DNA of 64,000 nucleotides from Sphingopyxis sp. QXT-31 (GTDB lineage: Bacteria > Pseudomonadota > Alphaproteobacteria > Sphingomonadales > Sphingomonadaceae), in assembly GCF_001984035.1 (NCBI RefSeq), contig NZ_CP019449.1:1240001-1304000 (forward strand), in the 5' to 3' direction. Below are positions 1 to 64,000 of the stretch, in pieces (positions within the stretch are counted from its first letter, which is position 1; every line of letters begins with the position of its first letter). The position numbers and the translations under genes were made by a program. The notes beneath the pieces were generated by a model. It had not been told where the DNA came from. It saw nothing but the letters and a program-made list of their open reading frames with translations, and ran no database searches.

Positions 1-1544
1 GTCACTTGCTCTAGCACGCCGTCGAGCACCGGCGCAGCGGTGGCGACGGTCTGGGCCACAAGAGTCTTCAAGGCCCCGAGATTCAACCCGATTCCCAGCA
101 CCGATCCCGTCAGTTCCATGCGGTCCGACAGCGACTTCGCGGCGCCCGCCACCAACCCCGTGCTCGACACTGTCTTGACCGTGCCGTCGGCAATGTCGTC
201 CCGCGAAAAGGCGACGGGTTTCTCCTCCAGATCGGACAGGAAAAGTTCGGCCTCGGCATCGACGCTGGCGAGCGGCAGCTTCAGCAGTCGCGCCTTCCCG
301 GGATCGAGCGCGCGCCCCATGTCGCGGAAGTCGCTGTCGCTGACGCTGCCGATCGCAAGCATCGCGGGCGAGGTCGTCACCGCAAGCTTCACCGCCTCGT
401 CGCTACCCTTGCTGCAGTCGATGTCCGAAATGCGTGCGGCGGCCGACCCGAGCTCGGCGAGCACCGGAATCTCGACCGTCGCGACCGGGGTCGCCACCTT
501 CGTATCGACGCGCAGCCGCACCTGCGCGGTGCGGACGACGACCTCATTGTCGTCCGTGACTGCGATCAGCGGCGAATTGGCCGGCGGCTCGCCGATGATC
601 AGCCCCACCTTGATATGCGACCCGCCGGGCAGGCCGCTGACCAGGTCGAGGTCGACCTGGCGATCGGCCGAAGCGGTCACCAGCATCGCGCGCATCAGGC
701 TGAGCAGGTTGACGCGCACCGGGTTCGCGGGATCGACGCGTGCGCTCGCGTGGCGCGGGCCGAGGTCGATCACCGAGGCCGGGATCAAGGTCGTCGGGTC
801 CGCGCGTGCCGCCATATGCTCGACCACCGACGCGGCGCTGCCGTCGGAAGCTGCGGCAAGCGCCGAGAGTACCTGCGGCATGGTCACCTCGCTGTTCAGC
901 GTCTGGCCGAAGGTCAGCGCCTCGACCCCGATCTCGGTGCGCAGCGCTTCCGAAAAGGCGAGCAGGTCGACGTCGGCGCTCGCCAGCGCGTTGTAATCCA
1001 TCACCGAAAGGCCCAATTCGCTGCCCGTCAGCGCCGACAGGATCGCGTTGGGGACGCCGCCGTTGACCGCCGCGACACGCGAGCCGAGCGAAAAGGCCGC
1101 ATAGCCGCGCCGCGCACCCGTAGCGCTCGCGCTGATCACATTGCTGTTGCGCCCGGTGATGAGGCGCCCGAAGAACAGGGGATGCGAGCGTGTCAGCACG
1201 ATGCGCACCGCATTTGGCGACGACCCGCCCTCGGTGAAGCGCTGTTCGGCGGCGATGCCGGCGTCGGGGGCGTAGCTGCCGCGGGTGATCGAGGCGATGA
1301 CTATGCCGCAGTCGCAGTTGGCGGCGATGATGCGTTCCGCCGCTGCGCGTTCCTCGCCGGGCTTGGCGGCGGCGGCCATCGCGGCAGCATCGGCGATCCC
1401 CTGCAGCTTGCGACGGTCGAGGTGCAGCGCGCCGATATCGACCGCCAGCGCCGCAGCGCCGATCAGCATCGTCAGCCCGAAGGCGGCGGCGATGCTGATC
1501 GCTCCGCGCGTATCGCGATGCAGCGAAGAGAGCAGCGCGCGCAT
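1..1544 (-). CDS. TadG-like pilus assembly protein, C-terminus cut by window edge
   Basis: An open frame on the minus strand begins at the ATG at 1544 and has no stop before base 1, giving at least 514 residues. The N-terminus has a short basic stretch, a DTRGAISIAAAF segment and one hydrophobic helix (about residues 15-38) ending AVDIGALHLDRRKLQGIADAA. This is the usual start of TadG-like Flp pilus proteins (pseudopilin-like signal, then a helix). The rest is a long extracytoplasmic region without an obvious von Willebrand motif in the visible part. Its start codon overlaps the stop of the TadE-like gene (TGATG), so the two are translationally coupled. Family known to sit with tight-adherence pili; the rest of the tad locus must lie to the left or elsewhere. 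Confidence 0.75.
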   Translation of the reverse strand, partial: MRALLSSLHRDTRGAISIAAAFGLTMLIGAAALAVDIGALHLDRRKLQGIADAAAMAAAAKPGEERAAAERIIAANCDCGIVIASITRGSYAPDAGIAAEQRFTEGGSSPNAVRIVLTRSHPLFFGRLITGRNSNVISASATGARRGYAAFSLGSRVAAVNGGVPNAILSALTGSELGLSVMDYNALASADVDLLAFSEALRTEIGVEALTFGQTLNSEVTMPQVLSALAAASDGSAASVVEHMAARADPTTLIPASVIDLGPRHASARVDPANPVRVNLLSLMRAMLVTASADRQVDLDLVSGLPGGSHIKVGLIIGEPPANSPLIAVTDDNEVVVRTAQVRLRVDTKVATPVATVEIPVLAELGSAAARISDIDCSKGSDEAVKLAVTTSPAMLAIGSVSDSDFRDMGRALDPGKARLLKLPLASVDAEAELFLSDLEEKPVAFSRDDIADGTVKTVSSTGLVAGAAKSLSDRMELTGSVLGIGLNLGALKTLVAQTVATAAPVLDGVLEQV

Positions 1545-1999
1545 CAGTCGGCCGGCAGTTCGAAGGTCGCGCTGGCGCGGATCTCGTCGCCGGGCGAGGG
1601 CACGAGCGAATTGCGCAGCAGGCTGGTTTCCGGAACCCGGTAGGTCAGATCGACCGTGATCGCGTCGCTTGTTTCGGAGACCGCCACGTCGCGGAGTTCG
1701 GTGCGATAGCCCCCGACGCCGTGCATGCTGCGGTCGATCGCGCGCACCGCCACCGCGCGGCGGTCGGCGGCGTCGAGCCCGGTGATCGCGGCGCGCGCGC
1801 CGTCGTTCGCCGCCTGCTGCACGCTGTGCGCGAGCATGAAATATTGGCCGTAGATCAGGATGCCGAGCAGCAGCATCAGGAACAGCGGCAGCAGCAGCGC
1901 GGTCTCGATCATCGCAGTGCCGCGCGCGTTGCGCCGAAAGACGGCAGCAAGGCGGCGGAGGTGGGCCGCACACGGGATATGGCGAACGATCCAGGTCAT
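1544..1999 (-). CDS. TadE-like pilus assembly protein
   Basis: Protein of 151 residues. After a basic leader (about residues 1-28) comes the TadE signature GTAMIETALLLPLFLMLLLG, a single membrane helix preceded by a short positively charged stretch and containing the conserved Glu of type IV pilin-like processing sites. A helical segment FMLAHSVQQAANDGARAA and a soluble tail follow. TadE-type proteins are minor pseudopilins of the Flp/tight-adherence system and act at the cytoplasmic membrane and periplasm. Coupled by a one-base stop/start overlap to the TadG-like gene downstream. The start could lie further in, since the first 28 residues are unusually long for a pseudopilin leader. Confidence 0.8.
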   Translation of the reverse strand: MTWIVRHIPCAAHLRRLAAVFRRNARGTAMIETALLLPLFLMLLLGILIYGQYFMLAHSVQQAANDGARAAITGLDAADRRAVAVRAIDRSMHGVGGYRTELRDVAVSETSDAITVDLTYRVPETSLLRNSLVPSPGDEIRASATFELPAD

Positions 2000-2212
2000 G
2001 CCGGGATCGTGGCATGCGGGGCGTGAAAGCCGTCGCTGTCTTCCGATGCGACGATTCTACGCAAAATGCGCAAAATGGGGGGAAGGTCTGGCTCGCCTAA
2101 AGGCCGGAAAACCGGGGCGATCTGCGAACCGAACGCTAGCAGGTTAACGAAGCCCGAAGCGTTGCCATGCGGAAATTACGTCAAATACGGCTTCCTGTCT
2201 GGGCGCGAGCAA

Positions 2213-2246
2213 CAAAAAGGGCCGCGCTGACGGGCAGTGCGGCCTT
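2213..2246 (-). terminator. Intrinsic terminator after the collar-gene array
   Basis: On the minus strand GGCCGC pairs with GCGGCC around a 13-base loop and is followed by CTTTTTGTT. It lies about 36 bases past the stop of the last collar gene (2282) and is the only classical hairpin-plus-T-run terminator in the collar cluster. The rest of the 2000-2281 gap shows nothing I can name. Confidence 0.75.
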
Positions 2247-2281
2247 CCTTGCGCGGCGAGTCCGCCGCCGCTGGCGAGCGC

Positions 2282-2905
2282 TCAGTTCCGCGACGGGAAA
2301 ATCCCTTCGGTGGCGATGCACCAGTTCACCGTCAGATAGGGCGGCCGGTTCGAGATCGGCTGCGAGCCGCCGGTCGGCGCGATCTGGACCATCGTGCGGT
2401 CCATCAGATTGCCCGCAGGGTCGGGCGGCGGCGCGATGAAGCTGTTGTTCGACGACACGCCGAGCGCATTGCCGTTCGCGGTCGTGCTGTTGGCGTTGGC
2501 ATTGGCGGTCTGGATACCGCCGCGATGGTCGTGCTTGGGCAGGTTGGTAGGAAGCAGCGTCACCGTCTCGCTGCCGCCGACCTGGCCGAGGACATAGGGC
2601 GACAGCCCGGGGCCGCTGCCCTGGTTGATCGCGACGCGTCCGCGCAGGTCGGGCAGCGCGAAGGTCGTCTGGCCATTGCCGCCATAGGTGGTGCCGAGGA
2701 TCGAGAAGAGCGCTGTGTTCTGCGCGATCGCCAGTATCTGGCCGCTCGCGCTCGCCCAGCCGCGCGGGCAAAAGTTGAAACCGGTCTGCATCATCTGCCC
2801 GATATAGGGTTCGATCTGCGCGCTGGCCGGCGTCGCCACGGTCAACGCCGACGTGCCGAGCAGCGCCGCCGCCGAGAATTTCCCCATTGCCCCCATGCGT
2901 GTCAT
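2282..2905 (-). CDS. Secreted tail-collar (MdpB-like) protein, type C, third triplet (C3)
   Basis: 207 residues. A Sec-type signal peptide ends near residue 29 (ATPASA-Q). The mature part starts IEPYIGQMMQ, followed by FCPRGW (Cys46) and the phage tail Collar domain hallmark NTALFSILGTTYGG...TTFALPDLRGR at about 63-90. PKHDH carries the HxH pair (His125, His127), and the C-terminus reads WCIATEGIFPSRN (second Cys near 196). Collar domains are known from phage short tail fibres and from bacterial microcystin-dependent proteins, where the function is poorly defined. Type C marks shared with its two sisters: PYIGQ/E start, HxHR, and PxGNLMD before the end. GGAG lies seven bases before this ATG. 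Last gene of the array, just upstream of a terminator. Confidence 0.85.
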   Translation of the reverse strand: MTRMGAMGKFSAAALLGTSALTVATPASAQIEPYIGQMMQTGFNFCPRGWASASGQILAIAQNTALFSILGTTYGGNGQTTFALPDLRGRVAINQGSGPGLSPYVLGQVGGSETVTLLPTNLPKHDHRGGIQTANANANSTTANGNALGVSSNNSFIAPPPDPAGNLMDRTMVQIAPTGGSQPISNRPPYLTVNWCIATEGIFPSRN

Positions 2906-2952
2906 ATCCCGTCTCCAACTCTATCCTGTTTCGTCCGCGCAGCGCCAAAGGG

Positions 2953-3555
2953 TCAGTTGCGCGACGGGAAAACCCCTTGCAGCGCGATGCAATAGCGATT
3001 GACGAGGAACGGCGACATGTTCGCCACGGGATCGGACCCGCCCGTTTTCTGCACCGCCAGCGTCGCGGCGTTCAGCGCGCCATCGAACTGGATCACGTTC
3101 GAATATTGGAAATCGCTCGTCACTGCGAAGGAGTTCCGGAAAGGTATGGTCGTCGCGGCGTTCGCGTTGACCGTCTGGAACACCGCCTCGTGCGTGTGCG
3201 ACGCCAGTTGATTGATCGTCAGCGTCTGGCTTTCGACGCCTGCCTGCTGACCGATGCTATAGGGTGGAAGCCCGGGCCCCTGACCTTGGTTAAGCACCAT
3301 CCGCCCGCGCAAATCGGGCAGCGCGAAAGTCGTCTGGCCGTTGCCGCCGTAAAAGGTCCCGAGTAGCGAGAAGAGGGCCGTATTCTGAGCGATCGATAAA
3401 AGCTGCCCGTTGGTCTCAATCCAGCCGCGCGGGCAAAAATTATTGCCGACCTCGATCATCTGGCCCAAATAATAATCCTGTGCCGTGGCCGATCCCGCGG
3501 TTGCCAGCGCGCCTAAAGCGATCCCCGCCGTCATCGCTGTTTTCAAATGCCGCAT
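2953..3555 (-). CDS. Secreted tail-collar (MdpB-like) protein, type B, third triplet (B3)
   Basis: 200 residues with a signal peptide (MRHLKTAMTAGIALGALATA..., cleavage near residue 26 before QDYYLGQ). The mature protein has FCPRGW (Cys41), the Collar core NTALFSLLGTFYGGNGQTTF then ALPDLRGR, an SHTH pair and the C-terminal RYCIALQGVFPSRN (Cys189). Type B marks shared with the genes at 5032 and 7075: the MRHLK/MRYK start, YYIGQ/L-IE, FDG-L...LAVQ and NMSPFLV. GGGGAG lies about nine bases before the ATG. Separated by 47 bases from the next gene (C3), so probably one transcript. Likely exported to the periplasm or outside; substrate unknown. Confidence 0.85.
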   Translation of the reverse strand: MRHLKTAMTAGIALGALATAGSATAQDYYLGQMIEVGNNFCPRGWIETNGQLLSIAQNTALFSLLGTFYGGNGQTTFALPDLRGRMVLNQGQGPGLPPYSIGQQAGVESQTLTINQLASHTHEAVFQTVNANAATTIPFRNSFAVTSDFQYSNVIQFDGALNAATLAVQKTGGSDPVANMSPFLVNRYCIALQGVFPSRN

Positions 3556-3603
3556 CGTAAAACTCCCCTCAAAGCCCCATTGGCCGCCCCAGCGGCGACG
3601 CCG

Positions 3604-4221
3604 TCAGTTGCGCGACGGGAAAATCCCTTCGGTCAGGACACAGAAACGAATGGCCAGATAGGGCGGCAGATGGTTGTAGGGCGTGTTGTTGCCGGTGTTG
3701 CGGATGATCACCGTTTCACGGTTCATCAGCTGCGCATTGGGCGCGGTGCCGTTCACATATTTGTTCGCGGGCGTGGTCGGAAAGATGTTGCGGAAGGCAC
3801 CGCCGTTGTTCCCCGCAGCGCTGGTCGTGCGGACCAGCCCCGTATGCTCGTGCCGCGGCATCTGGTTTTCGGTCAACGTCGTCGTCTCGGTGCCGCCCGC
3901 CTCGCCTTGGGTGCGATTGGTCAGCCCCGGTCCTTGACCCAGATGCATCGAATAACGCCCAGCCATGTTGGGCAATGCAAAGGTCGTCTGGCCGTCACCG
4001 CCGTACGTCGTCCCATAGAGCGAGAAGAGTGCGGTGTTCTGCGCGATCGACAAGAGCTGGCCATTGGCTTCCGCCGATCCGCGCGGGCAGAAATTGCCGC
4101 CGAACTTCATGACCTCGCCAAGGTAGGTGAACTGCGCTTGCGCGGTACCCGGCAGCGCGAGCACGCCTACGAGAACCGCCGCCGCGGACATATAGAAATG
4201 CGATTTACGCGCGATAGCCAT
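3604..4221 (-). CDS. Secreted tail-collar (MdpB-like) protein, type A, third triplet (A3)
   Basis: 205 residues. The signal peptide runs to about residue 29 (LPGTAQA-Q). Mature start FTYLGEVMKFGGNFCPRGS, Collar core NTALFSLYGTTYGGDGQTTF and ALPNMAGR, then PRHEHTGLVRTTSA with the HxH pair, then NAQLMNRETVIIRNTG and the end RFCVLTEGIFPSRN. The long conserved PRHEH-x-LVRTTSA and AQLxNRE blocks define type A and recur in the genes at 5690 and 7749. It is the first gene of the third triplet. A promoter-like element and a 13-bp hairpin lie in the 139-base gap upstream, a gap two to three times longer than those inside a triplet. Confidence 0.85.
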   Translation of the reverse strand: MAIARKSHFYMSAAAVLVGVLALPGTAQAQFTYLGEVMKFGGNFCPRGSAEANGQLLSIAQNTALFSLYGTTYGGDGQTTFALPNMAGRYSMHLGQGPGLTNRTQGEAGGTETTTLTENQMPRHEHTGLVRTTSAAGNNGGAFRNIFPTTPANKYVNGTAPNAQLMNRETVIIRNTGNNTPYNHLPPYLAIRFCVLTEGIFPSRN

Positions 4222-4256
4222 CGCTCAGCCCCCCACCTCGATAACCCGGGCAAAAG

Positions 4257-4282
4257 GCTAACCGAAATTTAACCAGAGTCAA
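4257..4282 (-). promoter_or_regulatory. Putative promoter ahead of collar triplet 3
   Basis: On the minus strand TTGACT (4282-4277) is followed after 14 bases by GTTAGC (4262-4257); TAGCCT read as a -10 gives a 16-base spacer. The same 26-base layout, with 20 of 26 identical bases by eye, lies ahead of the first collar gene at 8396-8421. It ends 35 bases before the A3 start codon. Confidence 0.45.
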
Positions 4283-4286
4283 TGGC

Positions 4287-4325
4287 GGGACGCCAGCGGA
4301 GCGGGATGCACCCCGCTGGCGTCCC
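4287..4325 (-). other. 13-bp inverted repeat between collar triplets 2 and 3
   Basis: GGGACGCCAGCGG (4287-4299) pairs perfectly with 4313-4325 around a 13-base loop. There is no T-run on the minus strand, so this is not a standard intrinsic terminator. It sits 35 bases after the C2 stop and just before the promoter-like element of triplet 3, so it may mark an mRNA 3' end or processing site. Confidence 0.55.
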
Positions 4326-4360
4326 TTTCCTTGGCGCGGCCAGCGAACCGGCCGCGACGA

Positions 4361-4987
4361 TCAGTTGCGTGGCGGGAAGATTCCCTGCGTGGCGATGCAC
4401 CATTTCATCACCAGATAGGGCGGCTGGTTCGGCACCGGGATCGAATTGCCGGTCGTCTGAACCAGGATGCTGCCCGGGTCCATCAGGTTCCCTGCGGGAT
4501 CGGGCGGCGGCGCCGCATAGCCGGGGTTCACCGGCACCGCGAGCGAATTGCCGTTCGCCGCCGTCTGATTGGCATCGACATTGGCAGTCTGTGCGCCGAC
4601 GCGATGATTGTGCGGCGCCATATTCAGGATGGTCAGCGTCGTCGTCTCGGTGCCGGTGACCTCACCGAGGACATAAGGCGACAGCCCCGGGCCCTGCCCG
4701 GTATGCACCGCCGCACGGCCACGCAGATCGGGCAATTGGAATGTCGTTGTGCCGTTGCCGCCATAGGTCGTGCCGAGCAGCGAGAAAAGTGCCGTATTCG
4801 ACTGGATCGCCAAGATCTGCCCCGCCGCCTGGGTGTAGCCGCGCGGGCAGAAGGTGAAGCCGACCTGCATGAACTGCCCAATATAGGGCTGGAGCCCGTC
4901 CGCCGATGCCGGTGCCGCATAGCCCAATGTGCTGCCCCCGAGCGCCAACGCCAGGGTAAATTTCCGAAGATTGCCAGTGCGTTTCAT
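4361..4987 (-). CDS. Secreted tail-collar (MdpB-like) protein, type C, second triplet (C2)
   Basis: 208 residues from the ATG at 4987, chosen over an upstream in-frame ATG because GGAGG lies seven bases before it and a signal peptide (MKRTGNLRKFTLALALGGS..., cleavage near PASA-D) follows at once. Mature part: PYIGQFMQVGFTFCPRGYTQA, Collar core NTALFSLLGTTYGGNGTTTF and QLPDLRGR, APHNHR with the HxH pair, PDPAGNLMD and KWCIATQGIFPPRN. It belongs with 2282 and 6404 (type C). Exactly two cysteines in the mature protein, one near each end, as in all nine paralogues. Confidence 0.85.
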   Translation of the reverse strand: MKRTGNLRKFTLALALGGSTLGYAAPASADGLQPYIGQFMQVGFTFCPRGYTQAAGQILAIQSNTALFSLLGTTYGGNGTTTFQLPDLRGRAAVHTGQGPGLSPYVLGEVTGTETTTLTILNMAPHNHRVGAQTANVDANQTAANGNSLAVPVNPGYAAPPPDPAGNLMDPGSILVQTTGNSIPVPNQPPYLVMKWCIATQGIFPPRN

Positions 4988-5031
4988 ATCCGCCTCCGAT
5001 GTCTGAATGTGGTGATGTCGCTGCGCGCGCA

Positions 5032-5637
5032 TCAATTGCGAGACGGGAAGACCCCGAACTGCGCGATGCAATAGCGAGTGACCAGGAACGGCGACATATT
5101 GGGCACGACCACCCCGTCGGTTCCGCTCTTCTGCACAGCGAGCGTCGTGGCTTCGAGGTTGCCGTCGAAAGCCTGCGTGCCGCTGACATATTGATTGTCG
5201 GTGGTCACGCCGAAGCTGTTACGGAACACGATGCGCTGGTTGCCCGCGCCGGTCACCGTCTGGATCACGCCCGGATGGCTGTGGGCCGGCAGGTTGGCGA
5301 TCGTATGCGACACATTTTCCTGCCCGCCGACCTGGCCCTGCGTATAGTTTTGCAGGCCCGGTCCCTGCCCGTCGCCGATCAGCATGCGCCCGCGCAGATC
5401 GGGCACCTGGAAGGTCGTCACGCCATTGCCGCCATAGGTGGTGCCGACCAGCGAGAAAAACGCCTGGTTCTGGGCGATCGGCAGCACCTGCCCGTTCGCC
5501 TCGAGGAAGTTCCGCGGGCAATAGGTAGCGCCGGTTTCGATCACCTGGCCGATATAATAATCCTGAGCCGTCGCGGGCACGGTGCCCACGAAAGCCAATG
5601 TGCTGGCCGCTGCCAACATCGAAGTCTTGTACCGCAT
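5032..5637 (-). CDS. Secreted tail-collar (MdpB-like) protein, type B, second triplet (B2)
   Basis: 201 residues from the ATG at 5637. An ATG two codons earlier (5643) is possible, but AAGGGG lies only two bases from it and about eight bases from 5637. Signal peptide MRYKTSMLAAASTLAFVGTV... with cleavage near PATA-QD, mature start YYIGQVIETGATYCPRNF, Collar core LVGTTYGGNGVTTF then QVPDLRGR, PAHSHPG, FDGNLEATTLAVQKSG and RYCIAQFGVFPSRN. Type B, like 2953 and 7075. 44 bases separate it from C2 downstream. Confidence 0.85.
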   Translation of the reverse strand: MRYKTSMLAAASTLAFVGTVPATAQDYYIGQVIETGATYCPRNFLEANGQVLPIAQNQAFFSLVGTTYGGNGVTTFQVPDLRGRMLIGDGQGPGLQNYTQGQVGGQENVSHTIANLPAHSHPGVIQTVTGAGNQRIVFRNSFGVTTDNQYVSGTQAFDGNLEATTLAVQKSGTDGVVVPNMSPFLVTRYCIAQFGVFPSRN

Positions 5638-5689
5638 TGTCATAACCCCTTGAAATGTGAGCGCGCCTTCAAAAGCGGCGCGGCGAGCC

Positions 5690-6301
5690 TCAATTCTGTG
5701 GCGGGAAAATGCCCTCGAGCGCGACGCAATAACGAATGGTCAGCGTCGGCGGCAGATGGCTATAGGGCTCTCCGTTACCGGCGCTGTTGATCAGGATGCT
5801 CTCGCGGTTCATCAGCTGGGCGTTCGGCGCGCTGTTAGCATATTTGGCCGCGGGCGTCGTGCCGAGCTTGTTGCCGACGGGGGTGGTGGCATTCGCGGCC
5901 GCGCTGGTCGTGCGCACCAGCGCGACATGCTCGTGACGCGGCATGGTCGCGATCGTCTGGGTATTGCTCTCGGTGCCGCCGATTTGGCCCAGCGGGCGTG
6001 CGCTCAGACCGTTGCCGGTGCCGGTGTGGATCGACATGCGGCTCTGCAGGTTCGGCAGGCCAAAGGTGGTGACCCCGTCGCCGCCGAAGGTCGTACCATA
6101 CAGCGTGTAGAGCGGAGTATATTGCGCGATCGACAGCAACTGACCGTCGGCCTCGTCGGTGCCGGCAGGACAGAAATTATAGGGAACCTTCAGGATTTCT
6201 CCGATATAATTGTCCTGGGCGTTCGCCACCGAGGCGCCCCCCAGCGTTCCAGCGATGGCTGCCGCCGTCGCCAAGAGATATGATTTGCGCAACATCGTCA
6301 T
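5690..6301 (-). CDS. Secreted tail-collar (MdpB-like) protein, type A, second triplet (A2)
   Basis: 203 residues from the ATG at 6301, which has GGAGG six bases upstream; a longer in-frame extension to 6355 has no ribosome binding site and would bury the signal peptide. The signal peptide ends near VANA-QD. Mature DNYIGEILKVPYNFCPAGTD, Collar core YTLYGTTFGGDGVTTF and GLPNLQSRM, PRHEHVALVRTTSA, APNAQLMNRESILI and RYCVALEGIFPPQN. Type A, like 3604 and 7749. The Collar core here has LQSR in place of the usual LRGR, the most diverged of the nine at that motif. Confidence 0.85.
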   Translation of the reverse strand: MTMLRKSYLLATAAAIAGTLGGASVANAQDNYIGEILKVPYNFCPAGTDEADGQLLSIAQYTPLYTLYGTTFGGDGVTTFGLPNLQSRMSIHTGTGNGLSARPLGQIGGTESNTQTIATMPRHEHVALVRTTSAAANATTPVGNKLGTTPAAKYANSAPNAQLMNRESILINSAGNGEPYSHLPPTLTIRYCVALEGIFPPQN

Positions 6302-6333
6302 TCCGCCTCCTCCTAGAAAATCACATATGCCAA

Positions 6334-6397
6334 GTGCCGCCGGAAATGGCGGCACCGATCGACCCGTTCATTCTTTTTGGGCCCCGTACAGCGGGCC
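6334..6397 (-). other. Two short hairpins between collar triplets 1 and 2
   Basis: The 102-base gap between C1 and A2 holds an 8-bp stem (6334-6341 with 6348-6355, GTGCCGCC/GGCGGCAC, 6-base loop) and a 5-bp stem (6380-6384 with 6393-6397). Neither has a T-run on the minus strand. They recall the hairpin after C2 and may be processing or stability sites. I do not find the TTGACT promoter-like element of the other two triplets here. Confidence 0.45.
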
Positions 6398-6403
6398 GGT
6401 AAG

Positions 6404-7027
6404 TCAGTTGCGCGCCGGGAAGACCCCCTGCAGCGCGATACAATGCAACATCGTCAGATAGGGCGGCCGGTTGGTAACCGGCAACGAGCTGCCGGTAACG
6501 CCGACCTGCACCATGGTGCGGTCCATCAGATTGCCCGACGGGTCGGTGCCCGACAGGAAGCTGTTGTTCGACGACACCCCCAGCGCGTTGCCGTTCGCAG
6601 TGGCCGAATTCGCCGACGCGTTCGCGGTCTGGACCCCGCCGCGGTGGTCATGCTTCGCCAGGTTGGCGACGGTCAGCGTCGTCGTGGATGCTCCCGCCTC
6701 CTCGCCGATCACATAGGGGCTCAGCCCCGGTCCCGACCCATAATAGTTCATCGCGCGGCCCGACAGGTTCGGAAGCGCAAAGGTCGTCTGACCGTTGCCG
6801 CCATAATTGGTGCCGAGCAACGAAAAAAGCGCCGTATTCTGTGAGATCGGCAGCAATTGGCCCTGTGCCGACGCCCAGCCGCGCGGGCAGAAATTGCCGG
6901 GTAACAGGATGATCTCGCCGATATAGGGGTCCGCCGCATCCGCGTGCGCCGGCGCGCTGTACGCCAGCGCGCTCCCGCTCGCGATTAACCCCATGGTGAA
7001 GGTCCTGATTGCCGCCCTGCCCGTCAT
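6404..7027 (-). CDS. Secreted tail-collar (MdpB-like) protein, type C, first triplet (C1)
   Basis: 207 residues from the ATG at 7027, preferred because GGAGG lies seven bases before it. The N-terminus MTGRAAIRTFTMGLIASGSALAYSAPAHA is a signal peptide. Mature DAADPYIGEIILLPGNFCPRGWASAQ, Collar core LLGTNYGGNGQTTF and ALPNLSGR, AKHDHRGG, SGNLMDRTMVQ and LHCIALQGVFPARN. It is closest to the type C gene at 2282: both carry HDHRGG, NGNALGVSSNNSF and NLMDRTMVQ. This suggests that triplets 1 and 3 share a recent history, or gene conversion between them. Confidence 0.85.
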   Translation of the reverse strand: MTGRAAIRTFTMGLIASGSALAYSAPAHADAADPYIGEIILLPGNFCPRGWASAQGQLLPISQNTALFSLLGTNYGGNGQTTFALPNLSGRAMNYYGSGPGLSPYVIGEEAGASTTTLTVANLAKHDHRGGVQTANASANSATANGNALGVSSNNSFLSGTDPSGNLMDRTMVQVGVTGSSLPVTNRPPYLTMLHCIALQGVFPARN

Positions 7028-7074
7028 GCCCGCCTCCGATTTCCATATGTCGTTCGATATCCCGTCGGTCCGCG

Positions 7075-7695
7075 TCAATTGCGCGACGGATAGATGCCCT
7101 GAAGCGCGATGCAGTAGTTCGTCACGAGAAAGGGCGCCATGTTCGGGAACGGCACCCCGCTGGTGCCCGTCTGCTGCACCGCCATCGTGTCGGGGTGCAG
7201 ATTGCCGTCGAAGGTCGCTGGCCCGCTCGGCGGCGGCGTCTTATATTGATTGTCCGGCGTCACCGCGAAAGCGTTGCGAAACGGCTTGTTGTCGTTCGTA
7301 TTGGCATTGGCCGTCTGGAACACGGCCTCGTGCGAGTGCGCCGGAAGATTCGCATTGGTCAGCGTCACCGTCTGCTGACCGCCGACCTGCCCGACGTTGA
7401 AAAACTCGCCGCCGGTCAACTGACCATAGCCGACGACCATGCGGCCGCGAATATCGGGCAATTGGAAGGTCGTCACGCCATTGCCGCCGTAGGTGGTACC
7501 GATCAGCGAGAAGAGCGCCGTATTCTGCTGGATCGACAGGATTTGCCCGGCCGCCAAAGCGAAGCCGCGCGGGCAGAACGGCACTCCGGTCTCGATTATC
7601 TGGCTGATGAAGAACTGCTGCGCCATCGCCGGCGACGCGGCGGCGATTGCCATCCCCGATGCGGCGGCAAGCGCCAGAGGTTTCAGATGCCGCAT
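7075..7695 (-). CDS. Secreted tail-collar (MdpB-like) protein, type B, first triplet (B1)
   Basis: 206 residues from the ATG at 7695, which has GGGAG about nine bases upstream; a TTG two codons earlier is less likely. Signal peptide MRHLKPLALAAASGMAIAAA... with cleavage near PAMA-Q. Mature QFFISQIIETGVPFCPRGF, Collar core LIGTTYGGNGVTTF and QLPDIRGR, PAHSHEAVFQTANA, FDGNLHPDTMAVQQTG and NYCIALQGIYPSRN. Type B, like 5032 and 2953; its loop before FDG carries a short PPPSGP insert. The last five residues YPSRN vary the otherwise common FPSRN. Confidence 0.85.
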   Translation of the reverse strand: MRHLKPLALAAASGMAIAAASPAMAQQFFISQIIETGVPFCPRGFALAAGQILSIQQNTALFSLIGTTYGGNGVTTFQLPDIRGRMVVGYGQLTGGEFFNVGQVGGQQTVTLTNANLPAHSHEAVFQTANANTNDNKPFRNAFAVTPDNQYKTPPPSGPATFDGNLHPDTMAVQQTGTSGVPFPNMAPFLVTNYCIALQGIYPSRN

Positions 7696-7748
7696 TGTCA
7701 AACTCCCCTATCTGCCCCTGGTCCCGCCCCGCGGTGCCGCGTCGCCGC

Positions 7749-8363
7749 CTAGTTCTGCGACGGGAAAATCCCTGCATTCACGACGCAAAAGGTTACCGCC
7801 AGCGTCGGCGGCCGGTGATCCCACGGCTGGTCGCCGCCGGTGTTGCGGATGATCAGCGTCTCGCGGTTGATCAATTGCGCATAGGGCGCGGTGCCGCTGA
7901 CATATTTGTTCGCGGGCGTGGTGCCAAACAGATTGCGGAAGGCCGCTTTCGAATCGCCGACGGCAGAGGTCGTGCGCACCAGCGCCGTATGTTCGTGCCG
8001 CGGCATGTTCGCGATCGTCATCAGATTGGTTTCGGTGCCGGCCCTTTCGCCGATGACGCGGCTTGTCAGCCCCGGGCCCTGTCCTTGGCCCATCGAGGTG
8101 CGTCCGCGCAGGTCTGGAAGAGCGAAGGTAGTTACACCATCACCGCCGTAAGTGGTGCCATAGAGCGTGTAGAGCGTGCTTTCCTGTGCGATGCTGAGCA
8201 GGCTGCCGTCGGCGCGGAGCGTCCCGATCGGACAGAAATTGCCGCCGAGCTTCAATATCTGGCCGAGATAATTATCCTGCGCTGCTGCGGGGGAAGTCAG
8301 GCTCGCGCAGCTGATAGCTACCGCCGACGCCGATATGAATATTGAACTGCGCAACACAGTCAT
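7749..8363 (-). CDS. Secreted tail-collar (MdpB-like) protein, type A, first triplet (A1)
   Basis: 204 residues from the ATG at 8363. An ATG three codons earlier (8372) cannot be excluded; I prefer 8363 because MTVLRSS matches the MTMLRKS start of A2 and leaves a G-rich ribosome site upstream. Signal peptide to about residue 31 (SPAAA-QD). Mature DNYLGQILKLGGNFCPIGT, Collar core YTLYGTTYGGDGVTTF and ALPDLRGR, PRHEHTALVRTTSA, PYAQLINRETLIIRNTG and TFCVVNAGIFPSQN. First gene of the nine-gene array, preceded by a promoter-like element and 98 bases past the stop of the yghU-like gene. Confidence 0.85.
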   Translation of the reverse strand: MTVLRSSIFISASAVAISCASLTSPAAAQDNYLGQILKLGGNFCPIGTLRADGSLLSIAQESTLYTLYGTTYGGDGVTTFALPDLRGRTSMGQGQGPGLTSRVIGERAGTETNLMTIANMPRHEHTALVRTTSAVGDSKAAFRNLFGTTPANKYVSGTAPYAQLINRETLIIRNTGGDQPWDHRPPTLAVTFCVVNAGIFPSQN

Positions 8364-8395
8364 GCCCCCCATCCCGCTGCCCCAAGACGCGCGAC

Positions 8396-8421
8396 GCTAA
8401 CGGAAAAATCGCCAAAGTCAA
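8396..8421 (-). promoter_or_regulatory. Putative promoter ahead of collar triplet 1
   Basis: TTGACT (8421-8416), 14 bases, then GTTAGC (8401-8396) on the minus strand, 32 bases before the A1 start. The length and 20 of 26 bases match the element ahead of triplet 3 at 4257-4282. Confidence 0.45.
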
Positions 8422-8461
8422 AGTCGCCCAGGCAAATAAATCATGGGGTTGCGTTTTGAGC

Positions 8462-9343
8462 TCAGCGTTCGTCGGCAGGCGCGAGCTTGTCTTGCGTGCG
8501 CAGGTCGAAGTCGCTCGCGTCGTGGCGTTCGTGAAGCTGGCTCGCGGGATCGCCCATCACGCGGTTGACCATGCGCCCGCGCTTGACTGCAGGGCGCGCC
8601 GCGATCTGATCGGTCCAACGCTGGACATTCTTGTAATCCTGCACCTGCAGGAATTCGCCCGCGTCATAGACCAGCCCCTTGGCGAGCGCGCCGTACCAGG
8701 GCCAGATCGCCATGTCGGCGATTGTATAATCGGTGCCCGCGATATATTCGCTCTCCGCGAGCCGCCGGTCGAGCACATCGAGTTGGCGCTTCACCTCCAT
8801 GGCATAGCGATTGATCGGATACTCCATCTTATAGGGCGCATAGGCGTAAAAATGCCCGAAGCCGCCGCCGAGGAAGGGCGCGCTGCCCATTTGCCACATC
8901 AGCCACGACAGGGTTTCAGCGCGCGCGGCGGTTTCGGTCGGCAGGAAGGCGCCGAATTTCTCGGCGAGATGGATCAGGATCGCCCCCGATTCAAAGATGC
9001 GGATCGGCTCGGCGCCGCTGCGGTCGACCATCACCGGGATCTTGCTGTTCGGATTGATCGCGACATAGCCGCTCGAGAATTGGTCGCCCTCGCCGATGTT
9101 GATCAGCCAGGCGTCATATTCGGCGCCGCCGTGCCCCGCGGCGAGCAGTTCCTCGAGCATCACGGTGACCTTCACGCCATTGGGCGTGCCGAGCGAATAA
9201 AGCTGGAGCGGATGCTTGCCGACCGGCAGCTCCTTGTCGTGCGTCGGCCCCGCGATCGGCCGGTTGATGTTCGCGAAACGCCCGCCGCTTTCCTTGTCCC
9301 AGGTCCAGACCTTCGGCGGAACATAGTCGGTGGCGTCGCTCAT
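8462..9343 (-). CDS. yghU: YghU-family glutathione-dependent disulfide oxidoreductase
   Basis: 293 residues from the ATG at 9343, which has AGGAG seven bases upstream; the frame extends 26 codons further without a ribosome site. YghU/YfcG proteins are cytosolic GST-fold enzymes with glutathione-dependent disulfide reductase activity. Visible: an N-terminal extension with WTWDKESGGRFANINRPIAGPTH (the YghU signature), a thioredoxin-fold part with LYSLGTPNGVKVTVMLEE and NSKIPVMVD then IFESGAILIHLAEKFG (glutathione gamma-Glu site, E-S), then a helical C-terminal domain with YTIADMAIWPWY. Length matches the family (about 290). Same strand as the CoA-transferase upstream and the collar array downstream, but probably a separate unit. 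Confidence 0.85.
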   Translation of the reverse strand: MSDATDYVPPKVWTWDKESGGRFANINRPIAGPTHDKELPVGKHPLQLYSLGTPNGVKVTVMLEELLAAGHGGAEYDAWLINIGEGDQFSSGYVAINPNSKIPVMVDRSGAEPIRIFESGAILIHLAEKFGAFLPTETAARAETLSWLMWQMGSAPFLGGGFGHFYAYAPYKMEYPINRYAMEVKRQLDVLDRRLAESEYIAGTDYTIADMAIWPWYGALAKGLVYDAGEFLQVQDYKNVQRWTDQIAARPAVKRGRMVNRVMGDPASQLHERHDASDFDLRTQDKLAPADER

Positions 9344-9417
9344 CGGGAACTCCTGCGTCAGATTGTGTACTGGCCGGTATTTAATCGCGCGAGGCGGCGG
9401 CGTCCAGTCGAGCAGCG

Positions 9418-10596
9418 TCAAATAATGTTTTGCGCGCGCAAAGCCCCAATGGCTTCGGCGTCGTAACCGAGCTCCGCGAGAATCGCGTCGCTATGCTCGC
9501 CGACATAGGGCGCGCGCAGCGGTGCAGCCTTGCCGCTCGCCGAAAGGGTGATCGGCGTGCGCACCACGGGCGCCGGACCGAAGCCGCCCGGATACTCCAT
9601 CGGATCGACCAGCCCAGTCGCGGCGACCTGTGGATGCGCGAGTGCCTCCGCTGGCTTCAGCACCGGCCCCGCTGGAACCTTGGCTGCACCGAGTTCGTCG
9701 AGCGCCTGATGATTCGTCCGCGCCGCGCACCATTCGGCCATCACGGCGCTGAGTTCCGCGCCATGCCCGCCCCGCGAAGTATCATTGGCGAAACGCGGAT
9801 CGTCGGCGAGGTCGGGCCGCCCGACCAGCCGCGCCCAGCGCGCGAAGATCGGATTGCCGACGACCTGCGTCATGATCCAGCCGTCCTGTGTCGCGAAGAT
9901 GTCGGTCGGCGCCGAGCTGAAGGCGCGGTTGCCCATCATGCCGCGGTCGATGCCGTTCAGCGCATGGTCGATCGTCAGTCCGTTGGTGATCGCGAGCGCG
10001 GTGCCGAGCAGCGAGCCCGACACGCGCTGGCCGACGCCGGTCACCTCGCGCTCGCGCAGCGCCAGCATCACTCCGAAGGCGCAGTGCAACGCGGTGGTGA
10101 AATCGACATAATTGACCTGCGCGCGCGCCGGTTCGCCGTCCTTGCCGCCGATATAGACCGCGCCGGACATCGCCTGCCCGACCGCGTCGAAACCGACATG
10201 CTGCGCGAGCGGTCCTTCGATCCCGAATGCAGATGCGGTCACGAGAATGACGCGCGGGTTGAGTTCCGACAGCGTCGGGTAATCTAGGCCGAGCTTCACC
10301 AGCGCGCCGTCGGGCATATTGGCGATCACCACGTCGGCGCTCGCGATCAGCTTGCGCACGATCGCGCGGCCCTCGTCGCTCCCAGGCTTCAGCGTCAGGC
10401 AACGCTTGTTCCGATTCATCTGCAGGAACATCGCACCCGAGCCGTCCTCGGCGACGGGCACCGAAAAGCGGTCCTCGTTTCCGCCAGGCGCCTCGATGCG
10501 GATCACGTCAGCGCCATAATCGGCGAGCAGCGCGCCCACATAGGGCCCGGCGATATAGCGCCCGAAATCGAGTACACGGATGCCCTTCAGCGGCAT
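9418..10596 (-). CDS. Family III CoA-transferase (CaiB/BaiF type)
   Basis: 392 residues from the ATG at 10596, with GGGGGAGG upstream; an upstream in-frame ATG at 10638 adds a 14-residue tail of no family character. Begins MPLKGIRVLDFGRYIAGPYVGALLADYGADVIRIEAPGG, the classic CaiB/BaiF opening, with FLQMNRNKRCLTLKP and ASAFGIEGPLAQHVGFDAVGQAMSG following. These dimeric cytosolic enzymes move CoA between carboxylic acids through an Asp-linked anhydride. In this protein the segment that normally carries the catalytic Asp reads GQRVSGSLLG (about residues 189-198), with Ser193 where CaiB-like enzymes have Asp. Substrate unknown. It is divergent from the amidohydrolase gene. Confidence 0.85.
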   Translation of the reverse strand: MPLKGIRVLDFGRYIAGPYVGALLADYGADVIRIEAPGGNEDRFSVPVAEDGSGAMFLQMNRNKRCLTLKPGSDEGRAIVRKLIASADVVIANMPDGALVKLGLDYPTLSELNPRVILVTASAFGIEGPLAQHVGFDAVGQAMSGAVYIGGKDGEPARAQVNYVDFTTALHCAFGVMLALREREVTGVGQRVSGSLLGTALAITNGLTIDHALNGIDRGMMGNRAFSSAPTDIFATQDGWIMTQVVGNPIFARWARLVGRPDLADDPRFANDTSRGGHGAELSAVMAEWCAARTNHQALDELGAAKVPAGPVLKPAEALAHPQVAATGLVDPMEYPGGFGPAPVVRTPITLSASGKAAPLRAPYVGEHSDAILAELGYDAEAIGALRAQNII

Positions 10597-10734
10597 ATAG
10601 CCTCCCCCTCCATATTGTGGCCTCCGGCTAGCAGTCACTGGTCGAGGCGGCCAGCGCCTTCATCGAAACCCCGGCCTTGCACTCCGCGCCCAAAGCCATA
10701 TGGTCGCATCATAATTTCAACAGGGGAAACTAAA

Positions 10735-13700
10735 ATGGCGCGCTTCGCTCTCGCCCTGGCCATGTCGCTGGCCTGCTCGACTTCGGTCTTCGCTCAAACC
10801 GCTCCGGCGCCCGCTGCATCCGGCGCTGAGGAGAAGAAAGCAGAGAAGTGGGACGTCAACGCGCCGCCCGGCATGACGACGCGCAAGGTCAACATCGCGG
10901 TCGACGAGGGCAGCTGGATGAACGTCGACGTCGCGCCCGACGGGCGGACGATCGCTTTCGACCTGCTCGGCGACATCTATACGATGCCGATCGAGGGCGG
11001 CACGCCGACGCGCATCGCCGAGGGGCTCGCCTATGAGCATCAGCCGCGCTTCTCGCCCGACGGCAGCCGCATCGCCTTTGTCTCCGACCGCGGCGGCGGC
11101 GACAATATTTGGCTGATGAACCGCGACGGCAGCAACAAGGTCCAGCTGTCGAAGGAGGATTTCCGCCTGCTCAACCAGCCGAGCTGGTCGCCCGACGGCC
11201 AATTCATCGTCGCCAAGAAGCATTTCACTACGGGCCGCTCGCTCGGCACCGGCGAGGTGTGGATGTACCATGTCTCGGGCGGCGCGGGAGTGCCTTTGGT
11301 CAAGAAACCCAACGAACGCCACCAGAAGGAGCTCGGCGAGCCGATCTTCGCCCCCGACGGCAAGAGCGTCTATTTCACGCGCAACGTCACCCCCGGCCCG
11401 ATCTTCGAATATGCGCAGGACAGCAACAGCGACCTGTTCCACATCGAGCGCTACGACCTCGATGACGGCGAGACGAGCACGGCGGCCTCGGGCGCGGGCG
11501 GCGCGGTACGCCCGACCCCTTCGCCCGACGGCAAGAAGCTCGCCTATGTCCGCCGCGAGGGCACGCAGTCAAAGCTCTATGTGAAGGACCTCGCCTCGGG
11601 GCAGGAGCGCAAAGTCTATGATGCGCTCGACCAGGATGTGCAGGAAACCTGGGCGGTGACCGGCGTCTATCCGAACATGGCGTGGACGCCCGACGGCAAG
11701 GGTCTGGTCTTCTGGGCGGGCGGCAAGCTACGCCGCGTCGGCGCCGCCGGCGGCGAAGCGCGGGTGATCCCGTTCAGCATCGCCGACGACCGCGTGATCG
11801 TCGATGCGGCACATCCGACGGTCGAGGTCGCCCCCGACAGCTTCACGACCAAGATGCCGCGCTGGTCCGAAGTCTCGCCCGACGGCCGCACCGTGGTGTT
11901 CGAAACGCTCGGCAAGCTCTGGACTAAGCCCGCGAGGGGCGGCACCGCGCGGCGGCTGACCGCGGCGAAGGACGATGCGATGGAGGCCTGGCCGAGCTGG
12001 TCGCGCGACGGCAGGTCGATCGTCTTCGTGCGCTGGACCGACAGCGGCCTTGGCGAAATCCATGTCAGCCCCGCCGCGGGCGGCGCGTCGCGCAAGGTGA
12101 CGAGCGTTCCGGGCCATTATGCCGAACCGCGCTTCTCGCCCGATGGTAAGACGATCGCCTTCGAGCGCCGCGGCAGCGGCGGGCTGACGTCGGCCAAATG
12201 GAGCGAGGATCCGGGCGTCTATCGCGTTGCTGCCGCAGGCGGCGCGCCCGAGCGCGTCAGCTCCGATGGCGCCAAGCCGCAGTTCGGTGCCGACAATGAC
12301 CGCCTGTTCATGGTCGCCGCCGCCGATGGCAAGAGCCAGCTGGTCAGCACCGGACTCCACGGTCAGGACAAGCGCGTCCACGCCAGCGGCGAACTGGTCA
12401 GCGATTACGAGATTTCGCCCGACGGCCGCACGCTGGCCTTCCGCCAGAATTACGACGCCTATGTCACTCCGCTGATGCCCGGTGGGCAGGACGTCTCGCT
12501 CGGCACCAAGAGCGCCGCGCTGCCCGTCACGCGCGTCAGCGGCAGCGGTGCCGATTATATGCACTGGTCGAACGGCGGATCGAAACTCCACTGGAGCCGC
12601 GGTGCGACCTTGTTCAGCGCCGACCTCGCGAGCCTGTTCTTCAACGCCCCGGCGGACGAAAAGGCGCCGAAATTCGCGCCGCCGACCGACGGCGTCTCGC
12701 TCGCGATGACGCAGGCCGTGGCGAAGCCCAAGGGCACCGTGGTGATCACCGGCGCGCGCATCGTCACCATGGCCGACAAGGCCGGCGGCATCATCGACAA
12801 TGGCGCGATCGTGATCGAGGGCGACCGCATCACCGCCGTCGGTCCGCTCGCCGCGATCAGCGTGCCCGCGGGCGCGATCACCGTCGACGCGGCGGGCAAG
12901 ACGATCGTCCCGGGCTTCGTCGATGCGCATGCGCATGGCGCGCACGGCGACGACGAACTGGTGCCGCAGCAGAACTGGTCGGAGATCGTCAATCTCGCGA
13001 TGGGCACGACTACGAGCCACAACCCCTCGTCGCGCGCGTCGGAGATTTTCCCTTCGTCCGAGATGCAGCGCGCCGGGCTGATCCTCGCGCCGCGCATCTT
13101 CTCGACCGGCGAGATCATCTACGGCGCAAAGGCGGCGGGGGTCTATGCCGAGATCAACAGCTATGAAGACGCGCTCGCGCACGTCCGTCGGCTGAAGGCG
13201 CAGGGCGCGCACAGCGTCAAGAACTACAACCAGCCGCGCCGTGAACAGCGCCAGATGGTGGTCAAGGCGGCTCAGGCCGAGGGGATGGAGGTCGTGCCCG
13301 AGGGTGGCTCGCTCTACACGATGGACCTGACGCTGATCCAGGACGGCAATTCGACCGTCGAACACAATATCCCGCTCCATACCTTCTACAAGGATCTGGT
13401 GCAGCTGTGGGGGCAGACGACGGTCGATTATACGCCGACGCTGGTCGTCACCTATGGCGGCCCGGCGGGCGATCCCTATTGGCGCGCGCACACCAATGTG
13501 TGGGAGCATCCGATCCTGACCAAACATATCCCGCCGACCGATCTCGCCGCGCAGAACAAGCGCCGCGTCATCGCGCCCGAGGGCGATTATGTCGACGACG
13601 ATTCGGCACGCGAGGCGTTGAAGATCGCCGAGGCGGGCCGCAACGTCTCGATCGGCGCGCACGGCCAGCAATCGGGGCTCGGCGCGCATTGGGAGATTTG

Positions 13701-13992
13701 GTCTTTTGTCAGGGGCGGGTGGAGCAATATCGACGCGCTTCGCGCCGCGACGATCATGCCCGCGCAATCGCTGGGCTATGCCAGGGATATCGGCTCGCTC
13801 GAGCCGGGCAAGCTCGCCGACCTGCTGATTCTCGATGCCGACCCGACGGTCGAGATTCGCAACACCGAAAAAATCCACCGCGTGATGCTCGGCGGGCGGC
13901 TCTACGACCCGCTGACGATGAACGAGGTCGACACCGGCAACCGCAAGCGTGCGCCCTATGGTTGGGAAAACGACCTGCCCTCGGGCAAATGA
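10735..13992 (+). CDS. Secreted TolB-propeller / amidohydrolase fusion protein
   Basis: 1085 residues from the ATG at 10735 (AGGGGAAACTAAA upstream), which starts a clean signal peptide MARFALALAMSLACSTSVFA. Residues about 50-640 hold WD40/TolB-like blades, with repeated PDG-x-x-I-A-F motifs (FSPDGSRIAFVSD, WSPDGQFIV, PSPDGKKLAYV, FSPDGKTIAF, ISPDGRTLAF). From about residue 670 an amidohydrolase domain follows: VVITGARIVTM, the metal site VDAHAHG, later STVEHNIPLHT and IGAHGQQSGLGAH, ending GSLEPGKLADLLILDADP. Likely a periplasmic metal-dependent hydrolase acting on peptides or related amides; similar fusions are common in sphingomonads, with undefined substrates. Single gene, divergent from the CoA-transferase. 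Confidence 0.85.
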   Translation: MARFALALAMSLACSTSVFAQTAPAPAASGAEEKKAEKWDVNAPPGMTTRKVNIAVDEGSWMNVDVAPDGRTIAFDLLGDIYTMPIEGGTPTRIAEGLAYEHQPRFSPDGSRIAFVSDRGGGDNIWLMNRDGSNKVQLSKEDFRLLNQPSWSPDGQFIVAKKHFTTGRSLGTGEVWMYHVSGGAGVPLVKKPNERHQKELGEPIFAPDGKSVYFTRNVTPGPIFEYAQDSNSDLFHIERYDLDDGETSTAASGAGGAVRPTPSPDGKKLAYVRREGTQSKLYVKDLASGQERKVYDALDQDVQETWAVTGVYPNMAWTPDGKGLVFWAGGKLRRVGAAGGEARVIPFSIADDRVIVDAAHPTVEVAPDSFTTKMPRWSEVSPDGRTVVFETLGKLWTKPARGGTARRLTAAKDDAMEAWPSWSRDGRSIVFVRWTDSGLGEIHVSPAAGGASRKVTSVPGHYAEPRFSPDGKTIAFERRGSGGLTSAKWSEDPGVYRVAAAGGAPERVSSDGAKPQFGADNDRLFMVAAADGKSQLVSTGLHGQDKRVHASGELVSDYEISPDGRTLAFRQNYDAYVTPLMPGGQDVSLGTKSAALPVTRVSGSGADYMHWSNGGSKLHWSRGATLFSADLASLFFNAPADEKAPKFAPPTDGVSLAMTQAVAKPKGTVVITGARIVTMADKAGGIIDNGAIVIEGDRITAVGPLAAISVPAGAITVDAAGKTIVPGFVDAHAHGAHGDDELVPQQNWSEIVNLAMGTTTSHNPSSRASEIFPSSEMQRAGLILAPRIFSTGEIIYGAKAAGVYAEINSYEDALAHVRRLKAQGAHSVKNYNQPRREQRQMVVKAAQAEGMEVVPEGGSLYTMDLTLIQDGNSTVEHNIPLHTFYKDLVQLWGQTTVDYTPTLVVTYGGPAGDPYWRAHTNVWEHPILTKHIPPTDLAAQNKRRVIAPEGDYVDDDSAREALKIAEAGRNVSIGAHGQQSGLGAHWEIWSFVRGGWSNIDALRAATIMPAQSLGYARDIGSLEPGKLADLLILDADPTVEIRNTEKIHRVMLGGRLYDPLTMNEVDTGNRKRAPYGWENDLPSGK

Positions 13993-14004
13993 TTGTTAGG
14001 GTAT

Positions 14005-14030
14005 GCGGCGGGGATTCGACGCCCCGCCGC
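14005..14030 (+). terminator. GC-rich hairpin after the amidohydrolase gene
   Basis: GCGGCGGGG (14005-14013) pairs with 14022-14030 around an 8-base loop, 13 bases past the stop codon. No T-run follows, so termination is inferred from position and stem strength only. Confidence 0.5.
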
Positions 14031-14078
14031 GCTCCCGTTATGAAACGACGAACCGTTGTGGTGAACGGCGCATCACCC

Positions 14079-14106
14079 TTGCGCCGCTAAGCCCTTTGCC
14101 TATAGA
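14079..14106 (+). promoter_or_regulatory. Putative promoter of the virB operon
   Basis: TTGCGC (14079-14084), a 16-base spacer and TATAGA (14101-14106), 47 bases ahead of the virB2 TTG start. It is the only promoter-like pair I see between the amidohydrolase hairpin and virB2. The spacer and the -10 are good, the -35 is weak. Confidence 0.5.
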
Positions 14107-14153
14107 CATTTAGGCTTGGGGAGTGCTGAGGCCAGCGGGTCGGGGGGAATATT

Positions 14154-14480
14154 TTGCGTAGTTTGAAAGCCAGAGTGTCGGCGATTGCGGCTTCGATGGC
14201 AGGCCTGTTCCACGCGGCGAACGCCTATGCCGCAACCGTGCTGCCCGACCCCGAGGGTTCGGGCGCGATCGTCAACGCCGTACGCTGGCTGCAGGGCACC
14301 TTGCTGGGAACCGTTGCGACCGTCGTTGCGATCATCGCGGTTGCCTCGGTCGGTTTCCTGATGCTCACCGGGCGGATCAACTGGCGCTATGGCGCCACCG
14401 TGATCCTCGGCTGCTTCATCCTCTTCGGCGCCGCCAGCATCGTCGCGGGCATCCAGTCGGCTTCGGGAAGCGGGCTCTAG
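14154..14480 (+). CDS. virB2: VirB2/TrbC-type T4SS pilin
   Basis: 108 residues from a TTG start, preceded by GGGGGGAAT about six bases away; no ATG would keep the signal sequence. Long signal peptide MRSLKARVSAIAASMAGLFHAANAYA-A, then a short mature pilin with two hydrophobic helices (LLGTVATVVAIIAVASVGFLML and YGATVILGCFILFGAASIVAGI) joined by a TGRINWR loop. This is the standard VirB2 layout and size. It forms the T4SS pilus in the family. First gene of the vir operon; virB3 begins 10 bases after its stop. Confidence 0.85.
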   Translation: MRSLKARVSAIAASMAGLFHAANAYAATVLPDPEGSGAIVNAVRWLQGTLLGTVATVVAIIAVASVGFLMLTGRINWRYGATVILGCFILFGAASIVAGIQSASGSGL

Positions 14481-14490
14481 GAGCGCCGCC

Positions 14491-14775
14491 ATGAGCGATC
14501 TCGACCGCGATCCCCTGTTTGTGGCGCTGACGCGGCCGCAGATGTTCGCGGGCGTCACCTACAGCTTCTTCGTGATCAATGCGATCGTCGCGACGGAGCT
14601 GTTCCTCATCTTTCGCTCGCCTTGGGCGCTGATCGGCGCGGTCTTCGTCCATATGGCCGGCGCACTGCTCTGCCTGCGCGAGCCGCGCTTCTTCGACATC
14701 TGGCTGACCAAGGTCAGCCGCTGTCCGCGCGTCAAGAATTTCAAGACCTGGCAGTGCAACTCCTATCGTCCCTGA
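14491..14775 (+). CDS. virB3: VirB3-like T4SS inner-membrane protein
   Basis: 94 residues. MSDLDRDPLFVALTRPQMFAGVTYSFFVINAIV matches the VirB3 consensus (DPLFVALTRPxMxxGV), with two membrane helices at about 18-37 and 42-60 and a short basic C-terminal tail (WLTKVSRCPRVKNFKTW). In known systems VirB3 works with VirB4 at the cytoplasmic membrane. Its end overlaps the proposed start of virB4 by 22 bases. Confidence 0.88.
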   Translation: MSDLDRDPLFVALTRPQMFAGVTYSFFVINAIVATELFLIFRSPWALIGAVFVHMAGALLCLREPRFFDIWLTKVSRCPRVKNFKTWQCNSYRP

Positions 14776-17126
14776 AACCCCGCCCGGCGGCGAGTGACGG
14801 CGAGGTGCCGGCGGGCAAGCATCTGCCCTATGCCCGGCACGCCGACGATCACACGATCGAGACGCGCGACGGCCTGCTGATGCAGGTCATCCGCCTGCGC
14901 GGCATATTGTTCGAGACCGCCGACAGCGACGAGCTCAATTACCGCAAGCTGCTGCGCGACGCGATGCTGCAGGCGATCGGATCGTCGCGCTATGCGCTCT
15001 ATCACCATGTCGTGCGGCGCGAGGCGCGCGTCACCCTCGATGGCGAGTTCGGCGACGATTTTTCGGCGGGGCTCGACGAACGCTGGCAGGCGCGGCTTGC
15101 GACCAAGCAGCTCTATTACAACGACCTCTACCTCACCCTCGTCCGTCGCCCCGCGCCGGGGCGCATGGGGCTGCTCGATCGGCTGTCGGGCTGGCTCGGC
15201 TCGACTGGGCAGGATTATCGCGCCACCGTGACGCAGGAACTGCGGCTGCTCGACACCGCGCGCGAGGCGCTGATGGCGCAGCTCGGCAGCTACCAGCCCG
15301 AACTGCTCGGCCTTTACGACAGCGACCAGGGGCTCTGCTCCGAACCGCTCGAATTCTTCGCCCAGCTCTATTCGGGCGAGCCGCGCCGCCTGCTCGCGCC
15401 GCATCAGGATGCCGGCGAGTATCTGCCCGACCGCCGGATCAGTTTCGGCGCCGAGACGATCGAGCTTGGGCCTGCGGGCGATGCGGGGCGCCGCTTCGTC
15501 GGCATGGTGGCGATCAAGGATTATCCAGCGTCGACCGCGACGGGCATGTTCGACGAACTGCTGCGCCTGCCGTTCGAGATGGTGATGACGCAGAGCTTTG
15601 CCTTCGTCGACCGCCAGCCCGCGCTCGGCAAGATGAACCTCGCGCTGCGCCGGATGCGATCGACCGAGGATGAGGCGCTGAGCCTGCGCGACCAGCTGTC
15701 GCGCGCCAAGGACGATGTCGCCGCAGGCCGCGCCGCCTTTGGCGAGCACCATATGACGATCGCGGTGCACGGCGCGAGCGAGGCCGAGGTCAGCGCGAAT
15801 ATCGCCGACGTCCAGGCGTCACTCGCCGAACTCGGCATCATCTCGGTGCGCGAGGATATCGCGCTGGAGCCGACTTTCTGGTCGCAGTTCCCCGGCAATT
15901 TCAAATATATCGTGCGCCGCGGCATGGTCTCCTCGGCCAATTTCGCGGGGCTCGCCAGCGGGCATAATTTCGCGGCAGGCCGCGCCGACGGTAATGTCTG
16001 GGGCAAGGCGGTCACGGTGTTCGAGACCACCGCCGCGGGTCCCTATTATTTCAACTTCCACCAGGGCGATCTCGGCAACTTCACCGTCATCGGCCCGTCG
16101 GGGTCGGGCAAGACCGTCGTCGTCAACTTCCTGCTCGCGCAGGCGCGTCGCTTCGATCCGCGGATCATCTTTTTCGACAAGGATCGCGGCGCCGAATTGT
16201 TCATTCGCGCGATCGGCGGGCGTTACGACCAGCTCCGTCCGGGTGTCGCAAGCGGGCTCAACCCGCTCCAGCTCGACGACACGCCGGTCAATCGCCAGTT
16301 CCTGATCGACTGGCTCGCGCAGCTCGTCGGCGGCGCGAGTATCGAGGAAATGGCGCAGATCAAGGATGCGGTCGACGCGAGCTATGCGCAGCCGCCCGCG
16401 CACCGCCGCCTGCGCCACGTCGCCGAGCTGTTCCGCGGCGGCCACCGCCCGCGCGCCGACGACATGTGGTCGCGGCTGCGCCCCTGGTGGGGCGACGGCG
16501 AGCGCGCCTGGCTCTTTGACAATGTCGAGGATCTGACCGACATGGAGAGTGCCACCATCGGCTTCGACATGACGGTCATCCTCGACGATGCCGCGATGCG
16601 CACCCCGGCGATGATGTACCTCTTCCACCGCGTCGAGGAGCGGCTGACCGGCGAGGAGACGATCATCGTCGTCGACGAGGGCTGGAAGGCGCTCGACGAC
16701 GACGTCTTCGTGCGCCGGATCAAGGATTGGGAAAAGACGATCCGCAAGCGCAACGGCATCGTCGGTTTCGCGACGCAGAGCGCGCAGGACGCGCTCGAGA
16801 GCAAGATCGCGAGCGCGCTGATCGAACAGGTCGCGACGCAGATCTTCATGGCGAACCCCAAGGCGCGCGCCGCCGACTATATGGACGGCTTCGGCCTGAC
16901 CGAGCATGAGTATCAGCTGATCCGCACGCTGCCCGACGACGCGCATTGCTTCCTCGTCAAGCATGGCAACGACAGCGTCGTCGTGCGGCTGAACCTGACC
17001 GGCGAGCGCGACCTGCTCACCATTCTCTCAGGCCGCGAGCGAACCGTGCGGCTGCTCGACCAGATCCGCGAGACTGCGGGCGACGATCCGGGCGTCTGGA
17101 TGTCGCGCCTGCTGGCGGTCGCATGA
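14754..17126 (+). CDS. virB4: VirB4-like T4SS ATPase
   Basis: 790 residues from a GTG at 14754 (VQLLSSLKPRP) that lies inside the end of virB3; the frame is open further upstream, but that part overlaps all of virB3 and looks non-coding. The start is not certain, because no clear ribosome site precedes it. Contains the VirB4 N-terminal domain (HADDHTIETRDGLLMQVIRLRG) and a RecA-like ATPase with Walker A GPSGSGKT near residue 447 and Walker B IIVVDEGWKALDDD near 637, then a GFATQSAQDA motif. It is the energising ATPase for pilus assembly and substrate transfer in the family. The stop overlaps the virB6 start (ATGA). Confidence 0.88.
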   Translation: MQLLSSLKPRPAASDGEVPAGKHLPYARHADDHTIETRDGLLMQVIRLRGILFETADSDELNYRKLLRDAMLQAIGSSRYALYHHVVRREARVTLDGEFGDDFSAGLDERWQARLATKQLYYNDLYLTLVRRPAPGRMGLLDRLSGWLGSTGQDYRATVTQELRLLDTAREALMAQLGSYQPELLGLYDSDQGLCSEPLEFFAQLYSGEPRRLLAPHQDAGEYLPDRRISFGAETIELGPAGDAGRRFVGMVAIKDYPASTATGMFDELLRLPFEMVMTQSFAFVDRQPALGKMNLALRRMRSTEDEALSLRDQLSRAKDDVAAGRAAFGEHHMTIAVHGASEAEVSANIADVQASLAELGIISVREDIALEPTFWSQFPGNFKYIVRRGMVSSANFAGLASGHNFAAGRADGNVWGKAVTVFETTAAGPYYFNFHQGDLGNFTVIGPSGSGKTVVVNFLLAQARRFDPRIIFFDKDRGAELFIRAIGGRYDQLRPGVASGLNPLQLDDTPVNRQFLIDWLAQLVGGASIEEMAQIKDAVDASYAQPPAHRRLRHVAELFRGGHRPRADDMWSRLRPWWGDGERAWLFDNVEDLTDMESATIGFDMTVILDDAAMRTPAMMYLFHRVEERLTGEETIIVVDEGWKALDDDVFVRRIKDWEKTIRKRNGIVGFATQSAQDALESKIASALIEQVATQIFMANPKARAADYMDGFGLTEHEYQLIRTLPDDAHCFLVKHGNDSVVVRLNLTGERDLLTILSGRERTVRLLDQIRETAGDDPGVWMSRLLAVA

Positions 17127-18358
17127 CCTTCGCGCTCGCCCCCTGCCCCGTCCCCTCGTCGGCCGACAGCTTCATCGGCGGCACGCTCGCGGCGATCGAA
17201 TGCCAGGCGCAGACGATCGGCAACGCGGGCTATCTGGCGCTATCGGGACCGGGATCGGGCATCGCCGCCTTCCTGACCGCGATGCTGACGATCTTCGTCG
17301 CGCTGATCGGCTATCGCATGTTCGCGGGGCGCGGCCCCGACCTCGGCGGCGGGCTGTTGATCTTCGCCAAGATCGGCATCGTCGTCGCGCTGGCGACCAG
17401 CTGGCCCTCGTTCCGCACCATGATCTACGACGTCGCGATCGATACGCCGTCACAGATCGGCGCGACCGTCGGTAGCGCCGCCTCGCTCGCGGGTAGCGAT
17501 CTTTCGCTGGCGGCGCGCCTCTCCGAAACCGACCGTGCCTATCGCACGCTCACCGCCTGGGGCGTCGGCAGCGAACCCAACCGCGCCGGCGTGTCGGACA
17601 GCGAGGGCATCGAGCCCGACACGACCTATGAGACCAAGGCGCTCGGAGCTGCGCGCATGGGTTTCCTGACCGGCGCGCTCGGCAGCGTCGCGCTCACGCG
17701 GCTGGCCGCTGGCATCCTGCTTGCGCTCGGGCCGTTGTTCTTCGCCTTCCTGCTGTTCGACGCAACGCGCGGCATTTTTGGCGGCTGGCTTCGCGGGCTG
17801 ATCGGGTTGACGCTCGGCACCACCGCGAGCTCGCTCGTGCTCGCGGTCGAGACCGCGATCGTCCAGCCGCGTATCGTCACGCTGATCAACCTCCGCGCCT
17901 CGGGCTATTCGATCCAGGGGTCGGCGACCGAGTTGCTCGCGCTGTCGATCGTCTTCGCCTTCGTCGCGCTCGCGATCCTCTGCGTCTCTTTCTATGTCGC
18001 CGCGGGGCTTCACCTGCCGCAGTGGCAGTGGGCGCAAAATTATCTGCCCGCTTCGATGCGTGGCAGTGGCAGCGCCGACCGTGGTGCTCCCACGCAGCCC
18101 GCCGACCGCAACGATCCGCGCTCCCGCGCGGCGGTTATCGTCGATGCAGTGGAAGCAATGCAGCGCCGTGAGGCCTCTACCGGACCAAGCCGCGGCGGCG
18201 GCAACGACCGCGCGCGCGCCGTCGCCAGCGCCGCTTCGGGAACCGCCGCGAGCCGCGACGCTCAGCGCGCCTCCACCGACACCGGCGGCGATGGCCCGGC
18301 GCGCCGCCGCACCACGAGCCGCGTCTCGACCAGCGGCAACCGGCGGGACACACGCTAG
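17123..18358 (+). CDS. virB6: VirB6/TrbL-like polytopic T4SS protein
   Basis: 411 residues, ATG overlapping the virB4 stop. The first 320 residues hold about six hydrophobic helices (for instance IAAFLTAMLTIFVALIGYRMF, LAAGILLALGPLFFAFLLFD and LLALSIVFAFVALAILCVSFYVAAGLHLP, each quoted in part) with the central LLALGPLFFAFLLFDATRGIF block typical of VirB6. The last 80 residues are a polar, Arg/Ser/Ala-rich tail, predicted disordered. VirB6 is the inner-membrane channel subunit. No VirB5-like gene lies between virB4 and this gene, where one is usual. Confidence 0.85.
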   Translation: MTFALAPCPVPSSADSFIGGTLAAIECQAQTIGNAGYLALSGPGSGIAAFLTAMLTIFVALIGYRMFAGRGPDLGGGLLIFAKIGIVVALATSWPSFRTMIYDVAIDTPSQIGATVGSAASLAGSDLSLAARLSETDRAYRTLTAWGVGSEPNRAGVSDSEGIEPDTTYETKALGAARMGFLTGALGSVALTRLAAGILLALGPLFFAFLLFDATRGIFGGWLRGLIGLTLGTTASSLVLAVETAIVQPRIVTLINLRASGYSIQGSATELLALSIVFAFVALAILCVSFYVAAGLHLPQWQWAQNYLPASMRGSGSADRGAPTQPADRNDPRSRAAVIVDAVEAMQRREASTGPSRGGGNDRARAVASAASGTAASRDAQRASTDTGGDGPARRRTTSRVSTSGNRRDTR

Positions 18359-19204
18359 ATGAAACAGGATATGAAACAGACCCGCGAAGACTATCTGCAG
18401 GCCGCCGAAAGCTGGGGCGCCGACCGTCATGCCGAGCTGAGCAAATCGCGGCGCACCGCATGGATCGTCGCGTCCGTCGCCGCAGCGATCGCGCTGTGCG
18501 AGGCGCTGGCGCTCGTTTTCCTCACACCGCTCAAGACGGTCGAGCCCTATACATTGCTCGTCGATCGCCACACGGGCTATGTTCAGGCGCTCAATCCGCT
18601 GGCGCCCGCGAAAGTGAGCGGCGATACCGCGCTGACGCAGAGCTTCCTGGTACAGTACGTCATCGCGCGCGAGAATTACGACGTCGATTCGGTTCAGAAC
18701 GACTATCGCAAGGTCGCGCTCTGGTCCGCCGATCGCGCACGCAGCGACTATCTGACGCTGATGCAGTCGGGCAGCGCGGCCAGCCCGTTGGTCAAGTATC
18801 CGCGCGGGACGGTGGTCGAAACGCAGGTGAAGAGCGTGTCGCCGGTCAGCGCCAATGTCGCGCTGATCCGCTTCGACACGCGCCGCCGCGACGCGACCGG
18901 CGACTGGCAGCCGGCGCAAAGCTGGGTCGCCACGATCCGCTACCGCTACACCGGCGAGCCGATGAAACAGGAGGACCGGGTGTTCAACCCGCTCGGCTTC
19001 CAAGTGCTGCGCTATCGCCGCGATCCCGAAATGCTGCCCGCCGCGGCACCCGCGGCGGCTGCGCCAGTCACCCCCGTTGCTACGACCGGTGCCGCTCCGG
19101 TCGGGGCCGACGGCCAACCGCTTCCGCAGCCACCCTCGTCGATCCGCACGCGCCGCGGCGACACGGTCAAGGTGCTGCCCGACGGGACGCAGGTCACGTT
19201 GTGA
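18359..19204 (+). CDS. virB8: VirB8-like T4SS inner-membrane protein
   Basis: 281 residues starting right after the virB6 stop; a second ATG four codons in is an equal candidate. A cytoplasmic N-terminus of about 38 residues, one helix (TAWIVASVAAAIALCEALALVF), then the NTF2-like periplasmic domain with VEPYTLLVDRHTGYV, SFLVQYVIARENYD and YRYTGEPMKQEDRVFNPLGFQV (VirB8 hallmark NPLGFxV). The C-terminus has a Pro/Ala-rich extension (about 230-281) beyond the usual fold. It links the inner-membrane complex to the core complex in known systems. No VirB7-like lipoprotein gene is visible before or after it. Confidence 0.88.
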   Translation: MKQDMKQTREDYLQAAESWGADRHAELSKSRRTAWIVASVAAAIALCEALALVFLTPLKTVEPYTLLVDRHTGYVQALNPLAPAKVSGDTALTQSFLVQYVIARENYDVDSVQNDYRKVALWSADRARSDYLTLMQSGSAASPLVKYPRGTVVETQVKSVSPVSANVALIRFDTRRRDATGDWQPAQSWVATIRYRYTGEPMKQEDRVFNPLGFQVLRYRRDPEMLPAAAPAAAAPVTPVATTGAAPVGADGQPLPQPPSSIRTRRGDTVKVLPDGTQVTL

Positions 19205-19899
19205 TCCGTTCGGCCGCCCTTTTTGCCACAGCTTTGCTGGCGCTGCCCGCGATCGCCCAGGTCGATCCGGTGCCGATCGGCCTCGACGCGTCGATCCAGG
19301 CGGTGAGCTATGCCGAGGGCAAGGTCGTGCGCCTGAGCGCGACGCCGGGCTATCAGCTGACGGTCGAGATTTCGGCCGACGAGACGATCGAGAATATCGC
19401 GCTCGGCGACAGCAGTGCCTGGCATGTTGCCCCCAGCCGCCGCGGCGACCGCATCTTCATCAAGCCGCTGCAATATGGCATCACCACCAACATGACCGTG
19501 GTGACGGGCACGCGGACCTATTTGTTCGAGCTGGTGCCGTCGCGCGGCGGCGGGGCGGGCGACGCGCAGATCGTTCGCTTCGTCTATCCCGAACCGACGC
19601 CGGTCTCGACCCCGCCCGACGAGCAGCGCATCGACCAGGGGCTCTACAAGCTGACCGGCACGCGCGAACTCTTCCCCGCGGCGATCAGCGAGGACGGCCA
19701 GCGCACCTTCATGCAGTGGGACGCCGCTGCGACGCTGCCCGCGGTCTACACCGTCGACGAACTCGGCCAGGAAAAGCTGGTCGACGCGATGATGCGCGAC
19801 GGCATCCTCACCATCGACGAGGTCGTCCCGCGCCTCGTCTTCCGGCTCGACGGCAAGCTCGCGCGCGCCGTCCGCCGCAGCCAGGCGCGCCCCAAATGA
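19201..19899 (+). CDS. virB9: VirB9-like T4SS core-complex protein
   Basis: 232 residues from a GTG that overlaps the virB8 stop (GTGA). Signal peptide MIRSAALFATALLALPAIA-Q, then the CagX/VirB9 pattern: an N-terminal beta domain (YAEGKVVRLSATPGYQLTVEIS, ETIENIALGDSSAWHV, FIKPLQYGITTNMTVVTGTRTYLFEL) and a C-terminal domain with LYKLTGTRELFPAAISEDGQ, FMQWDAAATLPAVY (each in part) and RLVFRLDGKLARAVR. Outer-membrane part of the T4SS core. In other systems VirB9 is stabilised by VirB7, which is not seen here. Confidence 0.88.
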   Translation: MIRSAALFATALLALPAIAQVDPVPIGLDASIQAVSYAEGKVVRLSATPGYQLTVEISADETIENIALGDSSAWHVAPSRRGDRIFIKPLQYGITTNMTVVTGTRTYLFELVPSRGGGAGDAQIVRFVYPEPTPVSTPPDEQRIDQGLYKLTGTRELFPAAISEDGQRTFMQWDAAATLPAVYTVDELGQEKLVDAMMRDGILTIDEVVPRLVFRLDGKLARAVRRSQARPK

Positions 19900-20966
19900 C
19901 CGATACGACCGCTCCCGAAATGCCCGCTGCGGCGCCCGACAACGCCCCGGTCGTCCGCCGTCCGCGCCAAGGCCTGCCGACGCCGCTGCTCGTCGGCTTC
20001 GCGCTGCTGGCAGCGGTGCTGCTGTTTGTGATTCTCGAGGGACGCCGCGAAAACGCCGAAGCGCCTGCCGTGGCTGGCAGACAGGTTGCGATGATTTCGG
20101 CACCGCCGCCGCTGGCGCTGCCCGATTATCCGCAGCCGCCAGAGCTGCTCCCCGCGCCGTTCGTCGGGAACCCGGGCGCCGTGCCGCCCCGTTCGCCGCC
20201 TCCGCCGCCGCAGATCGTTTATATGCCGCAGCCCGCGCCGATGGGACCGCCCCCCGGCTATGAGACGCCGCCCGCGCCGCCGCGCGCGATCGGCGGCGGG
20301 TCGGTCCTCGTCTATGACGGCGCCGGCGGCACGGCAGCCGCTGGATCGCAGGGCAGCGATGGCGACGGCGCGCAGCAACGCGGCGCCGGTCCCGCCGAAG
20401 CGGGCCGCGTCCGCGCCGGGGTACTCGCCAATCGCGGCACCACGGTCGTCCAGGGCTCGCTGATCCCGGCAGTGCTCGAAACCCCGCTCGACAGTTCGCG
20501 CCCCGGTTTCTCACGCGCTGTCGTCTCGCGCGACGTGCGCGGTTTCGACGGCAGCCGCATTCTCATCCCGCGCGGCAGCCGGCTGATCGGCGAATATCGC
20601 TCCGAAGCGACGCAGGGCCAGAAGCGCGCCTTCATCACCTGGACGCGGCTGATCCGCCCCGATGGCGCGACGATCCAGCTCAATTCGCCCTCGGGCGACC
20701 CGCTCGGCCGCGGCGGGCTGAAGGCCAAGGTCAACAGCCATTTCTTCTCGCGTTTCGGCGAGGCGATCCTGCAGTCGGTGCTCGACATCGGCGTCAATGC
20801 CGCGGCGAGCGCGACCAATTCGCCGGTCGTAATTCTGCCCGGCGGCACCGGCGCGCAGCGCCCGCAGCCAACCAACATCGCCCCGACGCTGAAGGTCGCG
20901 CAGGGCACCAGCATCTCGGTCTTCGTGGCGCGCGACCTCGACTTCTCGGGGGTCGAGCGCCGCTGA
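19896..20966 (+). CDS. virB10: VirB10-like T4SS core-complex protein
   Basis: 356 residues, ATG overlapping the virB9 stop. A short cytoplasmic N-terminus, one helix (TPLLVGFALLAAVLLFVILE), a long Pro-rich periplasmic stretch (about 55-135), then the TrbI/VirB10 beta-barrel domain with LANRGTTVVQGSLIPAVLETPLDS, VSRDVRGFDGSRILIPRGSRLIGEY (in part), LNSPSGDPLGRGGLKAKVNSHF (in part) and the end GTSISVFVARDLDFSGV. It spans from inner to outer membrane in known T4SSs. The frame is open further upstream inside virB9, but the conserved start is here. Confidence 0.88.
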   Translation: MTDTTAPEMPAAAPDNAPVVRRPRQGLPTPLLVGFALLAAVLLFVILEGRRENAEAPAVAGRQVAMISAPPPLALPDYPQPPELLPAPFVGNPGAVPPRSPPPPPQIVYMPQPAPMGPPPGYETPPAPPRAIGGGSVLVYDGAGGTAAAGSQGSDGDGAQQRGAGPAEAGRVRAGVLANRGTTVVQGSLIPAVLETPLDSSRPGFSRAVVSRDVRGFDGSRILIPRGSRLIGEYRSEATQGQKRAFITWTRLIRPDGATIQLNSPSGDPLGRGGLKAKVNSHFFSRFGEAILQSVLDIGVNAAASATNSPVVILPGGTGAQRPQPTNIAPTLKVAQGTSISVFVARDLDFSGVERR

Positions 20967-21967
20967 TGGGCCATGTCGCGGCCCTGCCGGACGACCGCGT
21001 CTTTTTTCGCAGCTATCTCGCGCCGCTGGCGCCGCTGCTCGCGCGCGACGATGTCACCGACATCTATGTGAATCGCCCGGGCGAAGCCTGGGCCGAATCG
21101 CTGACCGGCAAGATCGAGACGCACGATCTGCCCGCGCTTACCGAGGTCCTGCTCGAACGCCTCGCGCGCCAGATCGCTGCGCTCTCGCACCAAGGGATCA
21201 GCCGCGAGCATCCCCTGCTGTCGGCGACCATGCCCGACGGCGCGCGTGTCCAGATCGTCGCACCGCCCGCGACGCGCGGTGGCATGATACTCGCGATCCG
21301 CAAACATGTGTCGCCCGACCTGCGGCTCGACGATTATGCCGACAGCGGTGCTTTCGCGGGGACCAAAGCCGGGCGCATCGGCGACAAGGACGATCTCGAC
21401 CGGCGGCTGCACGAACTCCTCGACGCGGGCGAAATCCCCGCGCTGCTCCGCACCGCGGTCCAGCACCGCAAGAATGTCCTGATCTCGGGCGGCACCTCGT
21501 CGGGCAAGACGACGTTCCTCAACGCGCTGCTACGCGAAGTGCCCGAGCGCGAGCGGCTGATCCTGATCGAGGATACGCCCGAAATTACCATCCACCATCC
21601 GAACGCCGTCGGCCTGCTCGCGGCGCGAAGCGCGCTGGGCGAGACACACACCAGCGCGGAAGATCTGCTCAGCGCCTCGCTGCGCCTGCGCCCCGACCGC
21701 ATCATTCTCGGCGAATTGCGCGGGGTCGAGGCCTTCTCGTTCCTGCGTGCGGTGAACAGCGGCCATCCGGGTTCGATGACGACGATCCACGCCGACAGCC
21801 CCGAACGCGCGATCGAACAGCTGACCCTGCTCGTGCTCCAGGCGGGCAGCCAGCTCGCGCGCGCCGACGTGCATCATTATGTGCACTCGACGGTCGACGT
21901 CTTCGTCCAGCTCGGCCGCAGCGGCGGCAAACGGCATATCAGCGAAGTGAAATTGCGCGAGGGCTGA
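20966..21967 (+). CDS. virB11: VirB11-type T4SS hexameric ATPase
   Basis: 333 residues; the ATG overlaps the virB10 stop by one base. Has the N-terminal VirB11 domain, MPDGARVQIVAPPATRGGMILAIRK, Walker A GGTSSGKT near residues 176-183, the Asp box LILIEDTPEI, the second-region SLRLRPDRIILGELRG and the His box GHPGSMTTIHADSP. It is a cytosolic traffic ATPase in the family. Last gene of the operon; only 77 bases separate its stop from that of the convergent beta-helix gene. No virD4 coupling protein follows. Confidence 0.9.
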   Translation: MGHVAALPDDRVFFRSYLAPLAPLLARDDVTDIYVNRPGEAWAESLTGKIETHDLPALTEVLLERLARQIAALSHQGISREHPLLSATMPDGARVQIVAPPATRGGMILAIRKHVSPDLRLDDYADSGAFAGTKAGRIGDKDDLDRRLHELLDAGEIPALLRTAVQHRKNVLISGGTSSGKTTFLNALLREVPERERLILIEDTPEITIHHPNAVGLLAARSALGETHTSAEDLLSASLRLRPDRIILGELRGVEAFSFLRAVNSGHPGSMTTIHADSPERAIEQLTLLVLQAGSQLARADVHHYVHSTVDVFVQLGRSGGKRHISEVKLREG

Positions 21968-21983
21968 CCCCGCGCACCATGCT

Positions 21984-22019
21984 AAAAAGAAAAAGGGCGC
22001 CCGGCTTGGCCGGACGCCC
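21984..22019 (-). terminator. Strong intrinsic terminator between virB11 and the beta-helix gene
   Basis: On the minus strand GGGCGTCCGGC pairs with GCCGGGCGCCC around CAA (one G-T pair) and is followed by TTTTTCTTTTT. It serves the beta-helix gene ending at 22045. The stem would also be transcribed at the end of the vir operon on the plus strand, but there it lacks a T-run. Confidence 0.85.
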
Positions 22020-22044
22020 CTGTTCAGCGAGCGGTCGCGCTGGT

Positions 22045-23016
22045 CTACTGCTTGGTCGCCGTCGACGTAAAGCTGCCGTTGGTGTTGTTCGCCACCACGA
22101 CATTGTCGCCGAAGCTGACCAGAATGCCACCGGTCAGCGAGCGCAGGCCATTGCCGTTCTGCGTGACCGTGTTGCCGCTGGCGTTGATCGTCGCCAGCGC
22201 GTCTTCCGCCATCACGCCGGTGCTGCCGTTGCCGCTGACGACCGAGTCGACGAGCGTGACGTTGACCGTGCCGCCGCCTGGCACCGAGCGGGCATAGACA
22301 CCGATCTGGTTGTCGGTGATCTCGCTGCTCGCGATCGTGCCCTTGACGCTCGATCCGGTGGCGCTGGTGTCGATGCGGATGCCGCCGCGGTTGTTATCGG
22401 TGATCCGGCTGTTGGCGATCAGCACCGTCGCGGCCACATTCGTCGCCGGCTGCACCAATATGCCGCCCGTCACCCCCGTCGCAGCGCCATTGCCGGTCAG
22501 GGTCACATTATCGACGACCAGCGTCGCGCCGGTGGTAGCCGTCGGCAGGAACGAAATCGCAAAACCGCCACCACCTGTGAATCCACGTATCGTCGAGTTG
22601 CGGATGTGCAGGCTCGCGCCGTTGGTAAACCGGACGCCGCTGAGAGCGCCCGAAATGCCCTGAAGATCGAACCCGCTCAGCACCACTACGACATCGGTGC
22701 CGTTGACGTTGATCCCGTTGGTCGCGGCGACAAGCACGCCGTTGGTCACATTGTCGCAAATCAGCGATATCGACTTCGTGATCGTCACCGCACCAAAGCC
22801 GCCGGGATCGATGCAGTTAATCTCGCCCCCGGCTGCGGTCTTCGAGATAGCGCCAGCAAAGGTCTTGCACGGAGCGGTACGGCTGCACGGATTGGCATCG
22901 TCGCCGACGCCCGAAATCCAGGTGCGCGTCGCCTGCGCCGAAGCGGGCGTCGCCAGCGGAAGTGCAAGCATCGCCACGGAGGCGGCCATCAGGCCACGAA
23001 ACATATTTCTGGTCAT
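22045..23016 (-). CDS. Secreted right-handed beta-helix repeat protein
   Basis: 323 residues from the ATG at 23016 (GGGGGAATATTT upstream); the frame extends far upstream without family character. Signal peptide MTRNMFRGLMAASVAMLALPL..., cleavage near PASA-Q. The mature start RTWISGVGDDANPCSRTAPCKTF is the common opening of sphingomonad and bacteroidete beta-helix proteins. Parallel beta-helix turns follow (VVVVLSGFDLQGI, ASLHIRNSTIRGF, ATVLIANSRITDN, VNVTLVDSVVSGN, LATINASGNTVTQNG). No catalytic lyase or hydrolase residues can be assigned. Probably extracellular or surface-attached. Convergent with the vir operon; a functional link is not shown. Confidence 0.75.
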   Translation of the reverse strand: MTRNMFRGLMAASVAMLALPLATPASAQATRTWISGVGDDANPCSRTAPCKTFAGAISKTAAGGEINCIDPGGFGAVTITKSISLICDNVTNGVLVAATNGINVNGTDVVVVLSGFDLQGISGALSGVRFTNGASLHIRNSTIRGFTGGGGFAISFLPTATTGATLVVDNVTLTGNGAATGVTGGILVQPATNVAATVLIANSRITDNNRGGIRIDTSATGSSVKGTIASSEITDNQIGVYARSVPGGGTVNVTLVDSVVSGNGSTGVMAEDALATINASGNTVTQNGNGLRSLTGGILVSFGDNVVVANNTNGSFTSTATKQ

Positions 23017-23361
23017 AAATATTCCCCCATCATGCCCTGCTCGCGTATCAGCCGGCGGCCGGGCGGCAGGGGCACAGTCCCACTCAATACCGTCGATCGT
23101 GGCGGGAATGCGCGCTTCGAGCCTGTCGGACGTGCTCCCGCCGGACGCGGGGATTCGCCGGCTCCCCACGAAGCCGGGCCCTCCTGACCGCTTCATGGCA
23201 GTATTGGCCATGGCTAGCAAGTGCTTAACCATCGCGCATTTGCTGCAGGAACGAAGACTATCCAATTATATTCATTGATTCTTCTGGCCAAATTAAAGTT
23301 TGCGATGCGCACGGGGGTTGCCATATCGAAATGCCGCCGCTAGGGGCGTCTGCCTCAGCGA
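23017..23361. other. Intergenic region upstream of the beta-helix gene and tRNA-Ser
   Basis: 345 bases without a supported gene. It contains an AT-rich patch at about 23255-23300, a plausible regulatory zone for the beta-helix gene (minus) or the tRNA (plus). A weak plus-strand pair TTGCCA/CTAGGG lies about 20-50 bases before the tRNA. Frames running through it in either direction lack coding character. Confidence 0.5.
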
Positions 23362-23451
23362 GGAGAGTTGGCTGAGTGGTCGAAAGCGTCGCACTCGAAA
23401 TGCGAAGTGCCGGCAACGGTACCGAGGGTTCGAATCCCTCACTCTCCTCCA
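23362..23451 (+). tRNA. tRNA-Ser (anticodon CGA)
   Basis: A 90-base cloverleaf with a 7-bp acceptor stem (GGAGAGT at 23362-23368 with ACTCTCC at 23441-23447), a D-arm with GGCTGAGTGGTCGAAAG, an anticodon loop CTCGAAA giving anticodon CGA, the long variable arm expected of class II tRNAs, a GGTTCGAATCC T-arm and an encoded CCA (23449-23451). The unpaired base before CCA reads U, where G is usual for tRNA-Ser. A T-rich stretch (ATTTTTCC) follows directly. Confidence 0.95.
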
Positions 23452-23560
23452 TTTTTCCGCCGACCATGATCATGTCGCCCCGCCTGCGGGGGCGGCCATG
23501 GCCGGCGCGATGCGCGACATATCCACTTGAATCGCTGCAGGATCGTCATAGATTCATCAT

Positions 23561-23944
23561 ATGACGTTCAAATCTCTCTCCGAGTCCGCATTGGACACCG
23601 GCGGCACCAGTCCGCCGCTGATCGGCAGCGCAACCTTTGCGCCCGGCGATATCGTGCGCCACCGCATGTTCGATTTCCGCGGCGTCGTGTTCGACATCGA
23701 CCCCGTCTTCGCGAACAGCGACGAATGGTATGAAGCGATTCCCGAAGGCATGCGACCGTCGAAGGAGCAGCCCTTCTACCACCTGCTCGCCGAGAATGAG
23801 GATTCGTCCTATATCGCCTATGTCAGTCAGCAGAATCTGGTCGCCGACGGCGAACGCGGGCCGGTCGAGCATCCGCAGATCGAGGCGATGTTCGACGGGA
23901 TCGAGCGCGGGCGCTATCGCCTCCGCGCGATCCATCGCCACTGA
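23561..23944 (+). CDS. hspQ: Heat shock protein HspQ
   Basis: 127 residues. Core FAPGDIVRHRMFDFRGVVFDIDPVFANSDEWYEAIP (read in two parts) followed by PFYHLLAENEDSSYIAYVSQQNLV is the HspQ/YccV fold signature. HspQ acts as a specificity factor and allosteric activator of Lon protease in enterobacteria; the same role here is inferred. The 22-residue N-terminal extension before the core is Ser/Thr-rich. It lies downstream of tRNA-Ser and is convergent with the ABC permease. Confidence 0.88.
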   Translation: MTFKSLSESALDTGGTSPPLIGSATFAPGDIVRHRMFDFRGVVFDIDPVFANSDEWYEAIPEGMRPSKEQPFYHLLAENEDSSYIAYVSQQNLVADGERGPVEHPQIEAMFDGIERGRYRLRAIHRH

Positions 23945-23954
23945 GGCCGGCGGG

Positions 23955-24839
23955 TCAGGCCTTCAGCTTCCAGCCCGACGCGAGCAGGCGATAGGTTAAA
24001 AGCCCCAGCACCAGATTTACGCCGACGAGCACGAGGATCGCGGTCAGGATCGGGTTCGCGATTGTCGAATCGACCGTGCCGATGAAGCCGTAGCGAAAGC
24101 CCATGATCGCATAATAGACGGGATTGGCATGCGCGATGCCTTGGAACATCGGCGCCAGCCGGTCGATCGCGTAGAAAGTGCCCGACAAGAGTGCGAGCGG
24201 CGTCACGACGAAATTTGTCACTGCTGCGGCGTGGTCGAACTTTTCCGCCCAGACCGAGGTGATCAGCCCGAGAAAGCCGAGCATCGCGGCGCCGAGGATG
24301 CCAAACACTGCGACCGCCCATAAATGGTCGGGCATCACATGCACGCCGGGCCAGAGCAGCATCGCGAGCCATAGCGCGAAGCCGACGAGGATCGCCCGCG
24401 TCACCGCGGCACCGATCAGCGCGATGATGAGTTCGCCCACCGCGAGCGGCGGCATCAGATAGTCGACGATCGTCCCCTGGATCTTGCCGACGAGCAGCGA
24501 GAAGGAACTGTTCGCGAAGCTGTTCTGCAGCATCGCCATCATGATCAGCCCCGGCGCGACGAAATCGGCGAAGGGTACGCCGATGACCGTGCGCCCCGCC
24601 CCGCCGAGCGCGACGGTGAAAATGACGAGGAAAAGGAGCGTCGTGATCGCCGGCGCCCAGATAGTTTGGAGCTGCACCTTGAAAAAGCGGCGCACCTCCT
24701 TGACATATAGGGCCTGCATGCCCGGCACGTTGAGTGTCCGGATATGCGGCACGCCGGGTTCCGCAAAGGGCGGAGTCGCGGCGAAATCACCCGAGGAAAC
24801 GCGCGAGTCGCGGCGTGAAATTTGGGGCTGGTCGTTCAT
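23955..24839 (-). CDS. ABC-2 type transporter permease
   Basis: 294 residues from the ATG at 24839; the open frame continues upstream over gcrA antisense but is not coding there. After a soluble 45-residue N-terminus come YVKEVRRFFKVQLQTIWAPAITTLLFLVIFTVAL (in part), six hydrophobic segments and the ABC-2 signature region FVAPGLIMMAMLQNSFANSS and ALLSGTFYAIDRLAPMFQ then ANPVYYAIMGFRYGFIGT. Such permeases export lipids, polysaccharides or drugs with a separate ATPase. No ATPase gene is next to it in this window, so its partner must be encoded elsewhere. The start lacks a good ribosome site. Confidence 0.85.
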   Translation of the reverse strand: MNDQPQISRRDSRVSSGDFAATPPFAEPGVPHIRTLNVPGMQALYVKEVRRFFKVQLQTIWAPAITTLLFLVIFTVALGGAGRTVIGVPFADFVAPGLIMMAMLQNSFANSSFSLLVGKIQGTIVDYLMPPLAVGELIIALIGAAVTRAILVGFALWLAMLLWPGVHVMPDHLWAVAVFGILGAAMLGFLGLITSVWAEKFDHAAAVTNFVVTPLALLSGTFYAIDRLAPMFQGIAHANPVYYAIMGFRYGFIGTVDSTIANPILTAILVLVGVNLVLGLLTYRLLASGWKLKA

Positions 24840-24948
24840 GGCGTTCTCGCCTATCGCCTCCCCGACTTTCCCGCAAGCTGGCCGGCGACGCGAGGGTCCG
24901 ATGGGACCGGCGACCGACCCGCCACGCGGAATGATAAGGATTTGAAGC

Positions 24949-25653
24949 ATGTCTTGGACCGACGAGCGCATCGAGAGCCTGCGCAGCATGTGGGAAAAGG
25001 GGCTGACCGCCAGCCAGATCGCCGACGAACTCGGCGGGGTAAGCCGCAATGCGGTAATCGGCAAGGCGCACCGCCTGGGTCTGAAGTCGCGCCCTTCGCC
25101 CGTGAAGGCGACCGAAAAGGCCAAGCCCGCGGTGAAGGCGGCCGCGCCCGCCGCGCCGCGTCCCGCGACGCCGCCGCCCGCGCCGCGCGCCGCTGCGCCG
25201 GTGACGGCACGCCCCGTCGCTCCCGTGCGTCCCGAACCGGGCCCGGCGCCTGCGCCGATCGACGACGACGACGATGACGCCATCGACGCCGAGACCGCGC
25301 CGCGCAAGCCCGACGCGCCGCGCATCGTCTCGATCGGCCCCGGCGGCTTCATCCGCCAGGGTCCCGGCGACCAGCAGGCGCCGATCCCCCCGGCGCCTCC
25401 CCGCCGCCTGGTGCCCGCGAAGCCGAGCCCCGAGATCGCCGGCAAGACCAGCCTGCTCGACCTCAACGACCGCATCTGCCGCTGGCCGATGGGGCATCCG
25501 GGCGAGCCAGACTTCCACTTCTGCGGCGTCGCGGTGAACCCCGGCTTTCCCTATTGCGTGGAGCATTGCGGGCGCGCTTATCAGGCGCAACTGCCGCGCG
25601 GCACGCGCCGCCCGCCTCCGCCCCCGCCCTTCGGAGGCCCGCGGGTCCGCTAA
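24949..25653 (+). CDS. gcrA: GcrA cell-cycle regulator
   Basis: 234 residues. The N-terminal SWTDERIESLRSMWEKGLTA then SQIADELGGVSRNAVIGKAHRLGL is the GcrA helix-turn-helix that binds GANTC-methylated promoters and sigma-70 in Caulobacter. The middle (about 55-160) is an expanded Ala/Pro-rich linker with a six-Asp patch. The C-terminus LNDRICRWPMGHPGEPDFHF and CGVAVNPGFPYCVEHCGRAYQ is the sigma-interaction region with a Cys/His cluster. Longer than Caulobacter GcrA (about 170), through the linker. Divergent from the ABC permease. Confidence 0.92.
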   Translation: MSWTDERIESLRSMWEKGLTASQIADELGGVSRNAVIGKAHRLGLKSRPSPVKATEKAKPAVKAAAPAAPRPATPPPAPRAAAPVTARPVAPVRPEPGPAPAPIDDDDDDAIDAETAPRKPDAPRIVSIGPGGFIRQGPGDQQAPIPPAPPRRLVPAKPSPEIAGKTSLLDLNDRICRWPMGHPGEPDFHFCGVAVNPGFPYCVEHCGRAYQAQLPRGTRRPPPPPPFGGPRVR

Positions 25654-25662
25654 GGGCGTCCG

Positions 25663-26061
25663 TTGCGGTCGTTCGATCAGGATTTCGCCTTCGCGCAGGC
25701 GCTCGGCCTCAAGATGGTCGAGCGCGGCGATGGCCGCTGCACGATGGCGATCGACATCAATGCGGCGCAGCATTTCAGCCCGCAGCATGCCGCGCATGGC
25801 GGCGTCGCCTATAGCCTCGCGGATTCGGCGATGGGCGGCGCGCTCACCAGCCTGCTGCCCGACGACCGCTGGTGCGCGACGCTGGAGGTCAAGTTCAACT
25901 ATCACGTCCGCGTCACCGAGGGCGTGCTGACCTGCGAAGCCGCGGTGGTGCACAGCGGCAAGCGCATCGCCAATGTCGAGGCACGCCTCTATCAGCACGG
26001 CAAGCTCGTCAGCAGCGCCAACGGCCATTTCGCGATCTTCGCGGCGCCCGCCAGCGCCTGA
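25663..26061 (+). CDS. PaaI-type hotdog-fold thioesterase
   Basis: 132 residues from a TTG start with AAGGGCG upstream. Hotdog-fold pattern: HFSPQHAAHGGVAYSLADSAMGGALTSLL, where H-GG-V/I-x-x-L-A-D is the PaaI signature carrying the catalytic Asp, then TLEVKFNYHVRVTEGVLTCEA and a final strand. Cytosolic acyl-CoA thioesterase, substrate unknown, in line with the phenylacetate-pathway family member. It follows gcrA by nine bases, probably co-transcribed. Confidence 0.85.
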   Translation: MRSFDQDFAFAQALGLKMVERGDGRCTMAIDINAAQHFSPQHAAHGGVAYSLADSAMGGALTSLLPDDRWCATLEVKFNYHVRVTEGVLTCEAAVVHSGKRIANVEARLYQHGKLVSSANGHFAIFAAPASA

Positions 26062-26069
26062 CGCGAGAA

Positions 26070-26100
26070 AGGCGCCGAACCGCTTGCCGGTCCGGCGCCT
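26070..26100. terminator. Hairpin terminator between convergent genes
   Basis: AGGCGCCG-A-ACCGC and GGT-C-CGGCGCCT form a long imperfect stem around TTGCC, between the thioesterase stop and the porin-like gene stop. On the minus strand it is followed by TTTCTC. Probably used in both directions. Confidence 0.65.
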
Positions 26101-26126
26101 CCTCAATCTCCCGCGGTTTGCCAACC

Positions 26127-26963
26127 TCAGAAGCGGAAGTTCAAGCTCGCGCGCACGCTGTGCGTCCGGAAATGGTCGTCGCTGCGCTTGATGTCGGTCC
26201 CCGGCCCGTTCTGCAGGAAGGGGTTCGTCGGACCCGCGGTTCCCGCGCCGACGTTGACGACGAAGTCGTCGTCCTGGATGTCGGTGTAGAGATATTCCAG
26301 GCCGAGCGAGATATTGCTGGTCAGCATCGCCTCCGCACCGCCGCCCGCGACATAGCCCCAGCCGTTGGTGCGACCGTTATCGGCAAAGCTGTTGGCGGTG
26401 TTGGTCGTCGAAAAGCGATTGTCGAGCTTGGCATAGGCGCCGCCGCCGGTCGCGTAGAAGAGGACGCCGCCGCCAGGGGTATAGCCCGCACGTAGGCGCG
26501 CATTGGCTTGATAGTCGGCCGAGCGCGAAAAGCGATAAGCCGCGGGTGTCGTCGAGAAGCCCGAAACCTCGTCGCGCGCTTCGCTACGTCCCCCCTCGAT
26601 CACCGCGCCAAGGACGAAGTTGCCCATGCGCTTGTCGTAGCCGAGCTTGCCGAAATATTCGAAGCCGTCCTTGTCGTTGCGGCAATTGACGTTCGCGGTC
26701 CCGGTCGGGGACCCGCCGCAGAAGCCCGGCGAAAAGGCGTCGGTGCCGCCCGCCGTATTGACCGTCTCGCCGTATGTGCCATCCTGGTTGGTATCGAATA
26801 CGAAGGTTTCGCGCCCGTCGTTGGGCTGGACGGTGTATCCACCCGTCACACCGACGTACGGACCGTTGAAATCTTGCGACGTATCGCGGCTACCCTGGGC
26901 TAGCGCGGGCGAGGCGAGCGCCATGGCGGCCGCAGACGCGGCGAGGAGAGAGAAGGTTTTCAT
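26127..26963 (-). CDS. Outer-membrane beta-barrel protein
   Basis: 278 residues. Signal peptide MKTFSLLAASAAAMALASPALA-Q, then alternating amphipathic strands (GPYVGVTGGYTVQ, FEYFGKLGYDKRM, NFVLGAVIEGG, ARLRAGYTPGGGVLFYATGG, WGYVAGGGAEAMLTSNISLG) and a C-terminal Phe (SLNFRF), as required for BAM-mediated insertion. It fits the small OmpA/Omp25-like 8-stranded barrel family, with a Cys pair (FCGGSP...VNCRND) in a loop. Function probably structural or adhesive; no periplasmic peptidoglycan-binding domain. Confidence 0.82.
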   Translation of the reverse strand: MKTFSLLAASAAAMALASPALAQGSRDTSQDFNGPYVGVTGGYTVQPNDGRETFVFDTNQDGTYGETVNTAGGTDAFSPGFCGGSPTGTANVNCRNDKDGFEYFGKLGYDKRMGNFVLGAVIEGGRSEARDEVSGFSTTPAAYRFSRSADYQANARLRAGYTPGGGVLFYATGGGAYAKLDNRFSTTNTANSFADNGRTNGWGYVAGGGAEAMLTSNISLGLEYLYTDIQDDDFVVNVGAGTAGPTNPFLQNGPGTDIKRSDDHFRTHSVRASLNFRF

Positions 26964-27094
26964 TTTTTACTCCACTTTTTGAGGACTTTGCAGTCCGCGG
27001 AGTAACCTTCCCAGATGCATGAAGTTCCGCGAGGTTCAGAAAACGGGACGAACCGAATGGGAGAGGGGGCGGCGGAAAGGGTTGCAGACCGCCC

Positions 27095-27124
27095 TTGCCA
27101 GCCCCCTTGGCTGCCTCTTATAGC
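27095..27124 (+). promoter_or_regulatory. Putative promoter of parE, predicts leaderless mRNA
   Basis: TTGCCA (27095-27100), an 18-base spacer and TATAGC (27119-27124) end seven bases before the parE ATG at 27131. No Shine-Dalgarno sequence lies between, so transcription would start at or next to the start codon. Confidence 0.5.
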
Positions 27125-27130
27125 CTGACC

Positions 27131-29110
27131 ATGAGTCACGATTTGTTCGACGGCAGCAAGCCCGCCACCGAAAGCTACAACGCCTCGCAGATCGAGGTGC
27201 TCGAAGGGCTCGAACCCGTGCGTCGCCGCCCCGGCATGTATATCGGCGGCACCGACGAGCGCGCGCTGCACCACCTCGCCGCCGAGATCATCGACAACAG
27301 CATGGACGAGGCGGTCGCCGGCCATGCGACTCGCATCGAGATCAGCCTCGACGTCGGCAACCGGCTGACCGTGGTCGACAATGGCCGCGGCATGCCCGTC
27401 GACCCGCACCCCAAATTCCCCGGCAAGTCGGCGCTCGAGGTCATCATGACGATGCTCCATTCGGGCGGCAAGTTCGAGGGCAAGGCCTATGCGACGTCGG
27501 GCGGCCTGCACGGCGTCGGGGTCAGCGTCGTCAACGCGTTATCGACCGAGACCGTGGTCGAGGTCGCGCGCACCAAGACGCTCTATCGCCAGCGCTTTTC
27601 GCGCGGCACCCCGCTGGGCAAGCTTGAGGAACTCGGCCCGACGCCGAACCGCCGCGGCACCAGCGTGTCCTTCGTTCCCGATCCCGAAATCTTCGGCGAC
27701 CATGGTCGCTTCAAGCCGCAGCGCCTCTACCGGATGGCGCGCTCGAAGGCCTATCTCTTCGCCGGAGTCGAGATTCGCTGGAAATGCGCCGCCGAACTGA
27801 TCGGCGACGACACCCCGACCGAGGCGGTGTTCCAGTTCCCCGGCGGCCTCGCCGATCATCTCAAGGAACAGATCGGCACGCGCGAATGCGCGACCGCCGA
27901 GCCCTTCATCGGGCGGCAGGAATTTCCCGATGGGCAGGGCCGCGCCGAATGGGCGATCGCCTGGCCGCTCTGGTCCGACGGCTCGTACAGCTGGTATTGC
28001 AATACGATCCCGACCCCGGCGGGCGGGACGCATGAGGCGGGCCTCCGCGCCGCGCTGACCAAGGGGCTGCGCGGCTTCGGCGAACTGATCGGCCAGAAGA
28101 AGGCGGCGCAGATCACCGCCGAGGACGTGTTCAACGGCGGCGAGATGATGCTCTCGATCTTCATTCGCGATCCGCAGTTCCAGAGCCAGACCAAGGACCG
28201 GCTGTCGAGCCCCGAGGCCGCGCGCTTCGTCGAGAACGCCGTGCGCGACCATTTCGACCATTTCCTGTCGGATAATATGGACCGCGGCCGTGCGCTGCTC
28301 GGCCTGATCCTAGACCGCATGGACGAGCGGCTGAAGCGCAAGGCCGAGCGCGAGGTCAAGCGCAAGACCGCGACCAGCGGGCGCAAGCTGCGCCTGCCCG
28401 GCAAGCTCACCGACTGCGCCAACGACGGCCCCGAGGGCACCGAGATCTTCATCGTCGAAGGCGACAGCGCGGGCGGCAGCGCCAAGCAGGCGCGCGACCG
28501 GAAGACGCAGGCGATCCTGCCGATCCGCGGAAAGATCCTGAATGTCGCGAGCGCCAGCAACGACAAGATCCGCGCCAACACCGAAATCGCCGATCTCGCG
28601 CTCGCGCTCGGCTGCGGCATGCGCAAGGATTGCGATGCAGATCGTCTGCGTTACGAGAAGATCGTGATCATGACCGACGCCGACGTCGATGGCGCGCATA
28701 TCGCGACCCTGCTGATGACCTTCTTCTTTCAAGAGATGCCCGACATCGTGCGGCGCGGCCATGTCTATCTGGCGCAGCCGCCGCTTTATCGGCTGACCGC
28801 GGGCAGCACCTCGGCCTATGCGCGCGACGACGCGCACCGTGCCGAACTGGAAGCCACAGTCTTCAAGGGCAAAAAGGTCGAGGTCGGGCGCTTCAAGGGG
28901 CTGGGGGAGATGAACCCGAACCAGCTCAAGGAAACGACGATGGATCCCGCGACGCGCTCGATGCTGCGCGTCACGCTGCCGCAGGAATATGAGGAGCGGC
29001 ATCTGGTCAAGGACCTCGTCGATCGGCTGATGGGCAAGCATCCCGAGCATCGTTTCCAGTTCATCCAGGCCAATGCCGCGAGCCTCGACGAGGCGGCGAT
29101 CGACGCCTGA
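27131..29110 (+). CDS. parE: DNA topoisomerase IV subunit B
   Basis: 659 residues from the ATG at 27131 (MSHDLFDG). GHKL ATPase: YNASQIEVLEGLEPVRRRPGMYIG, EIIDNSMDEAVAG, VVDNGRGMPV, TSGGLHGVGVSVVNALS. TOPRIM: EGDSAGGSAKQARDRKTQAILP near residue 442 and DADVDGAHI, ending GLGEMNPNQLKETTMDP. Short insertion pattern and YIGGTDERALHHL favour ParE over GyrB. With ParC it decatenates chromosomes. The open frame extends 12 codons upstream, but this ATG matches the family start. Divergent from the outer-membrane gene. Confidence 0.93.
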   Translation: MSHDLFDGSKPATESYNASQIEVLEGLEPVRRRPGMYIGGTDERALHHLAAEIIDNSMDEAVAGHATRIEISLDVGNRLTVVDNGRGMPVDPHPKFPGKSALEVIMTMLHSGGKFEGKAYATSGGLHGVGVSVVNALSTETVVEVARTKTLYRQRFSRGTPLGKLEELGPTPNRRGTSVSFVPDPEIFGDHGRFKPQRLYRMARSKAYLFAGVEIRWKCAAELIGDDTPTEAVFQFPGGLADHLKEQIGTRECATAEPFIGRQEFPDGQGRAEWAIAWPLWSDGSYSWYCNTIPTPAGGTHEAGLRAALTKGLRGFGELIGQKKAAQITAEDVFNGGEMMLSIFIRDPQFQSQTKDRLSSPEAARFVENAVRDHFDHFLSDNMDRGRALLGLILDRMDERLKRKAEREVKRKTATSGRKLRLPGKLTDCANDGPEGTEIFIVEGDSAGGSAKQARDRKTQAILPIRGKILNVASASNDKIRANTEIADLALALGCGMRKDCDADRLRYEKIVIMTDADVDGAHIATLLMTFFFQEMPDIVRRGHVYLAQPPLYRLTAGSTSAYARDDAHRAELEATVFKGKKVEVGRFKGLGEMNPNQLKETTMDPATRSMLRVTLPQEYEERHLVKDLVDRLMGKHPEHRFQFIQANAASLDEAAIDA

Positions 29111-29166
29111 CGAAAAATATTTCGCGCCGCCCGTCAGAAACAAGTTCCGCGTCCGACTAAAGGGAT

Positions 29167-29718
29167 ATGCGGCACGAAATTCTGGAGACCCGGGTGACCG
29201 AAAGCGAGCAAGACCGGCATTTTTCGGAAGCGATGGCGCGGTTCGGCGGCGCGCTCGCGCGCCTTGCCCGCGCCTATGAGGACGATGCCGACTTGCGCCG
29301 CGACCTTGAGCAGGACTTGCAGGTCGCGTTGTGGCAGAGCTTCGCCGGCTTCGACGGACGCTGCTCGCTCAGCACCTGGGTGTGGCGCGTCGCGCATAAC
29401 CGCGCGACTTCGCATATGCTTGCGCGGAAGCGCCACGCGCGGCGGAACTGGTCGAGCATCGAGGATCTCGGTATCGCCGACGATGCCCCCTCGCCGCTCG
29501 ACGCCGCCGAAAGCGGGCAGGCCATGGCGCGGATCCTGGCGATCATCGACCGGCTCGATCCGCCCGACCGGCAGATATTGTTGCTCTACTTGGAAGGCGT
29601 CGCGGGCGCAGAAATCGCGGAGGTGACAGGCGTCTCGGCCGATGTCGCCGCCGCCAAGATCTCGCGTTTCAAGACCATGCTGACGCGCCGCTTCGCTGCG
29701 GCGGGAGAAATATCATGA
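29167..29718 (+). CDS. ECF-type RNA polymerase sigma factor
   Basis: 183 residues from the ATG at 29167; a GTG at 29194 (VTESEQDRHF) has GGAG six bases before it and may be the true start. Sigma-70 region 2 is visible as DADLRRDLEQDLQVALWQSFAGFDGRCSLSTWVWRVAHN (in parts) and region 4 as IIDRLDPPDRQILLLYLEGVAGAEIAEVTGVS. It is followed at once by a membrane protein whose start overlaps its stop (ATGA). In ECF systems such a partner is often the anti-sigma factor. Target promoters unknown. Confidence 0.87.
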   Translation: MRHEILETRVTESEQDRHFSEAMARFGGALARLARAYEDDADLRRDLEQDLQVALWQSFAGFDGRCSLSTWVWRVAHNRATSHMLARKRHARRNWSSIEDLGIADDAPSPLDAAESGQAMARILAIIDRLDPPDRQILLLYLEGVAGAEIAEVTGVSADVAAAKISRFKTMLTRRFAAAGEIS

Positions 29719-30305
29719 CCGATTTCACCGACGAGACGCGCCTGCGCGCGCTGTGGCAGGATGGCGGGGCGGCGCTCGCCCCCGTGCCGCTCGACGAGAT
29801 CAAGCGCCGTGCCAAGGGCTTCGGCGACGCGATCCGCCGGCGCAACCGGCGCGAATATGGGGCCGCTGCAATCGTGGTGGCGATTTTCGCGCTCTACACC
29901 ATCGTCCTGCCCGAACTCCTCCTCAAACTCGGAAGCTTGCTCGTCATCGCCGGCGCATTCATCGTCATGTGGCAGCTGTCGCGCCGCACCTCGCGGACCG
30001 ATCCCGACGCCGAGGCGCAGGATGTCCGCGGCTATTATCGCGCGCGGCTGGTCCGCGAGGCGCATATGCTCGCGCGCATCGGCCGCTGGTATCTCGCGCC
30101 CTTCGTGCCCGGCCTGCTGGTATTTCTCGCGGGGCTCGCCAAGGCGACCGATTTGCGCAGCCCGGTCAGCTTCGTGTTGCTGGTCGCTTTTCAATTATCG
30201 GTGTTCGGCGGCATCTGGTGGCTCAACCGCCGGGCGGCCGCGATGCTCCGCGCGCAGATCGACCGGATCGACCGCGCCTGTTCCCCCCAAGGAGACCTGA
30301 CATGA
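29715..30305 (+). CDS. Membrane protein, possible anti-sigma factor
   Basis: 196 residues. A cytosolic N-terminus of about 48 residues (MTDFTDETRLRALWQDGG...) is followed by two closely spaced helices (AAAIVVAIFALYTIVLPELL, LGSLLVIAGAFIVMW), a basic loop, and two more helices near 135-170 (FVPGLLVFLAGLA, SFVLLVAFQLSVFGGIWW). No zinc-binding anti-sigma motif HxxxCxxC is present. The role as a sigma regulator is inferred only from its ATGA coupling to the sigma gene upstream and to the serine hydrolase gene downstream (ATGA again). Confidence 0.65.
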   Translation: MTDFTDETRLRALWQDGGAALAPVPLDEIKRRAKGFGDAIRRRNRREYGAAAIVVAIFALYTIVLPELLLKLGSLLVIAGAFIVMWQLSRRTSRTDPDAEAQDVRGYYRARLVREAHMLARIGRWYLAPFVPGLLVFLAGLAKATDLRSPVSFVLLVAFQLSVFGGIWWLNRRAAAMLRAQIDRIDRACSPQGDLT

Positions 30306-31615
30306 AACCCCTGCTCGCCTCGCTTTTGGCCGCGTCGATGATCACCTTGCCCGGCACCGCCGCGCTTGCCCAGCAAGCGCCGGACGCGGTCAATGCGGCC
30401 AACACGGCCTTCGATCGCCGCGCCGCGCAGCTCGTCGGCCTGCTCGCGGGGCGCGTCGCCTTCGCCGATTATTTCGACCCGTCGTTCCAGGCCGCGCTGC
30501 CCGAGGCGCAGTTCAAGGCGATCAACGCCAGCCTGATCGCGCAATATGGCCAGCCGGTCGCGGTCGACCGCGCAACCTCGGCCGACGGGCGGGCGGGCAT
30601 TGTGCTGCTGCGCTTCGAGAAGGGCGTGGGCACCGTGGCGCTCGAGGTCGGGCAAGGCGCCGATGCGCGCGTCACCGGGCTCCGCCTCACCGGCTTCGAG
30701 ATGGCGAACGACGGCTTCGACAAGGTCGCTGCCGAAATAGCCGCGCTACCCGGCAGCAGCGGCTTCCTCGTTGCCCTGATCGACGGCAAGGCGATCAAGC
30801 CGCTCGCGAGCGCCAATGCCGACCGGCAGTTCGCGATCGGATCGACCTTCAAACTCTACATCCTCGACGAACTCGCGGCGCAGGTCGCGGCGGGGCAGCG
30901 CCAATGGTCCGACGTCGTGCCGCTGAGCCACGCCAGTTTCTCGTCGGCGGGGACCGCGAACTGGCCCAAGGACACGCCCGTCACGCTGCAGACCCTCGCC
31001 AACTGGATGATCTCGGTGAGCGACAATGGCGCCACGGACACGCTGCTCCATCTGCTGGGTCGCGAGAAAATCGAGGCGCGGATGCGCGGCACGGGACACG
31101 GCGATCCGTCGCGCAATGTCCCCTTCCTGACCACGGTCGACGCCTTCGCGCTCAAGGGCAATAATTTCGCTGCCGAGCGCGAGGCCTTCATTGCAGGAGA
31201 CGACAAGGCACAGCGGAAGCTGATAGAGGCGAACAAGGATCGCCTGACCTTGTCCAACGTCGACGGCGTCAGCTTCAGCGGCGGCCCGCGCTTCATCGAC
31301 AGCCTCGAATGGTTCGCGAGCCCGAACGACATCGCGCGCGCCTTCATCGACCTGCGCGAGCGCAAGTCCGACACCGCGATGTCGGCGATGGCGATCAACA
31401 ACGGCGTCGGTCCCGGTGCCGCGAAGGGCTGGTCCTATCTCGGCTACAAGGGCGGATCCGAACTCGGCGTGCTGTCGATGAGCCTGCTCGGCCAGCGCGC
31501 GGCCGACGGCAAATGGTATGTCGTGACCATGAGCTGGAACAATGCGGAGGCCGCGGTCTCGACCGAGAAGATGGTCGGCTTGGTCACGCGATTGCTTGCG
31601 CTGGCCGCGAGATAG
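30302..31615 (+). CDS. Secreted serine hydrolase of the class A beta-lactamase fold
   Basis: 437 residues. Signal peptide MKPLLASLLAASMITLPGTA..., then an about 90-residue domain AFDRRAAQLVGLLAGRVAFADYFDPSFQAALP (in parts), reminiscent of DUF3887. The catalytic domain has STFK near 181-184, SDN near 240-242 and KGG near 383-385, the three beta-lactamase/PBP motifs. I do not see the class A omega-loop ExxLN motif, so hydrolysis of beta-lactams is doubtful; a cell-wall or ester substrate is possible. Coupled to the sigma and membrane genes, so probably made under ECF control. Convergent with a LysR gene three bases away. Confidence 0.8.
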   Translation: MKPLLASLLAASMITLPGTAALAQQAPDAVNAANTAFDRRAAQLVGLLAGRVAFADYFDPSFQAALPEAQFKAINASLIAQYGQPVAVDRATSADGRAGIVLLRFEKGVGTVALEVGQGADARVTGLRLTGFEMANDGFDKVAAEIAALPGSSGFLVALIDGKAIKPLASANADRQFAIGSTFKLYILDELAAQVAAGQRQWSDVVPLSHASFSSAGTANWPKDTPVTLQTLANWMISVSDNGATDTLLHLLGREKIEARMRGTGHGDPSRNVPFLTTVDAFALKGNNFAAEREAFIAGDDKAQRKLIEANKDRLTLSNVDGVSFSGGPRFIDSLEWFASPNDIARAFIDLRERKSDTAMSAMAINNGVGPGAAKGWSYLGYKGGSELGVLSMSLLGQRAADGKWYVVTMSWNNAEAAVSTEKMVGLVTRLLALAAR

Positions 31616-31618
31616 CGG

Positions 31619-32410
31619 TCAGGCGGTCAGCGCCGCGACCAGCGCCTTGACCTTCGCCTGCCGCCATTGCGGTGTTGGCGCGACGAGCCAGTAGCCGCGG
31701 CGCACCTCGAAGGCGTCGCGCACGACACGCACCCGGCCCGAAGCGATATCGGCCTCGGCGAGCATCGCAGGGACGTTCGCCTGTCCCAACCCGTTCGCTG
31801 CCGCGTCGATCGCGAGGCCGGCATCACCCAACCGTAGCGCGGGCTCGCCTTCCTCGACCGGGCAGCCCGGCCAGGCGATGCGCGTCTCGCTCTCGCTGCC
31901 GGGGCCCGCGACGGTTACCATTTTCGCCTCGGCGAGCGCGATGCCCTCATGCTCGCCCGCGCCGTCGGTCCAGAAGATCGCGAGGTCGAGATTGGCCTCG
32001 GTGAAATCGATGCCGGCATCGGCAGACACGAGCGTGAAGCGCACATCGGGCGCTTGCTGGCTGTAGCGCGCGAGCCGCGGCGCGAGCCATTTGGCGGTCA
32101 GGTCGCGCGGGGCGGCGATCGTCAACGACTGCGACGACTGCCCCGCCTGCATCGCGCGCACCGATTCCTCGAACTGCAGAAAGCCCTGGCGCAGTGCATC
32201 GAGCCCAGCATTGGCCTCGCCGGTGAGTTCCAGTCCCTTCGGGGTGCGACGGAACAGGACGACGCCCAGCATATCCTCGAGCGCACGGATTTGCTGCCCG
32301 ACCGCTGCGGGGGTGACCGCCAGTTCGTCGGCGGCGCGGGTGAAGCTCAGATGGCGGGCGGCTGCGTCGAACACGCGCAGCGCGTTGAGCGGCAAATGGG
32401 TACGTTTCAT
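31619..32410 (-). CDS. LysR-family regulator, GcvA/AmpR-like
   Basis: 263 residues. N-terminal winged helix LPLNALRVFDAAARHLSFTRAADELAVTPAAVGQQIRALE (in parts), with the FDAAARHLSFT wording of the GcvA/AmpR branch, then an effector domain opening LTIAAPRDLTAKWLAPRLARY and FTEANLDLAIFW. Shorter than usual (about 300): the distal half of the effector domain is compact. Its stop is three bases from the stop of the serine hydrolase. AmpR-type regulators are normally divergent from the lactamase they control, so regulation of that gene is not implied. Its start overlaps the apaG stop. Confidence 0.85.
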   Translation of the reverse strand: MKRTHLPLNALRVFDAAARHLSFTRAADELAVTPAAVGQQIRALEDMLGVVLFRRTPKGLELTGEANAGLDALRQGFLQFEESVRAMQAGQSSQSLTIAAPRDLTAKWLAPRLARYSQQAPDVRFTLVSADAGIDFTEANLDLAIFWTDGAGEHEGIALAEAKMVTVAGPGSESETRIAWPGCPVEEGEPALRLGDAGLAIDAAANGLGQANVPAMLAEADIASGRVRVVRDAFEVRRGYWLVAPTPQWRQAKVKALVAALTA

Positions 32411-32808
32411 GAGGCGGTCGCTGGCATCTTCAGGAGGAAATGCGGGATGGCCACGAGCATGTGCGAGCCGTCGGCCGCCTCCATATCGTAGCTGCCGATC
32501 ATCGAGCCTTCGGGAGTTGGCAGCGGGCAGCCCGAGACATAGTCGAAGGCACCGCCGGGCTGGATCAGCGGCTGTTCGCCGACGACGCCCTCGCCCTCGA
32601 CCTCGCTGACCTGGCCGTGGCCATCGACGATGCGCCAGTGGCGGTTGATCAGCTGGACCGCGCCGTCGCCATGATTTTCGATGCGCACATGATAGGCCCA
32701 GAACCAGCGCCCCAGCGACGGGTGCGACTGTTCGGGCAGATAGCTGACAGCGACGCGCACCGTGACCGACCCGGTCGTCTCGGCATAAGGGAAGAAGGAG
32801 TCGATCAT
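32407..32808 (-). CDS. apaG: ApaG family protein
   Basis: 133 residues from the ATG at 32808, with AAGGAG about seven bases upstream. FFPYAETTGSVTVRVAVSYL, then RWFWAYHVRIENHGDGAVQL and INRHWRIVDGHGQVSEVEGEGVVGEQP (in parts), and DYVSGCPLPTPEGSMIGSY, are the ApaG (CO2+/Mg2+ efflux-associated, FN3-like) signatures. Biochemical role unsettled in the literature. In an alphaproteobacterial setting it is often next to metZ, as here; it follows metZ by 17 bases and is probably in one transcript with it. Confidence 0.9.
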   Translation of the reverse strand: MIDSFFPYAETTGSVTVRVAVSYLPEQSHPSLGRWFWAYHVRIENHGDGAVQLINRHWRIVDGHGQVSEVEGEGVVGEQPLIQPGGAFDYVSGCPLPTPEGSMIGSYDMEAADGSHMLVAIPHFLLKMPATAS

Positions 32809-32825
32809 CACGGCCGCAAAGTCGC

Positions 32826-34031
32826 CTAAAGCCCGACCTTGGTCAATGCCTGGTCCAGGTCGGCGATCAGGTCGCGCGGGTCCTCGAGCCCGATGTTGAT
32901 CCGCAGCATGCCCTCGACCACGCCCATGTCGGCGCGGGCCTCGGCGCTGACGCTGTAATGAGTGGTCGAGGCGGGGTGGCAGCAGAGGCTGCGCGCGTCG
33001 CCGATATTGTTGCTGATATCGACCAGCTCGAGCGCGTTGAGCATCGCCATCGCCTGCTTGCGATCTTCGAGGATGAAGGAGAAGATCGGACCGCACGCCT
33101 CCATCTGGCTCATTGCCAGATTATGCTGCGGATGGCTGGCGAGACCGGGATGCAGGATTTTCGGCACGCGCTTTTCGACGAACTTGCCCACCGCCAGCGC
33201 ATTTTCGGACTGGCGCTTGGCGCGAAGGTCCAGCGTTTCGAGGCCCTTGAGCACCACCCAAGCGTTGAACGGCGCGAGGTTCGGCCCGGTGTTGCGCTGG
33301 AACGGCAGCAGTATGTCGTTGATGAACTTCTCGGTCCCGCATACCGCGCCGGCGAGCACGCGGCCCTGCCCTTCCATCAGCTTGGTCGCAGAGTAAGCGA
33401 CGACGTCGGCGCCGAAATCCATCGGCCGCTGCAGCACGCTGGTGGCGAAGGCGTTGTCGACAACGCTCGTAATGTCGTGCGCCTTTGCAAGCGCGCAGAC
33501 ATGCTTCATGTCGACGATGTCCATCGTCGGATTGGCGGGGGTTTCGAAGAAGAAGACCTTGGTGTTCGGCTTGATCGCCTTTTCCCAGGCGTCGTTGTCG
33601 CGGCCATCGACCACGGTCGTCTCGATCCCGAAGCGCGGGCAGAGATGGTCGACCAGCCAGCGGCACGACCCAAACGCCGCTTTCGCCGCGACGATATGGT
33701 CGCCCGCCGACAGCTGGCAGAGCAGCGCCGTGGTCATCGCCGCCATGCCCGTCGCCTGCGCGCGGCATGCCTCGGCGCCCTCCATCAGCGCGACGCGCTC
33801 CTCGAGCATGGCCACCGTCGGGTTCTGCAGCCGCGAATAGGTCATGCCCTGCTCGTCGCCGGCAAAGCGCGCCGCGACGGTCTCGGCATCGTCATAGGTA
33901 TAGCCCGAGGTCAGGAAGAGCGCTTCGGACGTCTCGCCATGCTCGCTGCGCCAGGTGCCGCCGCGCACCGCCTGCGTCGCGGGGTGCCAGTTGCGCGTCG
34001 TGTTGCGATCTAAACCCGTGGTCTTCTTCAT
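32826..34031 (-). CDS. metZ: O-succinylhomoserine sulfhydrylase
   Basis: 401 residues. Cys/Met metabolism PLP enzyme: TQAVRGGTWRSEHGETSEALFLTSGYTYD (in parts), YSRLQNPTVAMLEERVALMEGAE, the Asp-lid FFFETPANPTMDI, VVDNAFATSVLQRP, and the PLP-lysine motif YSATKLMEGQGRVLAG. The Ser/Gly pattern fits MetZ rather than MetB or MetC. It converts O-succinylhomoserine and sulfide to homocysteine in methionine synthesis. Minus-strand run leuB-metZ-apaG-lysR. Confidence 0.88.
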   Translation of the reverse strand: MKKTTGLDRNTTRNWHPATQAVRGGTWRSEHGETSEALFLTSGYTYDDAETVAARFAGDEQGMTYSRLQNPTVAMLEERVALMEGAEACRAQATGMAAMTTALLCQLSAGDHIVAAKAAFGSCRWLVDHLCPRFGIETTVVDGRDNDAWEKAIKPNTKVFFFETPANPTMDIVDMKHVCALAKAHDITSVVDNAFATSVLQRPMDFGADVVAYSATKLMEGQGRVLAGAVCGTEKFINDILLPFQRNTGPNLAPFNAWVVLKGLETLDLRAKRQSENALAVGKFVEKRVPKILHPGLASHPQHNLAMSQMEACGPIFSFILEDRKQAMAMLNALELVDISNNIGDARSLCCHPASTTHYSVSAEARADMGVVEGMLRINIGLEDPRDLIADLDQALTKVGL

Positions 34032-34047
34032 CTCGTCTATCCGTACT

Positions 34048-35094
34048 CTAGTTCGTCAGAGCTGCAACGACCGCATCGCCGAGCGCGACCGTGCCCATAT
34101 TACCGCCGAGGTCGGCGCCGCGGCAGCCGTCGGCGAGGACTTTCGCGACCGCCGCCTCGATCCGCGCCGCGCTCGCCTCGTCGCCGCCCGAATGGCGGAG
34201 CAGCATCGCGAGCGACAGGATCATCGCCAGCGGATTGGCGACGCCCTCGCCCGCGATATCGGGCGCGCTGCCATGGATCGGCTCGTAGAGGCCGCGGCGG
34301 CCTTCGCCAAGCGAGGCCGAGGCGAGCAGACCGATCGAGCCGACGCACATCGACGCCTGGTCGGAAAGGATGTCGCCGAAGAGGTTGCCGGTGACCACGA
34401 CGTCGAACTGGCCGGGATTGCGCACCAGCTGCATCGCGGCATTGTCGACATACATGTGGCTGAGTTCGACGTCGGGATAGTCGGCCGCGACCTCGATCAC
34501 GACATCGCGCCACAGCTGCGAGGTTTCAAGCACATTGGCCTTGTCGACCGAGCAAAGCTTGCCGCGGCGGCCTTGTGCAGCCTTGAACGCAACATGCGCG
34601 ATGCGGCGCACCTCGCTTTCGCTGTACGACATGATGTCATAGCCCTCGCGCTCGCCGCTCGCGGTGGTGCGCGTGCCCTTTTCGCCGAAATAGACGTCGC
34701 CGTTGAGTTCGCGGACGATCAGCAGATCGATCGCCGAGGCGACCTCGGGACGGAGGGCCGAGCTGTTTTCGAGCCCGGCGAACAGCTTGGCGGGGCGCAG
34801 ATTGGCGAAGAGCCCGAGTTCGGAGCGCAGTCCGAGAATCGCCTGTTCGGGGCGCAGGTTACGCTCGACATTGTCGAAACGAGGGTCGCCGACCGCGCCG
34901 AACAGCAGCGCATCGGCGGCTTTCGCCTTGGCGAGCGTTTCTGCCGGGAGCGGGTGGCCGGTGGCTTCATAGGCCGCGCCGCCGACGAGCGCGCGGTCGA
35001 GCGTGACCGGAAGCGCAAGCGCGGCGAGGACCTTCTCCGCCTCCGCCATGATCTCCGGGCCGATACCGTCGCCAGCCAACAGCAGGATATTCAA
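34048..35094 (-). CDS. leuB: 3-isopropylmalate dehydrogenase
   Basis: 348 residues from a TTG start (AAAGGG seven bases upstream); no ATG lies close by. [20 protein letters not shown], then [67 protein letters not shown], the catalytic Tyr/Lys/Asp set within [25 protein letters not shown], and the NAD site [12 protein letters not shown]. Oxidative decarboxylation in leucine synthesis, cytosolic homodimer. 17 bases before metZ. Confidence 0.92.
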
Positions 35095-35142
35095 TGCGTC
35101 GCCCTTTCGTGTCTCGCGAGCCGCTTAGACAGCGAAGGGCCG

Positions 35143-35880
35143 CTACGCAACCGCCCTGCCCAGCCGATCGATCAGCCGCGAACGGACTTCGAGCAGTTCG
35201 CGGTTGCGCCCCTCGAGCAGGTCGCGATCGAGGAAATGGCCGGTGATCGCCAGCCCGTCGAGCACATCGCCCATCGTCGCGGCGGGTCCGGCGCCGCGCA
35301 GGAAGGTCGGCAGGCGCAGCAGTCGCGCCTCATAACCACCCGCCGCGGCGACGCTCACCGCCCCGCCCGACTTCGGACTGACGAACGCCAGATGATCGCG
35401 CGATCCCGTCGCCACGCATTCGTCGAGGTCGAGCCCGAACCCCAGTTCGGCGAGCAGCAGGAGCTCGTAGCGCGCCAGCGCCGCCGCCCATTGCCGCGCC
35501 GACGGTGCCACCCCGATCGCATCGAGCAGCCCCGACAGCGCTTCATATAGTGCCGGATAGCGCTGGCTCTCGGGCAGGACCGCGGCGGTCACGCTGGTCA
35601 CCCAGTTGATCGCCGCCGAGGCCAAGGGCTCGGCAAGCAACGGAGCGCGGCTTGCCAGCAACTCCGCCGTCGCCCCCGCGAGCTGTTCCTCGGTCCGCGC
35701 GCGCAGTTCGAGCGCCACCAGATTGCCCGGCATCAATATCGGCCGCAGCCGCCGCGACCGCCCGCCGCGCACATAGCCCGCAACCAGCCCCGCCTCGCGG
35801 GTCAGTGCGCGCACGATCGCGCCATGCTCGCCATGCGCGCGCACCGCACAGACGATCGCTTCGGCGCTCAGGCTGGCCAA
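35143..35880 (-). CDS. recO: DNA repair protein RecO
   Basis: 245 residues from a TTG at 35880 that overlaps the end of the upstream thioesterase gene by 13 bases. [20 protein letters not shown] then [36 protein letters not shown] is the OB-fold of RecO. The helical C-terminal part contains [23 protein letters not shown], where family members often have a zinc Cys set; only one Cys is present here. It loads RecA with RecR in recombination repair. The frame is open 23 codons further up, so the start is uncertain. Confidence 0.82.
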
Positions 35881-36260
35881 AGCACCAGCTGCGTCTGCGT
35901 CACCAGCGCGACATCGGCGCCCTCCTCGGTCCGGATGCGCGTCTGCCACACCGACACGCGCGTGCCGATCTTGACCGGCGTCGCTTCGCCAACCAGCACC
36001 GACCCGACCGGCCCGCCGCCGAGGAAATTGGTCTTGCTCTCGATCGTCGTCGTGCCGCTGGCCCCTTCGGGCAGCGTCAGATACGCCCCCACCGCGCCAA
36101 GACAGTCGGCAAAAGCCATGATCGCGCCGCCATGGACAATGTTCCCCGCAGTGCAGATTTCCGCGCGCACCGTCAGTTTTCCGGCAACGCGCTCCTTCGT
36201 CCCTTCGTGGATCGTCACCCCCAAAGTGCCCGCCAGCGGCATCATTGACCCGAAATCCAT
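35868..36260 (-). CDS. PaaI-type hotdog-fold thioesterase
   Basis: 130 residues from the ATG at 36260 with AGGAG nine bases upstream; an ATG 13 codons earlier overlaps the uvrC end. [30 protein letters not shown] is the HGG-x-x-x-x-x-A-D hotdog motif, followed by [29 protein letters not shown]. Acyl-CoA thioesterase of unknown substrate. It sits between uvrC and recO in a same-strand run with minimal gaps. Confidence 0.82.
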
Positions 36261-36273
36261 CGTCCCGCTCTCC

Positions 36274-38208
36274 TCACCGTCCCGCATGGTAGAAATCATG
36301 CACCGCCTGCGCCACCGCCGCGCTCACCCCCGGCGCCTTCTGCAAGTCCTCGAGGCTCGCCCCGCGCACCGCGCGCGCGGTGCCGAAATGCATCAGCAGC
36401 GCTTTCTTACGCGACGGGCCGATGCCCGGCACCTCGTCGAGCGGCGAGCTTCCCATTGCCTTGGCGCGCTTCTGGCGGTGCGCGCCGATGGCGAAGCGGT
36501 GCGCCTCGTCGCGGAGCCGCTGGATGTAGAACAACACGGCGTTGTTCGGCGGCAGCGTGAATTCGCGGCCGTCGGGGTGGTAGAAGGTCTCGCGCCCGGC
36601 GTTGCGGTCAGGGCCCTTGGCGACGCCGACGAAGGTCAGGTCGTCGATCCCCAGTTCGGCGAACACGCCGGCGACCGCCGACACCTGCCCCTTGCCGCCG
36701 TCGATCAGCACCAGATCGGGCCATTCGCCCTTGGTCCGCTCGGGATCCTCCTCGATCGCGCGGGCGAAGCGACGCTGGAACACCTCCCGCATCATCGCGA
36801 AGTCGTCGCCCGGCTGGGTTTCGCTGCGCTTGATGTTGAACTTGCGATAGGCGCCCTTGATCCAGCCGTCGGGTCCAGCGACGACCATTGCGCCGAGCGC
36901 GTTGGTGCCCTGGATATGACTGTTGTCGTAGATTTCGATGCGCTGCGGCGGGTTGTCGAGGTCGAACAGGTCGGCGAGTTCGCGACCGAGCTTCGCTTGG
37001 CTGCTGCTCTCGGCGAGGCGGCGGTCGAGTTCCTCGCCGGCGTTGCGCACCGCCTGTTCGAGCAGGCGGCGGCGGTTGCCGCGCTGCGGCACGCTGATCT
37101 CGATCTTCCGCTCGGCGACCGCACCCAGGGCTTCGGCGAGCAGGGAGCATTCGGCGGGCTCGCGGTCGACGAGGATGGTTTTCGGGGGCGGCACGCCTTC
37201 GTAGAATTGCATCAGGAAGCTCGCCATCACTTCTTCTTCGGGCACCCCCGACACATGCGCCGGAAAGAAGCTGCGGTGCCCCCAATTCTGCCCGCCGCGG
37301 ATGAAGAAGCCCGCGATGCAGAGCTGGCCGCCCTTCGCGGCGAGCGCGAAGACGTCGGCGTCGCCGAGGCCGTCGGCGTGCACCGACTGGCTGCCCTGAA
37401 TGAAGGTCAGCGACTTCAGCCGGTCGCGCAGCACCGCGGCCTGCTCGTAATCCATCGCCTCGGCGGCCTTGGTCATCGCGGCGCCGAGCCGCTTCTGCAC
37501 CCCGGTCGAACGGCCTTCGAGAAAGTCCTGCGCATCGCCGACGAGCGCCGCATAATCCTCCTTCGAGATGCGTTCGACGCACGGGGCGCTGCAGCGCTTG
37601 ATCTGGTAGAGCAGGCACGGCCGCGAGCGGTTGGCGAAGAAGCTGTCGGTGCAGCTCCTGAGCAGGAAGGTCTTTTGCAGCGCGTTGAGCGTGCGTGTCA
37701 CCGATCCGGCGCTGGCGAAGGGGCCGTAATAGCGGCCCTTGGCGCGGCGCGCGCCGCGGTGCTTCTGGACCCGCGGAAAGTCGTGATCCATCCGGAGCAG
37801 GATGAAGGGAAAGCTTTTGTCGTCGCGCAGCAGGACGTTGTACGGCGGGCGGTAGCGCTTGATCAGCTGCGCCTCGAGCAGCAGCGCCTCGGCCTCGCTC
37901 GTGGTGGTGACGATCTCCATCGCCCGCGTCTGCGACACCATGCGCTGCAGCCGCTGCGGCAGGCGGGCCACCTGGGTATAGTTGGTAACGCGGTTCTTGA
38001 GCGCGCGCGCCTTGCCCACATACAGCACGTCGCCGCGGGCATCGAGCATGCGGTAGACGCCGGGGCGCGTCGGGAGCTTCTTGACGACGTTGCGGATCGC
38101 CTCTGCACCGCGTTCGAGATCGGGCTTGTCGCCCTCCTCGCCGCTGCCGCGGACTACGTAAGTCGCTTTCTCTTCGTTGAATCGTTCGGGGGCGTTCGGG
38201 CGGACCAT
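36274..38208 (-). CDS. uvrC: Excinuclease ABC subunit C
   Basis: 644 residues from the ATG at 38208 (MVRPNAPERFNEEKATYVV). GIY-YIG endonuclease domain: KKLPTRPGVYRMLDARGDVLYVGKARALKNRVTNY (in parts). Cys-containing middle region CLLYQIKRCSAPCVERISKEDY, the UvrB-binding UVR motif near AMDYEQAAVLRDRLKSL, the RNase H-like second nuclease with PQRIEIYDNSHIQGTNALGAMVV and VLIDGGKGQ, and C-terminal helix-hairpin-helix motifs (DEVPGIGPSRKKALLMHFG). Nucleotide excision repair incision subunit. No clear ribosome site at this start. Confidence 0.93.
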   Translation of the reverse strand: MVRPNAPERFNEEKATYVVRGSGEEGDKPDLERGAEAIRNVVKKLPTRPGVYRMLDARGDVLYVGKARALKNRVTNYTQVARLPQRLQRMVSQTRAMEIVTTTSEAEALLLEAQLIKRYRPPYNVLLRDDKSFPFILLRMDHDFPRVQKHRGARRAKGRYYGPFASAGSVTRTLNALQKTFLLRSCTDSFFANRSRPCLLYQIKRCSAPCVERISKEDYAALVGDAQDFLEGRSTGVQKRLGAAMTKAAEAMDYEQAAVLRDRLKSLTFIQGSQSVHADGLGDADVFALAAKGGQLCIAGFFIRGGQNWGHRSFFPAHVSGVPEEEVMASFLMQFYEGVPPPKTILVDREPAECSLLAEALGAVAERKIEISVPQRGNRRRLLEQAVRNAGEELDRRLAESSSQAKLGRELADLFDLDNPPQRIEIYDNSHIQGTNALGAMVVAGPDGWIKGAYRKFNIKRSETQPGDDFAMMREVFQRRFARAIEEDPERTKGEWPDLVLIDGGKGQVSAVAGVFAELGIDDLTFVGVAKGPDRNAGRETFYHPDGREFTLPPNNAVLFYIQRLRDEAHRFAIGAHRQKRAKAMGSSPLDEVPGIGPSRKKALLMHFGTARAVRGASLEDLQKAPGVSAAVAQAVHDFYHAGR

Positions 38209-38280
38209 GATTTTGCATGTAGGCGAGGACGATGTCAGCCGCCATAGTGCGGCGGGTAAAACCACCATGGGAGGGGTCGC

Positions 38281-39000
38281 ATGGATATTCGTGGCAAGAC
38301 GGCACTGGTTACCGGCGGCAGCGACGGGATCGGCCGGGAGATTGCGCTGCAACTGCAGGGGCTGGGCGCCGATGTGATCGTCACCGGGCGCTCGCCGGAG
38401 AAATTGCAGGCGATGGCTGCACTGGGGTTCGGGACGATCGTCGGCGATCTGTCGGGACCCGCTGGGATCGACGCGGTGGTCGAGGGCGTCGCGGGCAAGC
38501 CGCTGGCGCTGCTGGTCAACAATGCTGGGGTCGGCAGCGATTATGAGCTGGACGATGTGTCTTCGCTGGCGAGTGCGGCGGCATGCATCGACACCAATTT
38601 TTGTGCGCCGATCGCCGTGATCACCCGGTTGCTACCGCAGCTCAAGGCCCAAGGCGATGCAATGATCGTCAACGTCACCTCGGGGCTGGCGATCGCGCCG
38701 CGGGCCGGGGGGCCGATCTATTGCGCCACGAAGGCGGCGCTGCGCAGCTACACCCAGGCTATCCGCTACCAGCTGAAGGACAGCGGGGTGAAGGTGATGG
38801 AGGCGCTGCCGCCGCTGGTGGCGACAAACATGACCGCGGGGCGCGGCGGCAAGATGATGAGCGCGGCCGACTGCGCCGCGGAAATCGTCGCCGGGATCAA
38901 GGCGAACCGCGCCGAGGTGGCGGTCGGGCAGACCAAGATCTTGCGGCTGGTCCACAGCATCTCGCCGGCGCTCGCCCGGCGGATCATGATCAAATATTGA
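38281..39000 (+). CDS. Short-chain dehydrogenase/reductase (DltE-like)
   Basis: 239 residues with GGGAGGGG before the ATG. Rossmann motif LVTGGSDGIGREIALQL (TGxxxGIG), NNAG near residue 81, Ser in VNVTSGLAIAP, and the catalytic Tyr/Lys pair YCATK. The C-terminal region (MEALPPLVATNMTAGRGGKM) is like the DltE/YgfF branch. NAD(P)-dependent oxidoreductase of unknown substrate. Followed after 13 bases by a GST gene, likely the same transcript. Divergent from uvrC. Confidence 0.85.
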   Translation: MDIRGKTALVTGGSDGIGREIALQLQGLGADVIVTGRSPEKLQAMAALGFGTIVGDLSGPAGIDAVVEGVAGKPLALLVNNAGVGSDYELDDVSSLASAAACIDTNFCAPIAVITRLLPQLKAQGDAMIVNVTSGLAIAPRAGGPIYCATKAALRSYTQAIRYQLKDSGVKVMEALPPLVATNMTAGRGGKMMSAADCAAEIVAGIKANRAEVAVGQTKILRLVHSISPALARRIMIKY

Positions 39001-39013
39001 GGGAAAGCCGAGG

Positions 39014-39655
39014 ATGATCATCGTTTACGGCGAGGGCCGCGGGTTCCGGGTGCTGTGGCTGATGGAGGAGATGGGGCTGGCCTACCGGATGCGGCCGGTC
39101 GATCTGCTGGGCGGGATCGAGAAGGACACCGAGTTTCTGGCGGTCAATCCCGCCGGGTTCATTCCGGCAATCGTCGACGGCGAGACGGTGATGGTCGAGT
39201 CGATCGCCATCCTGCAGTATTTGCTCGCCCGACATGGGCCGGGCCCTTTGGCACTGGGGCCGGAGGACCCGCATTTTCCGGCCTATCTGCAATTCCTGCA
39301 TATGGGCGAAGCGGGACTGGCGGGGCCGGTCAATGCGATCGTCGCGACCGATATCCTGGCGCCGGAGGACGACAAGGCGAACTGGACCGTGGGCTGGGCC
39401 CGGAGCATTTTCGAGAGCCGGCTGGGCCTCGTCAGCCGCCAGTTGGCGAAGACGCCTTATGTCGCCGGGGACAGCTTCACCGCGGCCGATATTTCGGTGA
39501 CCTATGCGCTGCAATTTGCGCAGCGGACGATCGGTTATGCGCTCGGCGAGACCGAACTCGCCTATATCGCCCGGACCACCAGCCGCCCGGCCTATGGTCG
39601 CGCGATGGACGCTTGTCCGGCGACCAAGGCCTGGGTGGCGAGCCTAAACCTTTAG
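39014..39655 (+). CDS. Glutathione S-transferase family protein
   Basis: 213 residues. The thioredoxin-fold half begins MIIVYGEGRGFRVLWLMEEMGLAYRM, has NPAGFIPAIVDGETVMVESIAILQYLLARHG (cis-Pro and the E-S glutathione site), and the helical half has YVAGDSFTAADISVTYALQFA (N-capping box TAADI). Length and motifs fit cytosolic GSTs; substrate unknown. Its TAG stop overlaps the opposite-strand TAA of atpF (bases TTAG at 39652-39655), so the two operons end tail to tail on shared bases. Confidence 0.85.
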   Translation: MIIVYGEGRGFRVLWLMEEMGLAYRMRPVDLLGGIEKDTEFLAVNPAGFIPAIVDGETVMVESIAILQYLLARHGPGPLALGPEDPHFPAYLQFLHMGEAGLAGPVNAIVATDILAPEDDKANWTVGWARSIFESRLGLVSRQLAKTPYVAGDSFTAADISVTYALQFAQRTIGYALGETELAYIARTTSRPAYGRAMDACPATKAWVASLNL

Positions 39656-40194
39656 CCTTTCGCGACGCCGGCGATCGCCTGATCGACGAGCGCCTTGTCG
39701 GCAGCCGCGTCGTGCTTGTCGGCGATCAGCCGCGCGGCGGCCTCGGTCGCGGCCTTGGCGGCGGCGGCGCGGACTTCGCTGAGTGCAGTGGCTTCGGCTG
39801 CGGCGATACGGTCCTCGGCCATCTGCTTGCGGCGCGCGATCAGCGCGGTGGCGTCGGCCTTGGCCTTGGCGACGAGCGCCTCGGCCTCGGCATCGGCGCG
39901 GGCGCGCATCTCGTCGGCTTCCTTCGCCGCGTCGGCGAGCTTCGCCTCATATTCGGCCTTCAGCGATTCGGCATCGAGCCGCAGCGCTTCGGCTTCCTTG
40001 AGCTGCTTCGAAATCTCGGCAATCTTGTTGTCGAGCATGCCGGTGATGGCCGCCGGCACCTTCTTCCAGATCAGGATGCCGATGAAGACGAGCATCGCGA
40101 GCGACACATAGACGGTCGCGTCCATGCCGAACGCCTTGGGCGTGGCGTGCGCTTCGCCGGCGGCTTCCGCCATGAGGATCACGAAATTAGCCAT
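39652..40194 (-). CDS. atpF: F0F1 ATP synthase subunit b
   Basis: 180 residues. A short periplasmic N-terminus with AHATPKAFGMDATVYVSLAMLVFIGILIWKKVP (in parts) contains the single membrane helix. The rest is an Ala/Glu/Lys-rich coiled coil (LKEAEALRLDAESLKAEYEAKLADAAKEADEM, in parts) ending near KHDAAADKALVDQAIAGVAKG. Peripheral stalk of ATP synthase, paired with b'. Overlaps the b' gene by eight bases. Last gene of the F0 operon. Confidence 0.88.
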   Translation of the reverse strand: MANFVILMAEAAGEAHATPKAFGMDATVYVSLAMLVFIGILIWKKVPAAITGMLDNKIAEISKQLKEAEALRLDAESLKAEYEAKLADAAKEADEMRARADAEAEALVAKAKADATALIARRKQMAEDRIAAAEATALSEVRAAAAKAATEAAARLIADKHDAAADKALVDQAIAGVAKG

Positions 40195-40687
40195 GGAGCA
40201 CCGCCTTCACCGCCGATTTGGCGTCCGCTGCCGCGACCTTCACGCCCGACAGCTTGGCGACCAGCTCGCTGGCGGCTTCGGCCGCGACCGATTCGATCTC
40301 CGCCATCGCCGACGAGCGCGCCGCCGAAACATCGGCTTCGGCCGCAGCCAGCTTTTCGCCGAGCTCGGCATCGACCTTGGCGAGGCGCTTTTCGGCGTCC
40401 TTCGCGGCCTTGTCCTTGGCGTCGGCGACCGCCTTTTGCGCAGCGGCGCGGCTGGCGTCGCCCTGCTGGCGATAGCTTTCGTCGAGCGTATCGGCGGCGG
40501 CATGCGCCGCCTTCGCCGCCGCCAGATCGTCGGCAACCTTGCGGTCGCGCGCGTCCACCGTCGCTTCGATCTTGGGCAGCATGCCGCGGCCGATCACGAC
40601 ATAAATGCCGGCGAACACGACCAGCAGCCAGAAGAGCTGCGAGGCAAGATACCAATTGTCAGCGGTGAGCTGGGCTATCTGGGGCAT
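40187..40687 (-). CDS. atpF': F0F1 ATP synthase subunit b'
   Basis: 166 residues. MPQIAQLTADNWYLASQLFW then LLVVFAGIYVVIGRGMLPKI is the b' type membrane anchor (TxxxWxxQLFWL), followed by an Ala/Lys/Glu-rich coiled coil. Placed directly after subunit c, the usual b' position in alphaproteobacteria, and before b. Called atpG or atpF2 in some annotations. Forms the b/b' heterodimeric stalk. Confidence 0.88.
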   Translation of the reverse strand: MPQIAQLTADNWYLASQLFWLLVVFAGIYVVIGRGMLPKIEATVDARDRKVADDLAAAKAAHAAADTLDESYRQQGDASRAAAQKAVADAKDKAAKDAEKRLAKVDAELGEKLAAAEADVSAARSSAMAEIESVAAEAASELVAKLSGVKVAAADAKSAVKAVLHG

Positions 40688-40767
40688 GGAAGGCGGACCT
40701 TGAAAACTTGGAAAACCTGCAGCGAAGCCGATCCCGCCGGGACCGGCCTCGCCAAATCATCGTCGGA

Positions 40768-40995
40768 TCAGACGACGAAGAGCAGGATCATCGCAACGAC
40801 GAACGCCAGCAGGCCGAGAAGTTCGGCTGCGGCGAAGCCGATGAACAGGCGGCCCTGCTGGCCGTCGGCGGCGGCGGGGTTGCGCAGCGCGCTTTCGAGG
40901 AAGCTGCCGAACACATTACCCACGCCGATGGCGGCCATGCCGGCACCGATGGCGGCGAGACCTGCACCGATCAGCTTTGCTGCTTCTGCTTCCAT
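40768..40995 (-). CDS. atpE: F0F1 ATP synthase subunit c
   Basis: 75 residues from the ATG at 40995, which has AAGGAG about eight bases before it; an ATG two codons earlier sits too close to that site. Two-helix hairpin: AAKLIGAGLAAIGAGMAAIGVGN, the polar loop ESALRNPAAADGQ, and FIGFAAAELLGLLAFVVAMILLF with the proton-carrying Glu in AELLGL. The Glu and the Gly-rich helix one are those expected for an H+-dependent ring. Confidence 0.93.
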   Translation of the reverse strand: MEAEAAKLIGAGLAAIGAGMAAIGVGNVFGSFLESALRNPAAADGQQGRLFIGFAAAELLGLLAFVVAMILLFVV

Positions 40996-41037
40996 TGTCA
41001 TAACTCCTTGGTGGTATCGTTTGAAAATAAACGGAAC

Positions 41038-41823
41038 TTAGTGAAGATTGACCGCGTCGTTGATGTACAGCGAGGTCAACAGGGCGAAAACATAGGCCTG
41101 GATGCCGGCGACGAGCAGCTCGAGCGCGCTGATGCCGATCATCAGGGTGAAGCTGAGCAGCGACACGACCGAGCCGATGATGGCGTTCTCGGCATTGAAG
41201 CCGTTGATTACGAAGCCCGACAGCACTTTCAGGAGCACGTGACCCGCGGTCATCGCGACGAAGAGCCGCAGCCCGAGGCTGAACGGACGGATCATGAACG
41301 AGATGAACTCGATCACCGCGATGAAGGGGATCATCGGCAGCGGCGTGCCGTGCGGCACGAAGAGCGAGAAGAAGTGGAGTCCGTGGCGCCAGAAGCCGAC
41401 GACGAGCACGATCGAGAAGGAAAGCAGCGCGAGCACGCCGGTGATCGCGATGTGGCTGGTCACGGTGAAGGGATGGAGCCCCAGCACGCCCAGCGGCAAC
41501 ATGCCGAGCAGGTTGCAGAAGAGGATGAACATGAAGAGCGAGAAGACATAGGGCGTATATTTGCGGCCTTCGGTGCCGATATTCGCCATCATCATGTTCG
41601 AGATGAAGCCGGTGAAGCCCTCGACCGCAGCCTGCCAGCGGCCGGGGACGAGCTGGCGGCGCATGCCGCCCCACATGAAGAGACCGAGGACGACCGCCGC
41701 GATCACCATCCACAGCGCGCTGTTGGTGAACAACACTTCGTGCCCGCCGAGGTTGAAACCGCCGCCGAGCGGGGTCACCTCGAACTGGTGCATCGGGTCG
41801 ATCTTGCCGGATTCCGCCGCCAC
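41038..41823 (-). CDS. atpB: F0F1 ATP synthase subunit a
   Basis: 261 residues. MHQFEVTPLGGGFNLGGHEVLFTNSALWMVIAAVVLG (in parts), FTGFISNMMMANIGTEGRKYTPYVFSLFMFILFCNLLGMLP (in parts), and the essential Arg region FSLGLRLFVAMTAGHVLLKVL (in part) before the last helices ending FALLTSLYINDAVNLH. Proton half-channel subunit at the cytoplasmic membrane. The start may be a few codons further in (MHQFEVT). Confidence 0.92.
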   Translation of the reverse strand: MAAESGKIDPMHQFEVTPLGGGFNLGGHEVLFTNSALWMVIAAVVLGLFMWGGMRRQLVPGRWQAAVEGFTGFISNMMMANIGTEGRKYTPYVFSLFMFILFCNLLGMLPLGVLGLHPFTVTSHIAITGVLALLSFSIVLVVGFWRHGLHFFSLFVPHGTPLPMIPFIAVIEFISFMIRPFSLGLRLFVAMTAGHVLLKVLSGFVINGFNAENAIIGSVVSLLSFTLMIGISALELLVAGIQAYVFALLTSLYINDAVNLH

Positions 41824-41891
41824 TCTTCACTCCACGCGCATTGCGGGGCGGCGCATCGGGCCGTCCCGCGAAGAATATCGTTACTGCCCAG

Positions 41892-42212
41892 CTATTTGCG
41901 GGGCGGTGTTGTCAGGCGAATGATGTTCCGGAACGCCACGACGATCCCCAGGAACAGCATCACCAACAGACCCCAGGGCGACGTGCCGGCGAACCGATCG
42001 ATCAGCCAGCCGAACAGCCCGCCACCGATCAATCCGCCCAGCAGTTCGGCCAGAACGCGGTTGCCGAGCCGGTAATTGGCGTCGGATTCCGGTCCGGCGT
42101 TCACCGCGGTCCGTTTCGCCTCTGCGGCTTCGGCCCGGTCCAATCGCTCTTCGAGCGAGACCAGGCGCGAATCCTCCGAGCCAAGTTCCGGATCGCTGCC
42201 GTTCCCCGTCAT
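41892..42212 (-). CDS. atpI: AtpI family protein (ATP synthase operon)
   Basis: 106 residues from the ATG at 42212; the ATG at 42221 is too close to AGGAGG. A charged N-terminal half (ELGSEDSRLVSLEERLDRAE) is followed by two helices: RVLAELLGGLIGGGLFGWLIDRFAG (in part) and PWGLLVMLFLGIVVAFRNIIRL. AtpI-like proteins of alphaproteobacteria assist F0 assembly or Mg2+ supply; not essential in known cases. First gene of the I-a-c-b'-b operon; the F1 genes are not in this window. Confidence 0.85.
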   Translation of the reverse strand: MTGNGSDPELGSEDSRLVSLEERLDRAEAAEAKRTAVNAGPESDANYRLGNRVLAELLGGLIGGGLFGWLIDRFAGTSPWGLLVMLFLGIVVAFRNIIRLTTPPRK

Positions 42213-42260
42213 TCTCGCCATCCTCCTGAAACAGAGTGGGATTTCCCCGATTCTGCCTGC

Positions 42261-42283
42261 GAAAAAAGGCCCGAAAAATCGGG
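42261..42283 (-). terminator. Attenuator-like hairpin in the atp operon leader
   Basis: On the minus strand CCCGA (42283-42279) pairs with TCGGG (42274-42270) around TTTT, then CC and six T (42267-42262). It lies between the putative atp promoter and atpI, about a dozen bases past the expected transcription start. It could end read-through from the left-facing upstream gene or act as an attenuator. Confidence 0.45.
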
Positions 42284-42302
42284 GGACCCCTAAGGCGCGG
42301 TC

Positions 42303-42331
42303 CGTTTAGGAATGACGCCCCATTAAGTCAA
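42303..42331 (-). promoter_or_regulatory. Putative promoter of the F0 ATP synthase operon
   Basis: On the minus strand TTGACT (42331-42326), a 17-base spacer and TAAACG (42308-42303), 91 bases ahead of atpI. The TTGACT -35 box is the same as that ahead of collar triplets 1 and 3 and of cspA. Confidence 0.5.
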
Positions 42332-42424
42332 TGCTTGTGCGCGGGTGCACAAAAATGGGGGTGTTTGTCCTTTTGATGTGGGTGCGCGATCGGGGCGATG
42401 GTTTTGGGGTCGGGAGCGGACGTG

Positions 42425-42577
42425 ATAATCCTCGCTGCGGCGAAGCCGTGGGGAGGGGGACCGCCCGCAGGGTGGTGGTGGAGGGGCCGACGCCTTAAAC
42501 GTCGGTTCGAGGCCGCGGCCCCTCCACCATGCTTCGCATGGTCCCCCCTCCCCATCGCTTCGCGACAGGGAGGATCA
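42425..42577. repeat. Palindromic multi-hairpin repeat, copy R1
   Basis: About 150 bases bounded by inverted ends AATCCTCG...GGGAGGAT, with inner pairs GTGGGGAGGGGGACCGCCC and its counterpart ATGGTCCCCCCTCCCC, and a central GAGGGGCC...GGCCCCTC pair. Both arms are of the B type (GGGGGACC). Leader GTTTTGGGGTCGGGAGCGG lies at 42401-42423. It occupies most of the 42222-42604 gap between atpI and the hypothetical gene, apart from the atp promoter and hairpin. Confidence 0.75.
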
Positions 42578-42604
42578 TCACGGCCGCTCGCGCCCGGTCG
42601 AACC

Positions 42605-43558
42605 TCACTCCTTTTGCGTCTTTGCGGCTTTGCGCGAAACCTCTTCCTCCCCGGCCGCCACGTCGTTCGCGGGCTCGGGAAAGCCGAAGAAGGCGCGGCG
42701 GGCGATCTCGCCGGCCTCGCGAAACGGCGCGATTTCGGCATTGCGGACGTCTTCATACGCCTCCACCTCGTCGGGATCGAGGGTGCGTTCGTAGTCGGGG
42801 TCGCCGAACTGGCCCTCTTCGTCGCCGAAGAAATTGTCGGCGGGCGGGAAATTGGTGCGCAGCTCGTTCTTCTCCTCGTCGTGCCAGACGGTCATCGCCT
42901 CGGCCTCTTCCTCGGGGGTCGCGGGCGGCGGCGGCGCGATATCGGAATCGGCGGAAAACCGCGGAACTTCATTCGCGATCGGGGTGTCGCGCCACAGGCT
43001 CGCGAGCGGGTTCGCACGGTTGTCGCGGCCCGCGAGCCAAAGCGCGAAAGCGGCGGACCGGCCTTCGGCGCCTTCGCCCTCGGGATTTATGTCGAAGAGC
43101 GTCAGGAAACCGGGCCAATCGCCGGCGACGATCTGCACAAGCATCTCCTCGCCGGCCTCCGCGCGGGTCTCGACCATGCGATCGAGCCGCGCGAGCATCG
43201 CGAGGCCGAGGCGCGGGTCGCTGCGCTGGCGGCGGACGAAGCTCTTTCCCTCCTCGCGCATGATGGTGCTCATTTCATCATAGCCCCAGATCGCGCGGTC
43301 GAGCAGTTCGTCGGCGAGCCGCTGGCGCGCGAGCAGGATCGCGGCGCCCCAGCCGATACGAAAGGCCGCGCCCTCGGGCCGCTGGCGCAGCTGGTACGCA
43401 GCGCCAGGCGACATATGGATGTGCATGCAGGCGATCTTGACCGAGCCGGTCTCGGCCAGATGTTCGAGAAACTGCCGCTGCAACGCGGGGGTCCAGTGGT
43501 AGCTGCCAGGCGCGGGTAACTCGGCGGGGTTGGGGACCGGATTGTCGAGGCTTTCCAT
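42605..43558 (-). CDS. Hypothetical protein with HTH-like N-terminus
   Basis: 317 residues from the ATG at 43558 (AAGGAA nine bases upstream). I do not recognise the family. Residues about 22-95 (TPALQRQFLEHLAETGSVKI, ACMHIHMSPGAAYQLRQRPE, then GAAFRIGWGAAILLARQRLADELL in part) resemble the helix-turn-helix of terminase-small-subunit-like or transposase-like proteins. The middle is charged, with EGAEGRSAAFALWLAGRDN, and the C-terminal third is acidic and Pro-rich. The last 11 residues (VSRKAAKTQKE) are encoded by an intergenic-repeat-like stretch. No partner gene; repeats flank it on both sides. Confidence 0.6.
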   Translation of the reverse strand: MESLDNPVPNPAELPAPGSYHWTPALQRQFLEHLAETGSVKIACMHIHMSPGAAYQLRQRPEGAAFRIGWGAAILLARQRLADELLDRAIWGYDEMSTIMREEGKSFVRRQRSDPRLGLAMLARLDRMVETRAEAGEEMLVQIVAGDWPGFLTLFDINPEGEGAEGRSAAFALWLAGRDNRANPLASLWRDTPIANEVPRFSADSDIAPPPPATPEEEAEAMTVWHDEEKNELRTNFPPADNFFGDEEGQFGDPDYERTLDPDEVEAYEDVRNAEIAPFREAGEIARRAFFGFPEPANDVAAGEEEVSRKAAKTQKE

Positions 43559-43691
43559 CGAGTCGTTCCTTTTGGTAAGGCGAAACTGACATAATGAACC
43601 ATATAGGTACATTTTAGGAAAGAGGCTTTTTGGGCGGGGTGGGCCTATTTGTCGGGCGGGGGTTTTTAGGGCGCGGGGTGTCCGGATTTTT

Positions 43692-43758
43692 CGCGCAGAG
43701 GCGCAGAGGACGCAGAGATGTAGCGCCATCGCCTCTGCGGTCTCTGCGCCTCTCCGCG
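43692..43758. repeat. Palindrome of GCAGAG units
   Basis: Arms 43692-43717 (CGCGCAGAGGCGCAGAGGAC...) and 43733-43758 are complementary at 23 of 26 positions by eye, with a 15-base loop. It lies in the 43559-44075 gap, which also holds copy R2 and otherwise only G-rich sequence before the hypothetical gene. No gene is supported there. Confidence 0.65.
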
Positions 43759-43803
43759 CATTCCACTGGGGGTTTGGCGGGTATCGGACGGGAGCGGCGT
43801 CCA

Positions 43804-43950
43804 GATCCTCCCCACGCGAAGCGATGGGGAGGTGGCAGCCCGAAGGGCTGACGGAGGGGTCTACGCCGTCAGACGTCAGTGCAAGGCCAGACCCCTCCAC
43901 CACCGCTTCGCGGCGGTCCCCCTCCCCATGGCTGCGCCAAGGGGAGGATC
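43804..43950. repeat. Palindromic multi-hairpin repeat, copy R2
   Basis: Ends GATCCTCCCC...GGGGAGGATC. Left arm of type A (GGGGAGGTGGCAGCCCGAAG, GCTGACGGAGGGGTC), right arm of type B (CCACCGCTTCGCGGCGGTCC, CCCTCCCC). Several small hairpins nest in the large palindrome. The shared leader lies inverted on its right side at 43951-43975 (CTTTGGGGTGGGGAGCGGAC on the minus strand). Confidence 0.75.
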
Positions 43951-44075
43951 TTTAGGTCCGCTCCCCACCCCAAAGCCGACAGCGCCCCCTGCCCCCTCGC
44001 CCAATAAAAATGCCGCCGCGTTTAGGGGCGCGGCGGCATGGGGTGCCCGGGGGCACCTTGCGTTTCAATGTAGCC

Positions 44076-44483
44076 TTACGGGCAGCGCGAGTCGCGAACC
44101 GGCGGGCTGGCGTCGCGGGTTTTCCAGCTGCGGTCGGGGGCCATATATTTCTCGCCCGGCCGGGTCTTGGCGATCAGGTTGCAGCCGGTGACGAAGGCGA
44201 ATTGCTCGACCGTGCTGCCCGCAGGGGCGCCGCTGGTGTAAGCGGCCTTGCGCTTGATGTTGATGTCGTCGACGATCGCGCGCACCGCGGGCGTCGGGCT
44301 GGAGGCATAGCCGAGATAGCCGTCGGGCTGTTCGCCGACCTGGCCCGCGGCACGGGCGGCCTCATAAGCGGGGTCGCGCTGCGCCATCGCCGAAGGCACC
44401 ATCAGCGCCACGGCGGCGGTCGCGGCAACGGCGGCCATCGCAAGTCCGGTGGGTTTCCAAATCTTGGTCATCATCTCATTCAT
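44076..44483 (-). CDS. ydbL: YdbL-like periplasmic protein (DUF1318)
   Basis: 135 residues; an ATG three codons in (44474) has the better-spaced GGGA and may be the start. Signal sequence WKPTGLAMAAVAATAAVALMVPSAMA-Q, then the DUF1318 core DPAYEAARAAGQVGEQPDGYLGYASS and AVRAIVDDINIKRKAAY. The C-terminus has an extra stretch with two Cys (VTGCNL, DSRCP). In E. coli YdbL works with the lipoprotein YnbE and the AsmA-like YdbH in outer-membrane lipid homeostasis. Here the three genes are in the same order and strand: ydbH, ynbE, ydbL. Confidence 0.85.
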   Translation of the reverse strand: MNEMMTKIWKPTGLAMAAVAATAAVALMVPSAMAQRDPAYEAARAAGQVGEQPDGYLGYASSPTPAVRAIVDDINIKRKAAYTSGAPAGSTVEQFAFVTGCNLIAKTRPGEKYMAPDRSWKTRDASPPVRDSRCP

Positions 44484-44489
44484 TCCCTG

Positions 44490-44705
44490 TCAGAATATCG
44501 AGCTATTCTGTTCGATCAGCTTCTTGGCGTCGCCATCAAGCCTGTACACGATTTCCTGCTTGATGTTGATGTTGAGGTTGATCTCGATCGGTTTGTCGGG
44601 GGTTTCGATCTGAACGCAGCCCGCAAGGCCCGCGACCGCGATCGTCAATCCCGCCAAGCGACCGCCGATGGCCAGCCTCCTCGCTAATCTTTCTTGTCTC
44701 TTCAT
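44490..44705 (-). CDS. ynbE: YnbE-like lipoprotein
   Basis: 71 residues. Signal peptide with lipobox LAGLTIAVAGLAG-C (Cys near residue 30), then the YnbE core VQIETPDKPIEINLNINIKQ and EIVYRLDGDAKKLIEQNSSIF. Lipid-anchored, probably to the outer membrane; in E. coli it extends the beta-sheet of YdbH as a stacked multimer. The start overlaps the ydbH stop (ATGA), and ydbL begins six bases after its stop. Confidence 0.88.
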   Translation of the reverse strand: MKRQERLARRLAIGGRLAGLTIAVAGLAGCVQIETPDKPIEINLNINIKQEIVYRLDGDAKKLIEQNSSIF

Positions 44706-47700
44706 TGCACGGGCTCGCTTGCTGGAGGCTGAACGGTGGGTTGGTTGTTCGCGGCGGCGGCCTCGGCATCCTGCTGGGCCTGGATCAGCGCGCCGAGATT
44801 CTGTTCGATATAGACGGTTGGATCATAAAGCCCCTTCGCCGAGGTGATCAACTGGCGGAAGGGCGCCTGGATCTTGACGTTGAAGACGAAGGGCAGCTTG
44901 GCGACCTGGCGGGTGATGAAATTCTGCGTCGCGCCCTCGCCCTGGCCGATTCCCCCGAAGCGGATGTCGGTGACCATCTCGCCGTCGAGGTCGCCGTTGA
45001 GGACGATGGTGAGGTCGTCATATTTGAGGCTGCGGAGCGCGCCGAAGGCAAAATTGGCCATAGCGCCGAGATCGTGGTTCGAGAGCTCGCCGACATAGGC
45101 GAGCGTGCCGCCGCCCGCCCGCGCGTCGATGCGGCCGTTCACGATGCGGCCGCCGAGGCCGCCGAATTCCACGGGCAAAGTGCCGTCGAACTTGCCGGTC
45201 GCGTTGATATTGTCGAAGCCGAAATTCTGCAAGAAAATCGCGGCGTCGACCCCGACGAGGTCGAAGGTCAGGCGGCGCGGCTGGTCAGCGTTGAAGTTGA
45301 GCGTCGTCGGGTGGAGCTCGAGCCGCCCGCCGGCGAAGGGCCAGCTGCCACCCTGGATACGGACGCGGTTGTCGCCGAGCAGCTGATATTCGATCTCGCC
45401 GCCGGTCACGGGGATGCCGGGGTTGACCTCGGCGAGGCTGATTTTCTGGTTCGGCGCGGACTTGAGGCCGATGAGGTCGTCGAAGACGAGCGTCGTCGTC
45501 GCGCCGGTGACGGGGCCGAAGGCGGCGGCGAGGTTGCTGTTCGCGGTGGCGAAGGTGCCGCGGCTGGTGACGCCGGCGGGCGACCAGTCGATGCGGCCGT
45601 CGCCGACGACCGAGCCTTGGACATTGGCGACGATGCCGAGCGCGAGACGGGTGAGCTGGTCGGGCTGGAAATTATCGTTGAAGCGGAGCTCGGGGATTTT
45701 GAGGTCGGCGTGGCCGGTGCCGGTTGCGAGCGTATGACGGATCACGGTGTCGAGGACGTGGGTGCCGGTGGTGCGTTCGGCGAAGGCGGCGGTGGCGTCG
45801 ATGACGCCGTCCTTGAAGCGGAGATTGGCGGCGTTGGCGATGAGGGGGGCGAAGCGGGCTTCGGGCTCGGCATCGGTGAGCAGGAGCGAACCGTCGAGGC
45901 CGAGGGTGCCGCCCGCGAAGGTCCATTTGCCGCCGATTTCGCTCATGTTCAGCGGGACCGCGCCGATCTTGCCCGCGGCGCCGGTGAGGTCGCCGGCCAT
46001 GCCCTGGGCGGTGGCGCGGCCGGTTAGGCGCTGGGCGCTGAAGCGGGTGGCGGATTCGCCCTCGCCGAGGCGGACGTCGGCGAGTGCGAGGCTCCAGCGG
46101 AGGGTGGCGAGGTCGAGGTCGCCTGCGCCCGAGGCGAAGGCGAAGGGCGACGAACCGCTGGTGCCGCGAAGGCCAATGCGCGGGATGCGGATCTGGCCCT
46201 TGAGGCCGCCTGCCCCCGCGGCGAGCAGCAGCTGGCCCGCGCGGCTGCAGAGGTCGAGCGACGGCGCGGCGAGGCGGAAGCCGCTGATCGTGAGGCGATC
46301 GGCGGCGACGCGGCTGCACCCGCCCGCGAGGGTGAGCGTGCCGGTCGCGGAGAGCGCGCCGTCCAAGGGGATGCGCAGGCGTTCGACGCGGCCGTCGGCT
46401 ATCGGCCCGCTGAGCTCGGCGGTGGTGGCGAAGCGCATCGCGCCGCCCTGCCCGCCCGAGAAGCGCACCGGGAGCAAGGCGAGCCGCGCACCACCGGCTT
46501 CATAGGGCTCGAGCCGCGCGAGGCCCGAGAGCGTGCCGTCGGCGCGGCGGTCGAGGGTGAGCGTGCCTTCGGGGAGCCCGCCGCCGCCGAAGGCCCAGCC
46601 GCCCTGGATGGTGAAAGCGGGCGCCGCGGCGGCATAAAGATACGCGATGCGGCTGTCGCTGTTGCCGGTGAGGCGCGCGCCGCTTTCGGCGACGAGGTCG
46701 GGGGCGATGAGCTCGATGCGCGCGGTATCGCCCTCGCCCGCGAGCGCAAAATCGGCCTTGCCGCCGACGTCGGCGAGCATCGCGGCGACGGCGGTTGAGG
46801 CTTTGCCGGCGAGCGGACCGATGGGGGTGCCGTCGAGGTTTTTGGCGCTGGCGGCGATGCTCTGGCGAAGGCGGGTGCTGGCGGCGGCGCGGGCGAAGGT
46901 CAGCGTGCCGGCGAGGCTGGGCGCGGCCTTGCCGACTTCGCCCCTGGCGTCGAGGTCGACGCGGCTCGCGGCGAAGTCGGGGCCGGCGAGGCGCAAGGCT
47001 TCGCCGTCGAAGGTCAGCGCGGTCTTCGTCGCATTGCCCTTGAAGGTCGCGAGCAAGGCGACGCGCTCGGCGCGCATCGGGCCGGCGGCGAGCGCGGTGA
47101 GCGCGGCGTCGGCCTTGCCGTCCCAGCTGGTGAGGTCCTCGCCGAGCACGACGTCGAGCGCGACCTGCGGCGATGTGGCGGTGACGCCGCCGTCGGCGCA
47201 GGCAAGCGAACGGCCGCGGAGCGGGCCGACCAGGCGAGGCTTGAGGCTGCTGATGGTAACCGGGCCGTAGAAGCTGAGGTCGCTGCCGGTGCAGCCCGCG
47301 GCGGCGACGCGCGGGGCGACGAGCGCGAGCGTGCCGGCGAAATTGCGTTGGAGATGGCCGCGGCCGCTGAGCGCCGCGCCGATATCGCCCCACGGCGTCT
47401 CAACGCGCGCGCGGGCGTCGGTGAGTGTCGCCGACAGGTCGGGCAGCGCGAAGGGATCGGTGCTGGTCGGATCGCGGAACTTGTCGAGCGCGCCGAGCGA
47501 GAGGCGCCCGTCCTGAAAGCGCCCGTAGAGGCGCACGCCGTCGGCGGTGATCGACGAGACATAGGGCCCGCCCCAGCCGTAGCCGAGCGCGATTTCGACG
47601 GTGCGCGCGGTGAGATCGGGGCGTTTGGGGTCGCCGATCACGACGTTCGAGATGCGTTCGGTGCGAAAACCGATCTGGTCGATCGTGTAGGTCGCGGGGA

Positions 47701-47869
47701 CGCCGAGCTCGTCGAGCTTCTCGCGCACGAATTCATCGGCGATCGGCTCGCGCGCCAGCCAGAGGACGCCTACGAGCACGACGAGCGAGCCCGCGGTCAG
47801 CCAGCGCTTCTTGACGCGGCGGCGGCGGCGCGGCGCTGGCTGGATATCGCTGTCGGCGGCGTCAGTCAT
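44702..47869 (-). CDS. ydbH: YdbH-like AsmA-type intermembrane lipid transport protein
   Basis: 1055 residues. A basic cytosolic start, one helix near 20-40 (RWLTAGSLVVLVGVLWLA), then a very long periplasmic beta-rich repeat region with many short GxLxLxG strands, as expected for AsmA-like bridge proteins of the TamB/YhdP/YdbH group. The C-terminal part (GEIEYQLLGDNRVRIQGGSW, FGFDNINATGKFDGTLPVEFG) and the end (LYDPTVYIEQNLGALIQAQQ) match the DctA-YdbH family (dicarboxylate-transport-named domain). Proposed to move phospholipid between inner and outer membranes with YnbE/YdbL. Divergent from radC. Confidence 0.85.
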   Translation of the reverse strand: MTDAADSDIQPAPRRRRRVKKRWLTAGSLVVLVGVLWLAREPIADEFVREKLDELGVPATYTIDQIGFRTERISNVVIGDPKRPDLTARTVEIALGYGWGGPYVSSITADGVRLYGRFQDGRLSLGALDKFRDPTSTDPFALPDLSATLTDARARVETPWGDIGAALSGRGHLQRNFAGTLALVAPRVAAAGCTGSDLSFYGPVTISSLKPRLVGPLRGRSLACADGGVTATSPQVALDVVLGEDLTSWDGKADAALTALAAGPMRAERVALLATFKGNATKTALTFDGEALRLAGPDFAASRVDLDARGEVGKAAPSLAGTLTFARAAASTRLRQSIAASAKNLDGTPIGPLAGKASTAVAAMLADVGGKADFALAGEGDTARIELIAPDLVAESGARLTGNSDSRIAYLYAAAAPAFTIQGGWAFGGGGLPEGTLTLDRRADGTLSGLARLEPYEAGGARLALLPVRFSGGQGGAMRFATTAELSGPIADGRVERLRIPLDGALSATGTLTLAGGCSRVAADRLTISGFRLAAPSLDLCSRAGQLLLAAGAGGLKGQIRIPRIGLRGTSGSSPFAFASGAGDLDLATLRWSLALADVRLGEGESATRFSAQRLTGRATAQGMAGDLTGAAGKIGAVPLNMSEIGGKWTFAGGTLGLDGSLLLTDAEPEARFAPLIANAANLRFKDGVIDATAAFAERTTGTHVLDTVIRHTLATGTGHADLKIPELRFNDNFQPDQLTRLALGIVANVQGSVVGDGRIDWSPAGVTSRGTFATANSNLAAAFGPVTGATTTLVFDDLIGLKSAPNQKISLAEVNPGIPVTGGEIEYQLLGDNRVRIQGGSWPFAGGRLELHPTTLNFNADQPRRLTFDLVGVDAAIFLQNFGFDNINATGKFDGTLPVEFGGLGGRIVNGRIDARAGGGTLAYVGELSNHDLGAMANFAFGALRSLKYDDLTIVLNGDLDGEMVTDIRFGGIGQGEGATQNFITRQVAKLPFVFNVKIQAPFRQLITSAKGLYDPTVYIEQNLGALIQAQQDAEAAAANNQPTVQPPASEPVQ

Positions 47870-48025
47870 CGCGCGGTCGTTCGTTCCTTATGCGCCCCGA
47901 CGGGTTCGCCCTGTGCTGCGAGATAACGCCGAAATGGCGCAATTGGCTCCGAAAGACAGGACGTTGCCATCGCCTCGAATCCTTATGGCCGTTGAGTGCG
48001 CCCCACAAGCTGCTATTCGGGCTGC

Positions 48026-48706
48026 ATGGGGGATGAACCGGATCACAAGGGGCATCGCGCGCGGTTGCGCGCCCGGCTGCTCGACAGCGGCGGCGAAGCG
48101 CTCGCCGACTATGAGCTGGTTGAATATCTGCTCGCGCTGGCGATCCCGCGGCGCGACACCAAGCCGCTGGCGAAGGCGCTGCTGAAGGAGTTCGGGTCGC
48201 TAGCGAAACTGCTGGCCGCCGATCCCGATGCGCTGCGCCGCGTCGAAGGGCTGAGCGAAGGCGCGATCGCGGCGCTGAAGATCGTGCAGGCGGCGAATCT
48301 GCGCATGCTGAAGGGTGAGCTCGCCGACCGTCCTTTGCTGTCGAGCTGGGACGCGCTGCTCGATTATCTGCGCGTCGACATGGGGTCGCAGGACATCGAG
48401 CGCGTGCGCGTGCTCTACCTCAATGCGCGCAACATGCTGATCCGCGACGAACTGGCGAGCGAGGGGTCGATCGACCAGTCGGCGATCTATGTGCGCGAAG
48501 TGGTGAAGCGCGCGCTCGAGCTCGGCGCGTCGGCGATCATCCTGGTCCACAACCACCCGAGCGGCAGCCCCGAACCGAGCCGCCAGGACATCGCGATCAC
48601 CCGCGAGATCGCCGCGGCGGCGGGCAAGCTGGGGATCGTGCTGCATGACCACATCGTGGTCGGCGGGAGCGACTATCGCAGTATGCGCGGGATGGGGCTG
48701 TTGTAG
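48026..48706 (+). CDS. radC: RadC/JAB-domain protein
   Basis: 226 residues from the ATG at 48026; a GTG ten codons earlier is possible. N-terminal helix-hairpin-helix region (LADYELVEYLLALAIPRRDT, FGSLAKLLAADPDALRRVEG), then the JAB1/MPN metalloprotease-like domain with VLYLNARNMLIRDELASEGS, EVVKRALELGASAIILVHNH and the metal motif HNHPSGSPEPSRQD (H-x-H...D). Named RadC historically; a role in recombination repair is not firmly proved. Convergent with the EF-hand gene across repeat R3. Confidence 0.9.
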   Translation: MGDEPDHKGHRARLRARLLDSGGEALADYELVEYLLALAIPRRDTKPLAKALLKEFGSLAKLLAADPDALRRVEGLSEGAIAALKIVQAANLRMLKGELADRPLLSSWDALLDYLRVDMGSQDIERVRVLYLNARNMLIRDELASEGSIDQSAIYVREVVKRALELGASAIILVHNHPSGSPEPSRQDIAITREIAAAAGKLGIVLHDHIVVGGSDYRSMRGMGLL

Positions 48707-48741
48707 GTTGGGGCAGTTTTGGGGTGGTTAGCGGACGTTCT

Positions 48742-48888
48742 TAATCCTCCCTGCGGCGAAGCCGTGGGGGGGGGGACCGCCCGCAGGGTGGTGGAGGGGC
48801 GGAGGCCTTGAGCGTCGGTTCAAGGCCGCCGCCCCTCCACTATGCTTCGCATTGTCCCCCTCCCCATCGCTTCGCGACAGGGAGGATT
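48742..48888. repeat. Palindromic multi-hairpin repeat, copy R3
   Basis: Ends AATCCTCCC...GGGAGGATT, both arms of type B (GGGGGGACCGCCCGCAGG / GTCCCCCTCCCC), centre GAGGGGCGG...CCGCCCCTC. Closest to copy R1. The leader GTTTTGGGGTGGTTAGCGG stands at 48716-48738, only nine bases past the radC stop. Confidence 0.75.
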
Positions 48889-48938
48889 ATTGGCGTCGCG
48901 TTTCGCCTAACTCCGTCGATCCCCTCCCCCATACGCGA

Positions 48939-48968
48939 TGAAGCCGCCGGATTTCTCCGACGGCTTCA
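48939..48968 (-). terminator. Hairpin after the EF-hand gene
   Basis: GAAGCCGTCGGA pairs with TCCGGCGGCTTC (one G-T or mismatch) around GAAA on the minus strand, 20 bases past the stop at 48987. No T-run follows, so termination is inferred. Confidence 0.55.
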
Positions 48969-48986
48969 CCACCCAGTCAGGGGCGC

Positions 48987-49544
48987 TTACGCGCCTTTCG
49001 ACAGGAAAGCGGTCAGCTCTTCCTTGCTGACGGTGCCGTTCTTGTCGGCATCGGCAGCGCCATAGGCCTGGCCAATCCACGTCTTCACCTCGGCCGATTC
49101 GACGTCGACCGTCGGTTCGCTCGCCGAACGGAGCTTCTTCATCCAAGTGCCGAATTCGACCTCGCTGAGTTCGGCGCTCGAGTCAGCATCGTAGGTCGGG
49201 AACTCAGTGTTCACGATCTGCGCGACCTGCGTCGGCGTGGCGGCGGTGCCGCTGGGCGCGGCCTGCTGCGCCGTCGTGGCTTCACCAGCCGGGGGAGCGG
49301 GCTCGGCAGCGGCCGGCGGGGTCGTCGCAGCGTCGGGCGCGGGGGCCGGGGTCGGCTGCGCCGCGTCGGGCATCGGGGCTGGAGCCGGCTGTGCGGCGTC
49401 GGGCGCCGGAGTCGGCTGCGTATTCTCTGCCGCCGGTTCCGACGGCTGGCTCGCCGGCGGGGTCGTGGTGTCGACGGGCTGGTTCTGCGCCAGCGCGGGG
49501 AAACTGATGGCGGCAGCGCCGATCAAAAGCATGGTCTTCAACAT
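48987..49544 (-). CDS. Secreted EF-hand protein with Pro/Ala linker
   Basis: 185 residues. Signal peptide MLKTMLLIGAAAISFPALA-Q, then about 80 residues of Pro/Ala repeats (PAPDAAQPAPAPMPDAAQPT and similar), probably a spacer through the cell wall. The C-terminal domain carries two EF-hand loops: DADSSAELSEVEF near 118-130, complete as a Ca2+ loop with a Ser-rich middle, and DADKNGTVSKEEL near 165-177. Calcium binding in the periplasm is the likely property; partner unknown. Confidence 0.82.
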   Translation of the reverse strand: MLKTMLLIGAAAISFPALAQNQPVDTTTPPASQPSEPAAENTQPTPAPDAAQPAPAPMPDAAQPTPAPAPDAATTPPAAAEPAPPAGEATTAQQAAPSGTAATPTQVAQIVNTEFPTYDADSSAELSEVEFGTWMKKLRSASEPTVDVESAEVKTWIGQAYGAADADKNGTVSKEELTAFLSKGA

Positions 49545-49739
49545 GGTAGTTCTCCTGTTGTCACAGCGACGCTTCGCCTTGCGCGCCGCTTACCTGAAGG
49601 GGCATGGGAACAACTTTGGTCGAAATATGAAAGTTGCATATCTGTCGCGATTGGCGGCGCGGCTCGTCCCTGCTAGGGCGCGGCCCGTCGCGTAATCGCG
49701 CCGATTCCGCGACAGATTACACTTAGAGGAAGGAAAACC

Positions 49740-51053
49740 ATGGTTCCGCGTTACGCCCGGCCCGAGATGACCGCGATCTGGGCGGCCGAGAACCGCTTCC
49801 GCATCTGGTTCGAGATCGAAGCCCATGCGACCGACGCGCTCGCCGAACTGGGCGTGGTGCCCAAGGATGCGGCGAAAGCGCTGTGGGACTGGTGGGCGAC
49901 GGAGCCCGTCATCGACGTCGCGGCGATCGACGCGATCGAGGCGGTAACGAAGCACGACGTCATCGCCTTCCTGACCTGGGTCGCCGAGAATGTCGGCGAG
50001 CAGGCGCGCTTCATGCACCAGGGGATGACGTCGAGCGATGTGCTCGACACCTGCCTGGCGGTGCAGCTGACGCAGGCGGCGGATATCTTGCTCGCCGACC
50101 TCGACGCATTGCTCGCGGCGATCAGGAAGCGCGCGTACGAGCACAAGCTGACCCCGACGATCGGGCGCAGCCATGGCATCCATGCCGAGCCGGTGACCTT
50201 CGGGCTCAAGATGGCCGAAGCCTACGCCGAATTCGACCGCTGCAAGGCGCGGCTGGTCGCGGCGCGCGCCGATATCGCGACCTGCGCGATTTCGGGCGCG
50301 GTCGGGACCTTCGCCAATATCGACCCGCGCGTCGAGGAACATGTCGCGGCGAAGCTGGGCCTGGCGGTCGAGCCGGTGTCGACGCAGGTGATCCCGCGCG
50401 ACCGGCACGCGATGTTCTTTGCGACTTTGGGCGTGATCGCGAGCTCGATCGAGCGGCTCGCGGTGGAAGTGCGCCATCTGCAGCGCACCGAGGTGCTGGA
50501 GGCCGAGGAATATTTCTCGCCGGGGCAGAAGGGCTCGTCGGCGATGCCGCACAAGCGCAATCCAGTGCTGACCGAGAATCTGACCGGGCTTGCGCGCATG
50601 GTGCGCAGCGCCGCGATCCCGGCGATGGAGAATGTCGCTTTGTGGCACGAGCGCGACATCAGCCACTCGTCGGTCGAGCGCTTCATCGGGCCCGACGCAA
50701 CGATCACGCTCGACTTCGCGCTGGCGCGGCTGACCGGGGTGGTCGACAAATTGCTCGTCTACCCCGAGCGGATGCAGAAGAATCTCGACCGCATGGGCGG
50801 GCTGGTGCACTCGCAGCGCGTGCTGCTGGCGCTGACACAGGCCGGCGCTAGCCGCGAGGAAAGCTATGGGCTGGTCCAGCGCAACGCGATGAAGGTGTGG
50901 GAGAGCGACGGGACTTTGTCGCTGCTCGAACTGCTGAAGGGCGATGCCGAGGTGACGGCGCGGCTATCGGCCGAGGAGCTGACGGCGCTGTTCGACCTGG
51001 AATATCATCTGAAGCATGTCGACACGATTTTTGCGCGGGTGTTTGGGGAATAG
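49740..51053 (+). CDS. purB: Adenylosuccinate lyase
   Basis: 437 residues; GAGGAAGG precedes the ATG. MVPRYARPEMTAIWAAENRF opening, HDVIAFLTWVAENVG, the MTSSDVLDT motif, GRSHGIHAEPVTFGLKMAEA and the fumarase/lyase signature GSSAMPHKRNP. Cleaves SAICAR and adenylosuccinate in purine synthesis; cytosolic tetramer. Repeat R4 starts six bases after its stop. Confidence 0.94.
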   Translation: MVPRYARPEMTAIWAAENRFRIWFEIEAHATDALAELGVVPKDAAKALWDWWATEPVIDVAAIDAIEAVTKHDVIAFLTWVAENVGEQARFMHQGMTSSDVLDTCLAVQLTQAADILLADLDALLAAIRKRAYEHKLTPTIGRSHGIHAEPVTFGLKMAEAYAEFDRCKARLVAARADIATCAISGAVGTFANIDPRVEEHVAAKLGLAVEPVSTQVIPRDRHAMFFATLGVIASSIERLAVEVRHLQRTEVLEAEEYFSPGQKGSSAMPHKRNPVLTENLTGLARMVRSAAIPAMENVALWHERDISHSSVERFIGPDATITLDFALARLTGVVDKLLVYPERMQKNLDRMGGLVHSQRVLLALTQAGASREESYGLVQRNAMKVWESDGTLSLLELLKGDAEVTARLSAEELTALFDLEYHLKHVDTIFARVFGE

Positions 51054-51059
51054 AGGAAA

Positions 51060-51206
51060 GATCCTCCCTGTGGCGAAGCCATGGGGAGGTGGTAGCGCGC
51101 AGCGCTGACGGAGGGGCGATGACGACAGGCGTCGGTGCAAGGCCAGACCCCTCCACCACCGCTTCGCGGCGGTCCCCCTCCCCAACGCTTCGCGATGGGG
51201 AGGATC
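51060..51206. repeat. Palindromic multi-hairpin repeat, copy R4
   Basis: Ends GATCCTCCC...GGGGAGGATC; left arm of type A (GGGGAGGTGGTAGCGCGCAG, CGCTGACGGAGGGGCG), right arm of type B (CCACCGCTTCGCGGCGGTCC). Only a remnant of the shared leader (AGCCCCGCTCCCA, inverted) follows on the right. Confidence 0.75.
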
Positions 51207-51285
51207 AAAAGCCCCGCTCCCACTGGAATCGCGCGCCGAACTCGCCTAGGCTCCGGCCAAGTCGCCAACAACGGGAGCAAGCCGC

Positions 51286-51648
51286 GTGGGAATTGTTCGG
51301 ACGGTCATCTGGGTGCTGCTCACCGCGGTGCTGGTCATCTTTGCGATGGCGAACTGGATTCCGATCACCGTCACCATCTGGCCGGGGTCGGTGCTCGATA
51401 CCAAGCTGCCGGTGCTGATCCTCGCCGCCTTCCTGATCGGCAGCGTGCCCTTGTGGATCGCGCTGCGCGCCGCGCGCTGGTCGCTGAAGCGTCGGCTCGA
51501 CCATAGCGAGCGCCAGCTCGCCGATCTGCGCGCGATGGCGAACCGGTCGGCCGAGACGCCCCCGGTCGCGGCGCTCGAGCCCGCACCTGCGCCGGTGAAC
51601 GACGTTCCCTCCGCCCCGACCGATCTCTTCAAGACGGAAAAGCCATGA
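51286..51648 (+). CDS. LapA-domain membrane protein (DUF1049)
   Basis: 120 residues from a GTG start. Two helices: VRTVIWVLLTAVLVIFAMANW and LPVLILAAFLIGSVPLWIAL, then a cytosolic tail RAARWSLKRRLDHSERQLAD and a Pro/Ala-rich end. Fits the lipopolysaccharide-assembly-protein-A (LapA/YciS) domain, which acts in LPS transport or synthesis control in enterobacteria; transfer of that role is inference. Its stop overlaps the pyrF start (ATGA), so they are co-translated. Confidence 0.78.
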   Translation: MGIVRTVIWVLLTAVLVIFAMANWIPITVTIWPGSVLDTKLPVLILAAFLIGSVPLWIALRAARWSLKRRLDHSERQLADLRAMANRSAETPPVAALEPAPAPVNDVPSAPTDLFKTEKP

Positions 51649-52319
51649 CCTCGCCGCTCTATCTCGCCATCGACACCACGCATCTGGATGCCGCGCTGAC
51701 GCTGGTCCAGAAGGTGCGCCGCCATGTCGGCGGGCTGAAGCTGGGGCTCGAATTCTTCTGCGCCAACGGGCATCACGGGGTGCACGAGATGGCGAAGTTC
51801 GGGCTGCCGATCTTCCTCGACCTGAAGCTGCACGACATTCCGAACACCGTCGCGAAGGCGATCCAGGCGCTGCGCCCCCTCGAGCCCGCGATCCTGACCG
51901 TGCACGCCGCGGGCGGGCGCGCGATGCTGGAGGAAGCGAAGGCGGCGGCGGGCACGCATACCAAGGTGATCGCGGTGACGGTGCTGACCAGCCTCGACGC
52001 GCCGGATCTGGAAGATATCGGCGTCGGTGGCAGCCCGCACGACCAGGTCGTCCGCCTTGCCGCGCTGGCGCGCGAATCGGGCTGCGACGGGATCGTGTGT
52101 TCGGGGCAGGAAGTGAAGGCGGCGCGCAAGGCATGGCCCGGCGGCTTCTTCGTCGTCCCCGGGGTCCGCCCCGCGAACGGCAAGGTCGGCGACCAGAAGC
52201 GCGTCGTCACGCCCGCGCAGGCGATGGGCGACGGCGCGTCGATCCTGGTCGTCGGGCGGCCGATCAGCCAGTCGGCCGACCCCGACCTAGCGGCGCGCGA
52301 GATCGAGGCGACGCTTTAG
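51645..52319 (+). CDS. pyrF: Orotidine 5'-phosphate decarboxylase
   Basis: 224 residues. LYLAIDTTHLDAALTLVQKV, GLKLGLEFF and the catalytic FLDLKLHDIPNT (Asp-Lys-Asp set), then VVPGVRPANGKVGDQKRVVT and the phosphate-binding DGASILVVGRPISQS. UMP synthesis. Coupled to the LapA-like gene. A 23-base inverted repeat stands between it and trpF. Confidence 0.93.
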   Translation: MTSPLYLAIDTTHLDAALTLVQKVRRHVGGLKLGLEFFCANGHHGVHEMAKFGLPIFLDLKLHDIPNTVAKAIQALRPLEPAILTVHAAGGRAMLEEAKAAAGTHTKVIAVTVLTSLDAPDLEDIGVGGSPHDQVVRLAALARESGCDGIVCSGQEVKAARKAWPGGFFVVPGVRPANGKVGDQKRVVTPAQAMGDGASILVVGRPISQSADPDLAAREIEATL

Positions 52320-52343
52320 GCTTCCCACCCCCTCTTCCCGTTG

Positions 52344-52410
52344 GTGTCGAGCGCAGTCGAGACACGTCGAGGCAGGGCGTTCCCAAGCGTGTCTCGACTT
52401 CGCTCGACAC
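52344..52410. repeat. 23-base inverted repeat between pyrF and trpF
   Basis: Arms 52344-52366 (GTGTCGAGCGCAGTCGAGAC...) and 52388-52410 are complementary at 22 of 23 positions, loop 21 bases. It lies only 24 bases ahead of the trpF start. The GTGTCGAGCGAAGTCGAGAC wording is a dispersed intergenic palindrome in sphingomonads, from general recall. Confidence 0.8.
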
Positions 52411-52434
52411 GAACGGATGCTGGATAGTTTGCAT

Positions 52435-53067
52435 ATGCCCCCTCTCGTCAAAATCTGCGGCCTCAAGACCAAGGCCGAAATCGACGCCGCGATCGCGCAT
52501 GGCGCGACGCATATCGGGCTCAACCATTATGCGCCGAGCCCGCGCTATGTCGACCTGAACACCGCCGCGGAACTCCGGAAATATGCGGGCGAGCGGGTCA
52601 AGGTCGCGCTGCTGCTGGTCAATGCCGGGCCCGAGGTCACCGGTGCGGCGTGGAGCGCGGTGCGGCCCGACATCATCCAGTTCCACGGCAATGAGACGCC
52701 CGAGTGGATCAATGCGGTCAAGGCGAACACGAAGACCGAGGCGTGGAAGGCGGTCGGCCTCAAGGACGCGGGGACGCTGACGCGCTCGCTGCAATATGAG
52801 GGCGTCGTCGACCGGCTGCTCTACGACGCACCGGCGCAGGCGATGCCGGGGGGCACGGGCACGCGCTTCGACTGGTCGCTGCTGGTCGGGCACCGGCATC
52901 GCATCGACTGGGGTATCGCGGGGGGGCTCAACGCGGCGAATGTGTGCGAGGCGATCGCTGCAACGCAGGCGCCACTGGTCGACGTATCGTCGGGGGTCGA
53001 AAGCGCGCCCGGCGTCAAGGATGTGGACAAGATCGCGGCTTTCCTTAAAGCGGTTGCCGCATGTTGA
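52435..53067 (+). CDS. trpF: Phosphoribosylanthranilate isomerase
   Basis: 210 residues from the ATG at 52435 (MPPLVKICGLKT), the family start; an ATG six codons earlier lies next to the palindrome. KICGLK with the catalytic Cys, HIGLNHYAPSPRYVD, IIQFHGNETPEW, the general-acid Asp region RLLYDAPA and the phosphate loop WGIAGGLNAANV with DVSSGVESAPGVKD. Third step of the common Trp branch. Begins the run trpF-trpB-(small gene)-trpA-accD. Confidence 0.92.
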   Translation: MPPLVKICGLKTKAEIDAAIAHGATHIGLNHYAPSPRYVDLNTAAELRKYAGERVKVALLLVNAGPEVTGAAWSAVRPDIIQFHGNETPEWINAVKANTKTEAWKAVGLKDAGTLTRSLQYEGVVDRLLYDAPAQAMPGGTGTRFDWSLLVGHRHRIDWGIAGGLNAANVCEAIAATQAPLVDVSSGVESAPGVKDVDKIAAFLKAVAAC

Positions 53068-53168
53068 CGCATTTCGCCTCCGTCGTGCGCATCGGGAAAC
53101 GATGGCGCTGATCGCTTGAGACCCGGTCTCTTTGCGAGCGCCACATTCTTGAACCGATGGAGACGACC

Positions 53169-54410
53169 ATGACTGCTTCCCAGACCTTGCCCAACAGCCT
53201 GCGCACCGGCCCCGACGACCGCGGCCATTTCGGCCAGTTCGGCGGCCGCTATGTCGCCGAGACGCTGATGCCGCTGATCCTCGACCTCGAGCGCGAATAT
53301 CGCGCCGCGCAGGCCGACCCGGCGTTCAAGGCCGAATTCGACGACCTGCTGAAAAATTATGTGGGGCGCCCGAGCCCGCTGTGGCTGGCGCAGCGGCTGA
53401 CCGATCATCTGCGCGAGAGCGCCAGCGAAGGCTTCGGGGCGAAGATTTACCTCAAGCGCGAAGACCTGAACCACACCGGCGCGCACAAGATCAACAATTG
53501 CATCGGCCAGATCCTGCTCGCGAAGCGGATGGGCAAGACGAAGATTATCGCCGAGACCGGCGCGGGGCAGCATGGCGTCGCGACCGCGACCGTCGCGGCG
53601 CTGTTCGGCCTGCCTTGCACGATCTTCATGGGCGCGGTCGACGTCGCGCGGCAGCAGCCCAATGTGTTCCGCATGAAATTGCTGGGCGCCGAGGTGGTCC
53701 CGGTCGAGAGCGGTGCGAAGACGCTGAAGGATGCGATGAACGAAGCGCTGCGCCATTGGGTCGCGAACGTCCACGACACCTTCTACATCATCGGCACGGT
53801 GGCGGGACCGCACCCCTATCCCGAGCTCGTCCGCGACTTCCAGTCGGTGATCGGCGACGAGGCGAAGGCGCAGATCCTGGAGGCCGAGGGCCGCCTGCCC
53901 GATATGCTGATCGCGCCCGTGGGCGGCGGGTCGAACGCGATCGGGCTGTTCCATCCGTTTTTGGACGACGCGGACGTCGAGATCGTGGGCGTGGAAGCCG
54001 CGGGCGAAGGGCTGGAAGGCAAGCACGCCGCGAGCCTCGCGGGCGGGCGCCCGGGCATTTTGCATGGCAACAAGACCTATCTGCTGCAGGACGCCGACGG
54101 GCAGATCACCGAGGCGCACAGCATTTCGGCGGGGCTCGACTACCCGGGCATCGGGCCCGAGCATAGCTGGCTGCACGATATCGGGCGCGTGCGCTATGAG
54201 CCGGTGACCGACGCCGAGGCGCTGGCGAGTTTCCAGAAGCTCACCAAGCTGGAGGGGATCATCCCGGCTCTGGAATCGGCGCATGCGATCGCGGCGGCCG
54301 AACGGATCGCGCCGACGCTGGGCAAGGACAAGATCATCATCGTCAATTGCTCGGGGCGCGGGGACAAGGATATCTTTACCGTGGCTGAGGCTTTGGGGGT
54401 GAAATTGTGA
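53169..54410 (+). CDS. trpB: Tryptophan synthase beta subunit
   Basis: 413 residues from the ATG at 53169; it has GGAG seven bases upstream, and the ATG four codons earlier is itself part of that site. [20 protein letters not shown], the PLP-lysine motif [35 protein letters not shown], and GGGSNAIG for the cofactor phosphate. Joins indole and Ser to Trp. Its stop overlaps the GTG start of the next small gene (GTGA). Confidence 0.94.
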
Positions 54411-54595
54411 GCGGATTCGATTGGCGGCAGTTTTGGATCAACCTCGCCTGTATTTACGGCACCTATGCGCTTGTCGCCTTCGCGTTCGCCTGGTTTGGCG
54501 ATTCATCGGTTCATAACGCTGTCGTCTGGGCTGCGATTTGCTCACCTCTTTTAATAGGTGCCGCGATGGGGTCTTCACGAAAGTCCGCTAAATGA
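54407..54595 (+). CDS. Small membrane protein between trpB and trpA
   Basis: 62 residues from a GTG overlapping the trpB stop; its own stop overlaps the trpA ATG (ATGA). Two hydrophobic helices are visible: [22 protein letters not shown] and [17 protein letters not shown], with a basic end SSRKSAK. I do not recognise a family. Base composition is less GC-rich than its neighbours (for example TTTTGGATCAACC, CACCTCTTTTAATAGG). Exact overlaps on both sides argue for real translation. Function unknown. Confidence 0.7.
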
Positions 54596-55383
54596 CCCGT
54601 TTCGCCGCCGCCTTTGCCAAGCCGCGCACCGCGCTCGTCGCCTTTATCACCGCGGGCGACGGCGATACCGACGCGAACCTCGACGCGCTGGTCGCGGGGG
54701 GTGCGGATGTGATCGAGCTGGGGATGCCCTTTACCGATCCGATGGCCGATGGGCCCGCGATCCAGCAGGCCAATTTGCGCAGCCTGGCCAAGGGGACGAC
54801 GACCGCCGATATCTTTGCGATCGCCGCCGCCTTCCGTGCGCGGCATGCCGAGGTGCCGCTGGTGCTGATGGGCTATGCCAATCCGATGACGATCCGGGGC
54901 GGCGACTGGTTCGCTGCCGAATGTGCGAAGGCCGGGGTCGATGGGGTGATCTGCGTCGACATTCCCGCCGAGGAGGACCCCGAGTTGGGACCCGCGCTGC
55001 GCGCCGCCGAGATTGCGCCGATCCGCCTCGCCACCCCGACGACCGACCCGGCGCGCTTGCCCGCCGTGCTCGATGGCGCGGGCGGCTTCCTTTATTATGT
55101 GTCGGTGGCGGGCATCACCGGCCAGCAGCAGGCCGCGCAGGCGAGCATCGACGAAGCGGTCGCCCGCCTAAAGGGTGCGACCAACCTGCCCGTTGCGGTC
55201 GGCTTCGGGGTGCGTACCCCCGAGCAGGCGGCGCAGATCGCGAAGGTCGCCGATGGCGTCGTCGTCGGATCGGCCTTCATCGACATCATCGCCGAGCATG
55301 GCGACGCGGCCGCGCCGCACGTCGAGGCCTTCACCCGTTCGCTCGCCGATGCTATCCACGGCGCAAAGGAGATCGCCGCATGA
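54592..55383 (+). CDS. trpA: Tryptophan synthase alpha subunit
   Basis: 263 residues. [20 protein letters not shown], the catalytic Glu/Asp pair in [44 protein letters not shown], the loop [14 protein letters not shown] and [10 protein letters not shown] then [12 protein letters not shown]. Makes indole from indole-glycerol phosphate, acting with TrpB. ATGA overlap with the small membrane gene upstream and with accD downstream. Confidence 0.94.
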
Positions 55384-56231
55384 GCTGGCTCGAACGCGTC
55401 CGCAACGCCCTGCCCTTCGCGGCGAAGCGCGACACTGCCGACAACCTCTGGCACAAGTGCCGCGAATGCCAGCAGATGGTGTTCGTCAAGGAATGGCAGG
55501 ATAATCTGAACGTCTGTCCGCGCTGCGACCATCATGATCGTATCGGCGCGAGCGAGCGCTTCCTGCAATTGTTCGACGGCGGGCTGCACGAAGTGCTCGC
55601 GTCGCCCGCGGCGCCTGAGGATCCGCTGAAGTTCCGCGACACCAAGAAATATGTCGATCGCATCAAGGCGGCGCGCGCCCAGACCGGCGACCGCGACGCG
55701 TACCAGAACGCCTTCGGGCGCATCGGGGGGCATCCGGCGGTGATCGGCGTACAGGATTTCGCCTTCATGGGCGGGTCGATGGGCGTCGCGGTCGGCGAGG
55801 CCTTTGTCGCCGGGGTCGAGGAAGCGATCCGACGCGGTTGTCCTTATATCGCGATCACCGCAGCGGGCGGCGCGCGCATGCAGGAGGGCACGCTGTCGCT
55901 GATGCAGATGCCGCGCGCGACGGTCGCGTTGGCGCGGCTGCGGCGGGCAGGCCTGCCCTATATCGTGCTGCTGACCGACCCGACGACGGGCGGGGTCACC
56001 GCGAGCTATGCGATGCTCGGCGATATCCAGATCAGCGAGCCCAAGGCGCTGATCGGCTTTGCCGGGCAGCGCGTGATCGAGAACACGATCCGCGAGAAAT
56101 TGCCCGAAGGGTTCCAGCGCGCCGAATATCTGCTCGATCATGGGATGATCGATATGGTGGTGCACCGGAAGGAACTGCCCGCGACGCTGGGGCGGCTGAT
56201 CGGGTATCTGGCGCCCGAGAAGGCGGCTTAG
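55380..56231 (+). CDS. accD: Acetyl-CoA carboxylase carboxyltransferase beta subunit
   Basis: 283 residues from the ATG at 55380, overlapping the trpA stop. N-terminal four-Cys zinc ribbon [10 protein letters not shown]...[10 protein letters not shown], then the crotonase-like carboxyltransferase domain: [20 protein letters not shown], the oxyanion motif [19 protein letters not shown], and [20 protein letters not shown] with [20 protein letters not shown]. Makes malonyl-CoA together with AccA. The trpA-accD-folC order is common in alphaproteobacteria. Confidence 0.94.
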
Positions 56232-56253
56232 GCCCAAGACGCGCCCTTTATTA

Positions 56254-56341
56254 CCGTTCGTGCTGAGCCTGTCGAAGCACCGTTTTTCTTCCGAAGGTGC
56301 GAGAAGGAAGAACGGCCCTTCGACAAGCTCAGGGCGAACGG
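56254..56341. repeat. Inverted repeat between accD and folC
   Basis: Arms 56254-56277 (CCGTTCGTGCTGAGCCTGTC...) and 56318-56341 (...AAGCTCAGGGCGAACGG) are complementary at 21 of 24 positions. The 40-base loop contains a second pairing of CCGTTTTTCTTCC with GGAAGAACGG. The GTTCGTGCTGAGCCTGTCGAAG wording is a well-known dispersed sphingomonad palindrome, from recall. It ends 25 bases ahead of folC. Confidence 0.75.
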
Positions 56342-56366
56342 TGTTTGGATTGGCTGAGCCACCCCT

Positions 56367-57707
56367 ATGCCCGACCACGCTTTTAGCTCCGATCCCGCCG
56401 TGCAGGCGCAGCTCGACCGGCTCGCGGCGCTGTCGCCGGGGCGCGATGTGCTGGGGCTCGAGCGGATCGCCGAGCTTTGCGCGCGGCTGGGCAATCCGCA
56501 GGACAAACTGCCGCGGACCTTCCATGTCGCGGGGACCAACGGCAAGGGATCGACCTGCGCCTATCTGCGCGCGATCCTCGAGGCGCAGGGGCGGCGGGTG
56601 CATAGCTATACCAGCCCGCACCTGGTGCGCTTCAACGAGCGAATCCGGATCGCGGGAACGCTGATCGAAGATAGCGCGCTGGCGGCGTTGCTTGCCGAGG
56701 TGCTCGATGTCGCGGAGGGCCTGCAGGCGAGCTTTTTCGAGATCACCACCGCGGCGGCCTTTCTCGCCTTTGCGCGCCATCCGGCGGACGATTGTATCGT
56801 CGAGGTCGGGCTCGGCGGGCGGCTCGATGCGACGAATATCATTCCGGCGCCCGCGGTGTGCGGCATCGCCTCGCTCGGGATCGATCATGAAGCGTTCCTG
56901 CTCGCGCCCGAAGCCGGGACGCCCGATGATCCGGCGGTGCGTATCGCGTGGGAGAAAGCGGGGATTTTCAAGCCGGGGGCGGCGCTGGCGACCTTGCGCT
57001 ATCCCGAGCCGCTGATGGACATCACCGGCGAGCGCGCCGCGGCCGTCGGTGGGACGATCTTTGCCGAAGGGCGTGACTGGAGCGTCTCGGCGGCGGACGG
57101 CGGCTTCCACTGGACATCGAGCTTCGGGTCGATCGAAACGCTGCTGGCTACCCGGATGCCCGGCGCGCACCAGCAGCGCAACGCGGGGCTGGCGATCGCG
57201 ATGCTGAATGTCGCGCCGCATCCGCGGCCGGGCGAGGCCGAGGTCGCGGCGGGGGTGGCGGCGGCTTTCTGGCCGGGGCGGATGCAGCGGCTGGGCGACG
57301 GGCCGCTGACGCGGTTGCTGCCCGCGGATAGCGCGGTGTGGCTCGACGGCGGGCATAATCCCGACGCGGGGGCGGCGCTGGCGCGCGCGCTGGAAGGCAA
57401 GGCGCCGCTGCACATCGTCTGCGGGCTGCTGCGCAACAAGGATGCGATGGGCTTCCTGCGGCCCTTCGCAGATAGAATTGCATCCTTCCAGGCGGTGCCG
57501 ATCCCGGGGCACGAGCATCATGATCCCAAGGATTTGTGCCATTGGGTGCAGGACGGGCTTGGGATTATCGATGCGCAGCCGTGCGACGATGTCGAAGCGG
57601 CGCTATGTCATATCGCGGCGCATCGCCCGCCGGGCGAGGTGCTGATCTGTGGGTCGCTGTATCTGGCGGGGGTGGTGCTGGGGGCGAATGGCGAGGTGCC
57701 GGTTTAA
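56367..57707 (+). CDS. folC: Folylpolyglutamate/dihydrofolate synthase
   Basis: 446 residues. Mur-ligase fold: FHVAGTNGKGSTCAYLRAIL (P-loop GTNGKGS), YTSPHLVRFNERIRIAG, TTAAAFLAFA, CIVEVGLGGRLDATNI, then the C-terminal domain with WPGRMQRLGDGPLTRLL and VWLDGGHNPDAG. Adds glutamate to folates. No ribosome site is seen at the start, which follows the inverted repeat. Convergent with the AmpG-like gene across repeat P3. Confidence 0.92.
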   Translation: MPDHAFSSDPAVQAQLDRLAALSPGRDVLGLERIAELCARLGNPQDKLPRTFHVAGTNGKGSTCAYLRAILEAQGRRVHSYTSPHLVRFNERIRIAGTLIEDSALAALLAEVLDVAEGLQASFFEITTAAAFLAFARHPADDCIVEVGLGGRLDATNIIPAPAVCGIASLGIDHEAFLLAPEAGTPDDPAVRIAWEKAGIFKPGAALATLRYPEPLMDITGERAAAVGGTIFAEGRDWSVSAADGGFHWTSSFGSIETLLATRMPGAHQQRNAGLAIAMLNVAPHPRPGEAEVAAGVAAAFWPGRMQRLGDGPLTRLLPADSAVWLDGGHNPDAGAALARALEGKAPLHIVCGLLRNKDAMGFLRPFADRIASFQAVPIPGHEHHDPKDLCHWVQDGLGIIDAQPCDDVEAALCHIAAHRPPGEVLICGSLYLAGVVLGANGEVPV

Positions 57708-57739
57708 GGGCGGTTTTGGGGTGGGGAGCGGACGTAAAG

Positions 57740-57902
57740 CCCTCTCCCCTTCAGGGGAGAGGATAGCGCAGCTTGCTCCGACAGGAGCTAGCGAAGCTTG
57801 GAGAGGCGTGCTTGGACGCCTCTGGCGGTCGGAAACCCCTCTCAACTCCGGCTAGGCAGCAGGCTGCCAAGCCTGCGTGTCTCTCCCCTCAAGGGGAGAG
57901 AG
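57740..57902. repeat. Composite palindromic repeat P3
   Basis: About 160 bases bounded by CCCTCTCCCCTTCAGGGGAG and CTCTCCCCTCAAGGGGAGAG, each itself a small hairpin, with inner pairs such as CTCCGACAGGAG and GGCGTGCTTGGACGCC. It is preceded at 57713-57735 by the same leader (GTTTTGGGGTGGGGAGCGG) as the R family, though the hairpin body differs. Sits between the convergent folC and ampG-like genes. Confidence 0.7.
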
Positions 57903-57939
57903 CATAACCCTGCGAACGACCGCAACTGCCCGAAAGCTG

Positions 57940-59496
57940 TCACACCGCCTTCGGCGCCGGGCCCTTCCACGCCAGCAGCGCGCCGGCGAGTAGGGCGGCG
58001 AGCGAGGCGTACATGATGCCCGACGCAAGCTCGAGCTGATTGGCGAGCAACACGCCGACGACCCCCGCGACGACCAGCGCGAAGCCGGCGATGCGCGCTA
58101 TGCCGACGGGTGTGCGCAGCTTTGTTTCGTCGATCGCGGTGCTCTGGCGGATCGATTGCACGACATAGCCCTTGCGCCACATCATCCACAGCAGGATCAT
58201 GCCCGGGATCGCGGCGACGACCGTCAGCCCCCAGAAGGCGGTCCAGCCGAGCTTCTCCGCGGCATAGCCCGCGGGGCCGGCCATGAAGGTCCGCCCGATC
58301 ACCGCCACCGACGAGAGCAGCGCGAACTGGGTCGCGGTATAGGCGATGTTCGCCAGGCCCGAGAGATAGACCGCTACGACGGTCAGGCCGATGCCGCTGG
58401 TGATATTCTCGGTAACGATCGCCGCGACGAGCATCCAGTAACTGTTGCCGGCGATCGACAGCGCCATGAACATGAGGTTCGAGAACATCATCAAGAGGAC
58501 CGAGACGAGCAGCGCGCGGCCCATGCCGAGCCACAGCACGAACGGCCCGCCCAGCGCCGAGCCGATGATGAGCGCGGCGAAGCCCCAGATTTTGTTCGCG
58601 GTGATATAATCGAGGTCGGCGAATTTGAGATCGACGATCATCGGGCCAAGCATCGCCTGTCCCATGGCGTCGCCGACCTTGTAGACGAGGATGAACAGCA
58701 GGATCATCAGCGCGCCGTCGCGGGTCAGGAACTCGCGAAACGGATTGACGACGGTTTCGACGAGCCATTGCCCGGGCTTCATGCCCGACGCGTCGCTGAA
58801 CCGGTCGACGAACTTGCCCTCGCCGGCCCAGAAGGCGCCGAGCACCGCGGGGAGTACGCAGAGCGTGGTGAGCGCGTAAGCCATCGCCCAGCCGAGCCCC
58901 AGCCCTTCCTGCGAAGCGAAATAGATCGTCCCGGCGCCGGCGATCAGATTGCCGGTGCGATAGCCGAACTGGTTGGTGGCGGTGCCGTGGGCGAATTCGT
59001 CTTCTTCGAGGATCTCGATGCGATAGGCATCGATGACGATGTCCTGCGTCGCCGAGAAAAAGGCCGTCATGACCGCCCAGAAGAGGAACCAGCCATAATC
59101 GCCCGGCTGCGGGTTGCTAGCGCCCATCTGCCAGATCGAGATCACGAGGAAGAACTGGACGAAGAACAGCCAGCTGCGCCGCTGGCCGAGCGCCCTGGTC
59201 AGGACGGGCAAGGGAATCTTGTCGACCAAGGGGGCCCACAGGAATTTGATCGTGTAGGGAATGCCGACCATCACCGCGAAACCGATGGTCGTCGGGGTGA
59301 AGCCGACCTTCGCCAGCCAGAAGGTCATGGTGGCGGCGATCAGCGTGAAGGGGAAGCCGCTCGAAATGCCGAGGAGGAAAGCGACCGCGGGATTCTTGCG
59401 CAGATAGGGCCGGAACGCCGGGACCGCGAGCGCGACGACGACCAGCCCCGCGAGGATGCCGGCGAAAATGAGAAAACGGATAAAATCGACCGACAT
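57940..59496 (-). CDS. ampG: AmpG-type muropeptide permease (MFS)
   Basis: 518 residues with about 12-14 hydrophobic helices. LLGISSGFPFTLIAATMTFWLAKVG then TPTTIGFAVMVGIPYTIKFLWAPLVDKI is the AmpG opening, and FSATQDIVIDAYRIEILEED with NQFGYRTGNLIAGAGTIYFA fits the same family (SLC33A1/AmpG). AmpG imports anhydro-muropeptides for wall recycling and signals to AmpC/AmpR systems elsewhere. This copy has an extra N-terminal helix and a long C-terminus. Link to the serine hydrolase at 30302 is only conjecture. Confidence 0.82.
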   Translation of the reverse strand: MSVDFIRFLIFAGILAGLVVVALAVPAFRPYLRKNPAVAFLLGISSGFPFTLIAATMTFWLAKVGFTPTTIGFAVMVGIPYTIKFLWAPLVDKIPLPVLTRALGQRRSWLFFVQFFLVISIWQMGASNPQPGDYGWFLFWAVMTAFFSATQDIVIDAYRIEILEEDEFAHGTATNQFGYRTGNLIAGAGTIYFASQEGLGLGWAMAYALTTLCVLPAVLGAFWAGEGKFVDRFSDASGMKPGQWLVETVVNPFREFLTRDGALMILLFILVYKVGDAMGQAMLGPMIVDLKFADLDYITANKIWGFAALIIGSALGGPFVLWLGMGRALLVSVLLMMFSNLMFMALSIAGNSYWMLVAAIVTENITSGIGLTVVAVYLSGLANIAYTATQFALLSSVAVIGRTFMAGPAGYAAEKLGWTAFWGLTVVAAIPGMILLWMMWRKGYVVQSIRQSTAIDETKLRTPVGIARIAGFALVVAGVVGVLLANQLELASGIMYASLAALLAGALLAWKGPAPKAV

Positions 59497-59656
59497 GTGG
59501 CGCTCCCCGCGGACCGCTAGCGAGCGGTTCTGTGCGTGGCGCCAAGGCCTAATGGCTTGGGGTCAAATTGGAAGCGGGTATTTGGCGTGGCGGGTCGCCG
59601 GCGAGGCGAGGCGCGGCCGATCAATCGTCCGCTTTGGGGTGGGGAGCGGACCTAAA

Positions 59657-59803
59657 GATCCTCCCCACGCAAAGCGATGGGGAGGGGGACCGCCGCGAAG
59701 CAGTGGTGGAGGGGTCGCGGCGCAGCGCTGACTTTTGACGTCGCAGACCCCTCCGTCAGCCCTGCGGGCTGCCACCTCCCCATCGCTGCGCGTGGGGAGG
59801 ATC
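59657..59803. repeat. Palindromic multi-hairpin repeat, copy R5
   Basis: Ends GATCCTCCCC...GGGGAGGATC, left arm of type B (GGGGAGGGGGACCGCCGCG), right arm of type A (CCGTCAGCCCTGCGGGCTGC), that is, inverted with respect to R2, R4 and R6. The leader GCTTTGGGGTGGGGAGCGG is at 59631-59653. It fills most of the 59497-59854 gap; I see no gene in the remainder. Confidence 0.75.
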
Positions 59804-59854
59804 TTAGCGGCAGCTAAAGCCCGATACCGGCCATTGGCGTTACGCGTAGCGGGG

Positions 59855-60292
59855 CTACGCTGCCTCGGGGCGCCAGTAGGTGGTGAGGCCGCTGACCTTG
59901 CGCGGGGCTTCGTTCTTGCACGTCATCGCCTCGAGCGCCTTCAGCGCGGCGACCAGCGCCGAGGCGCTGTGCGGCTTGTTGAGGCAGGCGAGCGCGATGT
60001 CGGACGCATCCTCGGGGCACTGGCCGGTGACGAGCAGCACTGCGATGCCGCGGTCGCGCGCGAGGCGGGCGACTTCGCGGCCGGTCATGTCGCCGGCAAG
60101 GCCGAGGTCGAGGACGAGCGCGTCGAGCGGTTCGGTCGCCATCAGCGCGACCGCGGCCTCGCCCGAATCGACCGAAGCGACGACGGTGTAACCGCTGTGT
60201 TTCAGCGTCCGCTCGTTATCGAACGCGACCAGCGGGTCATCCTCGATGACCAGCAGCCGCTTGATGCACGACGGGCGGGACGCGAACAGCAT
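59855..60292 (-). CDS. Single-domain response regulator (receiver only)
   Basis: 145 residues from the ATG at 60292, with AGGGAG six bases upstream; upstream ATGs lack such a site. Receiver fold: KRLLVIEDDPLVAFDNERTL (acidic DD pair), the phospho-acceptor Asp in DALVLDLGLAGDMTG, VLLVTGQ with the conserved Thr, and the Lys in ACLNKPHSASAL. No output domain; the last 20 residues (CKNEAPRKVSGLTTYWRPEA) are a short tail. It may act as a phosphate sink or by protein contact, as in CpdR/DivK. No kinase is nearby. Confidence 0.83.
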   Translation of the reverse strand: MLFASRPSCIKRLLVIEDDPLVAFDNERTLKHSGYTVVASVDSGEAAVALMATEPLDALVLDLGLAGDMTGREVARLARDRGIAVLLVTGQCPEDASDIALACLNKPHSASALVAALKALEAMTCKNEAPRKVSGLTTYWRPEAA

Positions 60293-60447
60293 GACTACTC
60301 CCTTTAACGATGCCATGACTCGCTCCGCTTCGTCCCGCAAGATTGCTTGTGCTTGCCATCGACGAAGTGATGCATTTCCGGCTATGAGCGTGATCACAGA
60401 GCAACACTCTTGCCCCGAATAACGACAAGAAAGTCACAACCGTTCCC

Positions 60448-61305
60448 ATGAAATCGCCTCGCCCTCCCCGATCCGGCGCCCGACCGGCGCGGCCCGCCGA
60501 CGACAAGCCCGACGCGCCGCGCGGGCGCCGTGCCGCGCGCGGCGCCGCGCCGCCGCGTAAAGCCCCCACCGAAGCCGAGCGCGAGGACGGGCCGCAGCGC
60601 ATCGCCAAGCTGCTCGCGCGCGCCGGGGTCGGATCGCGCCGCGACGTCGAAAGGATGATCGAGGAAGGCCGCATCGCGCTCAACGGCGCGGTCATCGTTC
60701 AGCCCGCGCCGCTGCTGACCTCGCTCGACGGGCTGACGGTCGACGGCAATCCGGTGGCCAAGCCGGTATCGACGCGGCTCTATCGGTTCCACAAGCCCGC
60801 GGGCTGCATCACCGCGGCGCGCGATCCCAAGGGGCGCAAGACGATCTATGACCTGCTGCCCAAGGGGCTGCCGCGGCTGATGCCTGTCGGGCGGCTCGAC
60901 TATAATACCGAGGGTCTGCTGCTGCTGACCAACGACGGCGAATTCAAGCGCCAGCTCGAACTGCCCGCGAGCGGGGTCGAGCGCACCTATCGCGCGCGGG
61001 CGTTCGGCGACATCAGCCAGGCGCAGCTCGAGGAGCTAGCCATGGGGATCGAGATCGACGGCGTGCGTTACGGCAAGATCGACGCCAATCTGGAGCGCCG
61101 CACCGGGCGCAACCAGTGGGTCGAGATGACGCTGACCGAGGGCAAGAACCGCGAAGTGCGCAAGGTGCTCGAACATTTCGGGCTGCAGGTCAGCCGGTTG
61201 ATCCGCACGCGCTATGGCGAGTTTACGCTGGCGGGGCTCGAGATGGGCGACGTCGATGTCGTGCCGCGCGACGAATTGTTCAAATTCCGGCGGCATCTCG
61301 GCTGA
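60448..61305 (+). CDS. rluB: 23S rRNA pseudouridine synthase, RluB type
   Basis: 285 residues. A basic, disordered 48-residue N-terminus, an S4 RNA-binding domain (RIAKLLARAGVGSRRDVERM then IEEGRIALNG), and the RsuA/RluB catalytic domain with RFHKPAGCITAARDPKGRKT, the catalytic Asp in LMPVGRLDYNTEGLLLLTND, and TLTEGKNREVRKVLEHFGL. Expected to modify U2605 in 23S rRNA. Its stop overlaps the rsmD start (TGATG). Confidence 0.88.
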   Translation: MKSPRPPRSGARPARPADDKPDAPRGRRAARGAAPPRKAPTEAEREDGPQRIAKLLARAGVGSRRDVERMIEEGRIALNGAVIVQPAPLLTSLDGLTVDGNPVAKPVSTRLYRFHKPAGCITAARDPKGRKTIYDLLPKGLPRLMPVGRLDYNTEGLLLLTNDGEFKRQLELPASGVERTYRARAFGDISQAQLEELAMGIEIDGVRYGKIDANLERRTGRNQWVEMTLTEGKNREVRKVLEHFGLQVSRLIRTRYGEFTLAGLEMGDVDVVPRDELFKFRRHLG

Positions 61306-61847
61306 TGCGCGTGATTTCGGGCGCGTGGCGCGGGCGGAAACTGCTGGCGCCGAGGAACGACGCGACGCGGCCGACCGCCGATAGGACGCGCGAAACTTTG
61401 TTCTCGATGCTGACGAGCCGGCTCGGGAGCTTCGAGGGGCTTTATGTCGCGGACCTTTTCGCGGGATCGGGGGCGCTGGGGATCGAGGCGCTGTCGCGCG
61501 GGGCTGAGCATTGCCTGTTCGGCGAGCAGGACCGCGAGGCGATCGACGCGCTGAAGGCGAATCTCGCGACCTTAGGCGCCGCAGCGCGCGCCGACGTGCG
61601 CGCGGGATCGGTGCTGAGCTTGGGACCGGCGAAGCGGAGCTATGACTTGCTGCTGTTCGATGCGCCCTATGGCACGGGCGCGGCGAGCGTGGCGCTCGAC
61701 AAGCTCAATCGGCTGGGCTGGGTCGCGGCAGACAGCTGGATCTCGATCGAGACCGGCGAAAAGGAGGTCGTCGAGGTCGCGGGATTTATGATCGACGCCG
61801 AACGCAAGGTCGGCAAGGCCAAGCTGACGTTGCTGCGGGCGGCTTGA
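61305..61847 (+). CDS. rsmD: 16S rRNA (guanine966-N2)-methyltransferase
   Basis: 180 residues from the ATG at 61305. MRVISGAWRGRKLLAPRNDA then TRPTADRTRETLFSML is the RsmD start, VADLFAGSGALGIEALSRGA the AdoMet site and LLLFDAPYGTGAASVAL the catalytic motif, with DAPY instead of the family's usual DPPY. Ala in place of Pro may be neutral, but it is in the active loop. Coupled to rluB. The repeat R6 begins inside its stop codon. Confidence 0.9.
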   Translation: MRVISGAWRGRKLLAPRNDATRPTADRTRETLFSMLTSRLGSFEGLYVADLFAGSGALGIEALSRGAEHCLFGEQDREAIDALKANLATLGAAARADVRAGSVLSLGPAKRSYDLLLFDAPYGTGAASVALDKLNRLGWVAADSWISIETGEKEVVEVAGFMIDAERKVGKAKLTLLRAA

Positions 61848-61981
61848 TCCTCCCCGTCGCGGAGCGATGGGGAGGTGGCAGCGCGAAGCGCTGACGGAGG
61901 GGCGTTGGCGCGACGCTGCGGCCCCTCCACCACTCGCTGCGCGAGCGGTCCCCCTCCCCACGGCTTCGCCGCAGGGAGGAT
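61846..61981. repeat. Palindromic multi-hairpin repeat, copy R6
   Basis: Ends GATCCTCCCC...GCAGGGAGGAT; left arm of type A (GGGGAGGTGGCAGCGCGAAG, CGCTGACGGAGGGGCG), right arm of type B (GAGCGGTCCCCCTCCCC). It fills the whole space between the rsmD stop and the stop of the convergent transporter gene, sharing bases with the rsmD TGA. It lacks the GGGGTGGGGAGCGGAC leader. Confidence 0.75.
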
Positions 61982-63244
61982 TTAGGCCCTGCCCCGCACC
62001 ATCAGCAGCCCGAGCCAGCTGACCACGCCCGCCAGCGCGAGGTAGAGGCCGACCGCCGCGGTGCCGCGCCAATCGCCGAGCGCCTGCGCGACGATCGGGG
62101 CGGCGGCGCCGCCGAGGATGCCGCCGGCGTTGAAGGTCATCGATGCGCCGGTGTAGCGCACTTCCACCGGGAAGAGCCCTGTCAACCAGGCGCCGAGCGG
62201 GCCGTAGACGAGGCCCATCACGAACAGCGCCGAGGCGAGGCCGGCGAAGACCAGCCCCCAGCTTTGCGAGGCGAGCGCGGGGCCGAAGGTGAAGCCGATC
62301 AGGATCGTCGCGCCGCAGCCCCAGATGAGCACCTTGTGCGGGCTCGCGGCGTCGCTCCAGTAGCCCGCGAAGACGATGCCGCCCGCCATGAACAGGATCG
62401 CACCGAGCTGAATCAGCAGGAACTGCTCCTTGGGATAGCCGAGCGTCGTGGTGCCGTGCGCGAGCGCGAAGCTGGTCGAGAGGTAGAAGATCGCGAAGCA
62501 AGCGACGACCGCGAAGGTGCCCGCGAGCGTGGGGAGCAGGTGGCGTTTGAAGAGCTCGCCGATGGGGACGCTGACCGGGCGGTCGGCCTCGAGCGCTGCG
62601 GCGAAATCGGGGGTCTCACCGATCTTGAGCCGCACCCAGAGACCCAGGCCGACGAGCACCGCCGAGAGCAGGAAGGGAATGCGCCAGCCCCAGGCGGCGA
62701 AATCGCTGTCGCTCAGCCACAGGCCGAGCAGCAGGAAGAGGCCGTTGGCGGCGATGAAGCCGACCGGCGCGCCGAGCTGGGGCACCATACCGAAGCGCGC
62801 GCGCCAGCCTGGCGGGGCGTTCTCGACCGCGAGCAGCGCCGCGCCGCCCCACTCGCCGCCGAGTCCGAAGCCCTGGCCGAAGCGCAGGATGCAGAGCAGG
62901 AGCGGCGCGACCCAGCCGACCATCGCATAGGTCGGCAGGAAGGCGATGAGCAAGGTCGACACGCCCATCAGCATCAGCGAGGCGACGAGCGTCGATTTGC
63001 GCCCGATGCGATCGCCATAATGACCGAAGACGATCGCGCCGACGGGGCGCGCGAAAAAGGCGAGCCCAAAGCTCATGAAGCTGAGCATCAATTGCGCCGA
63101 GGGCGATTCGGAGGGGAAGAAGAGCGGGCCGAAGACGAGCGCGGCGGCGGTGCCGTAGATGTAGAAATCGTAGAACTCGACTGCGGTGCCGACGAGGCTG
63201 GCGGTCAGGATGCGCCGGTGCTGCCGATAGGGTTCCAGGTTCAT
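61982..63244 (-). CDS. MHS-family MFS transporter
   Basis: 420 residues from the ATG at 63244. LTASLVGTAVEFYDFYIYGTAAALVFGPLFFP (in parts), the loop motif FGHYGDRIGRKSTLVASLML (GDRxGRR type), and GQGFGLGGEWGGAALLAVENAPPGWRARFGMVPQLG (in parts) are the metabolite:H+ symporter hallmarks (ShiA/ProP/KgtP group), with 12 helices. Likely takes up an organic acid or osmolyte by proton symport; substrate not deducible. It ends against repeat R6. Confidence 0.87.
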   Translation of the reverse strand: MNLEPYRQHRRILTASLVGTAVEFYDFYIYGTAAALVFGPLFFPSESPSAQLMLSFMSFGLAFFARPVGAIVFGHYGDRIGRKSTLVASLMLMGVSTLLIAFLPTYAMVGWVAPLLLCILRFGQGFGLGGEWGGAALLAVENAPPGWRARFGMVPQLGAPVGFIAANGLFLLLGLWLSDSDFAAWGWRIPFLLSAVLVGLGLWVRLKIGETPDFAAALEADRPVSVPIGELFKRHLLPTLAGTFAVVACFAIFYLSTSFALAHGTTTLGYPKEQFLLIQLGAILFMAGGIVFAGYWSDAASPHKVLIWGCGATILIGFTFGPALASQSWGLVFAGLASALFVMGLVYGPLGAWLTGLFPVEVRYTGASMTFNAGGILGGAAAPIVAQALGDWRGTAAVGLYLALAGVVSWLGLLMVRGRA

Positions 63245-63352
63245 GGCGGTTTGCTCTGCCCCTTGTTGTCGGGAGGGCTTTGAACGCGGAATGGGAGGGG
63301 AGCAAGGGGGATGCTGGGTGTTCGGTTCGGGGTGGGGAGCAGACGTTGATTT

Positions 63353-63468
63353 CCCCTCTCGCAGGCGGGAGGGGTTGGGGGTGGGCAGCACCGGTGCAGA
63401 TGCCCACCCCGCTGCGACCAGGGCGCAAGCGCCCAAGTCTCGCTGCCTCTCCCGCCTGCGGGAGGGGA
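63353..63468. repeat. Composite palindromic repeat P4
   Basis: Bounded by CCCCTCTCGCAGGCGGGAGG and CCTCTCCCGCCTGCGGGAGG, with inner hairpins TGGGCAGCACCGGTGCAGAT and GGGCGCAAGCGCCC. The shared leader in a slightly changed form (GTTCGGGGTGGGGAGCAG) precedes it at 63325-63346. Together with the cspA promoter and leader it accounts for the 63245-63710 gap; no gene is supported in it. Confidence 0.7.
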
Positions 63469-63551
63469 CATTAGTTCAATCCCTCGACGCCCGCTTCCGC
63501 CCGATACGCGCTATTCCCCACCCCTCTCAACCCCACGACTCCTCTAAATCC

Positions 63552-63580
63552 TTGACTTTCTGTCGCCCACCCCTTATTTC
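63552..63580 (+). promoter_or_regulatory. Putative cspA promoter with long 5' leader
   Basis: TTGACT (63552-63557), a 17-base spacer and TATTTC (63575-63580) lie 130 bases before the cspA ATG. This gives a leader of about 123 bases, as is usual for cold-shock mRNAs. Confidence 0.5.
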
Positions 63581-63710
63581 GGTCCTCGCTAACGTCGCCT
63601 GCGACGGAAATTTGATACCCTTTCGGGGGCTGATACTTCCCTTCCCACGCTACCAGCTCCGCCGGTGCTTTTGCCGGTGGATTCCCTGTTTTCGTGAAAG
63701 GAAACACCCC

Positions 63711-63917
63711 ATGCCGATCGGCACCGTCAAATTTTTCAACTCCGACAAGGGTTATGGCTTCATCTCGAATGAAGATGGCTCGGGCGACGCGTTCGTCCAC
63801 ATCACTGCCGTCGAACGCGCCGGAATGGGCTCGCTCGACAAGGACCAGCGCGTCTCGTACGAGCTGGAAACCGGCAAGAATGGCAAGACCTCGGCCGTGA
63901 ACCTCCAGTCGGCCTGA
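63711..63917 (+). CDS. cspA: Cold shock protein CspA family
   Basis: 68 residues from the ATG at 63711 (GAAAGGAAAC upstream). GTVKFFNSDKGYGFISNEDG contains RNP1 (KGYGFI) and GDAFVHITAV contains RNP2 (FVHI), then GMGSLDKDQRVSYELETGKN and SAVNL. Single OB-fold RNA/DNA chaperone. The frame is open far upstream, but this is the family start. Followed three bases later by infA. Confidence 0.93.
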   Translation: MPIGTVKFFNSDKGYGFISNEDGSGDAFVHITAVERAGMGSLDKDQRVSYELETGKNGKTSAVNLQSA

Positions 63918-63920
63918 TTA

Positions 63921-64000
63921 TTGGCCAAAGAAGAAATCCTCACCTTCGATGGTGTGATCGATGAAATCCTGCCCGACGCGCGTTTTCGCGTCGTGCTGGA
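63921..64000 (+). CDS. infA: Translation initiation factor IF-1-like protein, start only
   Basis: A frame from a TTG at 63921, three bases after the cspA stop, reads MAKEEILTFDGVIDEILPDA then RFRVVL before the window ends. This matches the opening of IF-1 (MAKE...G-V-x-E-x-LP-x-x-x-FRVxL). No ATG or GTG is available between the cspA stop and this codon. Co-transcription with cspA is likely. The remaining two thirds lie outside the window. Confidence 0.75.
   Translation, partial: MAKEEILTFDGVIDEILPDARFRVVL

Follow-up and report, generated by a model that had tools for sequence, protein, structure and literature searches.

Why should a bacterium carry nine genes for predicted secreted collar proteins side by side, and why in a strictly repeated order? 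The question is raised by a stretch of 64,000 nucleotides from Sphingopyxis sp. QXT-31, here called the window, in which nine consecutive minus-strand genes with a Collar domain (PF07484) occupy positions 2282-8363 in the order ABC-ABC-ABC. Cassette 1 consists of A1 (7749..8363, ATG at 8363), B1 (7075..7695, ATG at 7695) and C1 (6404..7027, ATG at 7027). Cassette 2 consists of A2 (5690..6301, ATG at 6301), B2 (5032..5643) and C2 (4361..4987, ATG at 4987), and cassette 3 of A3 (3604..4221), B3 (2953..3555) and C3 (2282..2905). A second in-frame ATG for A1 is located at 8372. Counted from ATG, the open reading frames encode 200-208 aa each, and the spacers measure 44-53 bases within triplets and 102 and 139 bases between them, as described in the initial annotation. 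Its assignment of a Collar domain to all nine proteins was confirmed by Pfam, with scores of 68.6-88.1 bits against a gathering cut-off of 24 bits. The signal peptides it had reported were likewise predicted in 9/9 proteins by a simple rule (charged and hydrophobic N-terminus with an AxA cleavage motif). In addition, a cysteine pair was invariant among the nine proteins.

The three types had been defined by their motifs, PRHEHxxLVRTTSA and AQLxNRE for A, FDGxL and NMxPFLV for B, and HxHR and GNLMD for C. These motifs were complete in all members of each type (9/9 overall), and the strict A, B, C order was borne out by the tree. Among the nine proteins, identity was 56-63% inside a type versus 36-49% between types, as computed with slightly longer starts for some genes. 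In a tree of 60 Sphingopyxis proteins, A, B and C each formed one clade with a support of 100, in agreement with the expected monophyly of the types across triplets, and a grouping of A1, B1 and C1 was rejected (p-AU 4.8e-46). The same position held the same clade in 20/20 intact triplets examined across the genus, and a strict repeat of one triplet order is expected, by arithmetic with three genes per type, in 6/1680 shuffles; the ABC order is therefore not due to chance. Grouping by neighbour, the outcome opposed to the claim, was thus absent from Sphingopyxis but was present in six other three-gene loci, whose members cluster by locus. This fits independent triplication, and also gene conversion.

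The distances of A, B and C from the same triplet were correlated (r 0.61-0.90), and 0/5000 permutations gave values as high. The dN/dS of the cassette genes was 0.065-0.25, showing purifying selection. The collar, the HxH motif and the C-terminal core were kept across cassettes, as judged from invariant columns in 51 proteins without D. B2 was incongruent in the tree, grouping with T1-type B genes, and its placement is possibly the trace of a past exchange.

A fourth, diverged A-B-C triplet was found about 1.1 kb beyond the left edge of the window (G000 C1, matches at 1236974-1238834). Collar genes were present at this locus in 8/80 genomes of the genus, always as whole triplets (3, 6 or 12 genes). 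The copy-number survey of related genomes that had been proposed thus revealed changes by whole triplets, from 0 to 4, at a single locus, and the same chromosomal locus was used across species. Together with the monophyly of the types and the correlated distances, this makes amplification of the cassette as a unit well supported. In the close relative G012, the locus lacks collar genes and the TadE-like gene, located downstream of the array in QXT-31 (1544..1999, minus strand), lies directly beside the glutathione S-transferase-like (GST) gene that forms the array boundary (8462..9421, minus strand).

The scanned neighbours encode GST, a CoA transferase, an acyl-CoA dehydrogenase, a TonB receptor, TadE and a PAS/Phd protein; no other phage structural gene was found among these six proteins by the Pfam scan or at the syntenic locus. 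TadE, TadG and the PAS/Phd gene lie between the window array and the fourth triplet and were considered as partners. TadE is not a specific partner because it is present without collar genes in G012, and TadG was rejected along with it. The PAS/Phd protein had matches in 47/60 genus genomes, most of them collar-free (including two matches to the C-terminal part only and two at E about 1e-4 only), and the acyl-CoA dehydrogenase in 58/60, again mostly collar-free; both were rejected. Moreover, none of PAS/Phd, TadE and TadG turned up at this locus in G001 and G102, both of which bear collar genes. No anchor or export partner beyond the signal peptide was found. A type II secretion GspD gene occurs elsewhere in the genome, and nothing ties it to the cassettes.

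Hairpins were observed on the minus strand after each cassette. Cassettes 1 and 2 are separated by the 102-base spacer, in which a perfect inverted repeat of 8 bp forms the hairpin after C1 (6334..6355); the RNA fold of this spacer had a z of -1.6, with 12/200 shuffles as stable. A strong hairpin with 13-bp perfect arms follows C2 (4287..4325). It lies in the 139 bases that separate cassette 2 from cassette 3, and for this spacer the z was -5.2 and 0/200 shuffles were as stable. C3 is followed by a terminator-like hairpin with a U run (2213..2251, z -0.8), a 17-base piece of which recurs at the array-free locus of G012. Only the hairpin after C2 exceeded its shuffles. The hairpins suggest that the cassettes may be expressed separately. 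The sigma-70 scan remained at shuffle level (2 found versus a mean of 1.7), so no promoter is claimed, and the terminator scan found 4 versus a shuffle mean of 5.7, the spacer hairpins being absent from its list.

The HxH motif was present in 9/9 window proteins, 90/90 alignment rows and 185/187 domains, and it aligned to His445 and His447 of T4 gp12 (1OCY). In gp12, this motif holds one metal ion on the threefold axis. The fold match spanned the receptor-binding domain of gp12. The mature part of C3, modelled with AlphaFold2 as a lone subunit, gave a poor model (pLDDT 75, about 50 in the middle), whereas the model of the natural single-chain three-collar protein P0148 reached a pLDDT of 95.9 and a pTM of 0.90. 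This contrast between models suggests that three units may be needed for folding. The tail fibre of cyanophage A-1(L) (8kec) ranked first both among PDB sequences matched by the family profile and among Foldseek matches of the lone unit; this phage fibre protein of 379 aa is not known to have separate A, B and C types. Furthermore, tail PHROGs matched the collar proteins, and NCBIfam gave no meaningful match, with one sub-threshold match to a permease.

The number three recurred in the wider family. Exactly three units were found in 118/120 long homologues listed for a five-unit probe, and about half of the three-unit chains seen were circularly permuted. With a chosen 10-bit margin for typing, 22 of 45 three-unit proteins were fully typed and 23 were not; 21 of the 22 had one unit of each type and one did not. 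Type 3 apparently occurred twice in 7/45 chains, in six of which the remaining unit was untyped. By the same margin, 10 of 42 two-unit proteins were ambiguous and 32 had a type for each unit; the two types differed in 31 of these and agreed in one. A clean 1/2/3 set by best score was missing in 4/15 loci (L125, L126, L130 and L132). The census of the class covered 387 genomes with at most eight scored candidates each, so that its counts are lower bounds. Runs were built from the places listed at an E of about 1e-20 or lower, excluding the own genome. When the four genomes in which all eight candidates matched are set aside, there were at least 27 runs of one, at least 4 of two and at least 13 of three, and no runs of four or more among the places listed. 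One of the pairs (G379) is contained in one 743-aa frame, where a third and weaker match also occurs, and in one of the threes (G219) two matches share one 421-aa frame. At least 10 runs came from the four genomes set aside: seven had three places and the other three had two, perhaps as parts of longer runs. The A, B and C types form separate clades and do not correspond one-to-one to the cross-phylum MdpB types 1, 2 and 3, and all nine window proteins scored best with type 3 (margins from 2.8 bits for A1 to 41 bits); the type 1/2/3 evidence therefore bears on them only by analogy. The three-unit single-chain homologues may imply the trimeric state of a gp12-type tip.

Collar proteins of related kinds have been described. 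In the virophage DSLV2, three PF07484 genes of about 200-250 aa follow one another on the same strand and have position-specific types; its tail proteins were reported to co-purify as a 1:1:1 heterotrimer, and the triplet was modelled better as a heterotrimer than as homotrimers (PMC12724248). The main text of this report mentions none of histidine, zinc, HxH, metal, MdpB or fused. Sphingopyxis resembles DSLV2 in that its PF07484 genes also follow one another in threes on one strand, each of the three being of a distinct type. However, the DSLV2 proteins are a virion component encoded beside a minor capsid gene, whereas the Sphingopyxis array is bacterial, has predicted signal peptides and three to four cassettes, and is flanked by TadE and GST; by these neighbours, the cassettes would work like the DSLV2 system and are not a member of the virophage module. 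T4 gp12 is a one-gene homotrimer with a shaft on the phage tail. The Sphingopyxis proteins share its Collar fold, receptor-binding-domain fold and HxH positions, but have no shaft, are encoded by three genes with predicted Sec export, and possess the invariant cysteine pair. The bacterial MdpB or microcystin-dependent proteins (COG4675) have the same domain and C-terminal motif, and three-gene runs occur in several phyla. They are very numerous (at least 7996, every scored candidate passing E 1e-3 in one search), and the named matches among those listed were mostly microcystin-dependent, phage tail or tail fiber proteins. However, the triplets of about 170 aa at L060, L085 and L093 start with the collar, show no evident signal peptide and belong to other types, and the Sphingopyxis types appear, from sequence, to have arisen separately from them. 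A protein of the microcystin-dependent type is listed in soil metaproteomes (PMC5579227). Among the open-licence PMC papers listed, no title or abstract opening dealt with collar triplets in bacteria, and only the virophage report combined 'tail collar' with 'heterotrimer'.

We consider it probable that each cassette encodes one secreted 1:1:1 A:B:C heterotrimer, a host-encoded tail-fibre tip. The hetero-oligomer postulated in the initial annotation thus gained indirect but strong support from the rule of three, the threefold metal motif, the contrast between models and the virophage heterotrimer; its role would be adhesion or glycan binding. The A-B-C cassette would be a three-gene operon for a single Sec-exported complex, in which a chain of each type would intertwine with the other two in the tail-fibre-tip fold of T4 gp12. 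The collar would lie at the base, the head would be built jointly from the middle segments of the three chains, and one metal ion on the pseudo-threefold axis would be held by six histidines, one HxH pair per chain. The site and function would be extracytoplasmic. Since the subunits evolve in matched sets, duplication and loss would affect whole triplets, and four cassettes would give four diverged heads in this genome. Tail-fibre tips bind surface glycan, LPS or other polymers, and by analogy the head most likely does the same.

Each protein might instead form its own homotrimer, the three acting together, stacked in a fibre or as separate binders, and co-inherited for dosage or shared function. 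T4 gp12 is a trimer of one gene product (PMC3004832), single genes accounted for 34/79 untruncated collar runs (pairs for 13/79), and in the 257 records with phage relatives of C3, all below 60% identity, there was mostly a single place (291 altogether). Since collar genes also occur alone or paired, the family probably includes homotrimers, which each Sphingopyxis type could in principle form by itself. However, chains built of exactly three units that mostly differ from each other, and their circular permutants, fit one closed trimer better than a stack of three, as does the DSLV2 heterotrimer, which makes separate homotrimers unlikely here. Mixing of subunits between cassettes is compatible with the heterotrimer and extends it: with four chains of each type, many heads and a combinatorial receptor set would result. 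The collar, HxH and C-terminal core common to the cassettes would permit this, and the incongruence of B2 would be tolerated if B chains were interchangeable. We regard it as rather doubtful, since the A, B and C chains within a cassette have diverged together, as dedicated partners would (joint duplication alone would also suffice) and the hairpins suggest separate expression.

If the array were left over from a phage, or were a module for a tail-like particle, and did not belong to the host, the PF07484 and tail PHROG matches would be accounted for. This reading is highly improbable in view of the predicted signal peptides on all nine genes, the non-phage neighbours, the shared chromosomal locus across species, the lack of a plasmid match at megablast sensitivity, and the low dN/dS. 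If the tandem array encoded secreted proteins for some other purpose, for example in the envelope or in stress, the triplet would be just a stable duplication unit. The analysis found no functional data for these genes, and their distribution is patchy, both in line with such a role, but this reading is improbable, as it leaves the recurrence of three units in separate loci, fusions and permuted chains across phyla unexplained.

The heterotrimer reading may extend beyond this locus. We lean towards a rule of three across phyla, by which three different collar units would build one pseudo-threefold, metal-centred, cell-owned fibre tip. The units would be supplied by three genes, by a two-unit chain together with one further gene, or by a single chain of all three, which may be circularly permuted; Sphingopyxis would have multiplied the heterotrimer into four exported cassettes, possibly mixing subunits. 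If three different units do form one trimer, many separate annotations would merge into one subunit set, the gene numbers of COG4675/MdpB-type proteins would be explained, and the arrays would represent diversified receptor tips that belong to the cell and could help in tracing the passage from homotrimer to heterotrimer to single chain. The cassettes suggest a possible assembly mode for a large, poorly understood bacterial protein family.

The ABC-ABC-ABC arrangement described in the initial annotation was real. It comprises nine minus-strand genes at 2282-8363 in the window, all with ATG starts, whose products of 200-208 aa each carry a signal peptide and one collar domain (PF07484). The first cassette consisted of A1 (7749-8363), B1 (7075-7695), and C1 (6404-7027), the second of A2 (5690-6301), B2 (5032-5643), and C2 (4361-4987), and the third of A3 (3604-4221), B3 (2953-3555), and C3 (2282-2905). 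With these starts, the spacers were 44-53 bases within triplets, and 102 and 139 bases between triplets. Protein identity was 56-63% within a type and 36-49% between types, and Sphingopyxis provided the nearest named relatives among the matches listed. A hairpin was located 3′ of every C gene: at 2213-2251 after C3, with a U run (spacer fold z −0.8), at 4287-4325 after C2 (z −5.2; none of 200 shuffles was as stable), and at 6334-6355 after C1 (z −1.6). The six spacers within triplets gave z between −0.04 and 1.4. No promoter could be claimed for the window cassettes from a sigma-70 scan.

A tree built from 20 intact Sphingopyxis triplets (60 proteins) placed A, B, and C each on one side of a branch (support 100/99, 100/98, and 100/98, respectively). 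Forcing A1, B1, and C1 together, as grouping by neighbour would demand, cost 443 log-likelihood units (p-AU 4.8 × 10−46), and the genes grouped by type, as had been predicted. The subclades within A, B, and C were mostly made of the same triplets. The exceptions were B2 of QXT-31 (G000) and of G032, which joined T1-type B genes, and a fourth triplet, D, whose A and B genes fell with T3-type genes and whose C gene stood apart. Pairwise distances correlated between types, with r of 0.87-0.90 for all 20 triplets, 0.71-0.76 without D, and 0.61-0.65 without D and the near copy G032; none of 5000 label permutations was as high. Because joint duplication alone would produce this correlation, it speaks for inheritance of the cassette as a unit, and not by itself for contact. 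The dN/dS between G000 and G032 was 0.065-0.25 in all 12 genes.

The array extends beyond the window. In the QXT-31 genome (4.285 Mb, single contig), the diverged A-B-C triplet D was found just to the left, at C1:1236974-1238834 (matched parts; 8953-10870 of locus L011), and a PAS/Phd gene, TadG, and TadE stood between it and the window array. The A and C products of D were without the usual GIFPSRN-like C-terminus. The genus-wide order was AutoT-sigma-FecR-TonB receptor, two acyl-CoA dehydrogenases, [D], PAS/Phd, TadG, TadE, [ABC]n, GST, and CoA transferase; at the collar locus of G001 and G102, no PAS/Phd, TadG, or TadE gene was found. The PAS/Phd gene (L011 10950-11849) encodes a Phd/YefM-like domain at the N-terminus and also a PAS domain; most genomes of the genus had it, whether or not they carried a collar array. 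The triplet number n was 0 in G012, 1 in G102, and 2 in G001, G027, G079, and G083; G000, G026, and G032 had three copies and D as well. Loci L020 and L021, whose contigs equal those of G102 and G079 in length, were not counted in addition to these. At the array-free locus of the close relative G012 (L114, contig C66, about 12900-13200), TadE was followed by a 17-base match to the post-C3 hairpin (E 0.002) and then by GST. The nine-gene profile search gave matches in 13 of 80 genus genomes. Window-type genes occurred at this locus in eight of the 80 (12, 12, 12, 6, 6, 6, 6, and 3 genes), the seventh match in G079 being one broken gene in two pieces, and G013, G028, G080, G090, and G103 had one or two diverged collar genes each at other loci.

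In a tree of 187 collar domains with SH-aLRT support only, members of the MdpB-like triplets of about 170 aa grouped by type across Verrucomicrobiota, Actinomycetota, Chloroflexota, Acidobacteriota, Vulcanimicrobiota, and Pseudomonadota (support 98 for type 1, 87-95 for type 2, and 91 for type 3). Identity of the Sphingopyxis A, B, and C with types 1, 2, and 3 was rejected by type-profile scoring. The gene order was rotated in L089, L092, and L097, with all three types kept. At six other three-gene loci (L017, L018, L049, L063, L065, and L078), the members clustered by locus, which is read as triplication at each locus independently, with gene conversion as the alternative. The two-unit probe P0160 matched 14 of 398 genomes of the phylum; since it needs two units, single-gene loci lie outside its sample. 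In each of the 15 loci of these genomes, the run added up to three collar units; 14 had three genes, and L132 combined a two-unit ORF with a one-unit ORF. By best score, types 1, 2, and 3 were present in 11 (not in L125, L126, L130, and L132). A possible two-plus-one arrangement was observed in G219 (C29:38887-40511), where a 421-aa frame with two collar matches lies beside a single-collar frame. In a biased sample of separate-gene runs (the best 80 loci of the contig scan and a few from relatives, leaving out 12 runs with incomplete ends), the 79 untruncated runs comprised 34 of one ORF, 13 of two, 28 of three, two of four, one of six, and one of seven, the last being six genes, one of them broken.

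The rule of three, that is, three collar units per set as genes or as a fused chain, is the strongest new evidence. With the three L060 proteins joined as the probe, 118 new proteins were listed, and 93 had three units, 24 had two, and one had one. Three units were present in 93 of the 96 longer than 440 aa. No protein was scored with more than three, although a later recount gave P0185 nine short units. A five-unit probe was used to lessen the bias of the three-unit probe (candidate lengths about 462-1470 aa), and in the best 120 of 1608, exactly three units were found in 118, nine in one (P0185), and two in one. P0185 (795 aa) also had a precomputed PF00706 match; nine is a multiple of three. 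When units were scored with one profile for each cross-phylum type, 32 of the 42 true two-unit proteins were fully typed and 31 of these were heterotypic. Of the 45 three-unit chains, 22 were fully typed, with all three types in 21, and six of the other 23 had type 3 twice.

Among 150 listed proteins of at least 260 aa, 45 showed the architecture NCNCNC and 46 CNCNCN, in which the C-terminal piece of a unit has moved to the N-terminus. Such circular permutation would be natural in a closed ring with unit 3 beside unit 1. Signal-like N-terminal segments were seen in CNCNCN proteins (P0139, P0149, P0151, and others), and a PEP-CTERM domain (PF07589) was precomputed for some of them. Of 120 proteins from both architectures, 42 fitted a crude C-terminal pattern. 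From these features, a secreted single-chain three-collar form seems to exist elsewhere. In G379 (C1:670714-671667), three matches to a different kind of collar lay in one 743-aa open frame.

Among solved structures, phage fibre tips (8kec, 1ocy, 1pdi, and 5iv5) were the closest in sequence. No chain named as bacterial MdpB-type was among the PDB matches of two collar profiles (E up to 1) or of P0148 and P0151 (E up to 0.1); two histone chains among the matches look like chance. HMMER aligned the His-x-His motif (HxH) of the family with 1OCY chain residues 116 and 118, which are His445 and His447 of T4 gp12 by chain numbering. According to excerpts of the literature, these residues from each of three chains bind Zn on the threefold axis (PMC3004832). 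Six-histidine HxH sites are also described for further trimeric fibres, with a remark that it is uncertain which metal gp12 naturally carries (PMC6116203). HxH was present in 90 of 90 alignment rows and in 185 of the 187 domains, both exceptions being in L069. The Cys at NFCPRG, shifted seven residues from the usual GWAFC position, was found in 37 of the 187 domains; these belong to the window proteins and to others like them, most of which are alphaproteobacterial. A C-terminal Cys was also present in 36 of these 37 and in 52 of the 144 with the usual position; six of the 187 had neither N-terminal Cys. The Cys pair sets apart the window proteins and their group and would fit a disulfide in members that are exported (signal peptides were checked for the nine window proteins only).

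The virophage DSLV2 offers a known precedent for a collar heterotrimer encoded by three consecutive genes. As excerpted from PMC12724248, its three consecutive PF07484 proteins (196, 205, and 247 aa) co-purify, migrate in native PAGE at about 55 kDa (expected 58.3), form fibres of about 16 nm, bind Synechococcus, and give a better model as a heterotrimer than as homotrimers. HxH, metal, MdpB, and fused proteins are not mentioned in its main text. Neither the bacterial exported multi-cassette form nor a rule of three within single chains was found in the open-licence PMC literature, among the matches listed. It is quite likely that A, B, and C of one cassette assemble as a 1:1:1 heterotrimer. 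The earlier interpretation of each triplet as a hetero-oligomeric secreted structure appears largely right in kind. Each cassette would yield one such A:B:C heterotrimer, exported by Sec and holding a six-histidine metal site. A GspD gene is present in the QXT-31 genome, but nothing ties it to the cassettes. Binding of a glycan or polymer by the head is a putative function, about equally likely to hold or not, and several cassettes would provide several head specificities.
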